A program made the position numbers and the translations under genes. Positions 1 through 64,000 of a stretch of DNA of 64,000 nt are shown here, one piece after another. The stretch's first letter is position 1; each line of letters begins with the position of its first letter. The DNA lies in assembly GCA_029834535.1 (NCBI GenBank), contig JAQMWT010000028.1, forward strand, positions 310,001-374,000, written 5' to 3'. Origin of the DNA: Chrysophaeum taylorii (Eukaryota; Sar; Pelagophyceae; Pelagomonadales; Pelagomonadaceae). The notes beneath the pieces are model-generated. The model saw only the letters and a program-made list of their open reading frames with translations, did no database searches and was not told the DNA's origin.

Positions 1-1686
1 GCGCTGTGGCACGAGGCGTGCTCCCGGGTCGCGGCAGCGCTCGAGTCGCTGAGTTTGCGGCGCGCGCGCGGTGCCAAGAAAGAGCGTGGTGCCGTCGAGG
101 CCGCACGCCGCGGGCTCGCCGCCGTGCCCGGGTCGGCGTTCGTGGAGCTCAGAGATTCGCTGGCGGCAGCCGCGCGCGCGTCGGGGCCGCAGCCGACGTC
201 GTCGACGGCGGCCGTGCTCGACGCGGCGACGGGCGTCGTCGGGCGGCCGGGCGGGAGCGCGCGGCACTGGCGCGCCGCGCTCGAGGGCGCCAAAGACTCC
301 AAGCTCAAGCTGTCGGTGGCGCTCAGCAGGGTCGACGTCTCGGCGCTGGCGGTCGAGGCGCCCGCGCGCTTGAACGCGCTCGCGGCGGCCGTCGCGCGAC
401 CCGACTTCCCGACGCCGAGCTTCGCCTCGCGCCGGAACCTGCTGGTCGGTCGGCTGTGCGCGTGGTGCGTCGCTGCCGCCGCGCTTGGCGCGCGCCTCGG
501 CTCGGAGGACGAGGTACCGAACGCGGCCGCCGTCGCGACCCTCGGCGAGCGCGCGGCGCGCCGCTGGATACAGCTCTGCGAGGCGCCAAAAAACGTCACC
601 AACGGCGCCGTCGACGATGGGAACAACAACAACAACAACAACAATAAAGTCTCGACGACAAGACGGAAGAAGAAGTGCGCCTCGGCGCCGCCGGCGTCTC
701 CGTCGCTGTACGACATTTACGTGGACTCGCGGCGGCTCCCGGCTCGGGAGGACCTGGATGACGAGGCGGTCGAGCGGTGCGCCCAGATGCTGCGGCGGTT
801 CTACGAGAAGCACAACCCCCACCTCGTACCCCGCGCCCACGCGATCTCCCGCGAATGGCGCGGCTCGGAGTCGACGCTCTTCGCGCTCCTTAGGTACAAG
901 TACGGCAAGCGCCAATCGACGCCCGGGCTCGACGACGCGCTCGCGACCGCCGAGGCCCCGCCCTCCGAGAGACGACTGGGCCGGCGGTCGCTGCCGCCCG
1001 ACGACGTCGCTCGCAAACTCCGCGACGAGATCGACCGCTTGCGATCGAGCGTCGACAAAGCGCAGACCGACGCCGACCGCGCGAGGAGCCGGGCAGCCGC
1101 CGCGGCCGCCGAGACCAGGCGGGTTCGCGAGAGCCAGCGCGAGGACCGCTCCGAGGCGGCCCGTCTCCGCGAGGACGCGGCCGCTTTGCGGCGGGAGCGC
1201 GACGCGAGGGACCACCAGCTTGCCGAGCTCCGATCTGCCCTCGAGTTGGTCGTCGCCAAGACGCCCTCCTCGCCGACTTCGCTCCCGCCCGTCCCCGACG
1301 ACGGAGAAATCGACGCGCCGCCCGACCTCGACGACTGCGCGGTCGACGCCGTCCTTTCGGCCGTCGTCGACGTCCTCCTCACCGAGTCTGCGATCGAGAT
1401 CGATTTCGAGCTCGATTTTGGCGGCGCCGATTCTGGCGATCGAGACGCGACCCCGACGCCGCAGCCGCCGGACAAGGTCGTCCCTCCGCCGGCACCCAAC
1501 GGCCGCCGGACCTCGTCGGACAGGAGCGCCCGGGGGAAGAAAGCTCGCTCCGTTTCGCCGGCCCGCGTCATGCCTCTCTTGCCCATCGACCAGCTCGACG
1601 CCCACGATGGCACCGCACCCCTCCCCCCGCCCCCGGTCGTCGTCGTCGTCGCACCGACCCCATCACTCAGGCCAACGACGGCATAA
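1..1686 (+). CDS. Coiled-coil protein with dynein-stalk-like helical segment, 5' end outside window
   Basis: The frame is open from the first base and ends at TAA 1684-1686; no convincing ATG occurs early, so the gene starts upstream and at least 561 residues are seen here. The first ~170 residues are helical and end in a pattern (a W-containing segment, then PDFPTPSF, then LCAWCVAAAAL) that resembles the helices flanking the microtubule-binding stalk of dynein heavy chains. An AAC-repeat encodes an Asn tract near 623-648. A second block near 705-910 (YDIYVDSRRLPAR, FYEKHNPHL, ALLRYKYGK) looks globular. From about 1010 to 1260 the protein is a charged coiled coil, and the rest is acidic and proline-rich. 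A cytoskeletal role is inferred; the dynein resemblance is by eye and modest. The full-length gene could carry a motor domain upstream. Confidence 0.55.
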   Translation, partial: ALWHEACSRVAAALESLSLRRARGAKKERGAVEAARRGLAAVPGSAFVELRDSLAAAARASGPQPTSSTAAVLDAATGVVGRPGGSARHWRAALEGAKDSKLKLSVALSRVDVSALAVEAPARLNALAAAVARPDFPTPSFASRRNLLVGRLCAWCVAAAALGARLGSEDEVPNAAAVATLGERAARRWIQLCEAPKNVTNGAVDDGNNNNNNNNKVSTTRRKKKCASAPPASPSLYDIYVDSRRLPAREDLDDEAVERCAQMLRRFYEKHNPHLVPRAHAISREWRGSESTLFALLRYKYGKRQSTPGLDDALATAEAPPSERRLGRRSLPPDDVARKLRDEIDRLRSSVDKAQTDADRARSRAAAAAAETRRVRESQREDRSEAARLREDAAALRRERDARDHQLAELRSALELVVAKTPSSPTSLPPVPDDGEIDAPPDLDDCAVDAVLSAVVDVLLTESAIEIDFELDFGGADSGDRDATPTPQPPDKVVPPPAPNGRRTSSDRSARGKKARSVSPARVMPLLPIDQLDAHDGTAPLPPPPVVVVVAPTPSLRPTTA

Positions 1687-1824
1687 GAGAAGTGGTATGT
1701 CATTGTAATTGCCGCCGCGCGGCATGGAAGAAGAAACCAGTTGAGAGCGACTCAGCGCCTCTTCGCATCCCCCCTCTGGTTGTCGTATACCCGCCGGGTA
1801 CATACATAGTCGGTATCTCCGTCG

Positions 1825-2592
1825 ATGCTGCTGCTGCTGCGGTTGATATCCTTCGTCGTCGTCACGCTTGTCGCGGGCTTCCAGAGCGCGCGCGTCGTGC
1901 GGTCCACGCCCCGCATGACCGACGCGACGATTCCTGGGCGCTGGCGTCTCTCGTTCAACCTCCCCGCGCGCAACACGAACGTTGGTGACTCGACGGCTAC
2001 GCATTTGAGATGAGAACACAACGCAGGTGGTGGTGACGGCGCGCTTCGCCGACGACGAGGGCTTCGAGCCACCGCAGGGACGGGTCCTCTTCAACCTCGG
2101 GGAGGGCGAGGTCGACGTGGGACGTTGGCTTCTCAGCGAAGATCCGAACGATCGCAAGGACGGTCTCTGGGTACGCCGTTTTGGTCGTCGTCATCTTCTT
2201 TGCGACCGACATTCCGCCAGATCTGGGGCCTCTTCGCCGAGCCCCTCTATCCGTTTCTCCTCATGACGATCCCGTCCGACGCGATCGGTCTCCCCGAGGG
2301 CGGCCAACTCGTGCGTGCGGAGCGCCCGCAGCTGGATGTATTTTCTTTGTCGCAGGCCGTTCGAGTCAACCACAAGGCGAGGCCCGACGACGACGCGCAG
2401 CTCTTGACGCGGGGTATCGTGAGCGTGCGACGCCGAGAGTCGATTTCCGCAGACCTCGTTGGCTTAAGCAGTGCGACTTACGATCGAGACACCGACCTCG
2501 GGACCGTTGTTTGCACCCCAATACTCGCGCGCCCGATTGAAGAGGCATCGCGACCAAAAAAGGTCGCCGACGGCCCCGCGGCAGGTGAATGA
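1825..2592 (+). CDS. Plastid-targeted conserved protein of unknown function, 4 exons
   Basis: Four exons join in frame: 1825-1980, 2027-2170, 2221-2310 and 2356-2592, with GT-AG introns of 46, 50 and 45 bp. The third intron is a multiple of three without a stop, so its removal rests on its good GTGCGT donor and pyrimidine-rich acceptor. The product is 208 residues. The N-terminus MLLLLRLISFVVVTLVAGFQ is a signal peptide followed by Phe and then a basic Ser/Arg/Thr stretch, which fits the bipartite plastid leader of algae with red secondary plastids. The mature part has PGRWRLSFNLP near its start and IWGLFAEPLYPFLL near the middle. I do not recognise the family. It converges on the FKBP gene, with 26 bp between stops. 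Confidence 0.6.
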
Positions 2593-2618
2593 CGATCATA
2601 ATATGGCAGCAGCGACTT

Positions 2619-3254
2619 TTAGAACTTTTTCGAGCCGCCCGGCTTATCTACGCGGACGAGCCTCACGTTGATCAGGAGAGTCTTGTCGAGGGCGTCACCT
2701 TTGGAGGAAAGAACGAAGTTGAGGGCTCGCATCCCCGAGAAGGATTCGGGTTTCGGACCGACGCGGTCGTGGGAAGGGTCCGCAATCACGCCGAGCTTCT
2801 CGTCGCCCAACATCGGATACCCGATTTCGGGTCCAAAAACGAGCTGGCGGATGCCTCCCTCGCGCATACCCAGGACGCCTTCCTCGAGGGCGGGGATGAC
2901 CTCGCCTTTGCCCACCACAAAGCGGTCATAGTCGCGGTCCCTCGCAAAGTCGCCGCCCTTGACGCCCGTTTTGGCCTCGAACGGCCGACCAAAGTAGCCG
3001 AGGGTGTAGCCCTCCCATTCGTACACAACGCGATCGCCGATGGTCGCCTCCTTCCCACTACCGATCGCGCGGTCCTTCCATTGCAGCCCGGACGACGTCC
3101 TCTCGAAACCGGGCTGCGCGTTGACGAAATCCGGCGGCCGCACAGCGTTGGCCTCGTGCACCAAGGCAGCGTTGGCGGGTGCCAACGCGCCAAAAGCCAA
3201 GTCGCGCCGAGATACCTCGAACGCGGCGCCCGCCGAGCACAAAAGGAACAGCAT
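2619..3254 (-). CDS. FKBP-type peptidyl-prolyl isomerase, probably thylakoid lumen
   Basis: Single exon, 211 residues from ATG 3254 (an upstream in-frame GTG at 3263 is less likely). The leader has three parts: a signal peptide ending in Ala-Ala-Phe (CSAGAAFE), a short basic region with a twin-arginine pair (SRRDLAFGALAPANA), and an Ala-x-Ala processing site. This suggests passage through plastid membranes and then Tat import into the lumen. The body has FKBP features: GDRVVYEWEGYT, the FVVGKGEVIPALEEGVLGM block and a late beta strand LINVRLVRVD. The active-site region is divergent, so isomerase activity is uncertain. Lumenal FKBPs assist folding or assembly of photosynthetic complexes; the exact partner here is unknown. 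Confidence 0.82.
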   Translation of the reverse strand: MLFLLCSAGAAFEVSRRDLAFGALAPANAALVHEANAVRPPDFVNAQPGFERTSSGLQWKDRAIGSGKEATIGDRVVYEWEGYTLGYFGRPFEAKTGVKGGDFARDRDYDRFVVGKGEVIPALEEGVLGMREGGIRQLVFGPEIGYPMLGDEKLGVIADPSHDRVGPKPESFSGMRALNFVLSSKGDALDKTLLINVRLVRVDKPGGSKKF

Positions 3255-3386
3255 GCGCGACACGGCGTGGGAGATGGATGACGCGCGGTTGAGGCGTCAC
3301 CAGCAAGTGTTCGGCTCCTCAACGGACTCGTAGATAATCAGGGTAAAAATGAAAGTAGTAGAACACGTTCTATATTTTTACAATAA

Positions 3387-3412
3387 TAAATAACCAGCGT
3401 TGGGAATTCACT
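3387..3412. repeat. Left end of hAT element: target duplication and inverted repeat
   Basis: TAAATAAC at 3387-3394 is the 8-bp target duplication. CAGCGTTGGGAATTCACT at 3395-3412 is the left terminal inverted repeat, identical over 18 bp to the reverse complement of 6306-6323. TTCACT-type subterminal repeats follow to about 3500. Confidence 0.95.
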
Positions 3413-6323
3413 GGGCTCACTTCACTAGATTCACTGAATTTGGTTCACTTTACTTTCACTTCACTTCACTTCACCGAAAATTTTCGTCGTCCGAAGTCTA
3501 ATGTTCACTTCACGTTCATTCACTTCGGCTGACGGCCTGACCCTGACCCTGTGTGATGAGCCAAGTCGAGCCGCGCTACTTGGAGGTGGAGGATAATGTT
3601 GATGATGAGGAGGAATTTAAACGCGGAACAGAAGGAGGAAGTTCACAAGAACGAGCCGATTGCGACGTCGATGTTGTGACGTGGAACACACCCGGCAAAA
3701 GTGGACGATCAACCTGGTTTTTCCAAGGTGTGGGACTGTGTGCGTCGACTGAAGGAACATCATCCTGACCACCGCGTTGACCAGTGGGAAGGCGACGACG
3801 CATGTGTGTATCCGGTGCTGGGAGCGCTGAAGGTGACGAGAGACTTCAAGAAAGGCACGTGGCAGATGACCAAGCCCTCTTGGGGCCCACTACAAGGCTG
3901 CGCATCCGGAGGACGAGCTGGGACGTCGACGGCTCACCAAGAAACAGAAGACAGACCAAGAAAAGGAGGGCGTTATGACGACCGTGGGCGTTGTGTCAGC
4001 CTCGAAGGGTAAATCGGATATTACGAGTTGCTTCATGGCCATGCCCAGCCAGGCAAAGCACTCTTCCCTGATAGCGTTCTCGGCTCGGCACTACGCGTAC
4101 ACGTCGCAGCGGATTTTTTCCAAGCGCACCTTTGACTGACGACGAAGATCATCGCAACCTAATCGAGGCGTATTACCGCGGTGGTGGCGGGAAAAGCAAG
4201 TGCCCGTTCATGACTCGAATGGCGCTGTTTGAATGGGTGGACGCTGAATATCGTTGCTTTGTTCGAATCTTGAAGCACGTCGTTACGGAGTGTTATGAAG
4301 CGGCTTTCGGCAATCCATTCGCCCAGGTGCTGCATGGACGGCGGAACACTCCAGGATAAGTTCAAGCGACAGGCCATTGGCCTATCCTTCATCTGGCCCG
4401 ATTGGAGTGGCGTTGAGACGGTGTGCGTCGGCCTCGTTCCAGCTGACGACGGAACCGATTCCGGCACGGCTTCTCTGCTCCGTTCTGTGGTTGCGGAGCG
4501 TGCGGGAATCGATATCGATTTGGCGGCCGCAACCATTGTTCAAGACCTGGCTGCAATTGGCGTCGCCGAAGAATTTTTTGTTGAGGTCGACGCGTGTGAC
4601 ATGCATGATATCTCAAAAATCTCGGGCGACTTGACACGATCCAGAGGCAAGCAGGTGATCAATCCATTCCCAGCTGGCCAGGAGCTGCTGAACAGTGCCC
4701 ACGATGAAGCCAAGTTCTTTTCTTACGGCACACGTTTGAAGGATCTGCATGCGCTTTTGCCATTACAGCCGGGGAAATCGCCGAAGCTCAAGCTCAAGCT
4801 TGACCTCAATAAGACGAGGTTCCGGGCGCGATACCAACTTATTCGTTCCTTGCTGCGCATGCACCACGTGCTCAAACTGTACGCGGCTACCAACATTGGA
4901 CTCCCCTGGACAATGAGTGATGAGCAATGGGTGGCGTTGGCTGAATTTGAGGCGATTTTTGCTATAACGGATGCGGCCGTTGTTTTCGTGCAACATGAAC
5001 GCTTATACCTGGGGGCGTGCGCCGCATTGATCAAGCACAACATGATCGAGTCTCTGCGAGCTGGGACGCTAGAAGACATTGATCTCCCGAACATAACTGC
5101 GAAATCCATGCCACGTAAGACTGTCGATGTTGACGACCTCAGCGAGACCGGCAAAATCTGTCTTGAGCAGGCTATTCTCGAATGTGAGCGTCGGTTTTGC
5201 GGGAATAATGAAAACTACGTGCGTCACTTCGACTACGAATTCAACGATCGCGAGCTGATTGCCTTCCTTCTTGACATTCGGACTATCAACTGCCGGTGCC
5301 TGTCGTCCAATCAGAGAGCTCAGGCCAGGAAGTTGCTCAAGGGAGAATATGTGATTTACGCACGGACTGCATTCCACCACGAAAAGGCAAAGACTTCCTC
5401 CGAGTCTGCGCCGCCCTCCGAGCCTGCGCCTGCCCGCATTCTCTTGGCGGCACTCGACGCACCCGACGCTTAGGACGACATTAGCTTCGACGTGCCTTCT
5501 TTTGCTATGCCTGAGAACCAGATGCCCGATTTCAATGTGGAGTTAGAACAGGTCTTCATTCAATGGATCAGGCTGTCGAGATCGCTCTACTGGAAAGAGC
5601 ATTATCCTGAACTTGAGAAGAAGGATGAAGTCGGCTTCATAGATCTGGCTGTGCTCGAGTTGGAAGGCTGTATCGACCGCTCACCAAGGAGCAGTATGGG
5701 TTCCTTCCGGACATGGCGAGAGCCCCTGAGGTTTTTTTCAATTGGTACACACGGCGCGAAGAGCTACGGTGAGCGCTGCCTGAGCATTGGAAATCTTGTC
5801 CTGACCGAGGGAAACACGTTGCTCGGCGCGGACGAGACGGACAAAGTTGCCCTACTGCGCACGAACAAGAATTTCTTCATTGCGGCGGCGGCCCGGGTTA
5901 AGTACAGAGACCTCGGACACGAGACCGAGTTTTTCAAAAACGCCGAGAGCACCATGATTCCCCGAAGACTCTTTGGAGATGGAGGTTGATGAGGAAGAAC
6001 CAGACGAAGATACCGAGGTCGGTCGTTCACATCGCCTAAAGTAAGATACACTGAACCCCATCCACGGTAACTCCTCCTTCGCCCCGAAACGCGAATGAAT
6101 CTAAGAGCATTAGACCTAGGCAATAGCGCGCGGAGGGCACGGAACTGACGGGGCTCGGCAGGGACCGGCGTTGGCGTTAAAAAAAAAAAAAATGTGGCGT
6201 TCACTTCACAAAGGTTCACGATGGCCACGTAGGGTCACGTGTTCACTTCAAATCACTTCACATGTATTGCCGTGGCTGGTGAAGTGGTTCACGTTCACTT
6301 GCAGAAGTGAATTCCCAACGCTG
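3395..6323 (+). mobile_element. hAT-superfamily DNA transposon, 2.9 kb
   Basis: The element has 18-bp perfect terminal inverted repeats starting CAGCG and is flanked by a perfect 8-bp duplication TAAATAAC (3387-3394 and 6324-6331); both are diagnostic of the hAT superfamily. Between about 3412-3500 and 6195-6305 the subterminal zones carry many TTCACT/AGTGAA repeats, the usual transposase-binding arrangement. The interior codes for a BED-finger-plus-transposase protein in several frames. Perfect ends and duplication point to a recent insertion, while the interrupted frames mean this copy probably depends on a relative for movement. It sits between the FKBP and CHORD genes and disrupts neither. 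Confidence 0.95.
3556..5989 (+). pseudogene. hAT transposase, interrupted
   Basis: Coding sequence runs from about ATG 3556 to the stop near 5989 but changes frame several times. In order it shows an acidic N-terminus, a BED-like zinc-finger region around 3710-3950 (SKVWDCVRR, then a Cys-rich and Trp-containing stretch), a segment reading ACTGHDGGTL-like at 4330-4345 that holds the first catalytic Asp, then CDMHDISKI and NPFPAGQELL at 4597-4690, which are typical of stramenopile hAT transposases. The C-terminus (about 5760-5880) has ERCLSIGNLVLTEGNTLL and VALLRTNKNFF, matching the dimerisation region. The longest intact piece is 4295-5473. The frame changes near 3740, 4330 and after 5470 mean no full-length protein is made unless introns rescue them. 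Confidence 0.85.
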
Positions 6324-6331
6324 TAAATAAC
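6306..6331. repeat. Right end of hAT element: inverted repeat and target duplication
   Basis: AGTGAATTCCCAACGCTG at 6306-6323 is the exact inverted copy of the left end. TAAATAAC at 6324-6331 repeats the 8 bases before the left end. Confidence 0.95.
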
Positions 6332-6403
6332 CCTTCTATTTTTTAGCCCTGTGAAACCACCCACCCACGAACACACCCACTCCCAGAAAATTAGTGCGAC
6401 CGA

Positions 6404-7255
6404 CTAGGGTGGCACCGTCGGAGGGGGACCGTCGCCTGTGGTGCCGATGAGGTTGTGCAAACCAAAGCCGAATTCCGTGGCAAACTCGGCCAGGACCTCG
6501 CTCTCGTCGTCGGCAAATTTGGCCATGAGCGCCTGTTTTGCCGCGTCGAAGTCCTGCGCCGAGACGCCGACCCCGACGAGGGCGCGTTTGAGAAGGTCGA
6601 TCGGCTTTTCAGCAACAGGAGGCGCGTCTCCGCGTTGTTCGCGGTTAAAATCCTCGACGGTCTTGAGCTTCTTGCCCGCGTCCTGGCCGCGGAGCTCCTG
6701 GCCGCCGAGGAACTGGTTGCCGCCGGGTTTGATGTCTGAGTGCAGCCCCGTAGCACACCCTTTGATTTCCATGAAGGACTCCCAGTCATATGCTTTTTTG
6801 TGGGGGCAGCACGACCAGTACTTGGCTGTCTCGTGGAAGACGGGCGGCTTCGTGTGGTAGCGGCACTCGCCTTCGAAGTTGGTGCGTAACGTGTACTTCT
6901 TGTTGCAGCCAAAATTCCTGCACGTGCGGATCCTGTCGGCGTCGTCGACGCCCGTCTCTGCAAACGTCGGCGTCACCTGCGGCGGTGACTGGCCTACCTT
7001 GACGTACAAGTCCTGGCGATCGTTGATGCGCTCGCTTACGACTGCGTTCTGCGAGATCACCTCGCGCATCTCCGTCTCGAGGCGAATCGTGGCGACGTCG
7101 AGCTGGTTCATCGGATGCTTTTCGTTGTAGTTCTTCACGAAGGTCTCGATGAGATTCTTCGCCGGACCATTCTCCCACTTTTTTGGAAGCGTCACCTTGA
7201 GCGTCTGCCGCAGCGACTCGGCCGCGCACTCATTGTAGTGAAGATATACTTTCAT
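6404..7255 (-). CDS. CHORD zinc-binding domain protein
   Basis: Single exon, 283 residues from ATG 7255. Around residues 110-172 lies one complete CHORD domain: the spacing CRNFGCNKKY, a His in CRYHTKPP, FHETAKYWSCCPHKK and GCATGLH supplies the Cys/His ligands for two zinc ions. The N-terminal ~95 residues (starting MKVYLHYNECAAESLRQTLK) look folded but are not a domain I can name. The C-terminal ~100 residues are helical and end in a Pro-rich tail. Plant RAR1 and animal CHORDC1 use tandem CHORD domains and a CS domain as HSP90/SGT1 partners; this protein has only one CHORD and no visible CS domain. A co-chaperone role is therefore inferred from family only. Confidence 0.85.
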   Translation of the reverse strand: MKVYLHYNECAAESLRQTLKVTLPKKWENGPAKNLIETFVKNYNEKHPMNQLDVATIRLETEMREVISQNAVVSERINDRQDLYVKVGQSPPQVTPTFAETGVDDADRIRTCRNFGCNKKYTLRTNFEGECRYHTKPPVFHETAKYWSCCPHKKAYDWESFMEIKGCATGLHSDIKPGGNQFLGGQELRGQDAGKKLKTVEDFNREQRGDAPPVAEKPIDLLKRALVGVGVSAQDFDAAKQALMAKFADDESEVLAEFATEFGFGLHNLIGTTGDGPPPTVPP

Positions 7256-7488
7256 GACCGGCCTCCTCTGCCCCGAGGAGCACGGGCCTCGTCGTCCGGT
7301 TTCGACTTCGCGAGAACGACTTTTCCTTACCCTCTCGCCGCCACCACGCTACCGAACGAAACCTGTACCGTTGACACATATTCAACGGTTACGGTTGATG
7401 CTTCTGACTCCCACGAACATCATCGTGACTCTCACGAACATCATCGCATCATCCGCATAATCCATCGCATCCTCACACCAAAGCAGAC

Positions 7489-7770
7489 ATGTCGCCGTGC
7501 ATCAAGGACGAGGTCTACGACTGCCTGGCTCGCCAGAACATCTCATGCGATGTCGGTGTTATCGACGCCGCCGTCGCCTTCTGCCACGGAGACGTTGACA
7601 TGCTTAACGTCATCACGGCGGCGGACCTCAGTCTCGTCGCTCTCCCGGAGCAGGGCGAGGAGATCGCCTCGGCTCTTCGCCGCCATCACTCCGGCTCGAC
7701 CGGACTCGAGATTTCCCACGATGTAGAGCCCGCCGACCTTGACGCTCCGCACGAGTTTGACTATGTCTGA
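7489..7770 (+). CDS. Small protein of unknown function
   Basis: An ORF of 93 residues starts at ATG 7489 (CAAAGCAGACATG) and ends at TGA 7770. The sequence (MSPCIKDEVYDCLARQNISC..., then DAAVAFCHGDVDMLNVI) is helix-rich and acidic, with three Cys, and could be a UBA-like three-helix fold, but the match is too weak to name. Codon usage resembles neighbouring genes. It lies 233 bp from the divergent CHORD gene, and the interval holds short CGAACATCATCG repeats (about 7413-7445). Confidence 0.45.
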   Translation: MSPCIKDEVYDCLARQNISCDVGVIDAAVAFCHGDVDMLNVITAADLSLVALPEQGEEIASALRRHHSGSTGLEISHDVEPADLDAPHEFDYV

Positions 7771-8080
7771 GCTCCTGCTGGACACCCCCGTGCGACACCC
7801 ACCCTCTCCGTGAATAGGACACCCTCCACTAGCGTAGGCTTGAAAATAATACCGGGCGCGCACCAGGCAGATTACGCTCGCTCCTTCGCTCCCAAAATAG
7901 AGGAGGTGCTACGGGAATCAAGGCCGACGTCACGACTTGGTGAGTGCGCGCGCGCGTATATGGAGTTGCATGCGTACATCAACGGGCACCCACCTCGTCT
8001 GCCCGCGGAACCAGATAACAATCAAAACAAAAACAGGGATAGAGTGCATCATTTCTTTCGGTTGAGAGAAAAAAACACCA
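7771..8080. other. Intergenic, nothing recognised
   Basis: Gap between the small gene and the pirin 3' end. I see no coding continuity, repeat or RNA signal. Confidence 0.5.
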
Positions 8081-9107
8081 TCACGTCGTCTCGTCGAGGA
8101 TTTTGTAAGTCCAGTTGTCGCCGGCAGAGACAGCCTTAGCCATGATCTCCTCGGCCTCGTGCTCGTTGCGGAAAATCCCAAAGCCGTTGTTGCCTGCGCG
8201 ACGTCGCTTCTGAGAAAATAAAGCAATAAAACGACGACGCGCCGAGTTTCTTGACCCAGGGCTCTTCGAGCATGGGCTGGCCGGTGGCGAGGAAGACGTC
8301 GAATGGCGAGTCGTCGTCTGCAGCAACCTCGAGACTCCCGCCCTTGCCAAAGACAGCGACCTCGATGGTGTCGGCCGTGAAGTGCTGGCCAGCGACGCGG
8401 CCGGCGCCCTTCAAAACGCGGACGCAGCCGTGCGGGTAGTTTTCGGGCAGCGCGAGACTTCGAGATTCGCCCGGGTCAAGTGTGACTCGCAGGAAGACAG
8501 CGTCCGGCCAAGAATCAGGCGTGGCGGGGGATTTGATGCCGTCGAGCTCGCCAACGAGGAGCGTAGAGCCCTGGACTGTCGGGAGTTCGTCCTTCCTGGC
8601 CTTGGTGATCGTAGGCCGCAGATGCATCTTCTCGGCAGGGATCCGAACTATCACCTGAAGCAAGAAATTCTCCTCGTCGGCCGTCTCCTCGGCGTGCGCG
8701 ATGCCTCGCCCAGAGGCGGCGCAGTACACGCTACCGGCCGACGTGTAGCCGCCAGGGCTCGCGCCCAAGTTGTCCTCGTCCACGAGCGCCCCGTCGATGA
8801 CGACAGAGCATGCGATGAGCCCGTAGTGCGGGTGCACACCAAACTTCGGTAGACCTTTGCCCGTGATCCGCGCCTGGTCCATCAGGACGATGGGATCCAC
8901 GTCGTGCAAAGGATGGAGCGTTCCTTTACCGTGCACGTCAACCGTCCCAACTAGCCGGTAGAGCCCCGGGCCGCCGAACGTGGTCCCGCCCACGCGCGCA
9001 GAGATCGGTCGCGTTCTCGTGTCCATCGATGCCATGATCCCCGCACGTGAAAGAGAAATCGAACCTTCGATAAGAGCAGCTGCGGTGACAATGCCCAATG
9101 AGCGCAT
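8081..9107 (-). CDS. Pirin-family cupin protein, 2 exons
   Basis: Exon 1 runs 9107-8256 and exon 2 8209-8081; removing the 46-bp GT-AG intron 8210-8255 restores the frame (EEPW then KRRRAGNNGFGIFRNE). The product is about 327 residues. The N-terminal cupin has the pirin core: DPIVLMDQARITGKG, KFGVHPHYGL, GSVYCAASGRGIAHAE, which carries the metal-binding His residues (HPHYG in place of HPHRG) and the final His/Glu. The C-terminal half has the second barrel and the DVFLATGQPM strand. The first ~27 residues are hydrophobic and may be a leader; MASMDTRTRP could be an internal start. Pirins are Fe-dependent, nuclear or cytosolic, and some have quercetinase activity; the activity here is not predictable. 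Confidence 0.85.
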
Positions 9108-9515
9108 TAGAACTTTGCCGGACGGGGATACCTCAAGGGAGGGTAATCTTCAACGGAACTGCAGGCGGGCTAATGTTCAGGTTTTTTGCCACATCGCGCC
9201 ACGCCAGCCTATACTAGCTTTTTCTTTCCCATCGCGTCTCGCTGGGAGCTGTTGATCTGCGCGATGTATGGCCGCGTGTATCGAGTACGCGTGCAAATTA
9301 CGAAGGTCATTATGATATCCTGTTAATGGAACTGAGTTCCAGAGACAGCTACGAATCGAATAATCCGGACGCGGCCGTACGCCCAAAGTGCTGACATTAT
9401 TGAAAGGCAATGTATTATTATACTACCAAAAATATAAAATCGTTTTTGTTTTCGGTTTTTTATTGATATTGTATAGATGCCTCTTTTTTTTTTAACTCCT
9501 ATGCTATAGATAAAC
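9108..9515. other. AT-rich intergenic stretch
   Basis: Base composition shifts to AT-rich after about 9290, with T and A runs near 9450-9500. No gene, repeat or RNA was recognised. Confidence 0.5.
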
Positions 9516-10180
9516 TTAAATCTCAGAAATACTCTCGCCGTCGATGCTCACTGCGCCGACGAAGGAGACGCCATCGGCGATTGCGGCTGGGTCTTCGTAG
9601 TCGGTGCCCCCTGCCTCGAGAGGGGGCTCGTCCTCGTCGTGGCTGTTGCTCAGCGTCTGTATGAGGAAGTCGCCGAGCTCGTCAGTACACTTGTTGAGGA
9701 GACGGAGGTTGACGTAGGTAAAGAGAAGGCGATGGACGGTGAGGGTGTAAAGGCGGTTGGCGTCTTGGTGTGGATGAGCTCGTGGGTCTTGCAGACTCGC
9801 TCGACGTCGGCAGACTGGACAGCCATCTCGTCGATGCGGATGGCGATGGGGTGTGGTCTTTGGGAATGGCATGATGCCGGTGAGTCGCCGGTCGTCGGCG
9901 ACGGACATCATCCGCGCCAGCTTGAAGATCTCGCGCTCGGTGGACGTCTTGAATCGCATGTCTGCGGGCGGTTTGAAGAGGGGCTGCTTTCGTTCGATGA
10001 GCTCGCCCCAGGCCCCGGCGGAAAACGATCTGCAGGCCACCTCGCGATCAGCGGAGTCTGGGTCGAACCGCTCTCTTTATCTTGATGCCATGGTCTTCCC
10101 AGGCTGTCGCAGTAAGAAGCTCATCATACGTAGGCGTTATGAACGGGTCTACCAGCCGGTTTTCAAAGCGAAAATTGAAA
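9516..10180 (-). pseudogene. Broken gene of unknown family
   Basis: Coding-like sequence on the minus strand covers the whole stretch, but it lies in more than one frame and looks broken in roughly three places. The clearest pieces contain KPPADMRFKTSTEREIFKL, then a block with NRLYTLTVHRLLFTYVNLRL and KCTDELGDFLIQTL, and an acidic tail. Known tiny introns of this genome do not explain the changes, because coding similarity appears to run straight across them. I cannot assign a family; a host gene relic or an old integrated element are both possible. Confidence 0.4.
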
Positions 10181-10564
10181 AATACAAACGAAACGATATA
10201 ATATTGAAATAATATCGATATAAAACGTTATTATTATTTGGTCCGTTGAATAAAATGTTCGTTTGTTGATGCTGCCCTCTGTGTTTGTATGTTGAAGTAC
10301 ATATGGTGCTAGGGGGTGAGAGCTTCGAGAGGGTTAGTTTTTCAGCGATATACCTTTGGTTGTTCTGTTTCGCGGAATCAGACTAGAACAAGCCTTTGGT
10401 TGTTCTGTTTCGCGGAATCAGACTAGAACAAGCCTCCCGAAAAGATAATGTACAAAAGAACGACCCAACTCGATATGATACGTTGAGGATATGTTAAAGA
10501 TATGTTTAGGAGCCAATACCCCTATTAGGGTCGTCATCTACACCGTTCCGGAGTTGTGGAGGAC
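10181..10564. other. AT-rich intergenic stretch with a 40-bp duplication
   Basis: AT-rich upstream region of the YHYH gene. Apart from the direct repeat at 10353-10432 I see no structure. Confidence 0.5.
10353..10432. repeat. Two perfect 40-bp direct repeats
   Basis: The unit starting CCTTTGGTTGTTCTG occurs at 10353-10392 and again, base for base, at 10393-10432, followed by the first three bases of a third unit. It lies 132 bp upstream of the YHYH gene start. Perfect identity suggests a recent slip duplication; a regulatory role is possible but unsupported. Confidence 0.9.
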
Positions 10565-13500
10565 ATGACCAAGTTAGCTCTGTTATTCGCCGTCGCTCTC
10601 GCGAACCAAGTTCGGCTTCGAGGTCTCGCGCCTCATCGTATGCTCTCGGATTACGCTTGCTCTTCAAGCTGCTCGTCTGGGTGCTGCTCGAGTTGTTCTT
10701 CAGGCTGCTCGTCGGGGTGCTGCTCTTCGGGGTGCTGCTCGAGTTGCTCTTCTGGTTGCTCGTCGGGGTGCTGCTCCAGCTGCTCGTGCTCGTCGGGGTG
10801 CTGCTCCAGCTGCTCGTGCTCGTCTGGGTGCTCGACTAGCTGTTCTTGTTCGAGCTGCACTGCGGGCGACTGCTGCGCATCCGACTGCTCCGCTTGCTGC
10901 TCTTGTGGCTGTTGTTCGTGCTCGTGTTCTGGAGCTTGTGGCGGAGGCACATCGACGGGAACCACGACCAACTACGACACGGCCGCAGACCCTCAACATG
11001 CCGCCGATGCCCAACGATGCATCCTCGATGCGCCGACGGATGACCTTGTTGCGTTAGTGTGCTCGAACTCTTCTGTTGCCGATGCTGACACGAACAACCT
11101 GTGCTTTTCGAGTGATATTTACGTGGAGGCCACTGGTGCAGAAGTTCACATCATTGCTGGTGGCTGTCCAGACCACCCGTGGGGGGTTGGGGTGAACAAT
11201 AGCGCGTACAATCACGGAACCCCAGATAACGTTTGCTCGTGCTCGGGATACGCTGCGGACGACTGGTGCACAAGCTGTGGATGCGGCGATGGTGCTGCTG
11301 GGTGCTCTTGTTCGTGTGGGAGTCCGTGCGGAGATTGCAGCAGCGGCGGATCATGCGGTTTGTGCGGTTGCGCTTCTGACGATACATGTGGAGGTCTATC
11401 GTGCGGGTGTTCGTCTTCTTGCGGTTGCGCTTCGGGAGATACATGCGGTTGTTCCTCGTGTGCTTGTTCTTCTTCGTGCGGCTGCGCTTCGGATGACATG
11501 TGCGGATCCATATCTTGTGGTTGTTCCTCGTGCAGTTGTTCTTCTTCGTGTGGCTGCGCTTCGGATTACATGTGTGGATCCTCATCTTGCGGTTGTTCCT
11601 CGTGCGGTTGTTCTTCTTCCTGCAGCTGTTCTTCTTCGTGCGGTTGTTCTTCTGCGTGCAGCTGCTCAGCTTGCGGTTGTTCTTCTTCGTGCGGCTGCTC
11701 AGCATGCGGGTCGTGTGGGTGCTCATCGTGGAGCAACTCAACCGGGTGTTCAACCGGATGTGAATGCAGCTGCTGTGCGATGAACGATGCGTGCGACGCC
11801 TCGTCAGGGTGCGGTGCGATGGCACCGGCTCTTCCCAAGACAACGCCAGTGTATCGCGCAGTCGAGTACTGGCTGCCGCGTTTCCCGGAAATAGGCACGA
11901 GCGCGACGTTTCTCGGCGACCACGTGACGATGGGAGTTGCAACAAACGGCGTCGAATTTACGACGGATCCGCTCGTGAACATGTTCGACTCATGCGGTGC
12001 ACACGTCTATCTCAAAACAAGAGCATACCACTACCATTTAAGCCCCCTCTGCATAATGGAGAAGATGGGCCTCGTGACGCCGTTGAATGTCATCGAGGTG
12101 GCGGCGGCGAACGCGTCGACGCGTTACTGGCCTCAGATGGGCGAGCCAGGACCACTCATCGGATACGCGCTTGACGGTTTCGGCATCTACGCACCGTACG
12201 ATGAGTCAGGAATGCTTTTAACGACCAATGACTTGGACGAGTGCAACGGGCTTATGGTAGGCAACGAGTACCGGTACTACGTCTCGCCGGACGCGCCGTA
12301 CGTCCCACAGTGCCTCAAGGGCACGGTCATCGGCACAACGGAGTTCTCCACACCAGACCCACTCAAGGCGTGCCCAAAACGTGGGCGAAACGTGACTTAC
12401 GTGGCTGCCGATGAGGTGCCAGCGATGATCGAGGGCCTTTCGTGCGCACTGACGACGTCAGTGACGGGTTACCTCGCGTGCTTGCACGAAGACGTCCACG
12501 GCAAGACGACCAACTTGCAAACAGTCGAGGAGCTCCGTTTGTGCGGCGCAGGCTACGGCGTTCTCGAGTCGCTGAGTGACAGCTCGTATGTTTTAAAGTA
12601 CACTCTGGACGCCACGGGCAACAAAAACGCGATGATGATGCTCAACTCGACCACAAAAACCGCTGAACTCATGGTGACCGTCGAAGGCATGGCCAACGGC
12701 AACGTGCTCGAGTCGGCAGAGATCTTAATTGTCGGCGAACCCATTTCTTTTACGGGGTACTTAGTTGATCTGTTTTGCTGGAATCAGCCGGGCCATGTCG
12801 GTATCGACGGAACGCCCCTCGAAACTAATCCTGGGCGTCACGCTAACTGGTGTATGAGGGACGTTCAAGTGTGCCGCGACAACGGGTTTGGTGTGCTCGA
12901 AGAGCTTGAGGACGGCACGTATGCGTTAAAATATAGCTTTGACACGGCCGGCAATACCAACGCGCTCGCCTTCGTGGACAGGATCGTCAAGTTCGATGAC
13001 ATTGTTGTTGTGGCGACAGGAGTACCAAGCGCCGGCGGCATCCTCATGAATGCAACCATGGACCTCCTGGGAGGCGATGTCGCTGGCGACGTCGCGCCGC
13101 CGACCTTGACACCAACGATGACCTCGGACAGCTGCATGTTCGAATCGGATGACCCCGACTATGATTATATGACGAACTTGGACGCCAACATCAAGATCCA
13201 TTGGACGATCGAGACCGAGGGCGACGAGGACGACGCCTTCTACCCGGCGCTTCGAGCTCAGGTGACCAAGTCCAGCGACGGATGGGTTGGTCTGGGCTTC
13301 TCTACCGATGAGTTTATGGCTTCCTCGGACGCTGTCATCAGCACCGACGGGCACTCTCCGCAAAAATATTTCCTCGAAGACACAACACCCGTGCTATCGG
13401 GCGCGCAGACGCTCGCAGGCACCTCGACCGAGGTCATTGATGGGACTCTCGTCATGACCTTCACCAAGAAGCTTGCCGAAGGCGGAGAGGTCGAGATTGG

Positions 13501-14989
13501 TGCCTCTGGGACAGACTGGGGCTACGTGCTTTATGCGTACGGCCATGGATCGTTCATGTACCACGCGTCGCGGGGTGCGGTCAGACTCGACTTTACACCG
13601 GTCTGCGAACCCCACGCGACCACGGCCCCTACAGTCGACCCCGATTTCGCCGGGGGATCCTCAGAGGGCGGCGACGCCAGCAGTTGCAACTCGGACGATC
13701 CTGGGTATGCGTTCGCGCTCGCTCTTGACAGTTCTCTCGTATTTTATTGGAACATCGTCGAGACCGGCGACCAGATGGCCTCGTTCTACCCCGCGCTCGA
13801 GGGTCGCCTTCTCAAGCGCGGCGGTGGCTACTCCTCGCTTGCGGTGTCCGAGGATAGCTTCATGGCTGGCTCGGAAGCCATCGTCGGCGAAGACGGTAAG
13901 ATCCCGGCCAAGTACGAGCTCACGTCGCGGACGGTGTCCGGCGTGTCGCGTCGGAGACAGTCCTCGCAGACGCTCGTCGACGCGAGCTGCGAGAGCAAGA
14001 TGATTGATGGCGAAAGCTACCTCGACTGCCGCTTTACAAAGCAGATGGCCGAGTCTGGCGAGATCGAAATCGTTACCGTCGGCACCAACACGTTCCTCTG
14101 GGCGCACGGCTCGGGTTCCCTGTCGTACCACAGCGGTAACCGAGGTGTCATTGAGCTCGACCTATCGTCCTGCGAAGCCAACGTGAAGAGCATCAAACCC
14201 GTCTCCTCCTCGGCGATCAAGGCTCATGGGGCGCTCATGATCGTCGCCTGGGCGTGGTTCGCCCCGATTGGCGTCATCTTTTCCCGACTCAAAACCGTTG
14301 CGCTTCGCGCGGGGTATATGAAGTAGGTTGAACGCACGCCTTCTCGCTCTGAGACGCAGTTCTCGCAGGACATGGCTGTACGCGCACTTGTTCGTCCAAG
14401 TAGTCGCGCTCGTCTTCACGGCCGCAGGCTTCGTCATGGCCTATAAGGCGATCAAGGACGCCGACGGCGTCGATCACATGACATACCGTCACCCCAAGCT
14501 TGGCATGGGCGTCATCTATGCTGGTGCGACCCAGCTCCTCATGGTGAGACACCACCATCGTGCCTTCAAATGTGCTCACACTCCCCTCGATTTTAGGGCC
14601 TTCTACGCCCGCATGCGCCAAGCAGAGACGAGCCCAAGTTGGTTCGCCGCTGGATTTTTGAAATCTTGCATCGCGTCGTTGGCTACGGTGCACTCGTGCT
14701 TGCGGTGATCGCGATGCTCTCCGGTATCAACAAGGCCATGGAGCTCGACCATATCTCTGCGGTGCGGCCCTGGAACATCGCCGTCATCATGCCTGTCGTT
14801 TTGACTGCGTTCGTCCTGATCGCCACGACCATCTACGTCTACATCACAGCCGAACCTCCCAACACCACACGTGTTGCCTTTGCAGACTACGAGAAGGCCA
14901 ATGCATATAAAGGGGGTGAACAGAAGGGCGAGCTTGATACCGCGACTGTGCTTCACGCCAAGGGCTCTGATGTGACACCCGCGATGTAA
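10565..14989 (+). CDS. Secreted/membrane YHYH-DOMON-cytochrome b561 protein, 3 exons
   Basis: Exons 10565-14322, 14369-14543 and 14597-14989 join in frame through introns of 46 and 53 bp, giving about 1441 residues. A signal peptide (MTKLALLFAVALANQ) precedes a Ser/Cys repeat region (residues ~31-134). Residues ~135-235 start a YHYH domain (GGCPDHPWG), which is interrupted by a second Cys-rich insert (~235-405) and resumes with GVATNGVEF, TRAYHYHLSPLC, GYALDGFGIYAP and LDECNG (to ~588). Two related ~100-residue repeats (GYLACLHE, GYLVDLFCW) follow, then two DOMON domains (~855-1015 and ~1038-1201; FYPALRAQV, FYPALEGRL). The C-terminus is a cytochrome b561 bundle: KAHGALMIVAWAW, TYRHPKLGMGVIY, RPHAPSRDEPK and HRVVGYGAL, with the His ligands visible. 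It probably moves electrons across a membrane to an external acceptor, with the Cys-rich and YHYH parts outside. Confidence 0.85.
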
Positions 14990-15606
14990 ACATATCTCCG
15001 GAATGACGTCAAAACCACAGACCCGGCATGCGGAAACCGAGTCCCTCGAAACACCATCAAAACGAAGGTTGCGTGATCGCCTGACAACTGCCTCCTGCGC
15101 ACCAATTCTATCGAGCTCCTATGATTGCACGAAAAGACCCATGCTCCCGGTGCAAGGAGCACTTGGAAGAGTGCGCATAATATGGAGTGCGTATTGTTTT
15201 GCTCTCGACGAGGGTGAAGCTTGAATATGAAGCTACTGCGATGCCCTGTACAATTCTATCTTTTACAGCGCTTTTTAAAATCCGTCTGCAAGAGAAAGCT
15301 TATGCAAAATAAAGGACGACCCCGTGCTCCGGGGATCCGAAAACCCCGACGATCCGAAAACCCCGACGAGTACGCATAATGCGTGAACTCTCAAAGACCC
15401 CCGCACCAACGTCTCTCGGCGCCAGCGGTACCACCTCGGTGACCGTCCAGAGAAGCGCGTCGTAGTATTCAAGCAAACTCCCAGGCTTAAGGAGCCACAA
15501 TGCACGGGAAATGCAAGGGAGTCGCGGTGGGGCCCGGACGCGAAGAGGGAGGCAAAGTCGGCGGCTTTGGAGGGGATACCTCTCGAGAATACTAGGCCGG
15601 TCTTGT
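14990..15606. other. Intergenic, no gene supported
   Basis: No gene with convincing codon use. A 17-bp unit GATCCGAAAACCCCGAC occurs twice in tandem at about 15334-15368. Confidence 0.5.
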
Positions 15607-16201
15607 CTACATGAGCTTTGGGGTTTCGGTTTTTGAGGAGTAGAGGTCGACGGCGTCGTCGTCGGCCAACTCGGAATCGTCGGATTCCAGATCGTCCCCT
15701 TCGAACTCGAGGTTGAGTAACGCTGCCAGGCGGTCGGGTTCGGCGGAGGCGGGGTCGAAGAGGGGCTGCGGGACGTCACGATCTTCTTCGAGACCGGTTC
15801 GTGCCTAGAAGCGGTCGCCTATAGGTGGTGCGAGTAGTTTTTGTCGCAGAGCGATTCGAGGATGCCGAAGTACGAGCTGGTGAGGCAGCGCCAGCAGCTC
15901 TCGATGCGGTCGGCGAGGTACTCGTTCCTCCATTGGAGGACGGCCGCCTTAATGACGAGCAACGCGTCCTGCGCGACGCACGAAGCCTGGCTACGTCATG
16001 CTTCCCCGACCGCCGATTCGGCGACTTCGACGCCGGCGCCTCACCCCGGAGCTCGGCCACCACCTCCTCACGCTTCTTCTCTGCGCGCTTTTCTCTACCA
16101 GGAGCACGCGCACGCGGCTCGTGCGCGGTGAGAGGACCGTAATCGTTTACGGATCCGAAACTCCGAAAGCTCAAGTGGGCCTCCCCGGAGTAAGAGGACA
16201 T
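15607..16201 (-). other. Possible intron-containing or decayed minus-strand gene
   Basis: Three coding-like pieces lie on the minus strand in different frames: a basic N-terminal piece from ATG 16201 (KRAEKKREEVVAELRGE), a well-formed helical piece at about 15970-15830 (LQWRNEYLADRIESCW, then TSSYFGILESLCDK), and an acidic C-terminus ending at TAG 15607 (NLEFEGDDLESDDSELADDD). I could not find GT-AG introns that join all three in frame, so either the gene is decayed or it uses sites I do not recognise. No family is assigned. Confidence 0.35.
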
Positions 16202-16883
16202 TTGTTGCGCCGAGGCGAGCTATAAAATTTTTGCGCCAAGGCGTAGGTTAGGGCGGTGTTAATGCGACGATAGGCTCTTTCACGACGATAGGGGCACTTT
16301 CTTCTCCTCCCTGCGATTCTCCATTCTGGCTCTTTGAGCCGCGGAGTTGCTTGCTATTCAAAGATTCTACATTTCCTATACCTCCTTTGGTGCATCCACA
16401 TCGTCTTTCTTGCCTCTCTGCAAGACGGTGGTGCCGCAAGACGGTGGTGCCGCGGCTCGCTTTGATTTCCGCCTTTCTTGCAAGCCCTCGGTCTTGTTCT
16501 TTGTCAGACTTTGAGCTTGGCGCTCGAGTCTCCTGCTTCGTTTTCCCTCGCAGTCCTTTATTACGCACCCATGGTCCTCAATTTCGGCAAATCGAGCCTG
16601 GGAGTTGCCTGCCGTAATAATTAAAAAAGGCTACATACCACTCAGCGCCCGACCACACTCTCGGTCACTCTTCTCTTTTGCGGAAAGGAACCCCAAGGGA
16701 AATTCGAGGGGGAGCTTAGGACGCCAAAGGGCGGCGGCGAAAACTCTGTTAGTGCCGTGCTCCGAAGGCTTGGCGATGACCACGAGCGATGCCATCGGAA
16801 CGAAGTTGGCTGGTATGCCATGTACACAGTTCTTAAGAACGAGTTAAAGTTCATTTCATTGCACAAAACTGGGTACCAGCATT
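16202..16883. other. Intergenic, no gene supported
   Basis: ORFs here are low in complexity (one minus-strand ORF at 16248-16568 is Lys/Glu/Ser-rich) and look non-genic. A 15-bp repeat CAAGACGGTGGTGCC occurs twice near 16421-16452. Confidence 0.5.
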
Positions 16884-17513
16884 CTAAGCGTTGTATTTGC
16901 CATAGTGGGCTCGTTCCCGTTTTTCCAATAGAGCCTTGTCATACAGTCGCGCTTCGCGGCCGCGGAGCTGGGATCTATCCTTGGACAGGATGTCTTGTTC
17001 TTCATCGCGCTTGCCGTGATTTTTGGCGTTTTGTGGGCAGTCACGAGACCAGTGGCCAAGCTGGCCGCAGCGAAAGCAGGTCGACTGCGAGCGGGGGATG
17101 TAACCCCGCTCGCTGATGGTCTTAAGGTCGGAGATGGGGACGGACTCAGCGAGCGTGCCGCCCCACTTCTCGCGAATACGCCGTTCCTCTTTTTGTTCGT
17201 CTGTCAGCAGGTCCTCGGGGATGTCGTCCTTCTTGTACTCGCCCTGTGCCCCGGGCAGCGTTTTGAGGTCAGACCACCAAGAAGGATTATTCTCCTGCGC
17301 AACGGCGGGCTCGCCGGCTCTTCGCGACTTCTCGGCTTCCCATGCAGCGAGGCGCGCCTTGCGCTGCTCCTCCGCTTCAATACGGCGGTCCTGAAGCGTC
17401 TTGAACCCGCGTGCTCTGAGCTTGCTGATTACCCAGTCGTACTCCTCGGCGCCTCCCGATTTGACTGCCGTCGACGCGGCGTAAAAGTGCTGCTGTTGCT
17501 GCTGCTGCATCAT
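16884..17513 (-). CDS. CCHC zinc-knuckle protein
   Basis: Single exon, 209 residues from the tandem ATGs at 17513/17510. The protein starts with a Gln tract encoded by CAG repeats, continues as a charged helical region with two EE(Q/E)RKARLAAWEAEK-type stretches, and then has one zinc knuckle CFRCGQLGHWSRDC (C-x2-C-x4-H-x4-C) at about residues 149-162. The C-terminal tail is basic and Lys/Arg-rich. Single CCHC knuckles with this layout bind single-stranded RNA, and several are splicing-associated, so a nuclear RNA role is likely but not certain. It is divergent from the K+ channel gene, with 144 bp between start codons. Confidence 0.75.
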   Translation of the reverse strand: MMQQQQQQHFYAASTAVKSGGAEEYDWVISKLRARGFKTLQDRRIEAEEQRKARLAAWEAEKSRRAGEPAVAQENNPSWWSDLKTLPGAQGEYKKDDIPEDLLTDEQKEERRIREKWGGTLAESVPISDLKTISERGYIPRSQSTCFRCGQLGHWSRDCPQNAKNHGKRDEEQDILSKDRSQLRGREARLYDKALLEKRERAHYGKYNA

Positions 17514-17657
17514 CCCACAATCTCAAATCACTTCCTCGCGTTCTATAGCGCGACTAATAACGAGGCGATGCTGCGGACTTGCGCAAGAATTCGCGACCTT
17601 TCCGGTGACCGTTCAATGACCGTTGGGATGGTGTAACGACCCCGAAAAAGAGAGCCT
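17514..17657. promoter_or_regulatory. Shared intergenic region of a divergent gene pair
   Basis: Only 144 bp separate the ATGs of the zinc-knuckle gene and the channel gene, so both promoters must lie here or overlap the genes. No TATA box or other motif stands out. Confidence 0.4.
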
Positions 17658-19451
17658 ATGTCTGACGAGGAGATTTCTTGTTCGGAGCCAGAGCGGCAGC
17701 CGCAGCAGCTCGAGGAGGGAAACGCAGCTCGAAATGAACGTTTCTCTTCAGGCGATCAGCAGGTGCTCGGAAGAAGCACGGACGAGCAGCAGGCACTCGG
17801 GAGCACCAAGGTAATGCCCGATCTTGAGGGCAACGCCTCGATCGCGCGGATGCTGGGCATCGCGCGGCTCATTCGCAAGATGCGGGAGCTCGCACAGCTG
17901 GCTCGCAGCAAGCGCGCCGAGCGGTTGGGGTGGGGCTTGTGCAGCACGGTCACGACGTACGAATTCAAGGGCGAGACGCGGCCCTTGTGGCTCGCGTACG
18001 CGTCGGCGGTGTGCGTGAGCGTCGTCGCTCTCTACGGCCTCGCCAAGCACTACCGCCTCGTTGCGCGAGACGTCAGAACAGGCGTGCGATGCGCGCCGTG
18101 TACGTTTGAGCCGGCGACCTATTTTGGGACGATCGCCGCGACGGGATTTGTGCTCTGGGCCATCTCCCTTGGCGGCTCGCATTTTATGACGAGACAGACG
18201 CACAATTGGGGATTCTTGGGTGCCCACGAGTGCGAGGGACGGTTTGTGTACCGCATCAAGAGCTGGCAGTGCTGTATCGTGTACGAAATCGTCCAGTTCG
18301 CCGTCACGATCGTTGGCATCGTCAGCTGGTCGATCGGCGTCCACAATGTCGCGCTCATCGATATCCCGCACGATCGCATGCATCTCATGTACATTCACTA
18401 CGGGCACCCTAACTTTAGCAAAGAACATCCGTCGCCGCGGCACGGTGACCACAACCCGCTCGGCGTGCGCGGAGGGGAACTCGGCGTGTTTCACGGGCTC
18501 GAGTTCTTCGTCATGTCGTCGGTCGCGCTACACGCCGTCACGTCGACGGCGTGGCGTATCGTGTGCGACCGCACGATGTACAAAGCCAAGCTGTGGATGC
18601 TGTTGGACGTCGCCGAGATCGGCATGCTCGTCAGCTGCGCGTACCCTCGAATTTTCGACCATTGGCGTTGGTATGGAAGCAAGATGAACGGCTACTCGCC
18701 GTTTATTTTGTTCGGGTTCTTTCGCTTCTTGCGCATGATCCGATTCGAGCGCCTTGTTTACCTCCTCTTTTCCTACGACGGCCTCAAGCTCCCATTTTTT
18801 CAGTGCAACGGGACCTACGTGCGGTACTACATGCTCCTTCTCAAGCTCTTCGTCGGGCTCGCGAGTATCGGCGCAGTGGTATGCGCAGTCGAATACCCGT
18901 GCGAGCCCAACGCCATTCGTCTCGACAAGCCGCTCCAGCTCGAAGAGTGCAACGACTGGTTCAAACGCTACGACCAGTGCATTTATTTTTTGGTCGTCAC
19001 TATGGCGACAATCGGCTTCGGCGACATGTACCCGGCGACGATCGAGGGCCGAGTCCTGATGATCCTCATTCTCCTCTTCGTCTTGTCGATTTTTCCAGCA
19101 CTCTCGGCGCACCTTCGCGAGCTCTCCGACGGCGACGACATGTCTCAGGAAGACTACATTATCTCGTGTGTCGTCGCGATTTGGGAGGAGCTCGCGCACG
19201 TCAATACCAAGCTCGGGGAGATCATTACCAAGTTCAAGTCGGCAGCGATGACAACCGCCGTGCTTGCGAACCAACACGGCGCGCTCGTAGACCAGAGCGA
19301 TATTACGGCCGAAATTTTTGACCCTAACACGCTTCGGGACCTCCAAACTAGCGGCGACCAGATCGACGAGGCCTTCCGTATCCTCGACCACATCGACGCA
19401 CGCCTCGCAAATTTCGAAGCCGACGACGACGCCCACGCCGTTCTCCGATGA
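17658..19451 (+). CDS. Six-transmembrane potassium channel
   Basis: Single exon, 597 residues. After a ~95-residue soluble N-terminus there are hydrophobic segments at about residues 115-135, 155-172, 208-232, 280-300, 318-335, 355-378 and 395-415, then the pore loop. The selectivity filter is T-I-G-F-G-D at residues 451-456 (within TMATIGFGDMYP), a K+-selective variant of TVGYGD. The S4-like segment (FFRFLRMIRFERLVYLLF) has few regularly spaced basic residues, so voltage sensing may be weak. The C-terminal ~120 residues are soluble and helical; I see no clear RCK or cyclic-nucleotide-binding domain. A long Cys/His-containing extracellular or linker loop precedes S4. The protein probably sets membrane potential in the plasma or ciliary membrane; which one is unknown. 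Confidence 0.82.
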   Translation: MSDEEISCSEPERQPQQLEEGNAARNERFSSGDQQVLGRSTDEQQALGSTKVMPDLEGNASIARMLGIARLIRKMRELAQLARSKRAERLGWGLCSTVTTYEFKGETRPLWLAYASAVCVSVVALYGLAKHYRLVARDVRTGVRCAPCTFEPATYFGTIAATGFVLWAISLGGSHFMTRQTHNWGFLGAHECEGRFVYRIKSWQCCIVYEIVQFAVTIVGIVSWSIGVHNVALIDIPHDRMHLMYIHYGHPNFSKEHPSPRHGDHNPLGVRGGELGVFHGLEFFVMSSVALHAVTSTAWRIVCDRTMYKAKLWMLLDVAEIGMLVSCAYPRIFDHWRWYGSKMNGYSPFILFGFFRFLRMIRFERLVYLLFSYDGLKLPFFQCNGTYVRYYMLLLKLFVGLASIGAVVCAVEYPCEPNAIRLDKPLQLEECNDWFKRYDQCIYFLVVTMATIGFGDMYPATIEGRVLMILILLFVLSIFPALSAHLRELSDGDDMSQEDYIISCVVAIWEELAHVNTKLGEIITKFKSAAMTTAVLANQHGALVDQSDITAEIFDPNTLRDLQTSGDQIDEAFRILDHIDARLANFEADDDAHAVLR

Positions 19452-20104
19452 CCGCTAGCATGTTGTATTTCCTTTATGATAATTATCGCCCGGGTCAATT
19501 TTTGTGCGTGCACAATTACCGCATAATAATACTATTTTCTTTCTTGCCAATCTTGGTGTCTGTCATAAATGCGATTTTGTTGCACACAATTCACAAGTCT
19601 TGCGTGAATGCAATAAAGTGTTAATCAATTTGAAACGCGGGGTGTGGCAGCAGCCTTTGAGTGATTCCTGGCATGTTAAGCCACACTTTACACACCCAAA
19701 ATGTTTTTCCTGATCGTAAGCGCGCAGGCGAGCCACGTTTCTACACATTGATGACTTGATCTGCGGCTTATTCCGTCTACATTGCGCAGGATTCTTTTCA
19801 CGAGCAGCCCATTCTTTGATTTCGAAGCCGAACTAGAGAGTTTCGGGGTGAAGTGGCGTCGATCCTTATCTCCAAGCAACGCAGGTTTTGCGAGCAACAA
19901 ACTCTCGAAGAAGAGAGCAGTCGCTTTAGCGTGGCACTCATTTATTCAGCATACACCACGGTGTACGACGAGGATATTCCTCAATGAAGCGGCGCGCTTT
20001 CGCCGTGATTCAAGCGCTAACTATTTGAACTGGGTAGTAAAAAAAATTCAGCCATGATTTTAACGACCACGACCGAAATCCCGCACCGGCGGCGTTCTAA
20101 TAAC

Positions 20105-20290
20105 GAGAGGCCAGCCCAGTGTATGGGGCGTAGGCTTATCCCAGCCCCGTGGCGCGTGGGATCAGAGTAACTGGGCGTTCTGACGGGGGGGTTAGAAAGT
20201 GAGGGCGAGTTGATGGTCTGTCGCCACTTGACCCGTTTTTTGAGCGAGGGAGTACCAGGTCTCCGGCGGTGTATCCAGAATGTGGTTTCT
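20105..20290 (-). mobile_element. Relic of a LINE 3' tail (second copy at 34.8-35.2 kb)
   Basis: Read on the minus strand, this stretch aligns over roughly 180 bp with the region 35045-35230, including GGGGCGTAGGCT, a run of G after GAC, and GAGCGAGTTG-type blocks. The other copy is preceded by a recognisable LINE reverse-transcriptase C-terminus, so this is taken as a truncated copy of the same tail in opposite orientation. Identity by eye is about 75-80%, which suggests an old insertion. Confidence 0.55.
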
Positions 20291-20490
20291 TATCATAAGA
20301 TGAACAGCAGCAGCAACAGCACTAGCCCCGTCGTCGTGCCCCTTCGCCAAGCCAGAATGCTCTTCCCGACCGTCAATGGACGCAAGTGGGCGTGCGACCC
20401 GGCGAAATACACCTCGAGGCACATGTGCTGTGTAGTAAAGATCTTGACTAAGAGAGAAACGGTCGCGATGGGTTCGCGCGCGCGAGGGAT

Positions 20491-20496
<6 letters not shown>

Positions 20497-20528
<32 letters not shown>
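20497..20528. repeat. TC microsatellite
   Basis: Sixteen uninterrupted TC units. Confidence 0.95.
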
Positions 20529-20534
<6 letters not shown>

Positions 20535-20651
20535 CTCTCTACGTAGCGGTGGTGCCCAGGAGGCCTTCATAGGGGGTGGGCACCAGGAACAACAAGCACG
20601 ACCGATTTAGATGAAGGTTGAAGGAGCCCGAACGGGAGAAGACGAAGAAGA

Positions 20652-20725
20652 AAACCGCGCTTGCGCGTGAAATAGGACGGCTGCTTAAAAAACCGCTCTT
20701 GCGCGTGAAATAGGACGGCTGCTTA
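20652..20725. repeat. Two ~36-bp direct repeats
   Basis: The unit containing TTGCGCGTGAAATAGGACGG occurs twice in tandem (20652-20688 and 20690-20725) with one or two differences. It lies just beyond the 3' end of the sugar-transporter gene, so it may be in its 3' UTR. Confidence 0.85.
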
Positions 20726-20762
20726 CACGTTAAACGCCGCCCAGAAAAGGAACTAAAGAAGA

Positions 20763-21932
20763 TTATTTCTGGGCGTCGGCGTTGACGAGGGGGAGTTGCT
20801 TCTTGTCGTCGGCGAGGGCGGTGGACTTATTCGCGGGATCCGGTGGTGGTCGGAGGAGGCCGCAGCAGGTGGCACGCTCGCCGTAGAGGAAGACGGCGTA
20901 GATGACGGCGGCGATGCCAAGGGCGATAAGGGAGTTGATCTGAAAGTCGAAGAGAAAGATCGAAACGACGGAGCTGAGGACGATCGAGCAGCCGAGCGCG
21001 ACGTCCTTGAGGACGGCGTCGGCGTAGCGTATTACGGTGCCAACCAGGAGGCCGCCGAAGGCGTTGAGTGCGATGCAGGCCCAGGTCACGCGGGTGTAGC
21101 CGTGAAAGAAGGTGGTTTGACCTTTGCGTATATCGGCGCCGGGTTTCGAGGCGACGAGGTTGGCATACCCCACGATCACCGAGTAGGCCGCGAGCTGGAG
21201 GTTTCGCGTCCAGAGGCCGACCTTGGCCCCTTTGAGGATCTTCTCGAAGTAGACCCCGGCGAGCGCGGAGACAACGGCGGCGGAGATTACGGAGGTCATG
21301 CCGAGGAGACGGGCAGCGTAGGCCACATCGGCGGTCGCCGCGGAGGGCTGGTTGCCGTCGAGCTGAACGCAGGCGACACCAAAGGCGAGGAGCGCGATGC
21401 CGAGCCACTTGTGTTTGGAGAGGCGGCGGCCGAGGAGCGCGACCGAGAGCGCGCCGCTCCAGACGATCTTGGTCTGGTACGAGACGGTGTAGGTCGCCGC
21501 ATCCAAGTAGGTCACCGCGACGTACTGGAGGTTGTTCTGGACGAGGTAGAGGAGCGCGGGCACGCTCGTCTTGAGGGCCTCGCGCGGGTGCTCCCAGGCC
21601 GAGCCGATCGAGCCCTGCTCGCGCAAAAGGAGGAGCGCGCAGGCGAGGCCCTTCAAGCACTCCTGCATTAAGACGGCCGTCTGCGTGATGAATTCATTTT
21701 CCCCCGGCATCGATCGCGTGTACCGCATCAATATGACGGCCCCCGTGTTTTGCACCACGAGGAGGCAGCAGACGAGATACTTAACCTCGACGCACTGGAC
21801 GCCGCCGCGGCGCTTCTTCTCCTTTTCCGCGGGCGGGGCGACGGCAGGCGCCTGGAGACTTCTCTCGACGTCGCTCGAGACGGGGATGATCGGCGCGTCT
21901 TCCTCCGGCGCACGCTCTCGGCGCGAAGACAT
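20763..21932 (-). CDS. Nucleotide-sugar transporter (SLC35A-like)
   Basis: Single exon, 389 residues from ATG 21932; the frame is open further upstream but has no other ATG. About ten transmembrane helices begin at KYLVCCLLVVQNTGAVILM. Family signatures are present: the LLYLVQNNLQYVAVTYLDA helix, the TYTVSYQTKIVWSGALSV motif with its conserved Gln-x-Lys, GRRLSKHKWLGIALLAFGV, and the late VIRYADAVLKDVAL and SIFLFDFQINSLIALG helices. Such proteins exchange UDP-sugars or CMP-sugars for the nucleoside monophosphate across Golgi or ER membranes. The substrate cannot be read from sequence. It shares a 55-bp intergenic region with the TylF-type methyltransferase, which could act in the same glycan pathway. 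Confidence 0.88.
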   Translation of the reverse strand: MSSRRERAPEEDAPIIPVSSDVERSLQAPAVAPPAEKEKKRRGGVQCVEVKYLVCCLLVVQNTGAVILMRYTRSMPGENEFITQTAVLMQECLKGLACALLLLREQGSIGSAWEHPREALKTSVPALLYLVQNNLQYVAVTYLDAATYTVSYQTKIVWSGALSVALLGRRLSKHKWLGIALLAFGVACVQLDGNQPSAATADVAYAARLLGMTSVISAAVVSALAGVYFEKILKGAKVGLWTRNLQLAAYSVIVGYANLVASKPGADIRKGQTTFFHGYTRVTWACIALNAFGGLLVGTVIRYADAVLKDVALGCSIVLSSVVSIFLFDFQINSLIALGIAAVIYAVFLYGERATCCGLLRPPPDPANKSTALADDKKQLPLVNADAQK

Positions 21933-21987
21933 GATGGCCGACACCTTTGGTGCTGCCAGCTCGAAATTTTCGGATTTCCGTTGCAAG
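21933..21987. promoter_or_regulatory. 55-bp bidirectional promoter region
   Basis: The ATGs of the divergent sugar-transporter and methyltransferase genes are only 55 bp apart. The promoters must overlap each other or the coding regions, and the genes may be co-regulated. No motif stands out. Confidence 0.45.
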
Positions 21988-23301
21988 ATGTCGTTGTGGT
22001 GTTTAACGACCCTCGTCGTCGTCGTCTTCGTTCGGGGCGACGACGCGGCGCGCCCCCCAAGGGGCGGCGCTCGGTCGTCGTCGTCCGTGGCCGCGCTCAA
22101 TGATCTGTGGGTCGCGGCGGTGGAGAATCGCGAGACGGCGACCGAGCTGTCGTCTGCCGTCTACGGTGCCGCGCGCCAGGCCGAGATCGCAGCGAAGACC
22201 GCCGCCCTCATCGCGCTCGACGGCACGCCCGCACCGGCGCCACTCGAGGCGCGCGCCGACTTTGACGACGGGTCCTTCGTCACGGTTCGAGCGAACGGAA
22301 CGTACGTCGTCGAGGCGCGGCCGCCGCAGCCGCCGCCGCGGGACGCCGCCGCGTCGATCATGGACCTCGAGTACGGGCGCGAGCTCTGCGACATGCCCGG
22401 CATGGACTCGACGCGGCGCGCGCCGAGCGCCGAAGAGCGCTACGTCGACGTCGTGAAGCGCCGGGCCCTGGGCTACGACGGGCGCGGGAGGTGGGACATA
22501 TGGTACGAGCGCGTCGCGACCGGCGGAGCCGCGCGCTGGCACCTCGCGGATCCGACCGTGCTCTCGTTCGCGCACCTGGGTTCCCTCAACCTCCTCGAGG
22601 TTGCGATCAAAGATTTGGTGCGCTCGGTCCCGGGCGACGTCGCCGAATGCGGCGTCTTTCGCGGCGGCACGGCCCTCGTCGCCGCCGCCGCGCTCGAGGC
22701 CTACGATCACGGTTCGCGCCTCGTGTGGGCATTGGATACCTTCGACGGCGTCCCCGACACGGACGAGCACACCAAGGCCTGGCCCGAGCGCTCCTACGCC
22801 GCGCCCGAGGACGACGTGCGCCGAAATTTCGGCACCGTCGGCCTCGAACGCCGCCTGCGCACCGTGCGAGGCCAATTCGGCCACCTCGTCGACTCCAACG
22901 CCTCCCTGCCCGCGCGGCTCGCCCTCCTGCGCGTCGACGCCGACACCTACCAAGGCACGCTCGACGCGCTCCGCCTCCTCTATGACGCGGTCTCGCCGCG
23001 CGGCGTCGTCATCGTCGACGACCACCACCTCGGCGGATGCCGGCGCGCCGTCCGCGACTTCCGCGCCGAGCGAAACATCACAGCGCCGCTCCTTCCCGCC
23101 CCGATCGACTACGTCCTCGGCTGCCCCCTCGACCACCGCCGCACCCGGTGGCTCGCCGAGGACCTCCTCTTCTTCTCCTCCTCAAAACAACAACAACAAC
23201 AACAACAACAACGCGCCGCCCAAAGTAGTAGTCCGAGACGACGCATCCTCACCGAGCCCATGTATGTCGCCCAAAACGTCTACTGGCGAAAAAAAAATTA
23301 A
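21988..23301 (+). CDS. Secretory TylF/macrocin-type O-methyltransferase
   Basis: Single exon, 437 residues from ATG 21988, where a signal peptide begins (MSLWCLTTLVVVVFVRG); the longer frame upstream is antisense to the transporter and not needed. The catalytic domain (about residues 200-400) has the SAM motif VPGDVAECGVFRGGTAL, the ALDTFDGVPDTD acidic loop that binds the SAM ribose, LRVDADTYQGTLDAL and the metal-binding VIVDDHHLGGCRRAV of the TylF family (PF05711). Bacterial members methylate sugar hydroxyls on antibiotics or glycans. With a signal peptide and a sugar transporter next door, a role in Golgi glycan methylation is a fair inference. A CAA-repeat encodes eight Gln near the C-terminus. 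Its stop is 1 bp from the stop of the convergent gene. Confidence 0.85.
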   Translation: MSLWCLTTLVVVVFVRGDDAARPPRGGARSSSSVAALNDLWVAAVENRETATELSSAVYGAARQAEIAAKTAALIALDGTPAPAPLEARADFDDGSFVTVRANGTYVVEARPPQPPPRDAAASIMDLEYGRELCDMPGMDSTRRAPSAEERYVDVVKRRALGYDGRGRWDIWYERVATGGAARWHLADPTVLSFAHLGSLNLLEVAIKDLVRSVPGDVAECGVFRGGTALVAAAALEAYDHGSRLVWALDTFDGVPDTDEHTKAWPERSYAAPEDDVRRNFGTVGLERRLRTVRGQFGHLVDSNASLPARLALLRVDADTYQGTLDALRLLYDAVSPRGVVIVDDHHLGGCRRAVRDFRAERNITAPLLPAPIDYVLGCPLDHRRTRWLAEDLLFFSSSKQQQQQQQQRAAQSSSPRRRILTEPMYVAQNVYWRKKN

Positions 23302-23302
23302 T

Positions 23303-24226
23303 TTAAACCCGTGGCGGCTGCTGCTGGAGCTGGAAGGTGTGGACGACCTCGTCCTCGCGGACCTCGGTCGCGAGGGAAACGACGGCGACGCGTTTTGGAC
23401 GGAGATAGGCGCGGAGGAGCTTGAGTTCAAAGTCGTTCTTCGCCGCCGCAGGGGCTTCGGCAAGAAGAAGAAAGGTCCGCGTCGACCACAAGTTGGCCGG
23501 AGCCTTGAGCGCGCACTTGAACGCGCGACCCTCGGAATCGACCGAAACCGAAACGCAAAAGCCCGCGCGACGCAGGCAATCGAAAAGGTGGCGCAGCGAG
23601 CCCGCCGCGTCCCTCGCGCTAAAGGACCGCAGCTTGTACCGCGTTCTGAGGTCGGCGAACATGGCCTTCCCGACGGCGTGCGCGTGTTCCTCGACGTCAG
23701 AAACAAAATCCGAGATCGCCGCGTACTGCGCCCAACTTATGTAATCGAAGAAATAGGGGTCGGCGAAGTCGCCGCGCTGCACCTCGGTGCGAAGCCCCGC
23801 GGCAAACGCCTCCCAGTGAACCTCGCGGATCTCGGCGAGCCGCGCTCGAAACTCCTCAACCCTCGACATCAACTTCTCCGCCGCGACGTTCGACGCCCGC
23901 ATAAGCAACACCGCCACGTCCTTCTCGAGGCGCGGCCGCCCCTCCACCCACGGCTCGACCACAAACGTCGCAACCTTTGTTGTTGCTTTCGTCGACGACT
24001 CGTCGGAGGGCGCGCTGCTCGGCCGCGACGACGACGACGACATTGTTGATCCCGCGCCGCGCGCGCCCGCCTTGGCGCGCTTCCACGCGCGCTCGAGCGC
24101 CATCAGCGTGATCGATCCAGACCGGTCCGCCTCAAGCTCGCACTCCACATCCCACCCCATCCGCGCGAGCCGCCGCGCGTCGGGGGGCCGCCCGCGCGGC
24201 GCGACCACCACAACCCGGCTCGGCAT
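23303..24226 (-). CDS. Conserved-looking protein of unknown function
   Basis: Single exon, 307 residues from ATG 24226 (MPSRVVVVAPRGR). The first ~35 residues hold a beta strand and PDARRLARMGWDVECEL, which could be a Rossmann-like edge. A Ser-rich linker follows, then a well-structured domain (about residues 95-300) with DPYFFDYISWAQYAAISDFV, HAVGKAMFADLRTRYKL and LKAPANLWSTRTFLLLAEA. The order of helices and strands suggests a small alpha/beta domain, but I cannot name it. It converges on the methyltransferase gene, with a single base between the stop codons. Confidence 0.65.
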   Translation of the reverse strand: MPSRVVVVAPRGRPPDARRLARMGWDVECELEADRSGSITLMALERAWKRAKAGARGAGSTMSSSSSRPSSAPSDESSTKATTKVATFVVEPWVEGRPRLEKDVAVLLMRASNVAAEKLMSRVEEFRARLAEIREVHWEAFAAGLRTEVQRGDFADPYFFDYISWAQYAAISDFVSDVEEHAHAVGKAMFADLRTRYKLRSFSARDAAGSLRHLFDCLRRAGFCVSVSVDSEGRAFKCALKAPANLWSTRTFLLLAEAPAAAKNDFELKLLRAYLRPKRVAVVSLATEVREDEVVHTFQLQQQPPRV

Positions 24227-24596
24227 GCTCTCCCTCGGCCTTCGCAACCTCCAGTCGACTTTTTTAAACCCTCGAATCGGGCAGCCTTACCGCGCCCAGC
24301 AGGTCGTCACACTTCGTCATCGGCGGCAGCATGCGTACGACGACCTAAGGGCGGGGCCCGTCGTCCTTCGCCTCCCCCGCGGCTCGGCGATGACCCCGAC
24401 TAGGCCCCCGGAGACGCCCCGCCCGCCTTTCAAGCATCCTCTCTCTACCTCCCCGCACAACCCACCAAAGCCCTTCAACGCGCGTGCCCCCCCCTCTACG
24501 ACGACTTTCATTTATTTTTCGCGCTGGGGGGAAGGAGCACGTCCTCGTGCCTGGCGTCGCCGTTTGAAAAAGCCCAGCGCGGCGACTACCGCGTCA
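24227..24596. other. Pyrimidine-rich intergenic stretch
   Basis: C/T-rich sequence upstream of the preceding gene; no gene or repeat recognised. Confidence 0.5.
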
Positions 24597-25935
24597 TCAA
24601 GGTCGACCTGTGTCGCGCGGTGGTTTTCTTGACGAATATTTCTGCTTCTCGCTTGTAGATGAAGGCGCGATAAACGCGGCCACCGACATGCAGAGGATAT
24701 TCACTGTCATCAGCAACGAAGTAACAATGTGGTCTGGAAGAGCCAGATGGAAGCTGATTTCAACTCGAAGAGGAGTGAAGACTTCCCCGTTGTGGCGTAC
24801 ATTCTCGAGTTTGGGGTGGTCATCAGGAGCCAGCGGCGAGGCGATAAAGGATATGTACGTGGGTTTGTCGGCTGCCACCTTGTCGTACAGCGAGTGCCAA
24901 CGCCATGTAAGCGGGATTTTGTTGCCAACAGTGTCCTGTTCGGTATACGGGTCCATGATACCAAGTTTTACGGCCTTATCTTTCGCCTTAACGTCCTCTT
25001 GATAGACTCGTCAATATGGCGTTCGTGAAATCGATACGGATCCTTCGCTGGGTCGATCCAGCTCTCCAATTCGATGATGACGCGCGGATCCGTGATGACA
25101 GTCGTAGTTCCGTCGCTGGTTGAGATTTCGGACATTACAATGGCCTCCATACCTTCGCGCGTTGGAGACCTTCGCGGTCGTATAGGTAAAACCGCACATG
25201 ATTGCTCACAGTCAGATTGACGTCGTTGTCCCAAACGGCGTCCGATCCGAGCGCGAATATAAAGTGTCGAGCCGCCTCTTCAAATTCCTTTCAACCAGAC
25301 CACGAAACTCCTCGGCCTTTACCTTGCTCATAAAATATAGGTCCGCAACGAGATTGCTAGTTGCCGACCATCATCTTCGTAGCCAATGATTCCGCATCGT
25401 TCACCGTCGCGTCCTTCTCCATAATACGCGCATGCGTCGTACGCCAAGCCGAACATCATTTCGCGGAGACCAGCAAGCGTGGCGCCTCTCGGAACGCGAA
25501 GATTGAGGTGCCATGCGTCGGGTTTAAGCTGCGTCAAGCCGTCGACAACGTCCTCGTCCACTGGTACGCCAGAACGCGCGCGACTCGCCAAGGTTCGCGC
25601 CCGCTTCTCGCTCCGCGCCGCCCGTTCGCGCTCCTCGTATCGATGGACGAACCGCTGCGACACATCGCGTTCTTCGGGTCTAACGTTGGCCGTTCGCAAC
25701 AGGGCGTTGTTGTCGGCGTCGTACACCTGCTCCTCGTCCTCGGGATCCTTCGTCACACGGAAACGATGGCCTCCCACAGTTCGACGATCTTCGACCGCTT
25801 CGTCACCTCCTCGGCCGGGTCGCAGTCAAGCGCGTATTGCATGAGCCGCGCGATCCGTTCGCGACGACGACGCGGTTCTTATCGTGCTTGGCTACAGACA
25901 TTTTATTACATTTACCCTACAGTCGGCTTTTGGAG
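24597..25935 (-). pseudogene. Broken gene of unknown family
   Basis: Coding-like sequence fills the minus strand from about 25935 down to 24597, but it is split over different frames and looks broken in about four places. The largest pieces are 25777-25328 (with QLKPDAWHLNLRVPRG, and LAYDACAYYGEGRDGERC), 25234-24968 (ITDPRVIIELESWIDP) and 24956-24597 (NKIPLTWRWHSLYDKVAADK, then FTPLRVEISFHLALPD). The pieces are in order and similar in codon use, so this was once a single gene of about 400 residues. I do not recognise the family; it may be a host gene relic or an old integrated element. Confidence 0.45.
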
Positions 25936-26086
25936 AGCCTTAATTGAACTCACACACGGCCCACCCCCCGCTTCGTAATCGACTTTTAATGACCCTCTCT
26001 GCGTACTCCTACACGCTCTGCGTGCTCACCGTCGATCGAGCACTCGTCCTTCACCTTTCTTAGCAGTCGAACCTTGAATCCCCTCT

Positions 26087-27597
26087 CTACAACTCGGGAC
26101 GAAGAATTGACTGGGCGGCGCCGAGCCAGGATCGGCGTTCCGGCCACATGTCCAACCCGAGGTTTTTCTCGAACATGCTGGAAAGGTGGTCGCGGCGCTT
26201 CGACGAAGGCCCGTCCTTGTACGCTTCGAGCTTGGCCCAGGCCGTGCCGTGGCCCGTGCCGAGGGGCGCAAAGGAGGCTAGGAGGGTGCGTGCTCGGGCG
26301 ACGACGTCGAATACTCGAGCCCCGACGTGGACGACGGGGATCGTGATGTTGTTGCCGGCCCAGCGAGGGCTGCACGAGGCCCGCACAAGCGGGTCCGTGG
26401 CGCCCGCGTTGGCCACCACGACAGCCCGCGCGCCAGCGGCTTGCGCATGCTGTGCCTTTTCCAGGAACCCACACCCCCCGCGGCGAACCACCAACGCCGC
26501 CGCGGTCGTTGGTTGCACGGGCCCGCAGGCGTCTTGGGGCTCGGCCATCGCCAGCAACGCGTCCATCGCTCGAGGCTCTGAACCCGCCCCCGCCGCGGGC
26601 ACAGCGGTCCCAAACGCCGCGAGCAGGTACTCGTAGGATTCGTCGCCGATCCGAAGCGCGCCGCCGTCGATCAGCTCGTTTTCGACAAAGTCACGGTCTC
26701 GCGTGGTGATGACCTCGCACAGCGAGTTGGTCGCCGTCCGCGTCTCCGAATGCTCAATGCAGTTCACTGGAACAAACGTGCCGTTGACAGCACCCTGCGG
26801 CCGCCGTCGCAGTTCGGCCACCACGTGCTCGCCCTCGGCCTGCGCGATCATCGCGACCGATATCCGGACGTCGTGCGCGTCTGGTCCGGGCGCGTGCATC
26901 ACGCCCGGCTCGTTGTTGACCAGCAACAACGCCGAGCCGGACGAAACGCTCCCCAGCGACTCGCTCGTCTTGTTGGCCTTGGTCCCAAACGTGCACGTGC
27001 CGCGCATTGCGACGACGATTGCCGGTGCTCCTCTGCTGCCAACTTCCGCGGCGTTGTGCAGGTACCCGCAGGCCTCGCTTGGCTCGGCGAGAAATATTGG
27101 CAGGCGGTGTGTGGTCGGCGTCTCCTCGCCAAAATGCGCTCTAAGGTACTGGATCGGCTGCGGCCAGCCGTCGACGTAGAGCCGACCCCAATGCGACCGC
27201 GCGCACAGCGTTTCCTCGGCCCGCACGTCCCCCGGCGGCGCGTGGTCCTTCGGCTCGAAGTCTAGCTTCGACATCACCTCGGGTAGCATTTGGACCTCGT
27301 CGCCAACCTGCCCAACGTGGTCATGACACCACCGCGGACGACCACCACCTTGAAGAAATTCTTCCATCTGCCCCCATCGTCGATGAGCCTCTCGTTGCGG
27401 ACGACCTCTTCCGCAGCGCTTCGGAACTCGAGGGGGTCCACGGCACGCCTGTAGTCCGGTCGCGCGGCCTTCACCACCACGTCGTACACGGTCGCCAGCG
27501 CGAACGCCACTGCTACGACTCCTCCGACACGCGTGCACAGCATTTCTTTCTTCTTGTTCGGCGTTGGCCCAACGGCCCACAAAACACTAACGGCCAT
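26087..27597 (-). CDS. Single-pass membrane protein with two PA domains, 2 exons
   Basis: Exon 1 from ATG 27597 (or 27543) to 27349 and exon 2 27307-26087 join in frame when the 41-bp GT-AG intron 27308-27348 is removed (WKNFFK then VGDEVQMLP). From 27597 the product is about 489 residues. A hydrophobic anchor (GGVVAVAFALATVYDVVV) lies near the N-terminus. Two protease-associated (PA) domains follow: the first around CGYLHNAAEVG, IVVAMRGTCTFGTKANKT; the second around ALVVRRGGCGFLEKAQHAQAAGA and IPVVHVGARVFDVV. PA domains bind peptides or cargo in vacuolar sorting receptors, some proteases and E3 ligases; no protease or RING domain is visible. It probably works in the endomembrane lumen, and its partner is unknown. 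Confidence 0.75.
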
Positions 27598-27616
27598 CTT
27601 CTTGTCCCCAACGACC

Positions 27617-27638
27617 TTTTTTTTTGGGGGGGGGGGGG
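27617..27638. repeat. T9-G13 homopolymer junction
   Basis: Nine T followed by thirteen G, 20 bp upstream of the PA-protein start. Confidence 0.9.
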
Positions 27639-27695
27639 CTCGTCCGTCCAGTGGTAGTCCCACCCACACAGGGTGCCGACAGGCACGAATGCTCG

Positions 27696-29637
27696 TCAGT
27701 CGTTGGGTGGCGCGAAGAGCGAGAGAAACTCCTGCACAGTACAAGCACCACAGAACTGCCGTAAAAAAAGCACGGTGGGGAGGAAAGGACTGACTGACCT
27801 CTCCAATGTTAGTTTCGAGTAGGGAGTCGTGGGGCTCGACGCGGAGGTGGCCCAAAGGACCGTCGTCTTCGCCAAAGGACGATTCCGAGGCGGTATCAAA
27901 AAGATCGTAGTCTTCGTCGCTGATGTAGTCGCTGCTGGAGTTTGCGAGATGATGATCGGACGTGTACGGTTCCAAAGGCCTCGTCGCTAGCGCCGGCGCG
28001 TTCCTCGCCAGCGCCGGCGCGTTCCTCGCCAGCGCCGGCGCGTTCCTCGCCGGGCCGTGCGGCTCCGAAGACCTTCCCGGCAGCACCGACGTCCCCAGCG
28101 CTTTCCTCGCCGAGCCGTGCGGCTCCGAAGACCTTCCCGGCAGCGCCGACTGCAGCTTGCGGGAGTAGTAGCTGGAGTGGTAGGTCGAGGGCGAGGCGCT
28201 CTCAGGCCGCATTGAAGCGGGCCCGCGGATGGAGGCGCCGAGCCGACGCTTCGCGGAGCGCCGCTGGTCGCTCGTCGTCGTCTTTAGATTGTTGTTGGTC
28301 GCGGACACCACCGAGTCCTCGCCAGGCCTGTCAATGCGCATGGAAGACTTGGCGGCGACGGCCCCGAGGTCCTTGAGCTGAAGCGGTGACCCATCGTTTG
28401 GCGTGACCTGGATTTTGAACGGACATGGAGCGAGCTCGTCGAGCGCTGCAAAGCCGTCTGCCTCTGGGTCGTGCATCTGTTCCATGTCGACGCGGCGCTG
28501 CTCCCAAGACTCGGTCGACTCATAAGAATCTTCGAGCTCTGAAGTCAAGGGCGATGAGTGAGACAATTGTTCGCGTCGCTCCTCGGGTCTTCTGCGCGCT
28601 GCGGACGTCATGCAACGAGGCGACGATCGCAGCATGATTCGAGGCGGGGCCACCGCTTCATCCTCTGGTTCGTCGTCCATGTGCTTGGGAAAAGCCTCCT
28701 TTTGCCGCGACGGTGGTCGATCTACGTCGAACGCCGACCACCCGTCGTCGAGGCTGTGAAGACGATGGATGGGGGAACACCGCGGCTTCTCGTCCAACGC
28801 TTTTCCACGAATCGCGAGAGGCTCTCGAGCATGCCGCTGTGCCGCGGATGCCGAGACAGTCTTCTCCCGCTTCGAGGGGTTCGTCGTCGTCCGAGAGCTG
28901 TGCGCCGACGTGGCTCGAACTTTTGCTTTGGCGCTCAGTTCGACGGCAGCCGCCTCGTCATCCTCTTCCAACGTTGCGTCGAGCGAACGTTGCCTCAAAA
29001 CGGGTGGACGGCGCAGCGGCAGCTTGCTGATGTGCTTGCCGGATTCTTCGTCATCGCGCGAATCATAAGGTTGCGTTGACCGCAAACATTCCATTCCCAC
29101 GAAGGACTCCTTACTACTTCGCCGCTCGCGCTCGCGAACGCCTAAAGGCCGGAACGCGCCGTGCACTACTGACGTGGAATCGCGGGCCGCGGGAGCGGCC
29201 GTCCATTGATTGCTGCTACGCACAAACGGCTGAGGCCGGCACCATGTCGGGGCCTCTACCGGCGGCTCTGCGAAGAACTGCGACCAATTGGTGTTGCTCT
29301 GCACCTCGTCGTCGGTGCTCCCCAGCGTATCGACGCTGTCTCGCAGCCGCGATGATGCATCGTCGTGAACACGAACGCGGCCAACAGACGGCGACGGTCG
29401 CATCCCGCCGGCGGAACGTCGATCGGCGCGGAGAGCACGGTTCAGTTCCGCCAAGTCCGAGCCCTGGCGGCAAAGGAGATTAGCCGCGCGTGGAGCATTT
29501 TCTCACTCACGTACCGAATTGTCTCTTGTCCGGGGTCTAAGTCCGAATTCGTCGTCCAAACCGACCAGGTCGTCGGCATCGCCCGTGGGCGTCGGCGCCG
29601 TCCCACTGCGGACCTCGAACATTGACTGGGCATGCAT
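27696..29637 (-). CDS. Large disordered protein with short tandem repeats, 3 exons
   Basis: Exons 29637-29515, 29463-27799 and 27755-27696 join through introns of 51 bp (GTACGTGAGT donor) and 43 bp, both phase 0, giving about 615 residues that end in FCGACTVQEFLSLFAPPND. Nearly all of the protein is charged, Ser/Arg/Pro-rich and probably disordered. A repeat region has two LPGRSSEPHG units followed by (ARNAPAL)x3, encoded by 21-bp GC-rich repeats near 27985-28060. There are acidic clusters (LEEDDEAAA, YISDEDYDLFD) and many Ser-Pro or Arg-x-x-Ser sites that could be phosphorylated. No domain is recognised. It is divergent from DRC4 with 129 bp between ATGs, but no link in function is shown. 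Confidence 0.65.
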
Positions 29638-29766
29638 GGTCGCGACGCTGTCGGTTACAGGGCTCGGGGAGATGCTGAGTTTTGCGCTACTTCAACATAT
29701 CCAAAGGTATCCTATCTTTCCTTAGAGAACCAGTAAAACGCCTCCCCCCTTCTTTCGTGGCAGGCG
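29638..29766. promoter_or_regulatory. Shared intergenic region upstream of DRC4
   Basis: 129 bp between divergent ATGs. No clear X-box or other ciliary-gene motif was found by eye. Confidence 0.4.
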
Positions 29767-31326
29767 ATGGCGCCGAAGAAGGCCAGGGGCGGCAAGGGTG
29801 ATAAGGCCGGGAAAAAAAAGAAGGAGGACGGGGGCGGCGGCGGCGGGGAAGTGAACGAGATTGAGGAGACAGAACGCAAGCTTAAGGCGGCCAAGGCGTA
29901 TGGGTACTTCAAGGAAACCCAAAAGGAGGAGCGTGACTTCAACGAGTTCCAGCAGCAGCGCGAGAAGCTCAACTACTTTTGGATCGTCGAGAAGAAGAAG
30001 CTCGAGGATTGCAAGGCCGAGCTGCGGAATAAAGAACGGGAGCTGCAGGATCTCGAAGAAAAGCACAAGGTCGAGATCAAGGTCTACAAGCAGCGGGTGA
30101 AGCACCTGTTGTACGAGAACCAAAATGAACTAACCGAAAAGAAGACCATCGCTGAGACGTTGCTCAAAGCCAAGCAGGACGATCACCGCAAGGAAGAGAT
30201 CTATCACAAGGACGATCGTCGAGCGCTCAAGTTGGAGTTGAAGGAGATGGAGTTGTCGCACGACGACTTTAAGAAATCGCTTAAGCAAGGCCACGACCGT
30301 AACATCACATATTTGAGACACGAGTTCGAGCGGCGAGCGTCCGAGGTCCAGCGGAACTACGAGAAGAAGACCAAGGGTGTCCGCGAGAGCCTCGAGGAGC
30401 GACGCAAACGCGAGACGGCTGCCATCGAACACAGCAAGAACGTCCACATCGAGGCGCTCATGGCGTCGCACACGAAAGCCTTCGCGGAAATTAAGAATTA
30501 CTACAACGACATCACGCACAACAACCTGGACCTCATAAAATCGTTAAAGGAGGAAGTGAGCGAAATGCGACGCAAGGAGCAGCAGGACGAGAAACAAATG
30601 GAACACATCGCCCAGGAGAACCGGCGGATGTCCGAGCCATTCAAAAAGGCTAAAGCAGACGTCGAAGAGCTCAGATCAGAGCTCGAGCGCTACGAGAAGG
30701 AAAAATCCGACTTGAGGGCTGCCAAGGCGAGGCTCCTCGTCGTCGAATCAAAGCATCGCGCGCTCAAGTGGGAGCACGAGGTGCTGAGGCAGCGCCACAG
30801 CGATATTGTCTCGCAGCGGGATGCGCTGCGATCGCGGTTCACCCAGGTGGCAGGCGAAGTCAAGCAAAAGGCGCAATTCAAGGCGCTGCTGCTCGAGAAG
30901 AAGCTCGACGCCGTCTCCGAAAAGCTCGAGGCTCGCGATGCGCAGCTCGACGACGCCCTCGCCCGAGCCAACGTCGACATCTCGGCACTCGGGGTCCAAG
31001 CTCAGCACAACAAGACGCACAACGTCGTGGAGCGCAAGGCCACCGAGCTCGCCGATCTACGTTTGGAGCTCAGCCGAATCGCGACCGCACACGCCGCCCT
31101 CGTCGACGCGGTTACATCAAAAATGACCGAACTGGGTGTCCCGACCCCCGAGCTCGGCTTCACTCCCCTCGACGTGCAATCCCAGCTCCGCGGGAAAATT
31201 GCCCGCGATTCTCAAAAACCGCTGCGCGCCTCTCCTTCGAACGCCATCTCGCCGCCACCGGATGGCCCCGTGGTCCACCACCAGCCCCCCATGGTTCTAC
31301 GCACCACCGCTCAAGTTGGGGTTTGA
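29767..31326 (+). CDS. DRC4: Dynein regulatory complex subunit 4 (GAS8/trypanin)
   Basis: Single exon, 519 residues from ATG 29767. After a basic Lys/Gly-rich start the protein is almost entirely coiled coil to about residue 440, with the family signatures FNEFQQQREKLNYFWIVEKK, LRNKERELQDLEEKHKVEIK, KQRVKHLLYENQNELTE and HKAFAEIKNYYNDITHNNLD-like text (here AFAEIKNYYNDITHNNLDLI). DRC4 is a core subunit of the nexin-dynein regulatory complex that links outer doublets in motile cilia and controls dynein activity. Length fits the family (about 480-520 in animals and algae). The C-terminal ~60 residues are Pro/Ser-rich and variable. Its presence shows that the organism has, or recently had, motile flagella. 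Confidence 0.93.
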   Translation: MAPKKARGGKGDKAGKKKKEDGGGGGGEVNEIEETERKLKAAKAYGYFKETQKEERDFNEFQQQREKLNYFWIVEKKKLEDCKAELRNKERELQDLEEKHKVEIKVYKQRVKHLLYENQNELTEKKTIAETLLKAKQDDHRKEEIYHKDDRRALKLELKEMELSHDDFKKSLKQGHDRNITYLRHEFERRASEVQRNYEKKTKGVRESLEERRKRETAAIEHSKNVHIEALMASHTKAFAEIKNYYNDITHNNLDLIKSLKEEVSEMRRKEQQDEKQMEHIAQENRRMSEPFKKAKADVEELRSELERYEKEKSDLRAAKARLLVVESKHRALKWEHEVLRQRHSDIVSQRDALRSRFTQVAGEVKQKAQFKALLLEKKLDAVSEKLEARDAQLDDALARANVDISALGVQAQHNKTHNVVERKATELADLRLELSRIATAHAALVDAVTSKMTELGVPTPELGFTPLDVQSQLRGKIARDSQKPLRASPSNAISPPPDGPVVHHQPPMVLRTTAQVGV

Positions 31327-31675
31327 GCGTTCGCGTGGACTCGGAGGAGCATATGCGTCCTTTCTCCATCTGGGGGACACGCTCCAATGCTTTGCCATAC
31401 TATTTGGTATCTGCACACGTCGAACTTTTGTGCGATGTAACAGAGCATAGTTAAACATCGTCGCATGTCCCCCCCGCCTGTCAGGGAAGGGGGTCATATC
31501 GTCAAAAGCTACGAACCAGCGATCCACTCTGGGTGCCCAGCAAGCCTTTGCATAGATCCAGGGGGTCGACGACGCAAATCTTAGGGTAAGGGCGTCTACC
31601 CAGTTACAACAGGGTTTAGGAGTAAGCTCAAAGGTTAGCGAACTGTGCGTTGATCCCAATTTGAGGGTTAGTATA

Positions 31676-31894
31676 ATGAGCGTTACGACTTTGATCTTGG
31701 TCGCTGTCGTCGCGGCGACGGTGCTGGCCGCGACGTTCGTGCTCTACGTGTGCCTCAGCGACAGCCGCGAGGCGCGCGTCTATCGACGAAAGTGGAAAGA
31801 GTTCCGCCTTAAGCACCGGGGTCGTTCGACGACGAGGTACAAGGGCACGACAGCTGGCGTCGGGGCCTCCGCGAAAGACAAACGAAAAGGATAG
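31676..31894 (+). CDS. Possible small single-pass membrane protein
   Basis: An ORF of 72 residues from ATG 31676 has one strong hydrophobic helix (LILVAVVAATVLAATFVLYV) followed by a basic tail (YRRKWKEFRLKHRGR, then KDKRKG). The helix-plus-basic-tail layout is protein-like, but there is no family match and the region around it (31327-31675 and 31895-32547) has no other gene. Treat it as tentative. Confidence 0.35.
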   Translation: MSVTTLILVAVVAATVLAATFVLYVCLSDSREARVYRRKWKEFRLKHRGRSTTRYKGTTAGVGASAKDKRKG

Positions 31895-32547
31895 CGCCTG
31901 CGGTGTGTCCCCAGAATCGTTTTCTCCTTGGGATTGGGGCGAATCGCTGGGAATATCGCGTGAGCTCGGGCCTAAGCATAGTATTCGGCGACTGCTCCGA
32001 TGGGCGTGTCCATTATCACAATTAAGATCATGAGAAAAAACTTGGAGATTCACCAGGTCAGGAACTGTGCGTATGAGGCCGCGTATCACAACGCTGTCGC
32101 GCGAACAATTCTCGGCGGGAATTGAGACAGCTGGGTGAAGATGGGGGTGGGGTACAATCATATGCATTGCCAGCCTTAGCGCGGGAGAGTTGCGATTGAG
32201 GAAGCGTAAATCCAATGACTTTATTATCCCTGATGTCCCATAGCTATTCATTCAACGCCCGTGCGTCGTAGTAGGTAGGCCGTATAATCAAGTGCGTAAT
32301 CGAGGCGTGCGCATCTGCGCATTCTCTGTGCTGCCATATAATATGTGCCTCGGTGACGCGGAGTTTCACCGCAGGTTCGTAAAACTACCGTCTTAGTAAA
32401 ACTACCCTCTCAAGAGGATGGTCAAATCCAAGATGCGTTTACAACACGCCGCCAGGTTTCGCAAGAAATCTGATTCCCTCCTACAAAAACGAGCCGTTGG
32501 GGCGACCGAGACTACTTTGGTCAACGCCTGAGAATAAAGAAAGAATA
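31895..32547. other. Intergenic, nothing recognised
   Basis: No gene or clear repeat. The stretch 31327-31675 on the other side of the small ORF is also non-coding; a ~30-bp segment at 31618-31650 (AAGCTCAAAGGTTAGCG) resembles the ends of the inverted repeat at 43-45 kb. Confidence 0.5.
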
Positions 32548-33790
32548 ATGGTCGTCGCGATCGTCTCGACCGCACGGACCGGCCTCGCCAAGTCTTACCG
32601 CGGGGGGTTCAACATGACTCACGGCGCTGCCATGCTCGGGCACACGATCAAGGAAGCCTTGGCGAAGGCGGGAATTGCGCCGGCGGAGGTCGACGACGTG
32701 ACCGCGGGGTGCGGATTTCCCGAAGGCGCGACCGGAATGAATATTGGGCGCAACGCGGCGATATGGGCGGGGTGCCCGTCGTCGACGGCGGGCAACACGG
32801 TCAACCGGTTCTGCTCGAGTGGGCTCCAGGCGATCGCGAACGCAGCGTATCACGTCGGTGCCACGAAGACTATCGCCGTCGGGTGCGGCGTCGAGTCGAT
32901 CAGCCTCGTGCAGCCAGTGGTCGCCAAAACAACGGTGACCGAGGAGTACTTGATGGAGACGATGCCGGCGCTCTGGATGCCGATGATTGAGACGGCCGAC
33001 ATCCTCGCCAAACGGTTCGGCGTGAGCCGAGAAGACCAGGACGAATACGCGGTCGAGTCCCAGCGACGCACGGCCGCGGCCCAGGAACGAGGCGTGTTTG
33101 CCGACGAGATTGTGCCGATGAAGGTCCGAATGAAGGTCCAAGATAAGGAGACCAAGGAGGTCTCGGAGGTCGACTACGTGGTCTCGAAGGACGAGTGCAA
33201 CCGGCCCGGCACGACCTACGACGCCGTCGCGAAGCTCGCGCCCGTGCGCCTCGACGACGATCCCGACGCGACCGTCACGGCCGGGAACGCCTCGCAGCTC
33301 AGCGACGGTGCCGCGAGCTGCGTGCTCATGGATGCCGACGCGGCGGCCAAGCGCGGCGCCCCCGTTCTTGGCCTCTTCAGGGGCTTTGCCGTCGCCGGTT
33401 GCGACCCGGACGTCATGGGCATCGGTCCCGTTCACGCGGTACCCAAGCTCCTCGACGCGCACGGGCTCAAGATCCACGACATCGATCTCTGGGAAATCAA
33501 CGAGGCCTTCGGCTGCGTCCCGCTCTACGCCATGCGGGAGCTCGGCGTTGACCCCGCGTTGACCAACGTCAACGGTGGCTCCATCGCCGTTGGCCATCCG
33601 TAAGCGGTGGTATCTTTGGCAAGTTTTATAACATTTCGTCGCAACGCGCAGGTTCGGCATGACCGGCGCGAGGATGGTCGGCCACCTTCTCCTCGAAGGC
33701 CAACGCCGCAAGGCCAAGAACGTGGTTGTCACTATGTGTATCGGCGGCGGTATGGGAGCGGCCGGCTTATTTGAGGTCGTCACGCCATAG
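32548..33790 (+). CDS. Acetyl-CoA C-acyltransferase (thiolase), 2 exons
   Basis: Exons 32548-33599 and 33652-33790 join through a 52-bp intron with a GTAAGC donor (phase 2), giving 396 residues, the usual thiolase length. All catalytic elements are present: the nucleophile Cys89 in [11 protein letters not shown], the His in [17 protein letters not shown], which spans the exon junction, and the second Cys in [31 protein letters not shown] carries the substrate-binding Asn-Glu. The enzyme either cleaves 3-ketoacyl-CoA in beta-oxidation or condenses two acetyl-CoA; family details favour the former but do not decide it. No peroxisomal C-terminal tripeptide is seen (it ends VVTP), and the N-terminus is not clearly a leader. 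Confidence 0.92.
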
Positions 33791-34070
33791 GAAGGTGATC
33801 AACTTCAAGGCTTCTAATTTTTAGTCCCGCGTCGCAATATACCTAGGATCCGCCGACTACAATATCATCATTGTGTGATCTTGGTATCAAGCACCTAGGT
33901 TGTACGACTGTGGGAAATGATATCGATCGATCCTGCGCACCGGTCTCGTTGTTGGTTGCCCGGATAAAGCAGCAGCACCCACGGAGGGACCAGCCGACTG
34001 GTGGCGCCTTCTCTCGAAGTGCGCAGGAGCCAACTCGAGCATGCTCGGTGGATTGGATAGTCCAAGGCGC

Positions 34071-34120
34071 GAGATGGACCGAGATGGACCGAGATGGACC
34101 GAGATGGACCGAGATGGACC
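34071..34120. repeat. 10-bp tandem repeat, 5 copies
   Basis: Five perfect copies of GAGATGGACC. Confidence 0.95.
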
Positions 34121-34141
34121 GCAAGCCTGGACTCCAAGATA

Positions 34142-34193
34142 TGTTGTACTTCGCCCCCGTGAGGGTGGAGTCTCACGGGGGCGAAGTACAACA
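34142..34193. repeat. Perfect 22-bp hairpin
   Basis: Arms at 34142-34163 and 34172-34193 are exact inverted copies (TTGTACTTCGCCCCCGTGAG at the core) around an 8-base loop GGTGGAGT. It lies 21 bp after the 10-bp tandem array. Confidence 0.95.
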
Positions 34194-34839
34194 GGCCGGG
34201 ATAGTAGATGGCGCGGTTCATGTCGCGGAGCATCTTGGGGCCGACGGCGTTTGTTTCGTCGCACAAGCCGTCACGCGACGCATAATGGACCTCGATCACC
34301 GCGCCTGTTTGGGCGCTTGCGCATTGCGACGGCAGACGTCGTGTTGAGGATTGCGTGGGTAGCAGTAACGCTGAGGTGTAGTCGGCCATTAACGATGGTC
34401 TGGTGAGGCGCACGAGCCCTTCGTGCACCGGAAGTGAGGGCAGAACGAGTAGGCACTTGTCGCGGAAGGACGGCGCGATCGACGCATGGTTTTCGTTACC
34501 GTGGTACATCGAGATCGCTTTGGCGCGAACGATCAAAACGTATCGTTCGTGCCCCAACTCGATGATGGCGCCACACGCACGCGCTCGACCAAATAATATA
34601 TATATATTCGCACGCCGTCAAGTTTGAGCATTTTGCGAGTCTCTGAAAGAATCAAACGCTTTGGATAGACCCTCCGTGTTTGTCCGTGTGCGCCAAGCTG
34701 ACTCGGCGCCGATTAACAGCGTCCGTCGTCCACTTGGCGGCATCACGCTTTCTCAGTAGCTCTCCGCCTCCTAGTTTCTTTTCCGCCAATGTTAGCATAT
34801 TAATAATATCATAATTCGTGCCAAATAATTATCTTTTTT

Positions 34840-35230
34840 CTTGGTTGTGGAGAGCGCCTTGCCTGGATACTATCGATGTATACACTTCTCGCCGACAACT
34901 CCGCTGGGCAAGCTATGTTGCCCGCATGCCCCGGAACCGCCTCCCTCGGAAGATGCTCACCTTCTGGTGCGCCTCCACTCGTCCTGCGGGTCGGGACCCC
35001 ACATTTCACGGGCGGCCGGGGTTTAAACCAGGCGCGCCGCAAATTCCAAATACTGACGGTGTCTTGATACTCCCTCCGCCCCCCCCTCCCTTCCTCCATC
35101 AAAACGGCGACAACTGGCAACAGACCACCAACTCGCTCTCAATCCCTGTTCCAACCCCCCGTCTGAACCCCCAGTGACCCTGGTCCCGCGCGCCGCGGCG
35201 CTGGGAATAGCCTACGCCCCATGCATTATT
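34840..35230 (+). mobile_element. LINE (non-LTR retrotransposon) 3' fragment
   Basis: Around 34890-35010 the plus strand reads RRQLRWASYVARMPRNRLPR followed by a Lys-rich and RPAGR stretch, the characteristic C-terminal end of LINE ORF2 proteins after the reverse transcriptase (usually R-x-LRW-x-GHVARMP). No polymerase motifs remain upstream, so this is a 5'-truncated copy, as is normal for LINEs. The following ~190 bp (35045-35230) recur in opposite orientation at 20105-20290. No poly-A tail or target duplication was identified. Confidence 0.65.
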
Positions 35231-35558
35231 GGGTTGGCCTATAGTTGGTTAGTTAATATAGTTAGTGAGTAGAATAATTAAAAGTGGAGAGTATAGTGTG
35301 ATCTACATCAGGATTCGAATTATCACGGCCGCATAGCAGGAGCAACGACCCGCGTGACCATCCATCCCGCAGGTTGCAACTATTATTACAGAAGCTCGAT
35401 CGCTCGGTCGGTCGGTCGGTCACTCAAGAAGAAGAGACGATGGGCATGCTTATATATTTTGCCAACTACAATCACAACTAAACGGGGGTTCTTCTTCGTC
35501 GTCTCGAAAAGGAGCCGCAGCAGCACCATCACCCCAAGAGAGAGGACAGCCACGCCAC

Positions 35559-36248
35559 TTAGGACTTTGCGGAGAGGATAGTCGTGAGGTCGCGACCTTC
35601 TCGGATGATCTTAGTCTTCGCGACAGGGACCCCATCGAGGCCGAGGTCGTCGACGAATTTAGATATGAGTCCTTCGCCGAGGTGCATGTGCTGCTGCTCG
35701 CGGCCTCTGAACTGGATGGCGAGCTTGACGCGGTTGCCAGCCTGGATGAACTTAGCACCAGCTCGCCGTCGCACCTGGTAGTCGGCGTCGCCAATTTTGT
35801 AGCTCATTTTGACCTCCTTGATTTCGTTTGATTTCATTTTCTTCATCTGCTCCTTCTTCTTCTTTTCCTTAGCGTACCGGAGTTTGCCGTAATTAACGAT
35901 CTTGCAGACGGGCGGGTCCTTGTCGGCGATGAGGACGAGGTCAACCCCGAGCTCCTTTGCCTTGGCGAGGGCCTCCTCGCGCGATATGACCCCGAGGGTT
36001 TCGTCGGGCTGGTCCCCGCGGTCGATAATAACGCGGAGCTCGGGGGCGCGGATGTCGGCGTTCATCTTCGGGAGCTCGGGATCCTTGGGGGGCGTCGTCG
36101 GAGGGGCTCGGTTCCGAACCGCAGCGGGGGAGAGGAGGTTTGGCGGGGGGCGCCGGACGTTGATGTGCCTAACAATCATCGACGACCGGAACGACGCGCC
36201 GATCCGCGCCCCGAGCGCGAGCATCACCGCAGAACGCCACCACCGCAT
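35559..36248 (-). CDS. infC: Plastid (or mitochondrial) translation initiation factor IF-3
   Basis: Single exon, 229 residues from ATG 36248; the open frame continues upstream but is antisense to the ABC gene. Both IF-3 domains are present: the N-domain (NADIRAPELRVI, LGVISREEALAKAKELGVDL, DPPVCKIVNYGK), the Lys-rich linker (KEKKKKEQMKKMK), and the C-domain (KEVKMSYKIGDADYQVR, FIQAGNRVKLAIQFRGREQ). IF-3 checks start-codon pairing and keeps the 30S subunit free. The ~45-residue leader (MRWWRSAVMLALGARIGASF) looks like a signal peptide followed by a Phe-containing transit region, which favours the plastid. It is divergent from the eEF3-like gene. Confidence 0.92.
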   Translation of the reverse strand: MRWWRSAVMLALGARIGASFRSSMIVRHINVRRPPPNLLSPAAVRNRAPPTTPPKDPELPKMNADIRAPELRVIIDRGDQPDETLGVISREEALAKAKELGVDLVLIADKDPPVCKIVNYGKLRYAKEKKKKEQMKKMKSNEIKEVKMSYKIGDADYQVRRRAGAKFIQAGNRVKLAIQFRGREQQHMHLGEGLISKFVDDLGLDGVPVAKTKIIREGRDLTTILSAKS

Positions 36249-36338
36249 CGACTGGGGGAACAACCAAAAACACCTCGCCCGCGAGCCGTCCGTTGGGAGA
36301 TCCCCGAAACGGGACTCGCGAGATTCGTTCTCGTCCGC
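36249..36338. promoter_or_regulatory. 90-bp bidirectional promoter region
   Basis: Separates the ATGs of IF-3 (minus) and the eEF3-like gene (plus). Two translation factors for different compartments share this short interval, so coupled expression is possible. No motif stands out. Confidence 0.4.
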
Positions 36339-38570
36339 ATGAGCGAAACGGCGACGGCGACAGAGTGCCTGTCGCTCCTCGAGGAGGCTGTCGAAGAGGT
36401 CGCGCCAGGCTCGTCGGCGCTGCGGCATCGCGAGACGGCCGCGCCGACGCTCGCGTACGTCGCGGACATCGCGCGCTTCTTGTGCGAGCTCAAGTCGTGG
36501 TCCAAGGAGGTATGGCGCGATTCGGTGGTGGCGTACCTCGAGGGGGTCGACGCGAGCCACTGGGAGGCTGTCGGGGCGCGGTTCAAGGCGCTGTGCGAGG
36601 CGCGGTTCAAGGAGAAGGCCCTGGACACGTGGGGCGAGGACGAGGACCCCGAGCTCAAGACGGCGTGCGACGTGGAATTTTCGCTCGCGTACGGCGGCAA
36701 GCTCCTCCTGCACAACACGCGGTTGTTTTTAAAGTGCGGTCGGCGGTACGGGATTTGCGGGAAGAACGGCGTCGGGAAGACGACGCTCATGCGCAACGTC
36801 GCCAACGGCAAAATCGAGGGCTTTGATCCGGGGCTGTGCGCGGTATACGTCGAGTCGCACGCGGACGACGAGGGCGACGAGGGCGAGTTGCCGGTGCAGG
36901 AGTGGGTGATGAGGCGACCGCAGCTCGCCGCGCGCGGCAAGGTCGACGATCCGAGCGATGCGCTCTCGCTGCTGCGCGGCGTCAAGTTTTCGGACGAGTT
37001 GCTCGGGGCGCCGGTGAGCTCGTTGTCGGGCGGCTGGCGCATGAAGCTGAGCCTCGTCGTCGCGGCGCTCATGGACGCCGACATCCTGCTCCTCGACGAA
37101 CCCACGAACCATCTCGACCACAAATCTGTCCAGTGGCTCACCCAGTACCTCAAGACGTGCCGCGCGTGCTGCATGATCGTCTCGCACGACACGAAATTCC
37201 TCGACGACGTGTGCACCGACATCGTCCACTACGAAAACAAAAAGCTCGTGAGATATCGGGGGAATCTCAGCATGTTCGTCGAGAAGGTGCCCGCAGCCAT
37301 GTCCTACTACAAGCTCGAGGATACCCACGTCAAGTTCGCCTTTCCCCAGCCCGGACGCCTCGAGGGCATCAATACGACCACGAAGGCGGTGTTGCGGCTC
37401 GACGGCGCGACGTTCACGTGGCCCGGCCGCGACGTCCCGACGCTCAGCGACGTCAACGTCAAGCTCTCGTTGGGATCGCGAGTGGTGGTCCTCGGCGCCA
37501 ACGGCGCGGGCAAGTCAACCCTGATTAAACTCATCGTCGGCGAGAACGGACCCGACAACGGCGAATGTCTGTGGCGACACCACAACCTGCGGATCGCCTA
37601 CGTCGCGCAACACAGCTTTCATCACATCGAAGAACACCTCGACGAGAGCCCCGTCAACTACCTCCAGTGGCGCTTCGGCAAAATCATCGACCTCGAGTAC
37701 CTCAACCAGCGCCTGGCAGAGCTCAAGCGACGAAACGAAATACGCGGATTCGAGAAGGCGCCCGACGCCCGTCCGCTCCCTTTTTCCTTCGAGAAAATCA
37801 TGGGCCGGCGCGAAAAAGCGGGCGTCATCGAATACGAGGTCAAGTTCGTCGATCGCCCCGAGCGCCAAAACCTCTACATCGACAAGGACCGCCTCGACGC
37901 CGTCGGCCTTACGCGCCAGACGATAGAGTTCGACATGCTCGTCGCCGCGCGCGCCGCCGGCATCGACCTCATCCCGTGTACGACGACCGAACTCCAGGCC
38001 CACCTCGACGAGTTCCAGCTCCCGCGCGAATTCGGGACCTACGGCCGCATCCGCGGCCTCTCGGGCGGCCAAAAAGTTAAACTCGTCCTCGCCGCCGCCA
38101 TGTGGAACCGCCCCCACGTGCTCATCCTCGACGAACCCACCAACTACCTCGACCGAGACTCGCTCGGCGCGCTCGCGAATTCGATTCGCGACTTTGGCGG
38201 CGGCGTCATCATGATTTCCCACGCCGAGGAATTCTACAAGCCCCTCTGCAACGAGACGTGGTGGGTTAAAGACGGCGAGGTCGCCGTTTCTGGCGAGGCC
38301 GCCAACAAGGAACTCAAGGTCGGCAAGAAAAAACGCGCGACCAAGGCCAAGGAGGAACAAAAATCCACGGGCTCCACCAACGAGGAAATCAAGATTGTCG
38401 TCCCGAAGGACTTTTGGGGAAAGTCCCTATCCAAGAAGGACGCCCGATCCTACGAGAAGGCCGCCAAAAAGAGAGACGTCGCCCTCATGCGCAAAATCCT
38501 CCAGGTCCCCAGAGGCAAAACCATGCCGGGAGCCCCCGAGCTCGGCGATGGTTCCGTCGATGGCAGCTGA
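36339..38570 (+). CDS. eEF3-like ABC-F ATPase without HEAT repeats
   Basis: Single exon, 743 residues from ATG 36339. A ~125-residue helical N-terminus precedes two ABC cassettes. Cassette 1 has Walker A GICGKNGVGKTTLM, signature VSSLSGGWRMKLSL and Walker B ILLLDEPTNHLD. Cassette 2 has Walker A VLGANGAGKSTLIKL, an inserted chromodomain-like module (EKIMGRREKAGVIEYEVKF) and the signature/Walker B RGLSGGQKVKLVLAAAMW and VLILDEPTNYLDRDS. The chromodomain insert and the IRDFGGGVIMISHAEEFYKPL end are specific to the fungal elongation factor eEF3/New1 group rather than ordinary ABC-F proteins. The N-terminal HEAT array of fungal eEF3 is absent, as in algal eEF3-like proteins. The C-terminus is Lys-rich. 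It probably helps release E-site tRNA on cytosolic ribosomes. Confidence 0.92.
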   Translation: MSETATATECLSLLEEAVEEVAPGSSALRHRETAAPTLAYVADIARFLCELKSWSKEVWRDSVVAYLEGVDASHWEAVGARFKALCEARFKEKALDTWGEDEDPELKTACDVEFSLAYGGKLLLHNTRLFLKCGRRYGICGKNGVGKTTLMRNVANGKIEGFDPGLCAVYVESHADDEGDEGELPVQEWVMRRPQLAARGKVDDPSDALSLLRGVKFSDELLGAPVSSLSGGWRMKLSLVVAALMDADILLLDEPTNHLDHKSVQWLTQYLKTCRACCMIVSHDTKFLDDVCTDIVHYENKKLVRYRGNLSMFVEKVPAAMSYYKLEDTHVKFAFPQPGRLEGINTTTKAVLRLDGATFTWPGRDVPTLSDVNVKLSLGSRVVVLGANGAGKSTLIKLIVGENGPDNGECLWRHHNLRIAYVAQHSFHHIEEHLDESPVNYLQWRFGKIIDLEYLNQRLAELKRRNEIRGFEKAPDARPLPFSFEKIMGRREKAGVIEYEVKFVDRPERQNLYIDKDRLDAVGLTRQTIEFDMLVAARAAGIDLIPCTTTELQAHLDEFQLPREFGTYGRIRGLSGGQKVKLVLAAAMWNRPHVLILDEPTNYLDRDSLGALANSIRDFGGGVIMISHAEEFYKPLCNETWWVKDGEVAVSGEAANKELKVGKKKRATKAKEEQKSTGSTNEEIKIVVPKDFWGKSLSKKDARSYEKAAKKRDVALMRKILQVPRGKTMPGAPELGDGSVDGS

Positions 38571-39001
38571 TTTATTATTATTCTTAAACCAATCCGCCTG
38601 CCGCACGATATCCGTCTTCCTCGAAGCGCACCACACTCTCTCGCTCCCGACCCTTCCTTCCCGTTCCTTTCCTTTCCAATCCAATCCAATCCAATCCAAT
38701 CCAATCCATCAGGCTGTGTAAGTGTCCTCCCTCTCGCGCCCTTTCTTTTCCCGAGCATCCACCGCCGCCGCCGCTAAAAATGGCGGGCCCCTTTCGTCGT
38801 TCCCCCGCCCCCCCCCCGCCTTTGTGGTTTCGTTTCGGAACAGAGTCTAGAAGAGGGTCACGGACTCCTGCTCGGATGTGGTCATCAATCCCCAATCCGG
38901 AAACTTCGCGCCGACGACGATAAGCTTGTCGGCGGCGCGAGCGAATCATCAGAGACTCGTCGCACACCAGAGTTTGTTTGTTGGCCCTCGACCACCAATC
39001 A
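38571..39001. other. Intergenic with microsatellite
   Basis: No gene. Contains the CCAAT array 38676-38705 and C-rich runs near 38800-38820. Confidence 0.55.
38676..38705. repeat. CCAAT microsatellite, 6 copies
   Basis: Six perfect CCAAT units about 105 bp past the eEF3-like stop, probably in its 3' UTR. The unit equals the CCAAT-box core, but this position is not a promoter for a known gene. Confidence 0.95.
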
Positions 39002-40330
39002 ATGAGCTCGAGCCTGAAGCGGCGCATCGAGGCCTTGTCTCGGGGCCTCCAGCACAAAGGGAGGAAACGGAAGGACGATTGTGTGCGTCCTCCGAAAGAG
39101 AGGAAGAGTGACCCGAGCGCGGCGTACGATCCGCCAACTTGTGCGCCAATCGTGACTGCGTGGACGCGTTTCTTCGCGGGCAGGGAGGCGCGGGTGTTCG
39201 TAGGCGCGAGGCGAGGGTATCGCACGGTGGCAAAGCTGTGCGCGCGACGCCAGGACGGGAAGCGATGCGTGGTGGGTCTTTTCGCGCCACGAACGCATCG
39301 CGTACTCGAGGATACGGCGACGTCCGACGCGCAGAGCGACGTTCTCAATCGCGCGATTCGCGTCGTAATCGCGGCGATCGACGAGCACGATGTCCTCGGG
39401 TATGGTAACGGCGAGGCCGCCGGCGCGGGGTCGTTGAACTACGTGTGTCTCATGGAGGAACGAGCGAGTCGCACGGTTTCCGTCGCATTAGTGGCAAACG
39501 CGGCCGACGATCGCGCGGTTGGTTTAACCGGCGTCGCCGCGCGTCTCGGGGAGCACCGCGCGATCGTCCACTCGGTCCACGCGCTCTACCGGCCCGCCGA
39601 CCCGCACGACAACTCGATTCTTGGCAGAGGCGACGGGCGGTGGGCTCAGTTGTACCCCGCGGCAGAGGTCCGCGGAACGACGTGGCCGTCGTCCGGTCTC
39701 GTCGAAGATCGGTTGTTCGCGGGCGGACCCACGCTCTACTACGCGCCACCGTGCTTCAGGCAAGCCAATCTCGACCAGTTCCGGGCGATCGTCTCGCGCA
39801 TCCAAAAGGCAGTACCGCGCGGCGCGAGCGTTCTCGAGCTCTACGCGGGCGTCGGCCTAATCGGCGCCCACCTCGACGCTGCCGTCCGCGCCTCGGACGA
39901 AAACCCTTGGAACAAGGCCTGCGTCGAGCGCGCGGGTATGGCTGGCCTCTACGAAACGGCGCCGGCGGCGATCGTCGCGGCGCGGGGGGATATGTCGAAT
40001 GCCGACGTCGTCGTCGTCGACCCCCCGAGAAGAGGCCTCTGCGACGCGGTGCGTGACGCGCTCCTCGCTCCCCCTCGAGCCCGACCGAACTTGCTCGTCT
40101 ATGTCTCCTGCGGCTTCGACGCCTTCCAGCGGGACTGCACGCGCCTCCTCGAAACGGCCTGGAGCCTTGATCACGTCGAAGGCCACCTCCTCTTCCCCGG
40201 CGCCGACCACATCGAGACCCTTGCCATATTTAGCAGGCGACAGCGGCGGGGGACTGCCGCCGCTGCTGCTGCTGCTGCTCCTCCGACTAAAAGGAAGAGA
40301 CGCCGCGCGTGTTCTGTTCTGCCTGACTGA
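39002..40330 (+). CDS. RNA 5-methyluridine methyltransferase (TrmA/RlmD family)
   Basis: Single exon, 442 residues from ATG 39002. The C-terminal half has the family motifs: SAM-binding VLELYAGVGLIGAHL, DNP-like SDENPWNKACV, VVVDPPRRGL, the catalytic Cys370 in LLVYVSCGFDAF and the late general-base motif FPGADHIETLAIF (usually P-x-T-x-H-x-E). The ~60-residue N-terminus is basic, without a TRAM domain. The family methylates C5 of uridine in tRNA (U54) or rRNA; the target cannot be told. The C-terminus has an eight-Ala tract and a basic run. The stop codon lies inside a CTGA microsatellite. Confidence 0.88.
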   Translation: MSSSLKRRIEALSRGLQHKGRKRKDDCVRPPKERKSDPSAAYDPPTCAPIVTAWTRFFAGREARVFVGARRGYRTVAKLCARRQDGKRCVVGLFAPRTHRVLEDTATSDAQSDVLNRAIRVVIAAIDEHDVLGYGNGEAAGAGSLNYVCLMEERASRTVSVALVANAADDRAVGLTGVAARLGEHRAIVHSVHALYRPADPHDNSILGRGDGRWAQLYPAAEVRGTTWPSSGLVEDRLFAGGPTLYYAPPCFRQANLDQFRAIVSRIQKAVPRGASVLELYAGVGLIGAHLDAAVRASDENPWNKACVERAGMAGLYETAPAAIVAARGDMSNADVVVVDPPRRGLCDAVRDALLAPPRARPNLLVYVSCGFDAFQRDCTRLLETAWSLDHVEGHLLFPGADHIETLAIFSRRQRRGTAAAAAAAAPPTKRKRRRACSVLPD

Positions 40331-40356
40331 CTGACTGACTGACTGACTGACTGACT
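40323..40356. repeat. CTGA microsatellite over a stop codon
   Basis: 8.5 units of CTGA. The TGA stop of the methyltransferase gene (40328-40330) is part of it. The array lies between two convergent genes whose stops are 39 bp apart. Confidence 0.95.
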
Positions 40357-40369
40357 ACGCCGCTCTCAG

Positions 40370-41498
40370 TCAGTTGATCCCTCCGGTGATCTGGATGTCG
40401 ACGCCGGTGAGGTAGGACGCGTCGTCCGAGAAGAGGAAGAGGACAGGGCCCACGACCTCGTCGATGGTGCCTGGTGGTCATGTCGGTTAACAGATGTGCT
40501 TCCCCGGCCACACCGTAACGCTTGAGCGGCGTGCAGTCGATCATCTGCCGCGCCACGACGGCGGGGTCGGGGTCGTAGTAGATAGAGCCAGCGGCTGCTT
40601 GAAGTTCGATTTGGCGCGTCCACATGAAGCCTAACAAATGGCGCCGAAAGTAGTAAAATCACCAAGACAGCGCGTTTTATTACGCACCCGGCCCAATAAA
40701 TGCCGGACTGACGGAGTTCACGCGAATGTCGAACGGCGCGAGGTCCTTGGAGGCCGCCTTGGTGAGCTGATCGACGGCCGCCTTGCTCGCGGCGTAGCTA
40801 GGACGCCGTCCCGAGAGACACTCAAGCAAGCGTCACTCACGCCGGCATGTTCGGGGGCGCGGAGTGACCGGCCATCGACGCCGTTTGCACGATGCAGCCA
40901 CCCCGCGGCGTCTGCGATTGCATCGCGTTGGCCGCCGCCTTGAGGACGTTAAAGCACCCTATTGTTCTTCATCCCTTCTGAGAGCACAAAGGCGCTCACC
41001 GTTGAGATTGACGTCGGTGACGCGCCGAAAGTCTTCGGTGTCGTAGCGGTCGACCGGGAGGAAGTCTCCCTGATATCCGGCGTTGTTAAACGCGTAGTCG
41101 AGGCGGCCGTGCGACGCGACGACGTCGGCCACCGCAGCCTCCACCGAACCAAAGTCGGTCACGTCGACGACGTGCGACGTGAAGTTTTGTTGGTCGTGCT
41201 CGGCGTCGAGCTCGGACCGCACCTCGTCGGGCGACCGGATATCGAACAGCGCGACCGACGCGCCCTCCGCGGCGAAGCGCCGCGCGCACGCGGCGCCAAA
41301 GGTCCCGGCGGCACCGGTCACGATGGCGACCTTGCCGGCGAAGCGCCCAAAGGCGACCGTCGTCGACTCCCCACGTTCGCAGAACCCCCCCGGAACCTCG
41401 TACGTTTCGTCGCTTAGAGAGTCGTTCTCGTACAGCGCCGACCGCGTCGTCAGCGACGGCGCCGCCAAACCGAGTTGAAGCACGCGCGCGAGGATCAT
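40370..41498 (-). CDS. Short-chain dehydrogenase/reductase, 5 exons
   Basis: Exons 41498-41000, 40958-40841, 40797-40688, 40630-40514 and 40470-40370 join in frame through four GT-AG introns of 41, 43, 57 and 43 bp, giving 314 residues. The SDR core is complete: cofactor motif VTGAAGTFGAACA, the acidic strand end VALFDIRS, DYAFNNAGYQG, catalytic Ser in QTASMAGHS, Tyr/Lys in AYAASKAAV, and the C-terminal YLTGVDIQITGGIN. The Asp after the second strand (LFDIRS) suggests NAD(H) rather than NADP(H) use. An extra ~55-residue N-terminus precedes the Rossmann fold. Substrate unknown. This gene has the most introns of any in the window. Confidence 0.9.
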
Positions 41499-41929
41499 CT
41501 CTCCTACTGGGAGGGCACCACTAACTTCGACCGCGACGCCAACGTAATAATCTTTCAATAACGCGCGAATCTGGGAAATCCTCCACCACAGAAATTATTG
41601 ATTGTACCGGGAACAAAACGAAATGAGACAGGCGCGACTAGATTTTATGTGGTCAACTAAGAAGGGAGCCTCTCTCTCCCCAGAAGTGATATCGGCCGTC
41701 GCACTCTGGCGCAAATGCACCCTCGTGCGTGAGTCCCGGCGGGGAGCGTTCGACGCCGGTTCGCGCGACGTGAGCGGGCAGCAATGTCATGAGGACGGCC
41801 GAGAATAATGTCGGGTTGTTTGTTGGATACCGGGCGAACTCAACGGATCATTACTGGGCTGTGAAGGATGTCTTGTCGTTCTGCGTTGTAGTAGGGTCGA
41901 TAGATCAGATCATTTGGCGTCGGCAAGAG
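41499..41929. other. Intergenic, nothing recognised
   Basis: Divergent interval between the SDR and the CRAL-TRIO gene; the frame of the latter is open upstream to 41789 but an ATG at 41930 is the better start. Confidence 0.5.
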
Positions 41930-42841
41930 ATGGACTTGACGACGCTCCGGGAGGTGTCGAGCACCTGGCGGCGCGAGGTGAAGAGCAGCGGGCTCGTGCG
42001 GAGTCTGCTGACGAAAAAGAGGGTCAAGGGTGTGCCCGCTCTGTACGTCGAAGAGTGCGGACCGCAGGAGGCCGCACGGCGGTGGGAGCAGACGGTCGCG
42101 TTCCGGAAGGAACACGGGATCGACGAAATCTTGGAGGAGCCGCAGCCGGACTTCGAAGCGATCAAACGGACATACCCGCACTTTCTGCGCGGCCGGACCT
42201 CGGACGGGAGCGTGCTGGTCGTCGAGCAACTCGGGAAGCTCGACATCTCTCAGCTGCCTGCGACCGCCGACGTCACGCGCCATTTCTGCTGGATCCACGA
42301 GTATCTCGCGCGCCGCTACGACGGCGAGGACACGAGGATCTTGAGCGTCGTCGACGTCAGCGGCCTCGAGTGGTCGCAGCTCGTATCCTCCAAAGCGCTC
42401 CAGCTCCTTCGGGCCGCAACCGCCGTCCAGGATAAGCTGGTGCCCTTCCGCACGCGCCACCTCATTATCGCCAACGCGCCCTCGTGGTTCGCCGCCGCGT
42501 TTCGCATCCTTCCGCTCCCGGCGAATCTTAAGAGGAAGGTCCGCGTCGTCGACGACTTTTCCGGCGTCTTTTCGGGGGATCGCCTGCCGACGACCCATGA
42601 GCTCGAGAACCATCCCGACGAACTCGAGCTCCGCGAAGCTGTTCAGCGCGATGGCACCTTTTCCGAACAAGAAGACGAGGAGGCCGACGACGACGACGAC
42701 GACTTTTTCTCCACCGCCGACTCCGAAGATGCTTTCTTCCTCGATGCGAGGGCCCACCTACGCCCGGGCGAACTCGACGAGGAGGAGGAGTCACCCGACG
42801 ACCATGCTTCGCTCTGGTGGTTCCAGCGCATCTTTTCGTGA
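41930..42841 (+). CDS. CRAL-TRIO (SEC14-like) lipid-transfer protein
   Basis: Single exon, 303 residues from ATG 41930. The N-terminal region has a helical CRAL-TRIO-N part with RWEQTVAFRKEHGIDEIL. The lipid-binding fold follows: KRTYPHFLRGRTSDGSVLVVEQLGKLDISQ-type strand pair, HFCWIHEYLARR, ILSVVDVSGLEWSQL, and the cap region HLIIANAPSWFAAAFRILPL. The C-terminal ~70 residues are strongly acidic (runs of Asp/Glu near residues 245-260) and end in SLWWFQRIFS. SEC14-type proteins exchange or present phosphoinositides and other lipids at Golgi or plasma membranes. The ligand is not predictable. Confidence 0.85.
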   Translation: MDLTTLREVSSTWRREVKSSGLVRSLLTKKRVKGVPALYVEECGPQEAARRWEQTVAFRKEHGIDEILEEPQPDFEAIKRTYPHFLRGRTSDGSVLVVEQLGKLDISQLPATADVTRHFCWIHEYLARRYDGEDTRILSVVDVSGLEWSQLVSSKALQLLRAATAVQDKLVPFRTRHLIIANAPSWFAAAFRILPLPANLKRKVRVVDDFSGVFSGDRLPTTHELENHPDELELREAVQRDGTFSEQEDEEADDDDDDFFSTADSEDAFFLDARAHLRPGELDEEEESPDDHASLWWFQRIFS

Positions 42842-42938
42842 CTGAAGACTCATCTCCCCCCGCTCAAATCGACTTATTACTCCGCCAGAAAAAACCGACT
42901 ATGACATTGTGCGCGCATAAACAAACCATTGTCTGTTT

Positions 42939-43173
42939 GTTTGTCTTTAAATGTCGACTGCTAAGAGGGGGGTGTGTGGGGGGAGCATGAAGGATGTGGG
43001 TGGGTGTGTGGGGTAGGAGGGATGTGCCCGACGCGCGGAGATAAGTGTTTGTCTTTAAATGCCGACTGCTAAGAGGGGGGTGTGTGTGGGGAGCATGAAG
43101 GATGTGGGTGGGTTTGTGGGGTAGGAGGGATGTGCCTGACGGGGTTGAGATTGTTTGTCTTTAAATGTCGACA
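42939..43173. repeat. ~108-bp tandem repeat, 2.2 copies
   Basis: Units start at 42939, 43047 and (partial) 43153, each opening with GTTTGTCTTTAAATG and containing GAAGGATGTGGGTGGG. The third unit runs into the outer end of the inverted repeat. A reverse-complement copy of the middle of the unit is found at about 44265-44325, in the centre of that inverted repeat. Confidence 0.88.
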
Positions 43174-43514
43174 AGTGCAGGCCAGTAAGTTCGCCAGTAA
43201 GTTCACCTGGTCCCAATCTCTAACCCCAGTAAGTTCACCTGGTCCCAGTAAGTTCACCTAGTCCCAATCTCTAACCCCAGTAAGTTCGGCGTGAGCCCAC
43301 TCGTGCTCACATCCACTCACCCCACTCTCCTTCGAGCTCGTCGCTCTCACCTCCGCCAATCTAAGCTGCTTTGATCCGTACACGCCGCTAGCCCTTGCGT
43401 TCACTCTAAAAACCCCAGTAAGTTCACTTGGTCCCAGTAAGTTCACCTGGTCACTTAGTTCACCTAGTCCCAATCTCAAACCTTAGTAAGTTCACGTGGT
43501 CCCAGTAAGTTCAC

Positions 43515-44120
43515 CTACCGTGCGCGTGTAGACGCCGGGAGGGGGCTTATCGGTATTGCGCAGCACGTGTGGGGTAGGGTGGAGTCGTCGACCCAGATGA
43601 GTATATCTCCTCGGGGTTGCCGATCGACAGGGAGCCACGTAGAGCTGGACGTGGCAGAATACGGGCTTGTGGGCAAGAGGACGCCGACCTCGCAGGGCGT
43701 CTGGCCCTGGCTCTTGGTGATCGTTTGGCGTCGGCGGGCCTTAAGGGATACAGGTTGGAGGAGCCTCGGTGACACGACACGATCGATCATGTATCTGGTA
43801 CCGTTGCAGTGGCCGTGCGACGGGTCGAGGTTGCGAAGACATTAAGCTCGCGATCAAAGTCAGCATGCCGTTGGTTGTCAGGGAGTTGAAAACTCGACTG
43901 TAAAGAGAGAGGCGTCGTCTTCCGACCCAGCCTAGTCAGCCGAAAAGAACTCCGACGCCTCGTCTCCGGGAAAAAAAGGCCGCGGTCATGCGCGCGTTGT
44001 CAGCATCGACAACATCGTTTCGACGGGGCGTGAGAATGGCGCGCTGAAAGAGCCGCCGCGGGTCGCGGAAATAGTCTGCGAGGTCGCCGTAGACGGCTTG
44101 GTGGATCACTGTCTGGCTCT
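43515..44120 (-). pseudogene. Helitron helicase C-terminal fragment, left arm
   Basis: Read on the minus strand, this gives VYGDLADYF, RAILTPRRNDVVDADNARM, GHCNGTRYMIDRVV, and TITKSQGQT, then in the next frame KPVFCHVQLYVALCR. These match, in order, the last helicase motifs of Helitron Rep/Helicase proteins (RAIL-P-N--V--IN, CNGTR, TINKSQGQT, FSHGQLYVALSR). It is broken by a frame change between the last two motifs and lacks everything upstream. Confidence 0.75.
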
Positions 44121-44429
44121 CGCGCCTACCTGATCCTTACCTTAAATCGGGTATTTTAAAAAAACAATCTCTGTTCATAAGGTGAGGGTAGGAATGTAGG
44201 AATGCCGGTCCTGGTGTGTGCGAGTGCCCGGGGCTATATATACCCCTGTGCCGTTGCCTACCCCACAAAACCCACCCACATCCTTCATGCTCCCCACACG
44301 CACCCCCCTCTTAGCAGTCCTAACTACTAATCGACAGATGTTTGTCTGTCTGTCTGTCTGTTTGTCTGTTTGTCCCTCGATTTAGGGTAAGGATCAGGTA
44401 GGCGCGAGAGTAAGGATCAGGTAGGCGCG

Positions 44430-45000
44430 AAAGCAAGACAGTGATCCTCCAAGCCGTCTACGGCGACCTCGCAGACTATTTCCACGAGCCGCGGCGGCTC
44501 TTTCAGCGCGCCATTCTCACGCCCCGTCGAAACGATGTTGTCGATGCTGACAACGCGCGCATGACCGCGGCCTTTTTCCCGGAGACGAGGCGTCGGAGTT
44601 CTTTTCGGCTGACTAGGCTGGGTCGGAAGACGACGCCTCTCTCTTTACAGTCGAGTTTTCAACTCCCTGACAACCAACGGCATGCTGACTTTGATCGCGA
44701 GCTTAATGTCTTCGCAACCTCGACCCGTCGCACGGCCACTGCAACGGTACCAGATACATGATCGATCGTGTCGTGTCACCGAGGCTCCTCCAACCTGTAT
44801 CCCTTAAGGCCCGCCGACGCCAAACGATCACCAAGAGCCAGGGCCAGACGCCCTGCGAGGTCGGCGTCCTCTTGCCCACAAGCCCGTATTCTGCCACGTC
44901 CAGCTCTACGTGGCTCTCTGTCGATCGGCAACCCCGAGGATACCCTCTTCTGGGTCGACGACTCCACCCTACCCCACACCTGCTGCGCAATACCGATAAG
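44430..45000 (+). pseudogene. Helitron helicase C-terminal fragment, right arm
   Basis: Mirror copy of the left-arm fragment with the same motif order and the same frame change between TITKSQGQT and QLYVALCR, so the decay came before the inversion-duplication. Differences from the left arm include a shorter T run near 44570 and a few substitutions. Confidence 0.75.
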
Positions 45001-45557
45001 CCCCCTCCCGGCGTCTACACGCGCACTATAGGTGAACTTACTGGGACCACGTGAACTTACTGGAACCAGGTGAACTTAAGGAGGTTAGAGATTGGGACTA
45101 GGGAAATTTAGTGACCAGGCGAACTTACGGGGACCAAGTGAACTTACTGGGGTTTTTAGAGTAAACTCAAAGGTTAGCGGCGTGTGCGGATCAAAGCAGC
45201 TTAGGTTGGCGGGGGTGAGAGCGACGAGTTCAAATGAGAGTGGGGTGAGTGGATGTGAGCACGAGTGGGTTTACGTCGAGCTTACTGAGGTTAGAGATTG
45301 GGACTAGGTGAACTTAACGGGAACAGGTGAACTTACTGGGGTTAGAGATTGGGACTAGGTGAACTTATTGGCTGCACTTATGGCCCCTTTTTATGATCCG
45401 ATTCGGATCACTCCATACAGGGTAAGTAATAAGAGCGTGGTACCGTTTTGTTCCGCGTGGCGTCGTCCGGGTTAATCAAGAGTACCATCCATTTTGGCGC
45501 GAGGCCTCGACCTCAAGCGCGTTGAAATCTTGAGAAAAAGGCATCGGAGCCAGGCTC

Positions 45558-47084
45558 ATGGCCATTCCCCCGGATTCTGAGCTCGCAGTAGGCGGGAATC
45601 TCCAGCGCGCCGTCGCCACCCACTACGATCCCCGTTCGTCGTTCAGCGTCGCGTATCATCCGCGGTGGCCCGGCGTCAAACTCATGACGCGCGGACGTTG
45701 CGTTGCGTTAGAGGCGGTGGTGCTCGACGAGGACGCCTGGCGACCGGCGACCGAGGCTTTGACGGCCGCGCGCGTCGCCGAGGCCGCGCTCCGGGCGGGG
45801 TACGCGTTGTATGACGGCAGGGAGCTGTACTTTTGGGCGACGGGTGAACGTGTATTCTGCGTGGACGAAAAGGTCCCCGGCGCGGTGTCTTTTACGTACG
45901 CGCGCGGTCAGTGGCGGCGCAACCGGCCGTTGTCGCGAGAGGAACTTCGGGCCAAGCGACTCGCGCGCTTGGGCGAGAAGACCGCAGCGCCGCCGCGCGA
46001 CGACCGGTGTGCCGTCGACGGCTGCGACAGGACGAGCAGAGCGCCGCGCGGGCTGTGCGCGGAGCACCGCCGCGACGCGACGGGCGAACTGCTGGCACTC
46101 GACGACGCTAACGTCGCGGCGGGCCCCGCCGAGCGGCGCCTCGGAGAGCTGCGCGTTGCTGCCGCCCGCGGGCAACACCCGGAGGCGGCGGCCGATTTTC
46201 TCCGCGTGCTCTCGAGTGGCGCGGGCTTCCTGGTGCATCCCGGCTCGCGGTCGGGGGTCGGCAAGGGCGAGTCGGTTACGTTCGCAGTCGCCACCCTCGG
46301 CGCGACGAAGTGGGCGTGGTGGAAGGATGAGGCCTTGTCGAAACACGACTCGGGCCGCGAGACTCTTGTGGTTCGGAGCGTCGGCCTCGACGACGCCGGC
46401 ACCTACGTTTGTCGCGCGCTCGTCGGCGGCGCCTGGCTACGCTCCGAGCCGGCGCGGCTCTTGCTCGACCCCGACGTCGAGAAGCGCGAGCGACGCAAGC
46501 AATTCCTTCAAGTTGCGACGGCCGACGAGGCGACGTGCGTCGAGGCGCTGCGGCTCGACCCCGACGACGACCGCTTCGCCGGCGCCGTGCTGGCGCGCCT
46601 CGCCGCATTGGCGTGGGGCCGCGGCGACCGTGTCAAGGCCCTCTACTATGCGAGCGACGCCGCGGTGCGCGGCTCGCCCGACGTCTGCGGCGTCCACGCC
46701 AAGGCCGCCGCGAGCCTCGGCTTCTTCGACGAGGCTCTCGGGGCGCTCGACGGCGCCAGACGCCTTCGCCGGACCGAGAAATGGCACGCGCCTTTCCGCG
46801 AGGACGTCCTGCGGCGCATGCGCGACAAGGAGACCACCGCGGTTCCTCCTTCTCCTCAAAATCATCCTCCTCCGAAGCAAGAAAAGCAGCAGCGCGCCAA
46901 CGGCGAGTGTCATCAGAAAGCCCTGGACGCTCTCGGGTTGACGCGGCTCCCCGCCCGCGCCGACCTCCGGAAGAGGTACTTTGAGCTGGCGCGTCAGCAT
47001 CATCCCGACAAGGGCGGAGACCATGCGGCTTTTCTGGTGATCCAGGCCGCCTACGAAAGACTGCACCAACAGCTCGCCGCGTAA
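45558..47084 (+). CDS. C-terminal J-domain protein with Cys/His motif and Ig-like segment
   Basis: Single exon, 508 residues from ATG 45558. The N-terminal ~140 residues are globular and unnamed (YALYDGRELYFWATGERVF). A Cys/His motif follows (CAVDGCDRTSRAPRGLCAEH, C-x4-C-x10-C-x2-H), then at about residues 220-300 an Ig-like beta segment with GKGESVTFAVAT, KWAWWKDEAL and SVGLDDAGTYVCRAL, the hallmark D-x-G-x-Y-x-C of I-set domains. Helical, TPR-like repeats cover about 320-420. A J domain closes the protein, with the HPD motif at about residues 481-483 (ARQHHPDKGGDHAAF). J domains stimulate Hsp70 ATPase; the TPR-like part may hold clients or partners. No signal peptide, so probably cytosolic or nuclear. 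Ig-like plus J in one chain is unusual. Confidence 0.82.
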   Translation: MAIPPDSELAVGGNLQRAVATHYDPRSSFSVAYHPRWPGVKLMTRGRCVALEAVVLDEDAWRPATEALTAARVAEAALRAGYALYDGRELYFWATGERVFCVDEKVPGAVSFTYARGQWRRNRPLSREELRAKRLARLGEKTAAPPRDDRCAVDGCDRTSRAPRGLCAEHRRDATGELLALDDANVAAGPAERRLGELRVAAARGQHPEAAADFLRVLSSGAGFLVHPGSRSGVGKGESVTFAVATLGATKWAWWKDEALSKHDSGRETLVVRSVGLDDAGTYVCRALVGGAWLRSEPARLLLDPDVEKRERRKQFLQVATADEATCVEALRLDPDDDRFAGAVLARLAALAWGRGDRVKALYYASDAAVRGSPDVCGVHAKAAASLGFFDEALGALDGARRLRRTEKWHAPFREDVLRRMRDKETTAVPPSPQNHPPPKQEKQQRANGECHQKALDALGLTRLPARADLRKRYFELARQHHPDKGGDHAAFLVIQAAYERLHQQLAA

Positions 47085-47245
47085 GCGCGGCTTTTATAAT
47101 AATTATGATAGAGGGTTGAATCCTTCTTTCCTTTTCCTTCCTCAAGCGTGTAGTGGCAAATATGAGGGGACGTTGCTGCGGAAGCGGGAAGACGGACGCA
47201 CTGTAGATGGAGTAGTAGGATCCTCGTGCGACCAAGGCCAGGCAG

Positions 47246-50200
47246 ATGAAGAAAGTGGTCAACAAGAGCGCGGAGGAGCGGCGGCGGCGGCGGCAGCGAC
47301 GCGAGTCAGCTCGGCGCGAGGCGGAGAGCAGCGACAGCAGCTCGAACGAGGAGCTCCCGGCGAAGCCGACGTTGGTGACCGAGGATGAGGTGGAGCGCGA
47401 GGCGCAGGCATTCGTCGAACGGATCACGATGCGGCTCGAGCGACGCAAGTCGGAGGTTGCGTCGCCGGTGGTGCACCAGGGACGATCGAACTCGAGCGGC
47501 AAGCTTTTGGAGATCACGCCAGAACACCTGGAAAAATGGGACGCGTCGACGAGCGACTCGTCGCTGAGCGACGTCGACCTCGGCCCGCCGACCTGGAACA
47601 CGTCTCAGGGCTTTGCGGAGGACTTGGAGCGGACCGTCCTCAAGCGCGACGACGTGGCGACGCCCAAGAAGCCCCGCTTCTCGGCGGGCAGGCTCTCGTT
47701 CCTTTTCTCGCCCAAGACGACGACGACGAAGAAAAACGACGAAGAACCGTGGCGACCGCCACCGCCCCCGAACACCAAGGCCCCTCGCCGCGCCACGCTC
47801 CAGGCCCACCCGCCGGCCGTCGTCCCGCCCCCGCCGCAGGACCCGCGCGTCCCGCCCGACCAGGTCCGTCGTGCGTCGCGCGCCCACCTCGCTTCGTTCG
47901 CAGCCAATAACGAGGACCCGGAACAGACGCTCGCCCAGATCATCGAGGAGACGGCCGACGAAAATCACGACAACCCGCCGCAGGAAGAGGCGGTAGTGTC
48001 GGAGGCGTCGGACGCGTCGCTCGAGCAAAACGCGCTCGCGGGCGGCGGGCCTCCGCTAGCCGACGCAGGCGGTGGCGCGCGCCGCCGCTCCTCCATCGAC
48101 CAAGGTGTTGGCCGCCGCGCGTCAGTAGCGGACGAGATCAAGGTTGCGACGGACGGTGCGATTGAAGGTGTCTTCTTGGAGAACCCGACCGACGAGGTCG
48201 TGGAGGAGGTGGTTCTGTTTGACGCGAGCAAAACCTCCTCTCAGCCTGTTGAGTCAAAGGAAGGTGATCCCTCCCCATCAACTCGCGTTGCATTGCCCCA
48301 CACGCCGACGTCGTCGCCGAATGAAGAGGGGGCAGCTCCCGTTGCCGCCAAGCCGCCGGTGCCGCGGGACGAAAGTACTACGAGCGTTGTCTTTCAACCG
48401 CCGTCTCCAGACGCAGCGCCTGCGCAGCCATCACTGCGCGGCGAGGGCGTGTGTCGTCAAAGTAGCGACGCTGATAACGTCGAAGAGGCGCCGCAAGGTG
48501 CCGACGACTTTAGCGACGACGACGACGAAAAGACGGCGCTGCCGTATCCTCTTTCTCGAGAAGAGTGCGCCCACAAAGAGCAGCCTTTAGCGCATGGCGA
48601 GCTTGCGGTCTCGCCAAGTGTTCTGACGCCTTCGAACATCGAGGTGCACGACGGTTCGCCGACGCCAAGTCGCCGAGTCTTTAGCGAACAGGACGACGAC
48701 GACGACGAAGATACGTTCGATGCCAACGAATTCAAGACGCTCAAGCGCATATTTACCCCAGGAGAAGACGACCTGGAAGATCCATTCTCTTCGCTTCCAA
48801 ATAGCCTCGACGACAGACTCGAGCCGATTCCCGAGGGCGACGAGGAGACGATCGAGTCGACGGTGACATCAATCACACATGAAACGGAATTTTCTCACAG
48901 TCGAGGCGCGAATCCGAGCGACGATGGGAGTCACACTATGGATGGCAGCCTTGAAGAGGGCGAAGCTGAGCAATTATCGGCGGAGACCATCCTTGAGACC
49001 ACAGTCGGTAGCTGCGGTGGCACTTTCGAGGAAGAGACAGCTGTGCAGACAGAAGCGAGGGTGGTGCAAACGAACGCCGACCTCTTCGGCGAGGAATGCG
49101 AGGTCGTTCAGACTCGAGCTATCATGGAACAGACGAAGGCCGGAGTTGCTGCCCGCATCGTCAATGAAAACGAGCTAGAAGAAGTGAGATTGGAGGAGAC
49201 GAGGGCTAACGGAACCATCGAGGAAGAGGTAGCCATGCCGACAAAAGCGAGGAAAGAGCAGAAGGATGCAGCGGCTGTCTACGGCACTATCCAGAAAGAC
49301 GAAGCTGTGCCGACAGCCACTAGAGTGGAGTTGGCGAACGCCGCAGGTGCTGACGGCATCGTCCAGGTAGCTACGCAGACAGATGCGAGAGTGGAACACA
49401 AGAACGCCGACAGCACTCCCTTCGAGGTAGCCGTGCAGACCGAAGCGAATCTGGAGCGGGAAGAGGTAGCCGTGCAGACAGAATCGGGGTTGATTACGGC
49501 AAACGCCGACAGGATCGTCGACGACGAGGTGGCCGTGCAAACCAATGCGATCGCGGAGCAATCGGAAACGGCAACTACCAACGATACTAACAACGTTGGC
49601 GTATCCGTGCAGACAGAATTGAGTATGGAGCAGATGAACACCAAATGTAGTGTCGAAGTGGTAGCCGTGAAAACTGAAGAGTGGCTGGAGCTGGAAGAGG
49701 TAGCCGTGCAGACGGAAGTTGAGGCTGAGCAAACGAATGCCGACGGCGCGGTCACTAAGACCGAGATAGCTGTGCAGACGGAAGTTGAGGCGGATCAGAT
49801 GAATGCCGAAGGAGTGGTCAAAAAGACCGAGATAGCCGTGCAGACAGAAGTTGAGGCGGATAAGATGAATGCCGACGGCGCTGTCAAGAACGAGGTAGCT
49901 GTGCAGACAGAAGTTGAGGCGGAGCAAACGAACGCCGACGGAGCGGTCAAGACCGAGATAGGCCTGCAGACGGAAGTTGAGGCAGAGCACGCGAATGCCG
50001 ACGGCGCAATCAAGAACGAGGTAGCCGTGCAGACGGAAGCGGAGGTGGAAATGACGGACGCCGACGGTGTCGTCGATGAAGATGCAGCCACGCAAGCAGA
50101 GGTGAGGCTTGAGCAGGCGAGCGACGTTTTAATTGGCATCTCCGAGGCGAATACGACGACGACCAATGACAATTTCACGGTCGAGGCCCAACAACAACAA

Positions 50201-51411
50201 CAACATCGACGAACGGACAACAGCTACGAGTACGAATCAAGGTTGGCTGTGGAGCGCAAGCTAATGACAGAAACACTCGAGGTGGCGCTGGCGGAGTTGT
50301 CTGAGCAGTGTCGCGTGGAATTCGTGCAAATGCAACAAGGCTATGAGTCGAGACTAGCGGATGAGGCACTGCAGTCCGCGCAGGTGATCCGGCGACTGCA
50401 AGTTCAGATCGAAGAGCTGGAGGCGTCGCTCCACGCAAGGGTGCGCGAGTGCGAGGAGCTTCATCGCACGATCGGGTCGACCCGCGTCGCCGCAAAAATT
50501 AGCGACGAAGCGGAGATAGCGCACGCTGTCGAGATTAAAGTGCGAGAGAAGGAGCGCGAACACAAGGCCGTGTTGTCGGCCGCGCTGCTCGGCCAAGCCA
50601 CCGATTTTCAACAACGCGAGACCCAGCTCGTCACACAGTACCAGGCGGCGATTTTCGAGCAAAAGGAGGCGCTCGCGCGGGCCCGGGTAGCGTCGGCTCG
50701 ATTCGATGCTGTCGAAGCGGATCTTTACGCAAAGCACGCCGACGAGCGCGCGGCATGCCAGGCGGCGTTCGACGCTAAGCTCGACGCGGTAAAGCAAAAG
50801 ACCGACTTCGAGATCGGTCGTGTCACGCGCCGCCTCTCGGCCGACGAGACTCGCAAGCGCGAGTTAGCCCTCGACGGGCTTCGCGGCGAGTACGAACGGC
50901 GACTCACGATGGAGCTCGCAGAGCAGCGTGCCGAGCTAGAAGCTACCCAGGAGAAGGCCATCGCGACCCTCGAGTCCCAGCACAACAATCGCCTCAGCAC
51001 TGTCGTGCAGCGCCTGTGCGAAGAGAAGGACCGCCACCACGCCGAGCAGCTGGCCATTGCGCTCGCAAGGAACAACGACGACCATGCGAGACGCCGCGAG
51101 GCCTTTGCCTCAGACATCGCCAACAAGATGGAACGCCAGCGCAAGCGTAGCGAGCAAGCTTATGCACAAGCCTCCCGCCGGTGAGTATGCGAGTTGTGCT
51201 TCCTTTGGTGACACGCTTGGCGCGCAGCTACGACGATATGCGTACTACGCTTGAACTGGCCGCGAGCTTGGTGCAGACCGGAAATGGTGACGCCGCCTTG
51301 CTAAGCGTCCTGCCGACGCCGGCGAACACGTGGTCTACGTCGACACCAGCCGCTACCAAAACCAAACGAAAGAAAGACATCGTTCACCACTACGCCAGTG
51401 GCCTCCAATGA
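47246..51411 (+). CDS. Disordered scaffold with VQT-motif repeats and C-terminal coiled coil, 2 exons
   Basis: Exons 47246-51180 and 51228-51411 join through a 47-bp intron with a GTGAGT donor, giving about 1372 residues. The N-terminal ~590 residues are Pro/Ser/acid-rich and disordered, opening with a basic-acidic coiled stretch. Residues ~591-958 are a repeat array in which V-Q-T-E or close variants recur about 14 times; the last six units are ~20 residues long (AVQTEVEAEQTNADGAV). Residues ~990-1320 form a long charged coiled coil. The [TV]-Q-T core with acidic flanks resembles the docking motif of dynein light chain LC8, which multivalent partners carry in arrays next to a coiled coil. 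A cytoskeletal or ciliary scaffold is inferred. Confidence 0.8.
49020..50120 (+). repeat. In-gene repeat array encoding AVQTE units
   Basis: The first part is degenerate, and the last six units (about 49690-50060) are near-identical ~60-bp repeats starting GTAGC(C/T)GTGCAGAC. Higher similarity at the 3' side suggests recent unit duplication there. Confidence 0.85.
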
Positions 51412-51502
51412 GAATGAGGAGGCTCCCCAACCGCTCCCTAGCCTTTTTAATTCTAAACTCCGAAAACTTCTGTGTGGGAGTTCTTAGTTTTTTGCAAGCG
51501 CG

Positions 51503-51874
51503 ATGAGCTTGGTGCTGGTTTTCGCAATAGTCGCCACAACTGCGAACGCGTTGCGATGCGACGTCGTGTTGAGTTCGGGGTTCATGTGCTTCAGTTCGAA
51601 TTGCGGGCTCCTCGACGCCCTGCACGAGGCGCAGATTAAGCCGAGCGCGTTGGTCGGGACGAGCAGTGGAGCGCTCACAGCAAGTCTGGTGGCCGCGGGC
51701 CACTCGACGGCGCGAGTGGCGGCCGAGTTCTTCACGCGCGCGCCCATCTGGGATTGCCGGCCTTACCTGACGCCGTGGCGAGGCATTTTGTCGCTCGCGC
51801 AACTCGAGACTCGCCTGGCATCGTTGCTTCCAGCGACCTTCGAGGAGCTCGATGAAGAGCGAAGATCATGGTGA
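51503..51874 (+). pseudogene. Truncated patatin-like phospholipase
   Basis: From ATG 51503 a signal peptide (MSLVLVFAIVATTANALR) is followed by CDVVLSSGFMCFSSNCGLLD, an oxyanion-hole-like turn, and the nucleophile elbow G-T-S-S-G at residues 52-56 (ALVGTSSGALTASLVAAGHS), which is classic for patatins. The frame stops after 123 residues. The catalytic Asp motif (D-G-G/A) is not found in any frame downstream, where the DNA becomes repeat-rich. So the 3' two-thirds of the gene is missing or was replaced, and the product would be inactive as a lipase unless an unrecognised splice joins a distant exon. Confidence 0.6.
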
Positions 51875-52180
51875 CGACTCGATTGCTGGGACCGTACGCC
51901 AACGACAACGCCGACGGCGCTTGTTGGCTCTACCCCTTCTTGCACAAGGCGGCCGAGAACGTTGGCAAGAAGCTCGGGAACTGGCTCAAGGACCTTCTGG
52001 TTGGCAGCGACTGCAGACTCCACCAGGACTGGTAGTTCCGGTGTTTGCCAATCAACATCTCAGCTGCGAGTTTGCGCGTCGGCGTATGCAAGAATCTCGT
52101 GGCGCGGATCCCTGACGAGCTCGCTGTCAACATCACGGGCAACGACCTGCTCGGAGTCAGCGCCTTCAACGAGTACCTCA

Positions 52181-52336
52181 GGGCAGACATCGCCGTCCTC
52201 ATGCCCGGCGCCACCGTCCTCGCTGGCTGGCAGGGCAGACATCGCCGTCCTCATGCCCGGCGCCACCGTCCTCGCTGGCTGGCAGGGCAGACATCGCCGT
52301 CCTCATACCCGGCGCCACCGTCCTCGCTTGCTGGCC
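52181..52336. repeat. 52-bp tandem repeat, 3 copies
   Basis: Units start at 52181, 52233 and 52285 with GGGCAGACATCGCCGTCCTC; copies 1 and 2 are identical, and copy 3 has a few differences. The unit is not a multiple of three, so any gene crossing it changes frame with each copy. Confidence 0.95.
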
Positions 52337-53349
52337 GACGTACGGTTCTTGCGGCACTGGTCCGAATCCCGCCTCGATTGTGATCCTCATCACCACCCTC
52401 GGCGTGGACGAGGCTAGGCTCCGCTGCGTGGTCATCGACATGCTCCAACTCGACAGTTCCAGTCCGGCCGAATTCCTGCCGGCTGGCTGGCGACCATCTT
52501 CGCGACTCTTGTCCTCTGGTACGAGCAGTGCGAGCGGGCGGGGTAGGCATCGTCGGTCATCGAGGTCACCTCGTTCGCTCCCCCCTCCCGCACCACCTCA
52601 GTTGGTGGATCGTATGTCCTACGAGTACCTTGTCATTCAAAACTCGCAGCACGGGAGAGGGGTCTTCCAACTTCCTTCCATAGGAGGGCGGCGCGGAGAT
52701 GACCGTCTTCGGCTCGGCGGATCCCGTCTCTGGAGACGACTGCGGTTGGTCAACAGCGCGCGTCAGACCCGCGCGCGCACGTCCGGGAGCGTCTTGACCG
52801 GCAGCGTCGTGGCGCCGATCCGCCTCCGTCCCCCGCAGGTGGACGCCTCGCAGAATTCTGTCGCTGCGCACGGCCCTTCGATCGCTAACCATATGGTTGC
52901 GATGGAGGACGGCGCCTAACACGCTTGCTCCCTGCAGCGGCCCCGGCCGTCCCGGAGTGAGACGGTGCCTGCTCGCCTCCCGGGCTGGCCGGTTAGTACC
53001 CGGAAAGCCCGCGCTGGGATGGATGGGGTTCGCGCGGTTAAGCAGAACGCGACGGACAGGTCGATTGTTCGTGGACTAACACGTTCGCGGCCTGCGACGT
53101 TTTTGTACGACCTCGCACAAGACCGTTGTGCAGTGGCGGTCCGCCATCAACACTCCTCGCCCCTCGTCTCTGCCCCAACTGCGTGATTTCCCTCTGAGAT
53201 CCCGTACCGGCTCCTGCCGGTCCGGCCTGGCTCCCATGCTCGCCCGCCTGCGTCTGGCCCTCGAAGCTGCCTGTGATGGTCCAGTGGCAAAAAGGGTCCG
53301 CCTCCGGCGAAGCTTTCGGTCTCGGCGGTATATTCAAGGAAAATCGGAA

Positions 53350-53935
53350 TCAAAGAACATCTGGGGGCCGAGTCGAAGCCAGTACGAAAGTTCAACTCGA
53401 AGACGTCGACGGCAGCTGCTGAGAAGAAGCGGCGTGCGCAGCAGATCTTCGGGGAAACCGTCAAGTACTGTCAGGAGAACGGCGTCGGAGCGAAGAGGTG
53501 CTCTTGACCAAGCACCAGGAGTGGCAGGCAGGGCGTCGTCACTGCGAAGCAGCTCCAGGACCGGCTCAAGGGGCGAATGGTCTTCCTTGCCGACGCCGAG
53601 ATGCACGTGCGCCGGGACCACCAATCGCTCCTCACTGAGATCGAAAAGAACGCGCTGGTGGACTGCGTGCTCGAGATGAACCGGGTGCGGGATGCGGTCA
53701 GCGACAAGGAGATCGGCGTCGAGTTGCGCCAAATTTTAAAGACGAGGCGGGTTCAGGACAGCAAGGGTGGCCGCGAGCGCGTGAGCCTCAACTACGCAGC
53801 CACGAGATCCTCTGCGACAAGATGCCCTCGCACACTTTCTTTACCGGCTTTTATGCGCGGCATTCGAATACGCTCACCAAGAAGGTCCAGCAGCGAGGAC
53901 GACCCCGAGGAGGCGAGTGTCCTGGACGCGACCTA
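53350..53935 (+). mobile_element. Relic of a pogo/Tc1-type DNA transposase N-terminus
   Basis: The plus strand carries, over more than one frame, KKRRAQQIFGETVKYCQENG (a helix-turn-helix-like start), then TEIEKNALVDCVLEMNRVRD and VSDKEIGVELRQILKTRR, and then in another frame FFTGFYARHSNTLTKKVQQR. This order of CENP-B/pogo-like DNA-binding helices precedes the DDE domain in such transposases. No DDE domain follows clearly. At least two frame breaks are present. The family call is by eye and moderate. Confidence 0.45.
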
Positions 53936-54729
53936 GCCAATCAGGAAGACACGTGACGTGTCCCACATTGAGATTACCGACAGGTTTCGGCCAAACTGTC
54001 GGACTCCCTTGGCAAGCGCATAAGCCTGGGAAGCTGCTCGTGCCCAGTTAAGGACGCGGACTTCGCCCGGCGGCTCTTTGTCGGTCGCCTCAGGACCTTC
54101 CGATCTTCGTGGAGGCTTGCACCACCGCCTCATCAGGCGCGACAGTTGTGGGGACTTGAAGAAGAAGAAGAAGTTCAAAGCAGGACGCGAAGCGGGCGCT
54201 GCCAGCGACGGGCTCGGCGGCGACCCCAACCAACTCTAGTGGGCGACCATCTCGACTTTCGCCCGGCCCTAAACACTTGGCACTCCAACGCCCAGCGGAC
54301 GTCGGTCAACCCTGCGGCGCGCAGTTCCCTTCGCCCGTGGGGTGACTCTCCTCATTGCTAGCACCACCACCTTAGAGGAACAACGCCCCGCTGCTGAAAC
54401 CGTGTAATTAACTTGTGGCGTAGTTCCAATACCTCCTCTCGTCGGACAGGCGTGGTCCTATCCTCGCTGCTCCGGGCCATGGTGCGGGGGGGAGTCCTGA
54501 ACACTACGGGTCTCTTCTTCGAACGGGTGCGCCGGCGGGCCCCACGACTGCTGGTACGCGCGCGCCGCCGTGTCGGGTATATGTGGAACGTCGTGTTTCT
54601 CGGCGTGTGATCCCACCACCTCTACTGCCCGAGGATCACAACACTGGACCCGTGGTCTCTCCTCGAGTGTCGTCGACATGTCATCCGACGGCCGTGTGTC
54701 GACGCTGTACAGTGACATCAGTAGAGGCG

Positions 54730-56985
54730 TTATGCCGAGCCGATCGCCCCGCCAAAGCGCGAGGAGCCCGCGTTTCCCCCGTAGACGACGCCACTGCCGC
54801 CGACGCGGCGTTCTGGTCGCGCGGCGAGCTTGAAAGCTGCTGATCTGGTGTCGTCGATGTGGCGAGGCTGCGAAGCCGGAGGCGGTGCGTCGAGCGGCGG
54901 TGCGCGGGCGGAGGTATCTGCGGGAAGCTTGTGAACCACTCGGCGCGGTGGTGGTGGCGAGGAACCACAACTCATTTCGTCGTCCTCCGAGGTTACGGGA
55001 ATAATACCGTCGTCGTCGTCGCCCATGGCTAGCGCCGACGTCGCGTTCGGGGAGGAGAGCGCTGTGAGTGTTGCGGCTAGCGTCGTGAGAGCTATCTGGG
55101 CATCGCGCGCGTCGCCGAAGGGCTCGGGGGTGACGGGCAGGCCGCTTGTCTTATTGGGACCGTATATCCAGACGACGGGGGTGGTGGAGACGTTGGTGCA
55201 CTCGAGGAGCACGCAGTCGGCGAAATAGAGCGAGGCGCCGGCCTGCGCGAGAGCGGGGGCTACCCCCGGCGCGAAGGCTTCGATTGCCGCGCGGAGCGGC
55301 CCGTCGTCGCCCACGAACACGACGACGCGGGTGCCGGTGGTAGCGTTGGTCACCGCCGCGAGGTCGTCCACCGGCCTCACGAGCAAGGAGAGCGACCACA
55401 TGTGACGCGCGCGCCTGGCGAAGTCGAGCAGATCGGGCGCGAGGTTTTGAGCTCGTATCGAAGGGAAGGAGAGGCGCCACGACCGAGCGCGCGGCGCTGA
55501 CGCGTCCTCGACTAGAGCGACGACAGTTGGAAATTCGGTGAATCCCGGCGCGAGGAGCGAGCAGAGCGTATCCTTGAATACAGACCCAAAGTCGGTGCTC
55601 TTGTGTTCGGCCCAGGTTCCGCACGCGAAGGCGCCAAAGCTCGCGTCGTACGCCGCGCGCGCGGCGAGCCGGAACAACGGCGCGACAGCGCGCGACATCG
55701 AACAACGAGGGGAGTATAGCATCACCACCCACACGGTGGCCGTCTCGCTTGTCGTCGTCGTGTTGAGCCGCAGAGCACCGCTGGATACCTGAAAATTGGA
55801 CGGCTCGAGTTCGACGACAAAACTTCCGCCGCGAAAGAGAAGCTCGCCGGTCTCGGCTTTGACGCGGAACGACTCGCGGGCTCGCTCGTCCTGGGCCCTG
55901 CCGAGATTTTCGTATGCCGCGTGCGCCTGGTTGAAGATTGCGTCGAGCTTGTCGGTCGGCTGGTTCCTAAAGTGCAAATCCCTTTTGTCCGCGTGCAGGA
56001 GTCGCGAGACCTCTCTGAACGCGGCCTTCACCTCCTTTAACGCGGCGCTGCGGTCGACCCCGAGGATTGTCCAAGGTGCGATCGAGGCCAACCCTTGTGC
56101 TGTCGTCGTCGAATCCAAAAGTGCTTCGAGTCGCGCCTTGGTATCGACTTCCGCTGCCCCCGCGCCGCATTCGACCTCGAACATCTTCGACGGGAAGTGG
56201 TCGAAGTTCGGGTCTGAACATCGGACCCACTCGGGACGAATGAAGTCGGCCTTGGCGAACCTCCCACCAACAAGACACCGATATCCGGCGCGGATCGTCA
56301 CGACCCGGCGCCACGCCTCGACCTCGGCGTCGAACGCGCTCTCCAACACGACTTTTCCGGATGCGGTCGTCGACGTCGTCTCCTCGGCCCTGCCGCCGCC
56401 GTACACGCTCGCGTTGTTGCTCCTCAAGTGCCCGTCAGCGTATTCCCAGACGGCAGCCTCCGAGCACCCGCGGAGTTCCAGACGTTCTTCTTTTTTACCC
56501 GCTCTCGCGTTGACCTCCAGCTTAACGAAAACTCTCTTACGGTTGACCAGAACTTCGTACGCGACACCGGCGCGCGGCCGCACTTTCGACACGACGCCCG
56601 CAACCCATCGCTGCCGCAGGTACGGGTGACGCACCTCGACGGCCGCGCCCTCGGCGAACGGCTCGTTTGTCCCCGAGCCGCCCCCGCACGCGCAGCACTC
56701 GTCTCTCGCGCTCCCGAATCCGCCGTCGATGTGGCCGTACTTCGCGCACCACTCCTCCCCTAACTCCTCGTGCTGCGCGTACTTATCGCACCCATTCGTC
56801 CCATCGCTCCAGCCCTTCGTGTCCTCGCACCGCCGCACCACCTCGCGCCGCACGTGAAGGCATTTCCTTTCGTTCGACCCGAGATATCCAAGCACGAACG
56901 AAGGGCACAACTCCGACCCGCGCAACTCGCGCGCTGCGACCTGGACGACTACGAACATCGTCGCCATCGGCGCGACACACCACAT
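54730..56985 (-). CDS. ER-lumen J-domain/thioredoxin-like protein with altered HPD
   Basis: Single exon, 751 residues from ATG 56985. A signal peptide (MWCVAPMATMFVVVQVAARE) is followed by a Cys-rich module (WSDGTNGCDKYAQHEELG, then ECCACGGG, ShK-like), a beta-rich region with RHPYLRQRWVAGVVSKV, and a J domain at about residues 300-365 (PWTILGVDRSAALKEVKAAF). The catalytic HPD is replaced by His331-Ala-Asp (SRLLHADKRD), so Hsp70 stimulation may be lost or weak. A thioredoxin-like domain comes next, where the CxxC site is reduced to CSMS (YSPRCSMSRAVAPLF, Cys about 428). A second thioredoxin-like domain may follow. The layout resembles ERdj5 (DNAJC10) relatives. The C-terminal ~130 residues are disordered with a Pro-rich part. 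Confidence 0.8.
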   Translation of the reverse strand: MWCVAPMATMFVVVQVAARELRGSELCPSFVLGYLGSNERKCLHVRREVVRRCEDTKGWSDGTNGCDKYAQHEELGEEWCAKYGHIDGGFGSARDECCACGGGSGTNEPFAEGAAVEVRHPYLRQRWVAGVVSKVRPRAGVAYEVLVNRKRVFVKLEVNARAGKKEERLELRGCSEAAVWEYADGHLRSNNASVYGGGRAEETTSTTASGKVVLESAFDAEVEAWRRVVTIRAGYRCLVGGRFAKADFIRPEWVRCSDPNFDHFPSKMFEVECGAGAAEVDTKARLEALLDSTTTAQGLASIAPWTILGVDRSAALKEVKAAFREVSRLLHADKRDLHFRNQPTDKLDAIFNQAHAAYENLGRAQDERARESFRVKAETGELLFRGGSFVVELEPSNFQVSSGALRLNTTTTSETATVWVVMLYSPRCSMSRAVAPLFRLAARAAYDASFGAFACGTWAEHKSTDFGSVFKDTLCSLLAPGFTEFPTVVALVEDASAPRARSWRLSFPSIRAQNLAPDLLDFARRARHMWSLSLLVRPVDDLAAVTNATTGTRVVVFVGDDGPLRAAIEAFAPGVAPALAQAGASLYFADCVLLECTNVSTTPVVWIYGPNKTSGLPVTPEPFGDARDAQIALTTLAATLTALSSPNATSALAMGDDDDGIIPVTSEDDEMSCGSSPPPPRRVVHKLPADTSARAPPLDAPPPASQPRHIDDTRSAAFKLAARPERRVGGSGVVYGGNAGSSRFGGAIGSA

Positions 56986-56997
56986 CCAGAAGATGCG

Positions 56998-57058
56998 AGG
57001 TCGCGAGGCCAAATCTCTGGGATTCCTGGACGATGATCGTGTTGACTCGCGGCAGATC
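56998..57058. repeat. Ectopic 61-bp copy of a segment of the Mfd-like gene
   Basis: Matches 58971-59031 at 58 of 61 positions in the same orientation. The source segment encodes PRVNTIIIQESQRFGLAT of the helicase. Here it lies 13 bp upstream of the J-domain gene's ATG, in its 5' leader or promoter. Confidence 0.9.
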
Positions 57059-58125
57059 CCCTCCTCGACCCTATACGTTCAAACTATGACATCACCTATC
57101 CAATATCCCTAACGATGGGTGGGCTTGATTACGAATTGATGAAATGAATCGCGCAGGTTGTTAAAGGGATCGATCGATCAGGGTATAAACCAGGGTCACT
57201 GAACATAGCGCGCGACGAAGTCGACCAATCCTGGGGAGTCCGTCAATTATGAGCCACCATTACTTTTGGTTAGCAGCTCCCAGGCTCAAGAGCCAGAATG
57301 GATGGTCGCTCAAAGGAAGAGAAACGACGAAAAAGGAGAGAAGACCAAAGACGATCTTAGCGGAAGGCGATGGAGAAAGCAAAAACGGCAAAGCAGACGG
57401 GACAAGGCCGGAAGAGTCGTTGACGCAGTGAGAAGCATATGGTGGGAGCAACAAAAAGAGCGCATGGTGGGATGAGGCGCAAGAGAGGTAGAACGGAGGG
57501 AACAGCAAAAGAAGCGCATTGTGGGAGGAGGCTAGCGCAAGAGAGGCGAAGCAGAACGTGACGCTATGGGGGCGAGGACTTTGTGGTCGAGGAGAGAGAT
57601 GGGTTCAAAGGCAGGGCCGCACAACCGCCGTTGTCGACGCTACCACCCGGGGAGATGGGACAGTCCAAGGCCGTAGCAGGATCGATAGCGGGAGAGCGAT
57701 CACGCGCAGCGCGTGTGGCGAGCGATGAAAAGGAGAAAAAAACACACCAAGACAGGGGCGGGGGTGTTTGTTCGAGGGCAGGAAAGGGAACCCGCTCAGC
57801 GCGTGTGAGAGAGGGGAAATTTCGTATAGCACAAGAAGTGGCCCGCATATTTATTAAATTTCTCTGGACGTACTCACACGTGGGATCAGAGGTCTGCTGA
57901 CAAGGGGCGCCGAAAGGTGACTTGGCGTAGAGTGATCATCGGGCATGTCACCGCGCGAACCGGAGACCGCGATGTGACTGACTGACTGGCAGCCAAAAGT
58001 CGTCGTCGAAAACGCTCCGTCTGCGCCCCCAGGCCATACCTCGTCCCAATACGAACGTCCCGGCTTCCAACCGGCCCGCCCGGGAGGCGAACAGGCAAAA
58101 CACACACATCATAGCGACTGAATTA
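57059..58125. other. Purine-rich intergenic stretch
   Basis: No gene is supported over about 1 kb. It is G/A-rich on the plus strand. Three imperfect copies of a unit with GCGCATGGTGGGA occur at about 57433-57540. Confidence 0.5.
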
Positions 58126-60843
58126 TTAGATACCGACGAGGGCGGACTCATTGACGACGTCGGCCGAGTCGAGGTCGTCGACGTCGCCGTGGATGTGCTG
58201 AACTCGCTCGAGGAAGGTGGCCATGTGCATAAAGACTTCGAGGAGGAAGTCGAGCTGCTTGGGCGGGGGGAGGGCCCCGAGGCGGACGACCTCGACCCGC
58301 TGGTTAGGCTCGTCAAAGCGGAGATTGGACCTCAAGGCATCAGGGACCTCCCGGCAGAGAGTTGCCCAGGAGGGTGCATTGAGGTTTGGGGCCGAGACGA
58401 TGGCAGAGGCAGGCACGTCCGAGGTCGACGCTTGTAGTTGTTGTTGTTGTTGTTGTTCGAGGCGTATGGCGTCGAAGCCGAGGCGGGCGGCGTTGCACTC
58501 GAGCATTCTGAGCTTGACGGCGAGTTTGAGGTTTGGGGCGAGGGGGGCCTCTTGTCGCCAGGTGTTGATTAGGTGAATGACGGCCGGGAGGTCGTCGGCA
58601 CGATGGAGGGCGTCGAGGTCGTCGGGGTCGACGTCGAAAATCTGGTCTCTAACGGGCAAGCGAGCTCTGCACTCGTCGACGGGGGCGATGTCGAGGGCTC
58701 TGAGGCGATGGAGTTCGTCGTTGAGCATGCGCGTGTAGAGGTCGCCACCGACGTAGCGCGCCACTCTTCCCGACTGGCGCGTCCCAAACAAGGCGCCGGC
58801 GCCGCGTATTTCGAGGTCCTTCTTAGCGAGTTGGGGTCCGCCGTGTCGCGTGGAAGTTTCTATCGCGGCGAGCCGGGCGTACGCGTTTCGCGACAAGGTT
58901 TCTCGCGGGTGCAGGAAGCAGGCGACGGCGGGGCGGTCGCTGCGACCGACGCGGCCGCGGAGCTGATGCAAGGTCGCGAGGCCAAATCTCTGGGATTCCT
59001 GGATGATGATCGTGTTAACGCGCGGCAGATCGAGTCCGTTCTCGACGAGAGTCGTCGCGACGAGAACGGGACGCGTCAAGTTCGTCCCCGCAGCGAAGTC
59101 GGCCATGATACTCGCGACGTTGGGCAAGTTGCCGTGCGCGAAGACGACGTTGGGGGCGACGTCGGCGCGGCCCGTGTTGCCCAGCAGCCTCTTGACCCGG
59201 TTGATCGCGGGGTCGATGTCGATGATGTGAGGGACGACGTAGAAGCACTGGCCGCCGCGCGAGAGCTCGCGGTTAAAGAGGGCGGCGATGCGCGCGTCGT
59301 CCCCGGTAGTGCCGGGCGAGTCGGGCATGACGTACGTCACGGTTTCGCCGCGACCGGGAGGGGGTTGCGGCAGCTCGGAGACGTCGCGAATACCCGACAA
59401 AGCCGCGCCGAGCGTGCGGGGTATGGGCGTCGCCGAGAGCGTCAGGACGTCGACGTCCACGCACATCTCCTTGAGCTGCTCCTTTTGGGTGACGCCGAAG
59501 CGCTGCTCCTCGTCGATGATCAACAGCCCGAGACGGCGCCAGTTCTGCCGTCGCGAGAGCAGCGCGTGAGTGCCGACGGCGACGTCGCATTCGCCGGACG
59601 CGATCGCCACGCGAACGCGGTTGTACTCTGCGCGGGGCTTGAGCGGCGGCGGATTGGTCGTCGCGTCCTTGCGCGGCCGTCCGCGCGCCGGCGGGTCGTT
59701 GTCTCGCGACTGCTCGCGCTCGAACGCCTTCAGCACGAGCCTCCCCGACTCGGCCTGGTTCGCCCCCGTCTTGGACATGCCCAACAGCAGCTCGACGCGG
59801 ATCCCGAGGGGGCCGAGCCGCTCCCGAAGCGTGTTGTAGTGCTGCGTGGCGAGGATCGTCGTCGGCGCGACGATCGCCGCCTGCTTGCCCGACTTGACGG
59901 CGATCGCCAGAGCGCGCATCGCCACTTCCGTCTTGCCGTAGCCCACGTCCCCAAACACCAAGCGGTCCATGGGATGCGCGCGCCGGCACATGTCCTCCTC
60001 GATGTCGAAAATCGTCTTTTTCTGGCCCTCGGTGAGCTCGAACCCGAGACCCTCTTCGAGCAACCGCTGGTCCTCCTCCGACAGCGGCATCGACGGCGGC
60101 CGCTCCCGACTGCTGCGCGCCGCCGCGAGCGCGACGAGCTCGCGCGCGTGTTGGCGCGACGCCTCGACCGCGCGCTTGCGCCGGTTGAGCCACGTCATCG
60201 TTTGACTCAACTTTGAGAGTTTTGGCATCCCCGCGTCGTCATCAAATTGGTCCTTCTCGCCAGTCAACTTGAGCCCCCGCAACGTGGGCATGGAAGCGTC
60301 GTCGAGCGGAACCGAGTCGTCGACGACGTCGTCGCGAAGCTTTGGCCCCGGCTGCAGCCCCGCGACGCGTCGCTGCTCGCCCAACGTCTCGCTCCCTCGT
60401 CGGAGCAGCGTCAACACCTTGGCGGCGTCGGCGGCCGAGACCGAAACTACGCGATCGGCGAATCGCAGCAGCACGGGCCAGTCGTCCTCCTCGCCTTCCG
60501 CGTGCCACCGACCCGCGTACGTGCACACGCCGCGATCGTAGTGAACGACGTAGTCGCCCTCGTACACAACCGTCGCATCGAGGCCCCGCCCGCCGATTCG
60601 CAACGGTACCACCTTGCGCTCGATCTCCTCGTTGGAGGCCTCGTCGTAGTACTTCCTCTCCCGCACCTTATCTTTCTTCTTCTTCGGCGGCCCAAAACGC
60701 GTCACCCACGCGCGCGTCTCCGCCCCTCGAGCCGCCACCGCCGCTCGGGACGACGACAACCCATGAAGCGATTGGAAGCCGTCGCCGACGCGCAGCGACA
60801 GAGCGCTGACGACAGCGACGACGACTCCACGGTATTGTTGCAT
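58126..60843 (-). CDS. mfd: Plastid Mfd-like transcription-repair coupling helicase
   Basis: Single exon, 905 residues from ATG 60843. The leader MQQYRGVVVAVVSALSLRVG is a signal peptide followed by DGFQS and a Ser/Arg/Ala-rich stretch, a plastid leader. A CarD-like RNA polymerase-interacting domain is at about residues 92-150 (EGDYVVHYDRGVCTYAGR). The SF2 helicase follows, with Walker A FGDVGYGKTEVAMRA (about 297), IIDEEQRFGVTQKEQ (about 443), TLSATPIPRTL, VENGLDLPRVNTIII (about 599), QLRGRVGRSDRP and GTRQSGRVARYVG. Bacterial Mfd (about 1150 residues) also has an N-terminal UvrB-like module, missing here. Mfd pushes stalled RNA polymerase off DNA and recruits repair. A nine-residue Gln-rich tract sits near residue 800. 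Confidence 0.9.
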   Translation of the reverse strand: MQQYRGVVVAVVSALSLRVGDGFQSLHGLSSSRAAVAARGAETRAWVTRFGPPKKKKDKVRERKYYDEASNEEIERKVVPLRIGGRGLDATVVYEGDYVVHYDRGVCTYAGRWHAEGEEDDWPVLLRFADRVVSVSAADAAKVLTLLRRGSETLGEQRRVAGLQPGPKLRDDVVDDSVPLDDASMPTLRGLKLTGEKDQFDDDAGMPKLSKLSQTMTWLNRRKRAVEASRQHARELVALAAARSSRERPPSMPLSEEDQRLLEEGLGFELTEGQKKTIFDIEEDMCRRAHPMDRLVFGDVGYGKTEVAMRALAIAVKSGKQAAIVAPTTILATQHYNTLRERLGPLGIRVELLLGMSKTGANQAESGRLVLKAFEREQSRDNDPPARGRPRKDATTNPPPLKPRAEYNRVRVAIASGECDVAVGTHALLSRRQNWRRLGLLIIDEEQRFGVTQKEQLKEMCVDVDVLTLSATPIPRTLGAALSGIRDVSELPQPPPGRGETVTYVMPDSPGTTGDDARIAALFNRELSRGGQCFYVVPHIIDIDPAINRVKRLLGNTGRADVAPNVVFAHGNLPNVASIMADFAAGTNLTRPVLVATTLVENGLDLPRVNTIIIQESQRFGLATLHQLRGRVGRSDRPAVACFLHPRETLSRNAYARLAAIETSTRHGGPQLAKKDLEIRGAGALFGTRQSGRVARYVGGDLYTRMLNDELHRLRALDIAPVDECRARLPVRDQIFDVDPDDLDALHRADDLPAVIHLINTWRQEAPLAPNLKLAVKLRMLECNAARLGFDAIRLEQQQQQQLQASTSDVPASAIVSAPNLNAPSWATLCREVPDALRSNLRFDEPNQRVEVVRLGALPPPKQLDFLLEVFMHMATFLERVQHIHGDVDDLDSADVVNESALVGI

Positions 60844-61502
60844 CGAGGGCCGCGAAGAAGGGTTAAGCGCGAAGAAGGGTTAAGCGTGAGCGGTGAGCAG
60901 CAAGTTTCGCTTTCGGGTTCCTTCTGACTTGCACGCGTGGTCGTACCACAAATGGCGGGCGGGGGGAGGACCCGGAGGAGGCGGCGGCGGCGGCTTTTAT
61001 TACAATAGATTTTTTTCTGGATGATGATGATGATAATATCGGACGCGAACTGTTCTGGTGCTTGAAGGCACGACACTTCGCGCAGGGGGGGGGGCGCGCG
61101 AGCTGTTTCGCACGACTCGCGCGAGGCAAACAATTCGCGCGCGGGGTGAGACTATGCGGTGCAAGAGAGGGAAATGAGTCCAGCATCTTGAGGCGACGCG
61201 AGGGGGGCTGTGCGCGCGCGCGATTCAGGGTGGTCAACTACGCACACAAGGAGAAAGAAGCGTGGGAGGAAGGGAGTCGGTGCGACGCGACGAGACGAGC
61301 GCGCGGCGCGAGCATCATCGCGCCATCCATGTCACGACGATACGACGCAGGTGCGCTTTCAAGGTGCTAGATGGGGCGTGCGTGCGTGCGTGCGTGCGTC
61401 GTCAGGGCGCGAAGCGTGGTGTGTTGGTCGTAGAAGGAGAGTCGTCCGTTATGGCTGATGGCACGACGAAAAGACGACGAAGAAGAGAAAAGAAAACGGC
61501 GG
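60844..61502. other. Intergenic, low-complexity
   Basis: No gene. GC-rich with ATG/ATGATG repeats near 61020 and a CGTG run near 61378-61400. It separates the divergent starts/stops of the Mfd-like and myosin genes. Confidence 0.5.
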
Positions 61503-64000
61503 TTAGCCGAGGCAGATAGAGACGGCGAGAGAAAAGGCAGAGAGAGGTGTAAAAGGCGGACTGAAGTCTAAGTGGAAGCGGTTCGCGGAGACTTTGCAAA
61601 ACTGGAGGACAACGGCCTCGTCGTCAGCGTGGTCGATCGACTCGCGGAGCGCGTCCTTGGCGGCGGCGACGAGCTGAAAGTTCTTGCCCGAGGCGACGCG
61701 GCCGCGACCGCGGAAGTTGAGGAGGTACATGCCGTCGCGAATGACGGGATCGCGCTGGACGAAGACGGGGATCGAGGGGTCGACCGTATCTTGCTGGAGG
61801 GCGTGAGCGCTGAGCGAGGGTATCGCGCTGGCCTCGGCTCCGTAGGCGTGGGGCGCCAGAAGGACACAGATCTCGCGGGGCATCGAGCCGTTGGGCCTTT
61901 CCTGGCCGAAAATGGCGATCTCGCCGCTCGAGGGCGAGGTCGTCGCGGCCGAGTGGCGGTCGTCGCCCGCGACAGAATTCGACTCCTTGAGGCGAGCGAT
62001 GACGCGCTTCGGAAAGTTGGTGCGACTCGATGTCGGCGCCGAGACAGTTTGGTCGTAGACGATGTAGTTGGAGCTCCCCGAGGCGGGGCGCCGCGCCGTG
62101 AGAAGCATCTTGGTCGGCTCGGCCGAGAGGAAGAGCTCGAATTGGTACGACGACATCATGCCGACGGCCTTGCGCTTGACGATCGTGTGGAGCAGCGGGA
62201 GCCGCGGGTCGTCGGGCGTCACGTCGAGGGGCGTCGCGTTGAGTCCGCGGTACGCCATGTCGCGGAGCGACGACGGCGACGACGGGTCTGAGTCTCCCAA
62301 GTTTTGCGCGGCGGTCCTGCTGGCGCGAACGGACGACGACAATCCAGACTGGGCCGACTTGGGGGCGAAGGTCTTGGGCTTGTTTGCTTCGTCCCAGAGC
62401 TTCTCGAGGATGAACCAGCGCCTGAGCCGTCTGATGCGCGTCGAGAGCCGGTCGCGCGAGATCTTCGACGGCTCGCGGACCAACGCCGGCGGCATTTCCT
62501 TGTTTTCCATGTCGATGGCCGCCGTGTCCTCGTCCTCCTCGTCCTCCTGGTCGCCGCCGTCGGTCTTGTTATTGAATTGCCCGTTGTTGTTGTTGCGCGC
62601 TCGCGCCGCCGCGTCCTCCTCGTTGGATAATACCGGATCCTCCGGCGGCTCGTCGTTGCCCGAAGACGGTCCCGCCTCGCCTCCCTGTTTTGGTCGCTCG
62701 TCGTAGGCGCTCCGCGCGTCGCGCTTTTCTTTTGCTTCTCGCTGCGCGCGCCGCTCGGCCTCCTGCGCGGCGAGCTCGGCCTCCTTGGCTTTCCGCTCGG
62801 CCTCCTTCCGCTCGGCCTCCTTCCGCGCGGCCTCTTCGCGCTTCCGCTGCTCCTCGGCATCCTTTTCCTTTTGTTCCTCGGCGAACGTGTCGGCCTGGCC
62901 GCTCGCCTCGATCGCCGCCTCGGCCTCGACTTCGGCGCTCTCGAGGCACGAGCGGACGTCGCCGAGGCCCTGGCGCAGGGCCTTGAGCGGCTCGGTGGCC
63001 CAGAGGACGAGGATCGCCTCGATTTCTTCCTTGAGGCGCGCGAGTTTGGTTTCGGCTACGTCGGCGTGCGCGCGGATCTTCTCGCCTTCGGCGTTGGTCT
63101 CGGCGATGGCGAGGCGGCGAGCGGCCGCCTCGGCGCGCACGCAGATGCGCTCGGCCGAGCGCATCTCGTCTTGAGTTTTGGTGACTTCCCTGCGCGTTTC
63201 GTCGGTGCGCTCTTTGGCACTCGTGACGCTCGCCGCGTATCGCGCGACGTCCTCGGCGAGGCGCTTGGCCGTCGCGGCGTGCTCGGCCGCCGCCGTCGCC
63301 TTGCTCGTCGCCAGGTCTGCCGCTTCGCGCGCCGGTGCGCAGTGCGGGATCTCGTCGGCCGCCTTGGTCGCCGACGTTGCGACGCGCGCGGCCTGCGTGG
63401 CCGCGTTCGTCGCGAGCGTCGCATTCTTCCTGGCCTCGCCCGTCGAGGTCGCGGCGTCTTCGCCACCTTCGTCGATCTCGGCGAGCGGGAGCGCGTCGAG
63501 CGCGAGGGCCGCCTGCTTGGCGGCGTCGCGCGCGCGCGAGTTCTGGGCGTGCACGTCCTCGAGCAACTTGCTCGCCGCCTGGGCCGACTCCTTGGCCTCG
63601 ACGAGGCGACGCGCGATCACGGTCGCGCGCTCGGGGTCGGCGGCCTCGTCGAAAGTGAGGGCCTCGTTGATGCGCGCGAGGGCCGAAGCGGGAAAAAAGA
63701 CGCGCGTCATGCCGAGCTTGTAGGCATCCGCGGGCACCTCGAACGCCTGGAGGATGCAGGCGACGACGAGGTCGTTGGGCGCGTTCTCGAACACGGACCT
63801 CGCGCTCTGCGGCATGAGCTTGACGAGGTTGGCGTACTTGACGCGGTGCGGGAGGCCGACGCGCAGGACCTCGGTTGCCGCGACAATGCCGAGGGCGCGC
63901 AGCTGCTCGGAGACGTAGGCGCGGTCGAAGACCCCCGGCACCATCTTGGGCGTGGGCTTGATGCACCGGACGAATCCGCAGTCGGTCGCCTTGAGCGTCG
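61503..64000 (-). CDS. Myosin with coiled coil and C-terminal Tubby domain, 5' end outside window
   Basis: The frame is open to the window edge, so only the last ~832 residues are seen. It begins inside a myosin motor: DCGFVRCIKPTPK is the conserved helix near the end of the head, followed by the converter region (YVSEQLRALGIVAATEVLRVGLPHRV, YKLGMTRVFF). No clear IQ motif follows. Then come about 330 residues of Ala/Glu/Lys coiled coil and a disordered acidic stretch with an Asn tract. The last ~220 residues are a Tubby domain: MSSYQFELFLS, SSNYIVYDQT, LNFRGRGRVASGKNFQLV and VVLQFCKVSANRFHLDFSPP. Tubby domains bind PI(4,5)P2 and carry cargo into cilia. A motor anchored to phosphoinositide membranes is inferred. 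Confidence 0.88.
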   Translation of the reverse strand, partial: TLKATDCGFVRCIKPTPKMVPGVFDRAYVSEQLRALGIVAATEVLRVGLPHRVKYANLVKLMPQSARSVFENAPNDLVVACILQAFEVPADAYKLGMTRVFFPASALARINEALTFDEAADPERATVIARRLVEAKESAQAASKLLEDVHAQNSRARDAAKQAALALDALPLAEIDEGGEDAATSTGEARKNATLATNAATQAARVATSATKAADEIPHCAPAREAADLATSKATAAAEHAATAKRLAEDVARYAASVTSAKERTDETRREVTKTQDEMRSAERICVRAEAAARRLAIAETNAEGEKIRAHADVAETKLARLKEEIEAILVLWATEPLKALRQGLGDVRSCLESAEVEAEAAIEASGQADTFAEEQKEKDAEEQRKREEAARKEAERKEAERKAKEAELAAQEAERRAQREAKEKRDARSAYDERPKQGGEAGPSSGNDEPPEDPVLSNEEDAAARARNNNNGQFNNKTDGGDQEDEEDEDTAAIDMENKEMPPALVREPSKISRDRLSTRIRRLRRWFILEKLWDEANKPKTFAPKSAQSGLSSSVRASRTAAQNLGDSDPSSPSSLRDMAYRGLNATPLDVTPDDPRLPLLHTIVKRKAVGMMSSYQFELFLSAEPTKMLLTARRPASGSSNYIVYDQTVSAPTSSRTNFPKRVIARLKESNSVAGDDRHSAATTSPSSGEIAIFGQERPNGSMPREICVLLAPHAYGAEASAIPSLSAHALQQDTVDPSIPVFVQRDPVIRDGMYLLNFRGRGRVASGKNFQLVAAAKDALRESIDHADDEAVVLQFCKVSANRFHLDFSPPFTPLSAFSLAVSICLG

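Follow-up and report, generated by a model that had tools for sequence, protein, structure and literature searches.

Gene model and genomic context

The gene at positions 47246-51411 (+) of the window, by which we mean the whole 64,000-nucleotide stretch of DNA analysed, raises the question of whether its predicted product, which carries a row of VQT triplets ahead of a long helix, is a scaffold for the dynein light chain LC8. The span in the initial annotation agrees with a two-exon model, in which exon 1 (47246-51180) encodes aa 1-1311 and part of 1312, and exon 2 (51228-51411) extends to the stop codon. The splice sites were predicted from the sequence, with an intervening intron (51181-51227) of 47 bases with GT..AG ends. 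The predicted product comprises 1372 aa. Its acidic, proline-rich N-terminal region (aa 1-590; 47246-49015, +) is without a family match and, in a charge-hydropathy plot, lies on the side of disordered sequences.

The full protein matched no Pfam family at the cut-off, the best hit being DUF3598_N (E 0.15), and no NCBIfam entry. Relatives were sought in the host's own genome, among phages and in viral contigs, collections that contain no other eukaryotes. The search of the genome's proteins, with 25 candidates scored, returned the gene itself as the sole match; no relative was found among the phages, and 0 of 45 pattern matches in viral contigs were confirmed. Within our literature searches, and for these only, no report of such an LC8-type array in algae was found, and 'AVQTE' gave no match.

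The host genome is eukaryotic and comprises 70.8 Mb in 697 contigs. It contains 84 chlorophyll-binding matches; one light-harvesting locus best matches fucoxanthin chlorophyll a/c proteins, and a second matches an 'LHCI-11' chain. Dynein_C was matched 20 times, some matches being pieces of one gene, and SAS-6 twice. By its gene content, the host is a ciliated chlorophyll-c alga.

Further features were recorded near the gene and across the window. A gene whose product has a DnaJ domain at the C-terminus and an immunoglobulin-like stretch below threshold (45558-47084, +) ends approximately 160 bases upstream of the scaffold start codon, and a 52-bp unit repeated 3.0 times with 98% match lies at 52179-52335, less than 1 kb downstream of the scaffold gene. 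In the product of 29767-31326 (+), PF13851 ('growth-arrest specific microtubule binding') was matched at E 1e-61; the protein is presumably GAS8/DRC4, a ciliary family. The ORF at 10556-14326 (+) combines YHYH and DOMON domains, with tandem repeats of 12-72 bp at 10657-11709. Lastly, a single open frame of 1465 aa covers 61503-64000 (-) and runs on into L037:6-4400 (-); in it, a myosin motor at residues 16-736 (PF00063, E 4e-127) is combined with a Tubby domain at the C-terminus, residues 1238-1461 (PF01167, E 3e-21). The phrase 'Tub domain' was absent among the best 8 of 62 matches of one literature search.

Layout and history of the array

The scaffold protein contains 19 xQT triplets, namely 14 V/T/L-QT in the array, four EQT and a single VQT at aa 1328, which sits past the helix and outside the array. 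The array is real, and the count of 14 (13 V/T-QT and one LQT, aa 600-930) bears out the approximately 14 copies noticed initially. It occupies an acidic, proline-poor stretch. Aligned on the triplets, with the overlapping triplet at 608 omitted, it resolves into 17 repeat units, 13 of which retain QT, while the other four have decayed to MPT, VPT, VKT and TQA. Protein alignment of 12 QT-bearing units yielded the consensus EVAVQTExEAEQxNADGxV.

The older, diverged units (49031-49690, +) comprise eight VQT/TQT triplets, with the central Q at aa 601, 608, 622, 711, 731, 744, 765 and 789, and three decayed units (MPT at aa 665, VPT at aa 689 and VKT at aa 809). They are followed by six younger units (central Q at aa 822, 844, 866, 887, 908 and 929) and a terminal decayed one (TQA at aa 950), which together span 49694-50095 (+). 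The 14 anchors are thus spaced by 7, 14, 89, 20, 13, 21, 24, 33, 22, 22, 21, 21 and 21 residues, and 6 of the 13 linkers measure 13-14 residues, the rest ranging from overlap up to 81. The eight-residue footprints at 601 and 608 share one residue, so that a single chain could probably fill no more than 13 sites.

A 63-bp tandem repeat was called at 49697-50067, within the younger units. The last six units share 71-90% DNA identity (51 nt, 15 pairs); they are young, yet not near-identical, and the earlier description of them as nearly identical was too strong. Two DNA patterns for paired VQT[D/E], restricted to valine spelled GTG and to the spacings of these two patterns, gave four matches in the 70.8-Mb genome, all of them in the scaffold gene, against 0 for the control.

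LC8 genes and comparison with published sites

An LC8 gene in the genome had been held essential to the initial reading, and the LC8 family PF01221 gave nine matches at seven loci, some of them exon pieces. In one gene, exons 3 and 4 joined are identical to solved DYNLL2 (dynein light chain 2) in 53/53 residues, spanning residues 37-89, which we take to hold most of the peptide groove. Given this identity, the known LC8 preferences probably apply.

VQT is counted as a normal LC8 anchor in a passage of PMC12017986, and measured VQT binders in a section of PMC6607443 include SON (CVSVQTD), MAST1 (SVQTE) and ZFPM1 (GVQTP). According to excerpts of the respective papers, LCA5 GVQTM binds LC8 at 2.6-8.1 µM (PMC9481538), and the GKAP sites LSIGIQVD and QSVGVQVE jointly bind at 0.29 µM (PMC12797016).

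Two LC8 matrices were computed, the first from 26 published binders and the second from 28, with GKAP added. Of the published nonbinder rows, 16 of 43 were dropped, as they had no usable xQT anchor or were shifted or duplicate, along with one duplicate MUC4 row, four weak binders and ASCIZ QT3 (TMT); the matrix omits other binders named in the same papers. With the 28-binder matrix, ten array octamers scored at least 8, compared with a mean of 0.51 and a maximum of 3 in 1000 shuffles; outside the array, the N-terminal part held 0 such octamers and the C-terminal part 1. At a cut-off of 9, six array octamers remained against a shuffle maximum of 3 (1000 shuffles), and at 10 there was one, equalled by 141/1000 shuffles. 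The array therefore outscores shuffled sequence, as the initial reading required, at 8 and 9, where all 1000 shuffles were beaten, but not at 10. With the 26-binder matrix and a cut-off of 6, the whole protein yielded 11 octamers against a shuffle maximum of 12 (300 shuffles), and none of the octamers scored as high as the upper 80% of binders. Since the units are copies of each other, shuffling single units of 21-22 residues is the fairer null. In the three units tried, the real score was reached in 0.3-0.9% of 4000 shuffles, a result that is good but not overwhelming, because many motif classes might have drawn a reader's attention.

The 14 array sites scored 3.2-10.2, compared with 7.0-21.9 for the binders left out in turn (AUC 0.83 for the matrix) and -0.1 to 14.5 for the nonbinders, and 10-24 of the 27 nonbinders scored as high as any given array site. 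The lowest binder scores are those of GKAP (7.0 and 9.4) and SON (10.5), and the array sites fall here and in the mid-range of the anchor-bearing nonbinders. The nearest neighbour, a weak classifier with an AUC of 0.73, was a nonbinder for nine sites and a binder for three, with two ties. These low scores imply that the array sites, if real, would be individually weak and avidity-dependent. Avidity is documented for clustered LC8 sites in a portion of PMC12797016.

Position rules, which we coded from a section of PMC6607443 and which derive partly from the same peptides, so that the comparison is circular in part, were passed by 12/14 array sites, 20/26 binders and 3/27 nonbinders. When D/E/P was also imposed at +2, the respective values were 9/14, 12/26 and 0/27. 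In 5000 shuffles of the region, at most four octamers passed the base rules and three passed with the +2 term. Thirteen of the 14 array octamers carry a net negative charge and, according to the same section (PMC6607443), LC8 binding is disfavoured by like charges.

Conservation within the repeat unit

The best-conserved six-column windows of the unit are -4..+1 and -3..+2, and the columns conserved most are T+1, A-2, Q0 and E+6. Of these, E+6 lies beyond the LC8 footprint and equals Q0 in conservation, with V-1 ranking below E+6. As judged from the aligned units, conservation appears to follow the LC8 footprint in part only, and E+6 and V-1 speak against a pure LC8 reading.

Among the 11 diverged units, codon positions 1+2 differ by 0.283 within -3..+2 versus 0.449 within +3..+9, with a difference of 0.43 at fourfold silent sites. 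On bootstrapping the two blocks, 2% of the differences lay at or above zero, and equally conserved six-column subsets numbered 74/5005 for the diverged units and 53/5005 for all 17. T+1 is present in 16/17 units and spelled by four codons, and +5 is hydrophobic, with Ala counted, in 16/17.

Some units carry a second QT at +7/+8, usually behind E, which in unit 601 constitutes the VQT at 608. E before QT is disfavoured by published LC8 rules, as worded in a section of PMC6607443. QT is found at the motif in 13/17 units versus 4/17 at +7/+8 (Fisher p 0.005), the units being non-independent and an ancestral second QT being assumed. By residue, the same comparison over the 17 non-independent units gave p 0.0002 for T alone and p 0.14 for Q alone. 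With the diverged units only, the values were 6/9 versus 2/9 (p 0.15), and bootstrapping of the anchor (-1..+1) against +6..+8 gave a 95% range of -0.49 to 0.03, which includes zero. The motif block seems to be partly under selection, to go by these substitution patterns.

Predicted structure of the array and the C-terminal helix

The array alternates with a strand-like period of 2.0-2.3, reached by 3/1000 shuffles, and by 16/1000 for the diverged part alone. A helical array was rejected, as its helical-period power was reached by 1000/1000 shuffles. AlphaFold2, run without an alignment, placed strands on the six younger units, with block-mean pLDDT values of 56-75 in the array-only model and lower ones in a longer fragment; the array-only model also showed short strands in diverged units at low pLDDT. 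A low-confidence helix at aa 625-654 appeared in the longer fragment and was missing from the array-only model. Among five array models, the best had a mean pLDDT of 49.5 and the others 32-39. The array model found no match in the PDB at E 0.001 or better, with TM-scores not exceeding 0.27 among the best 50 of 97. By charge and hydropathy the array plots with disordered sequences; since the helix does so too, marginally, this test says little.

AlphaFold2 and periodicity point to a long helix with short breaks, probably a coiled coil, at aa 983-1311 (50192-51178, +). The main helix spans approximately 330 residues, and aa 991-1320 are without proline. It starts near aa 983, some 50 residues past the last array motif. 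The initial annotation had placed a disordered stretch directly before a coiled coil; an acidic array and a long predicted helix are indeed present, but the two are separated, and the helix lacks a plain heptad. Its hydrophobic period (ILVMFYW counted) is 3.70-3.75, hendecad- or pentadecad-like rather than 3.5, and was reached by 0-5/500 shuffles, compared with 15-29/500 for L alone and 6-19/500 for A alone. Heptad contrast and the Kyte-Doolittle and ILVMFYWA spectra of the helix gave nothing significant. Opposite-charge pairs at i,i+4 number 32 versus 20 ± 3.7 in shuffles, and the helix region matched no PDB sequence at E 0.1. On these predictions, aa 983-1311 plausibly form a dimerising coil, though not a plain heptad one.

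Interpretation and comparison with known LC8 clients

We assign a probability of about one half to the reading that the protein is a scaffold in which many LC8 sites, each weak by itself, form a multivalent array that would zip two chains together beside the helix. Here, aa 596-931 would present 13-14 weak strands of the form [V/I]-[A/G/S]-[V/T/L]-Q-T-[E/D], and each LC8 dimer would bind two strands, contributed by two parallel chains, one by each. The row of dimers would zip these chains in register next to the long helix, which may pair them as well. Single sites would work by avidity, as in GKAP, ASCIZ and Nup159, and tandem duplication of the ~63-bp unit would have extended the row. Of this picture, the array, its repeat history, an LC8 with a known groove and an alternation that is strand-like and not helical are observed; LC8 binding, chain pairing and the role of the protein in the cell are inferred. 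The LC8-array reading offered initially is thereby retained in part: VQT is an accepted anchor and LC8 is present, but the sites score like the weakest binders or mid-range nonbinders and footprint conservation is partial.

Alternatively, the array could dock another protein that reads A-x-Q-T-E-x-x-x-E, in which case the resemblance to LC8 sites would be coincidental. The top columns (T+1, A-2, Q0 and E+6) deviate from the exact LC8 anchor, as this would predict, and a match in 0.3-0.9% of shuffled units is not rare given the many possible motif classes; we nevertheless regard it as unlikely, as a fitting LC8 is encoded in the genome. We know of no protein with such a reading preference that could be named. 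Rather improbable, too, is a self-folding or self-associating beta repeat, either a beta-solenoid or stacked hairpins, in which VQT would form part of an amphipathic strand V-x-V-x-T-x-[A/V]-x-[V/A/L] and LC8 would be unneeded. It would account for the strands modelled on the younger units (pLDDT 56-75) and, more weakly, on the diverged ones, for the alternation that persists in the diverged part (16/1000 shuffles), and for the hydrophobic +5 in 16/17 units and the conserved E+6. Against it stand the poor array models, their lack of PDB counterparts, the anchor spacing of 7 to 89 residues and, for what little that test says, the charge-hydropathy plot, in which the array groups with disordered sequences. 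Moreover, AlphaFold2 is reported, in a portion of PMC11795689, to give confident yet unrealistic beta-solenoids for repeats.

It is more improbable again that slippage or unequal exchange expanded the repeat within a linker that tolerates it, and that the array has no specific partner. The loss of QT in 4/17 units, the youth of the last six (71-90% identical) and the failure to find a relative, in collections without other eukaryotes, are consistent with such growth. The lower divergence of codon positions 1+2 in -3..+2 (0.283) than in +3..+9 (0.449) or at fourfold sites (0.43) argues against it, as does the retention of T+1 in 16/17 units by four codons.

Of the features expected of a multivalent LC8 client, the scaffold shows [T/V/I]QT-type anchors, of which two would suffice, in a segment with low pLDDT over its diverged part, and the same organism encodes an LC8 with a conserved peptide groove. 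When the array is compared with known clients, the GKAP/DLGAP1 sites look nearest in character, a likeness that we judged ourselves and that entails no sequence relation. As described in a portion of PMC12797016, these are non-TQT tandem sites within a disordered segment, with a hydrophobic residue at -3, a small one at -2, V/I at -1, Q and an acidic residue at +2. However, GKAP has two sites with V at +1, whereas the scaffold has 13-14 with T at +1. In the yeast nucleoporin Nup159, a row of five LC8 (Dyn2) sites, flanked by a disordered FG region on one side and a coiled coil on the other, is seen as a stiff rod, according to a passage of PMC12017986. The scaffold differs in having more sites, mostly VQT, and showed no nucleoporin domain in Pfam and no FG-repeat region in its translation.

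ASCIZ/ATMIN likewise has a disordered array with many LC8 sites, 11 of them verified in the human protein, in which 14 sites (11 TQT and three SQT/VQT) were mutated before binding was abolished, as far as the excerpted literature describes. By contrast, the scaffold has a long helix rather than zinc fingers, none of which were detected with Pfam. In LCA5 (lebercilin), a VQT site lies in disordered sequence adjoining coiled coils, and LC8 drives the formation of higher oligomers, as stated in an excerpt of PMC9481538; LCA5 has two sites, and the scaffold is without a Pfam match to lebercilin.

Tentatively, the scaffold may represent one of the largest LC8 arrays described, algal and with 13-14 sites, nearly all of them duplicating VQT units rather than TQT, compared with 11 verified sites in human ASCIZ, or 14 when its additional SQT/VQT sites are counted. 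Recent ~63-bp duplications would then determine how many LC8 dimers the chain takes up, and this number could vary by strain. In the parts of the literature covered here, multivalent LC8 clients come from animals and yeast. If the proposed LC8 scaffold is correct, the six similar units, with their spacing of 21-22 residues, would offer a natural series for relating affinity and stoichiometry to site number, and an algal array of 13-14 sites would mean that LC8 zipping arose in an alga too, via unit duplication.
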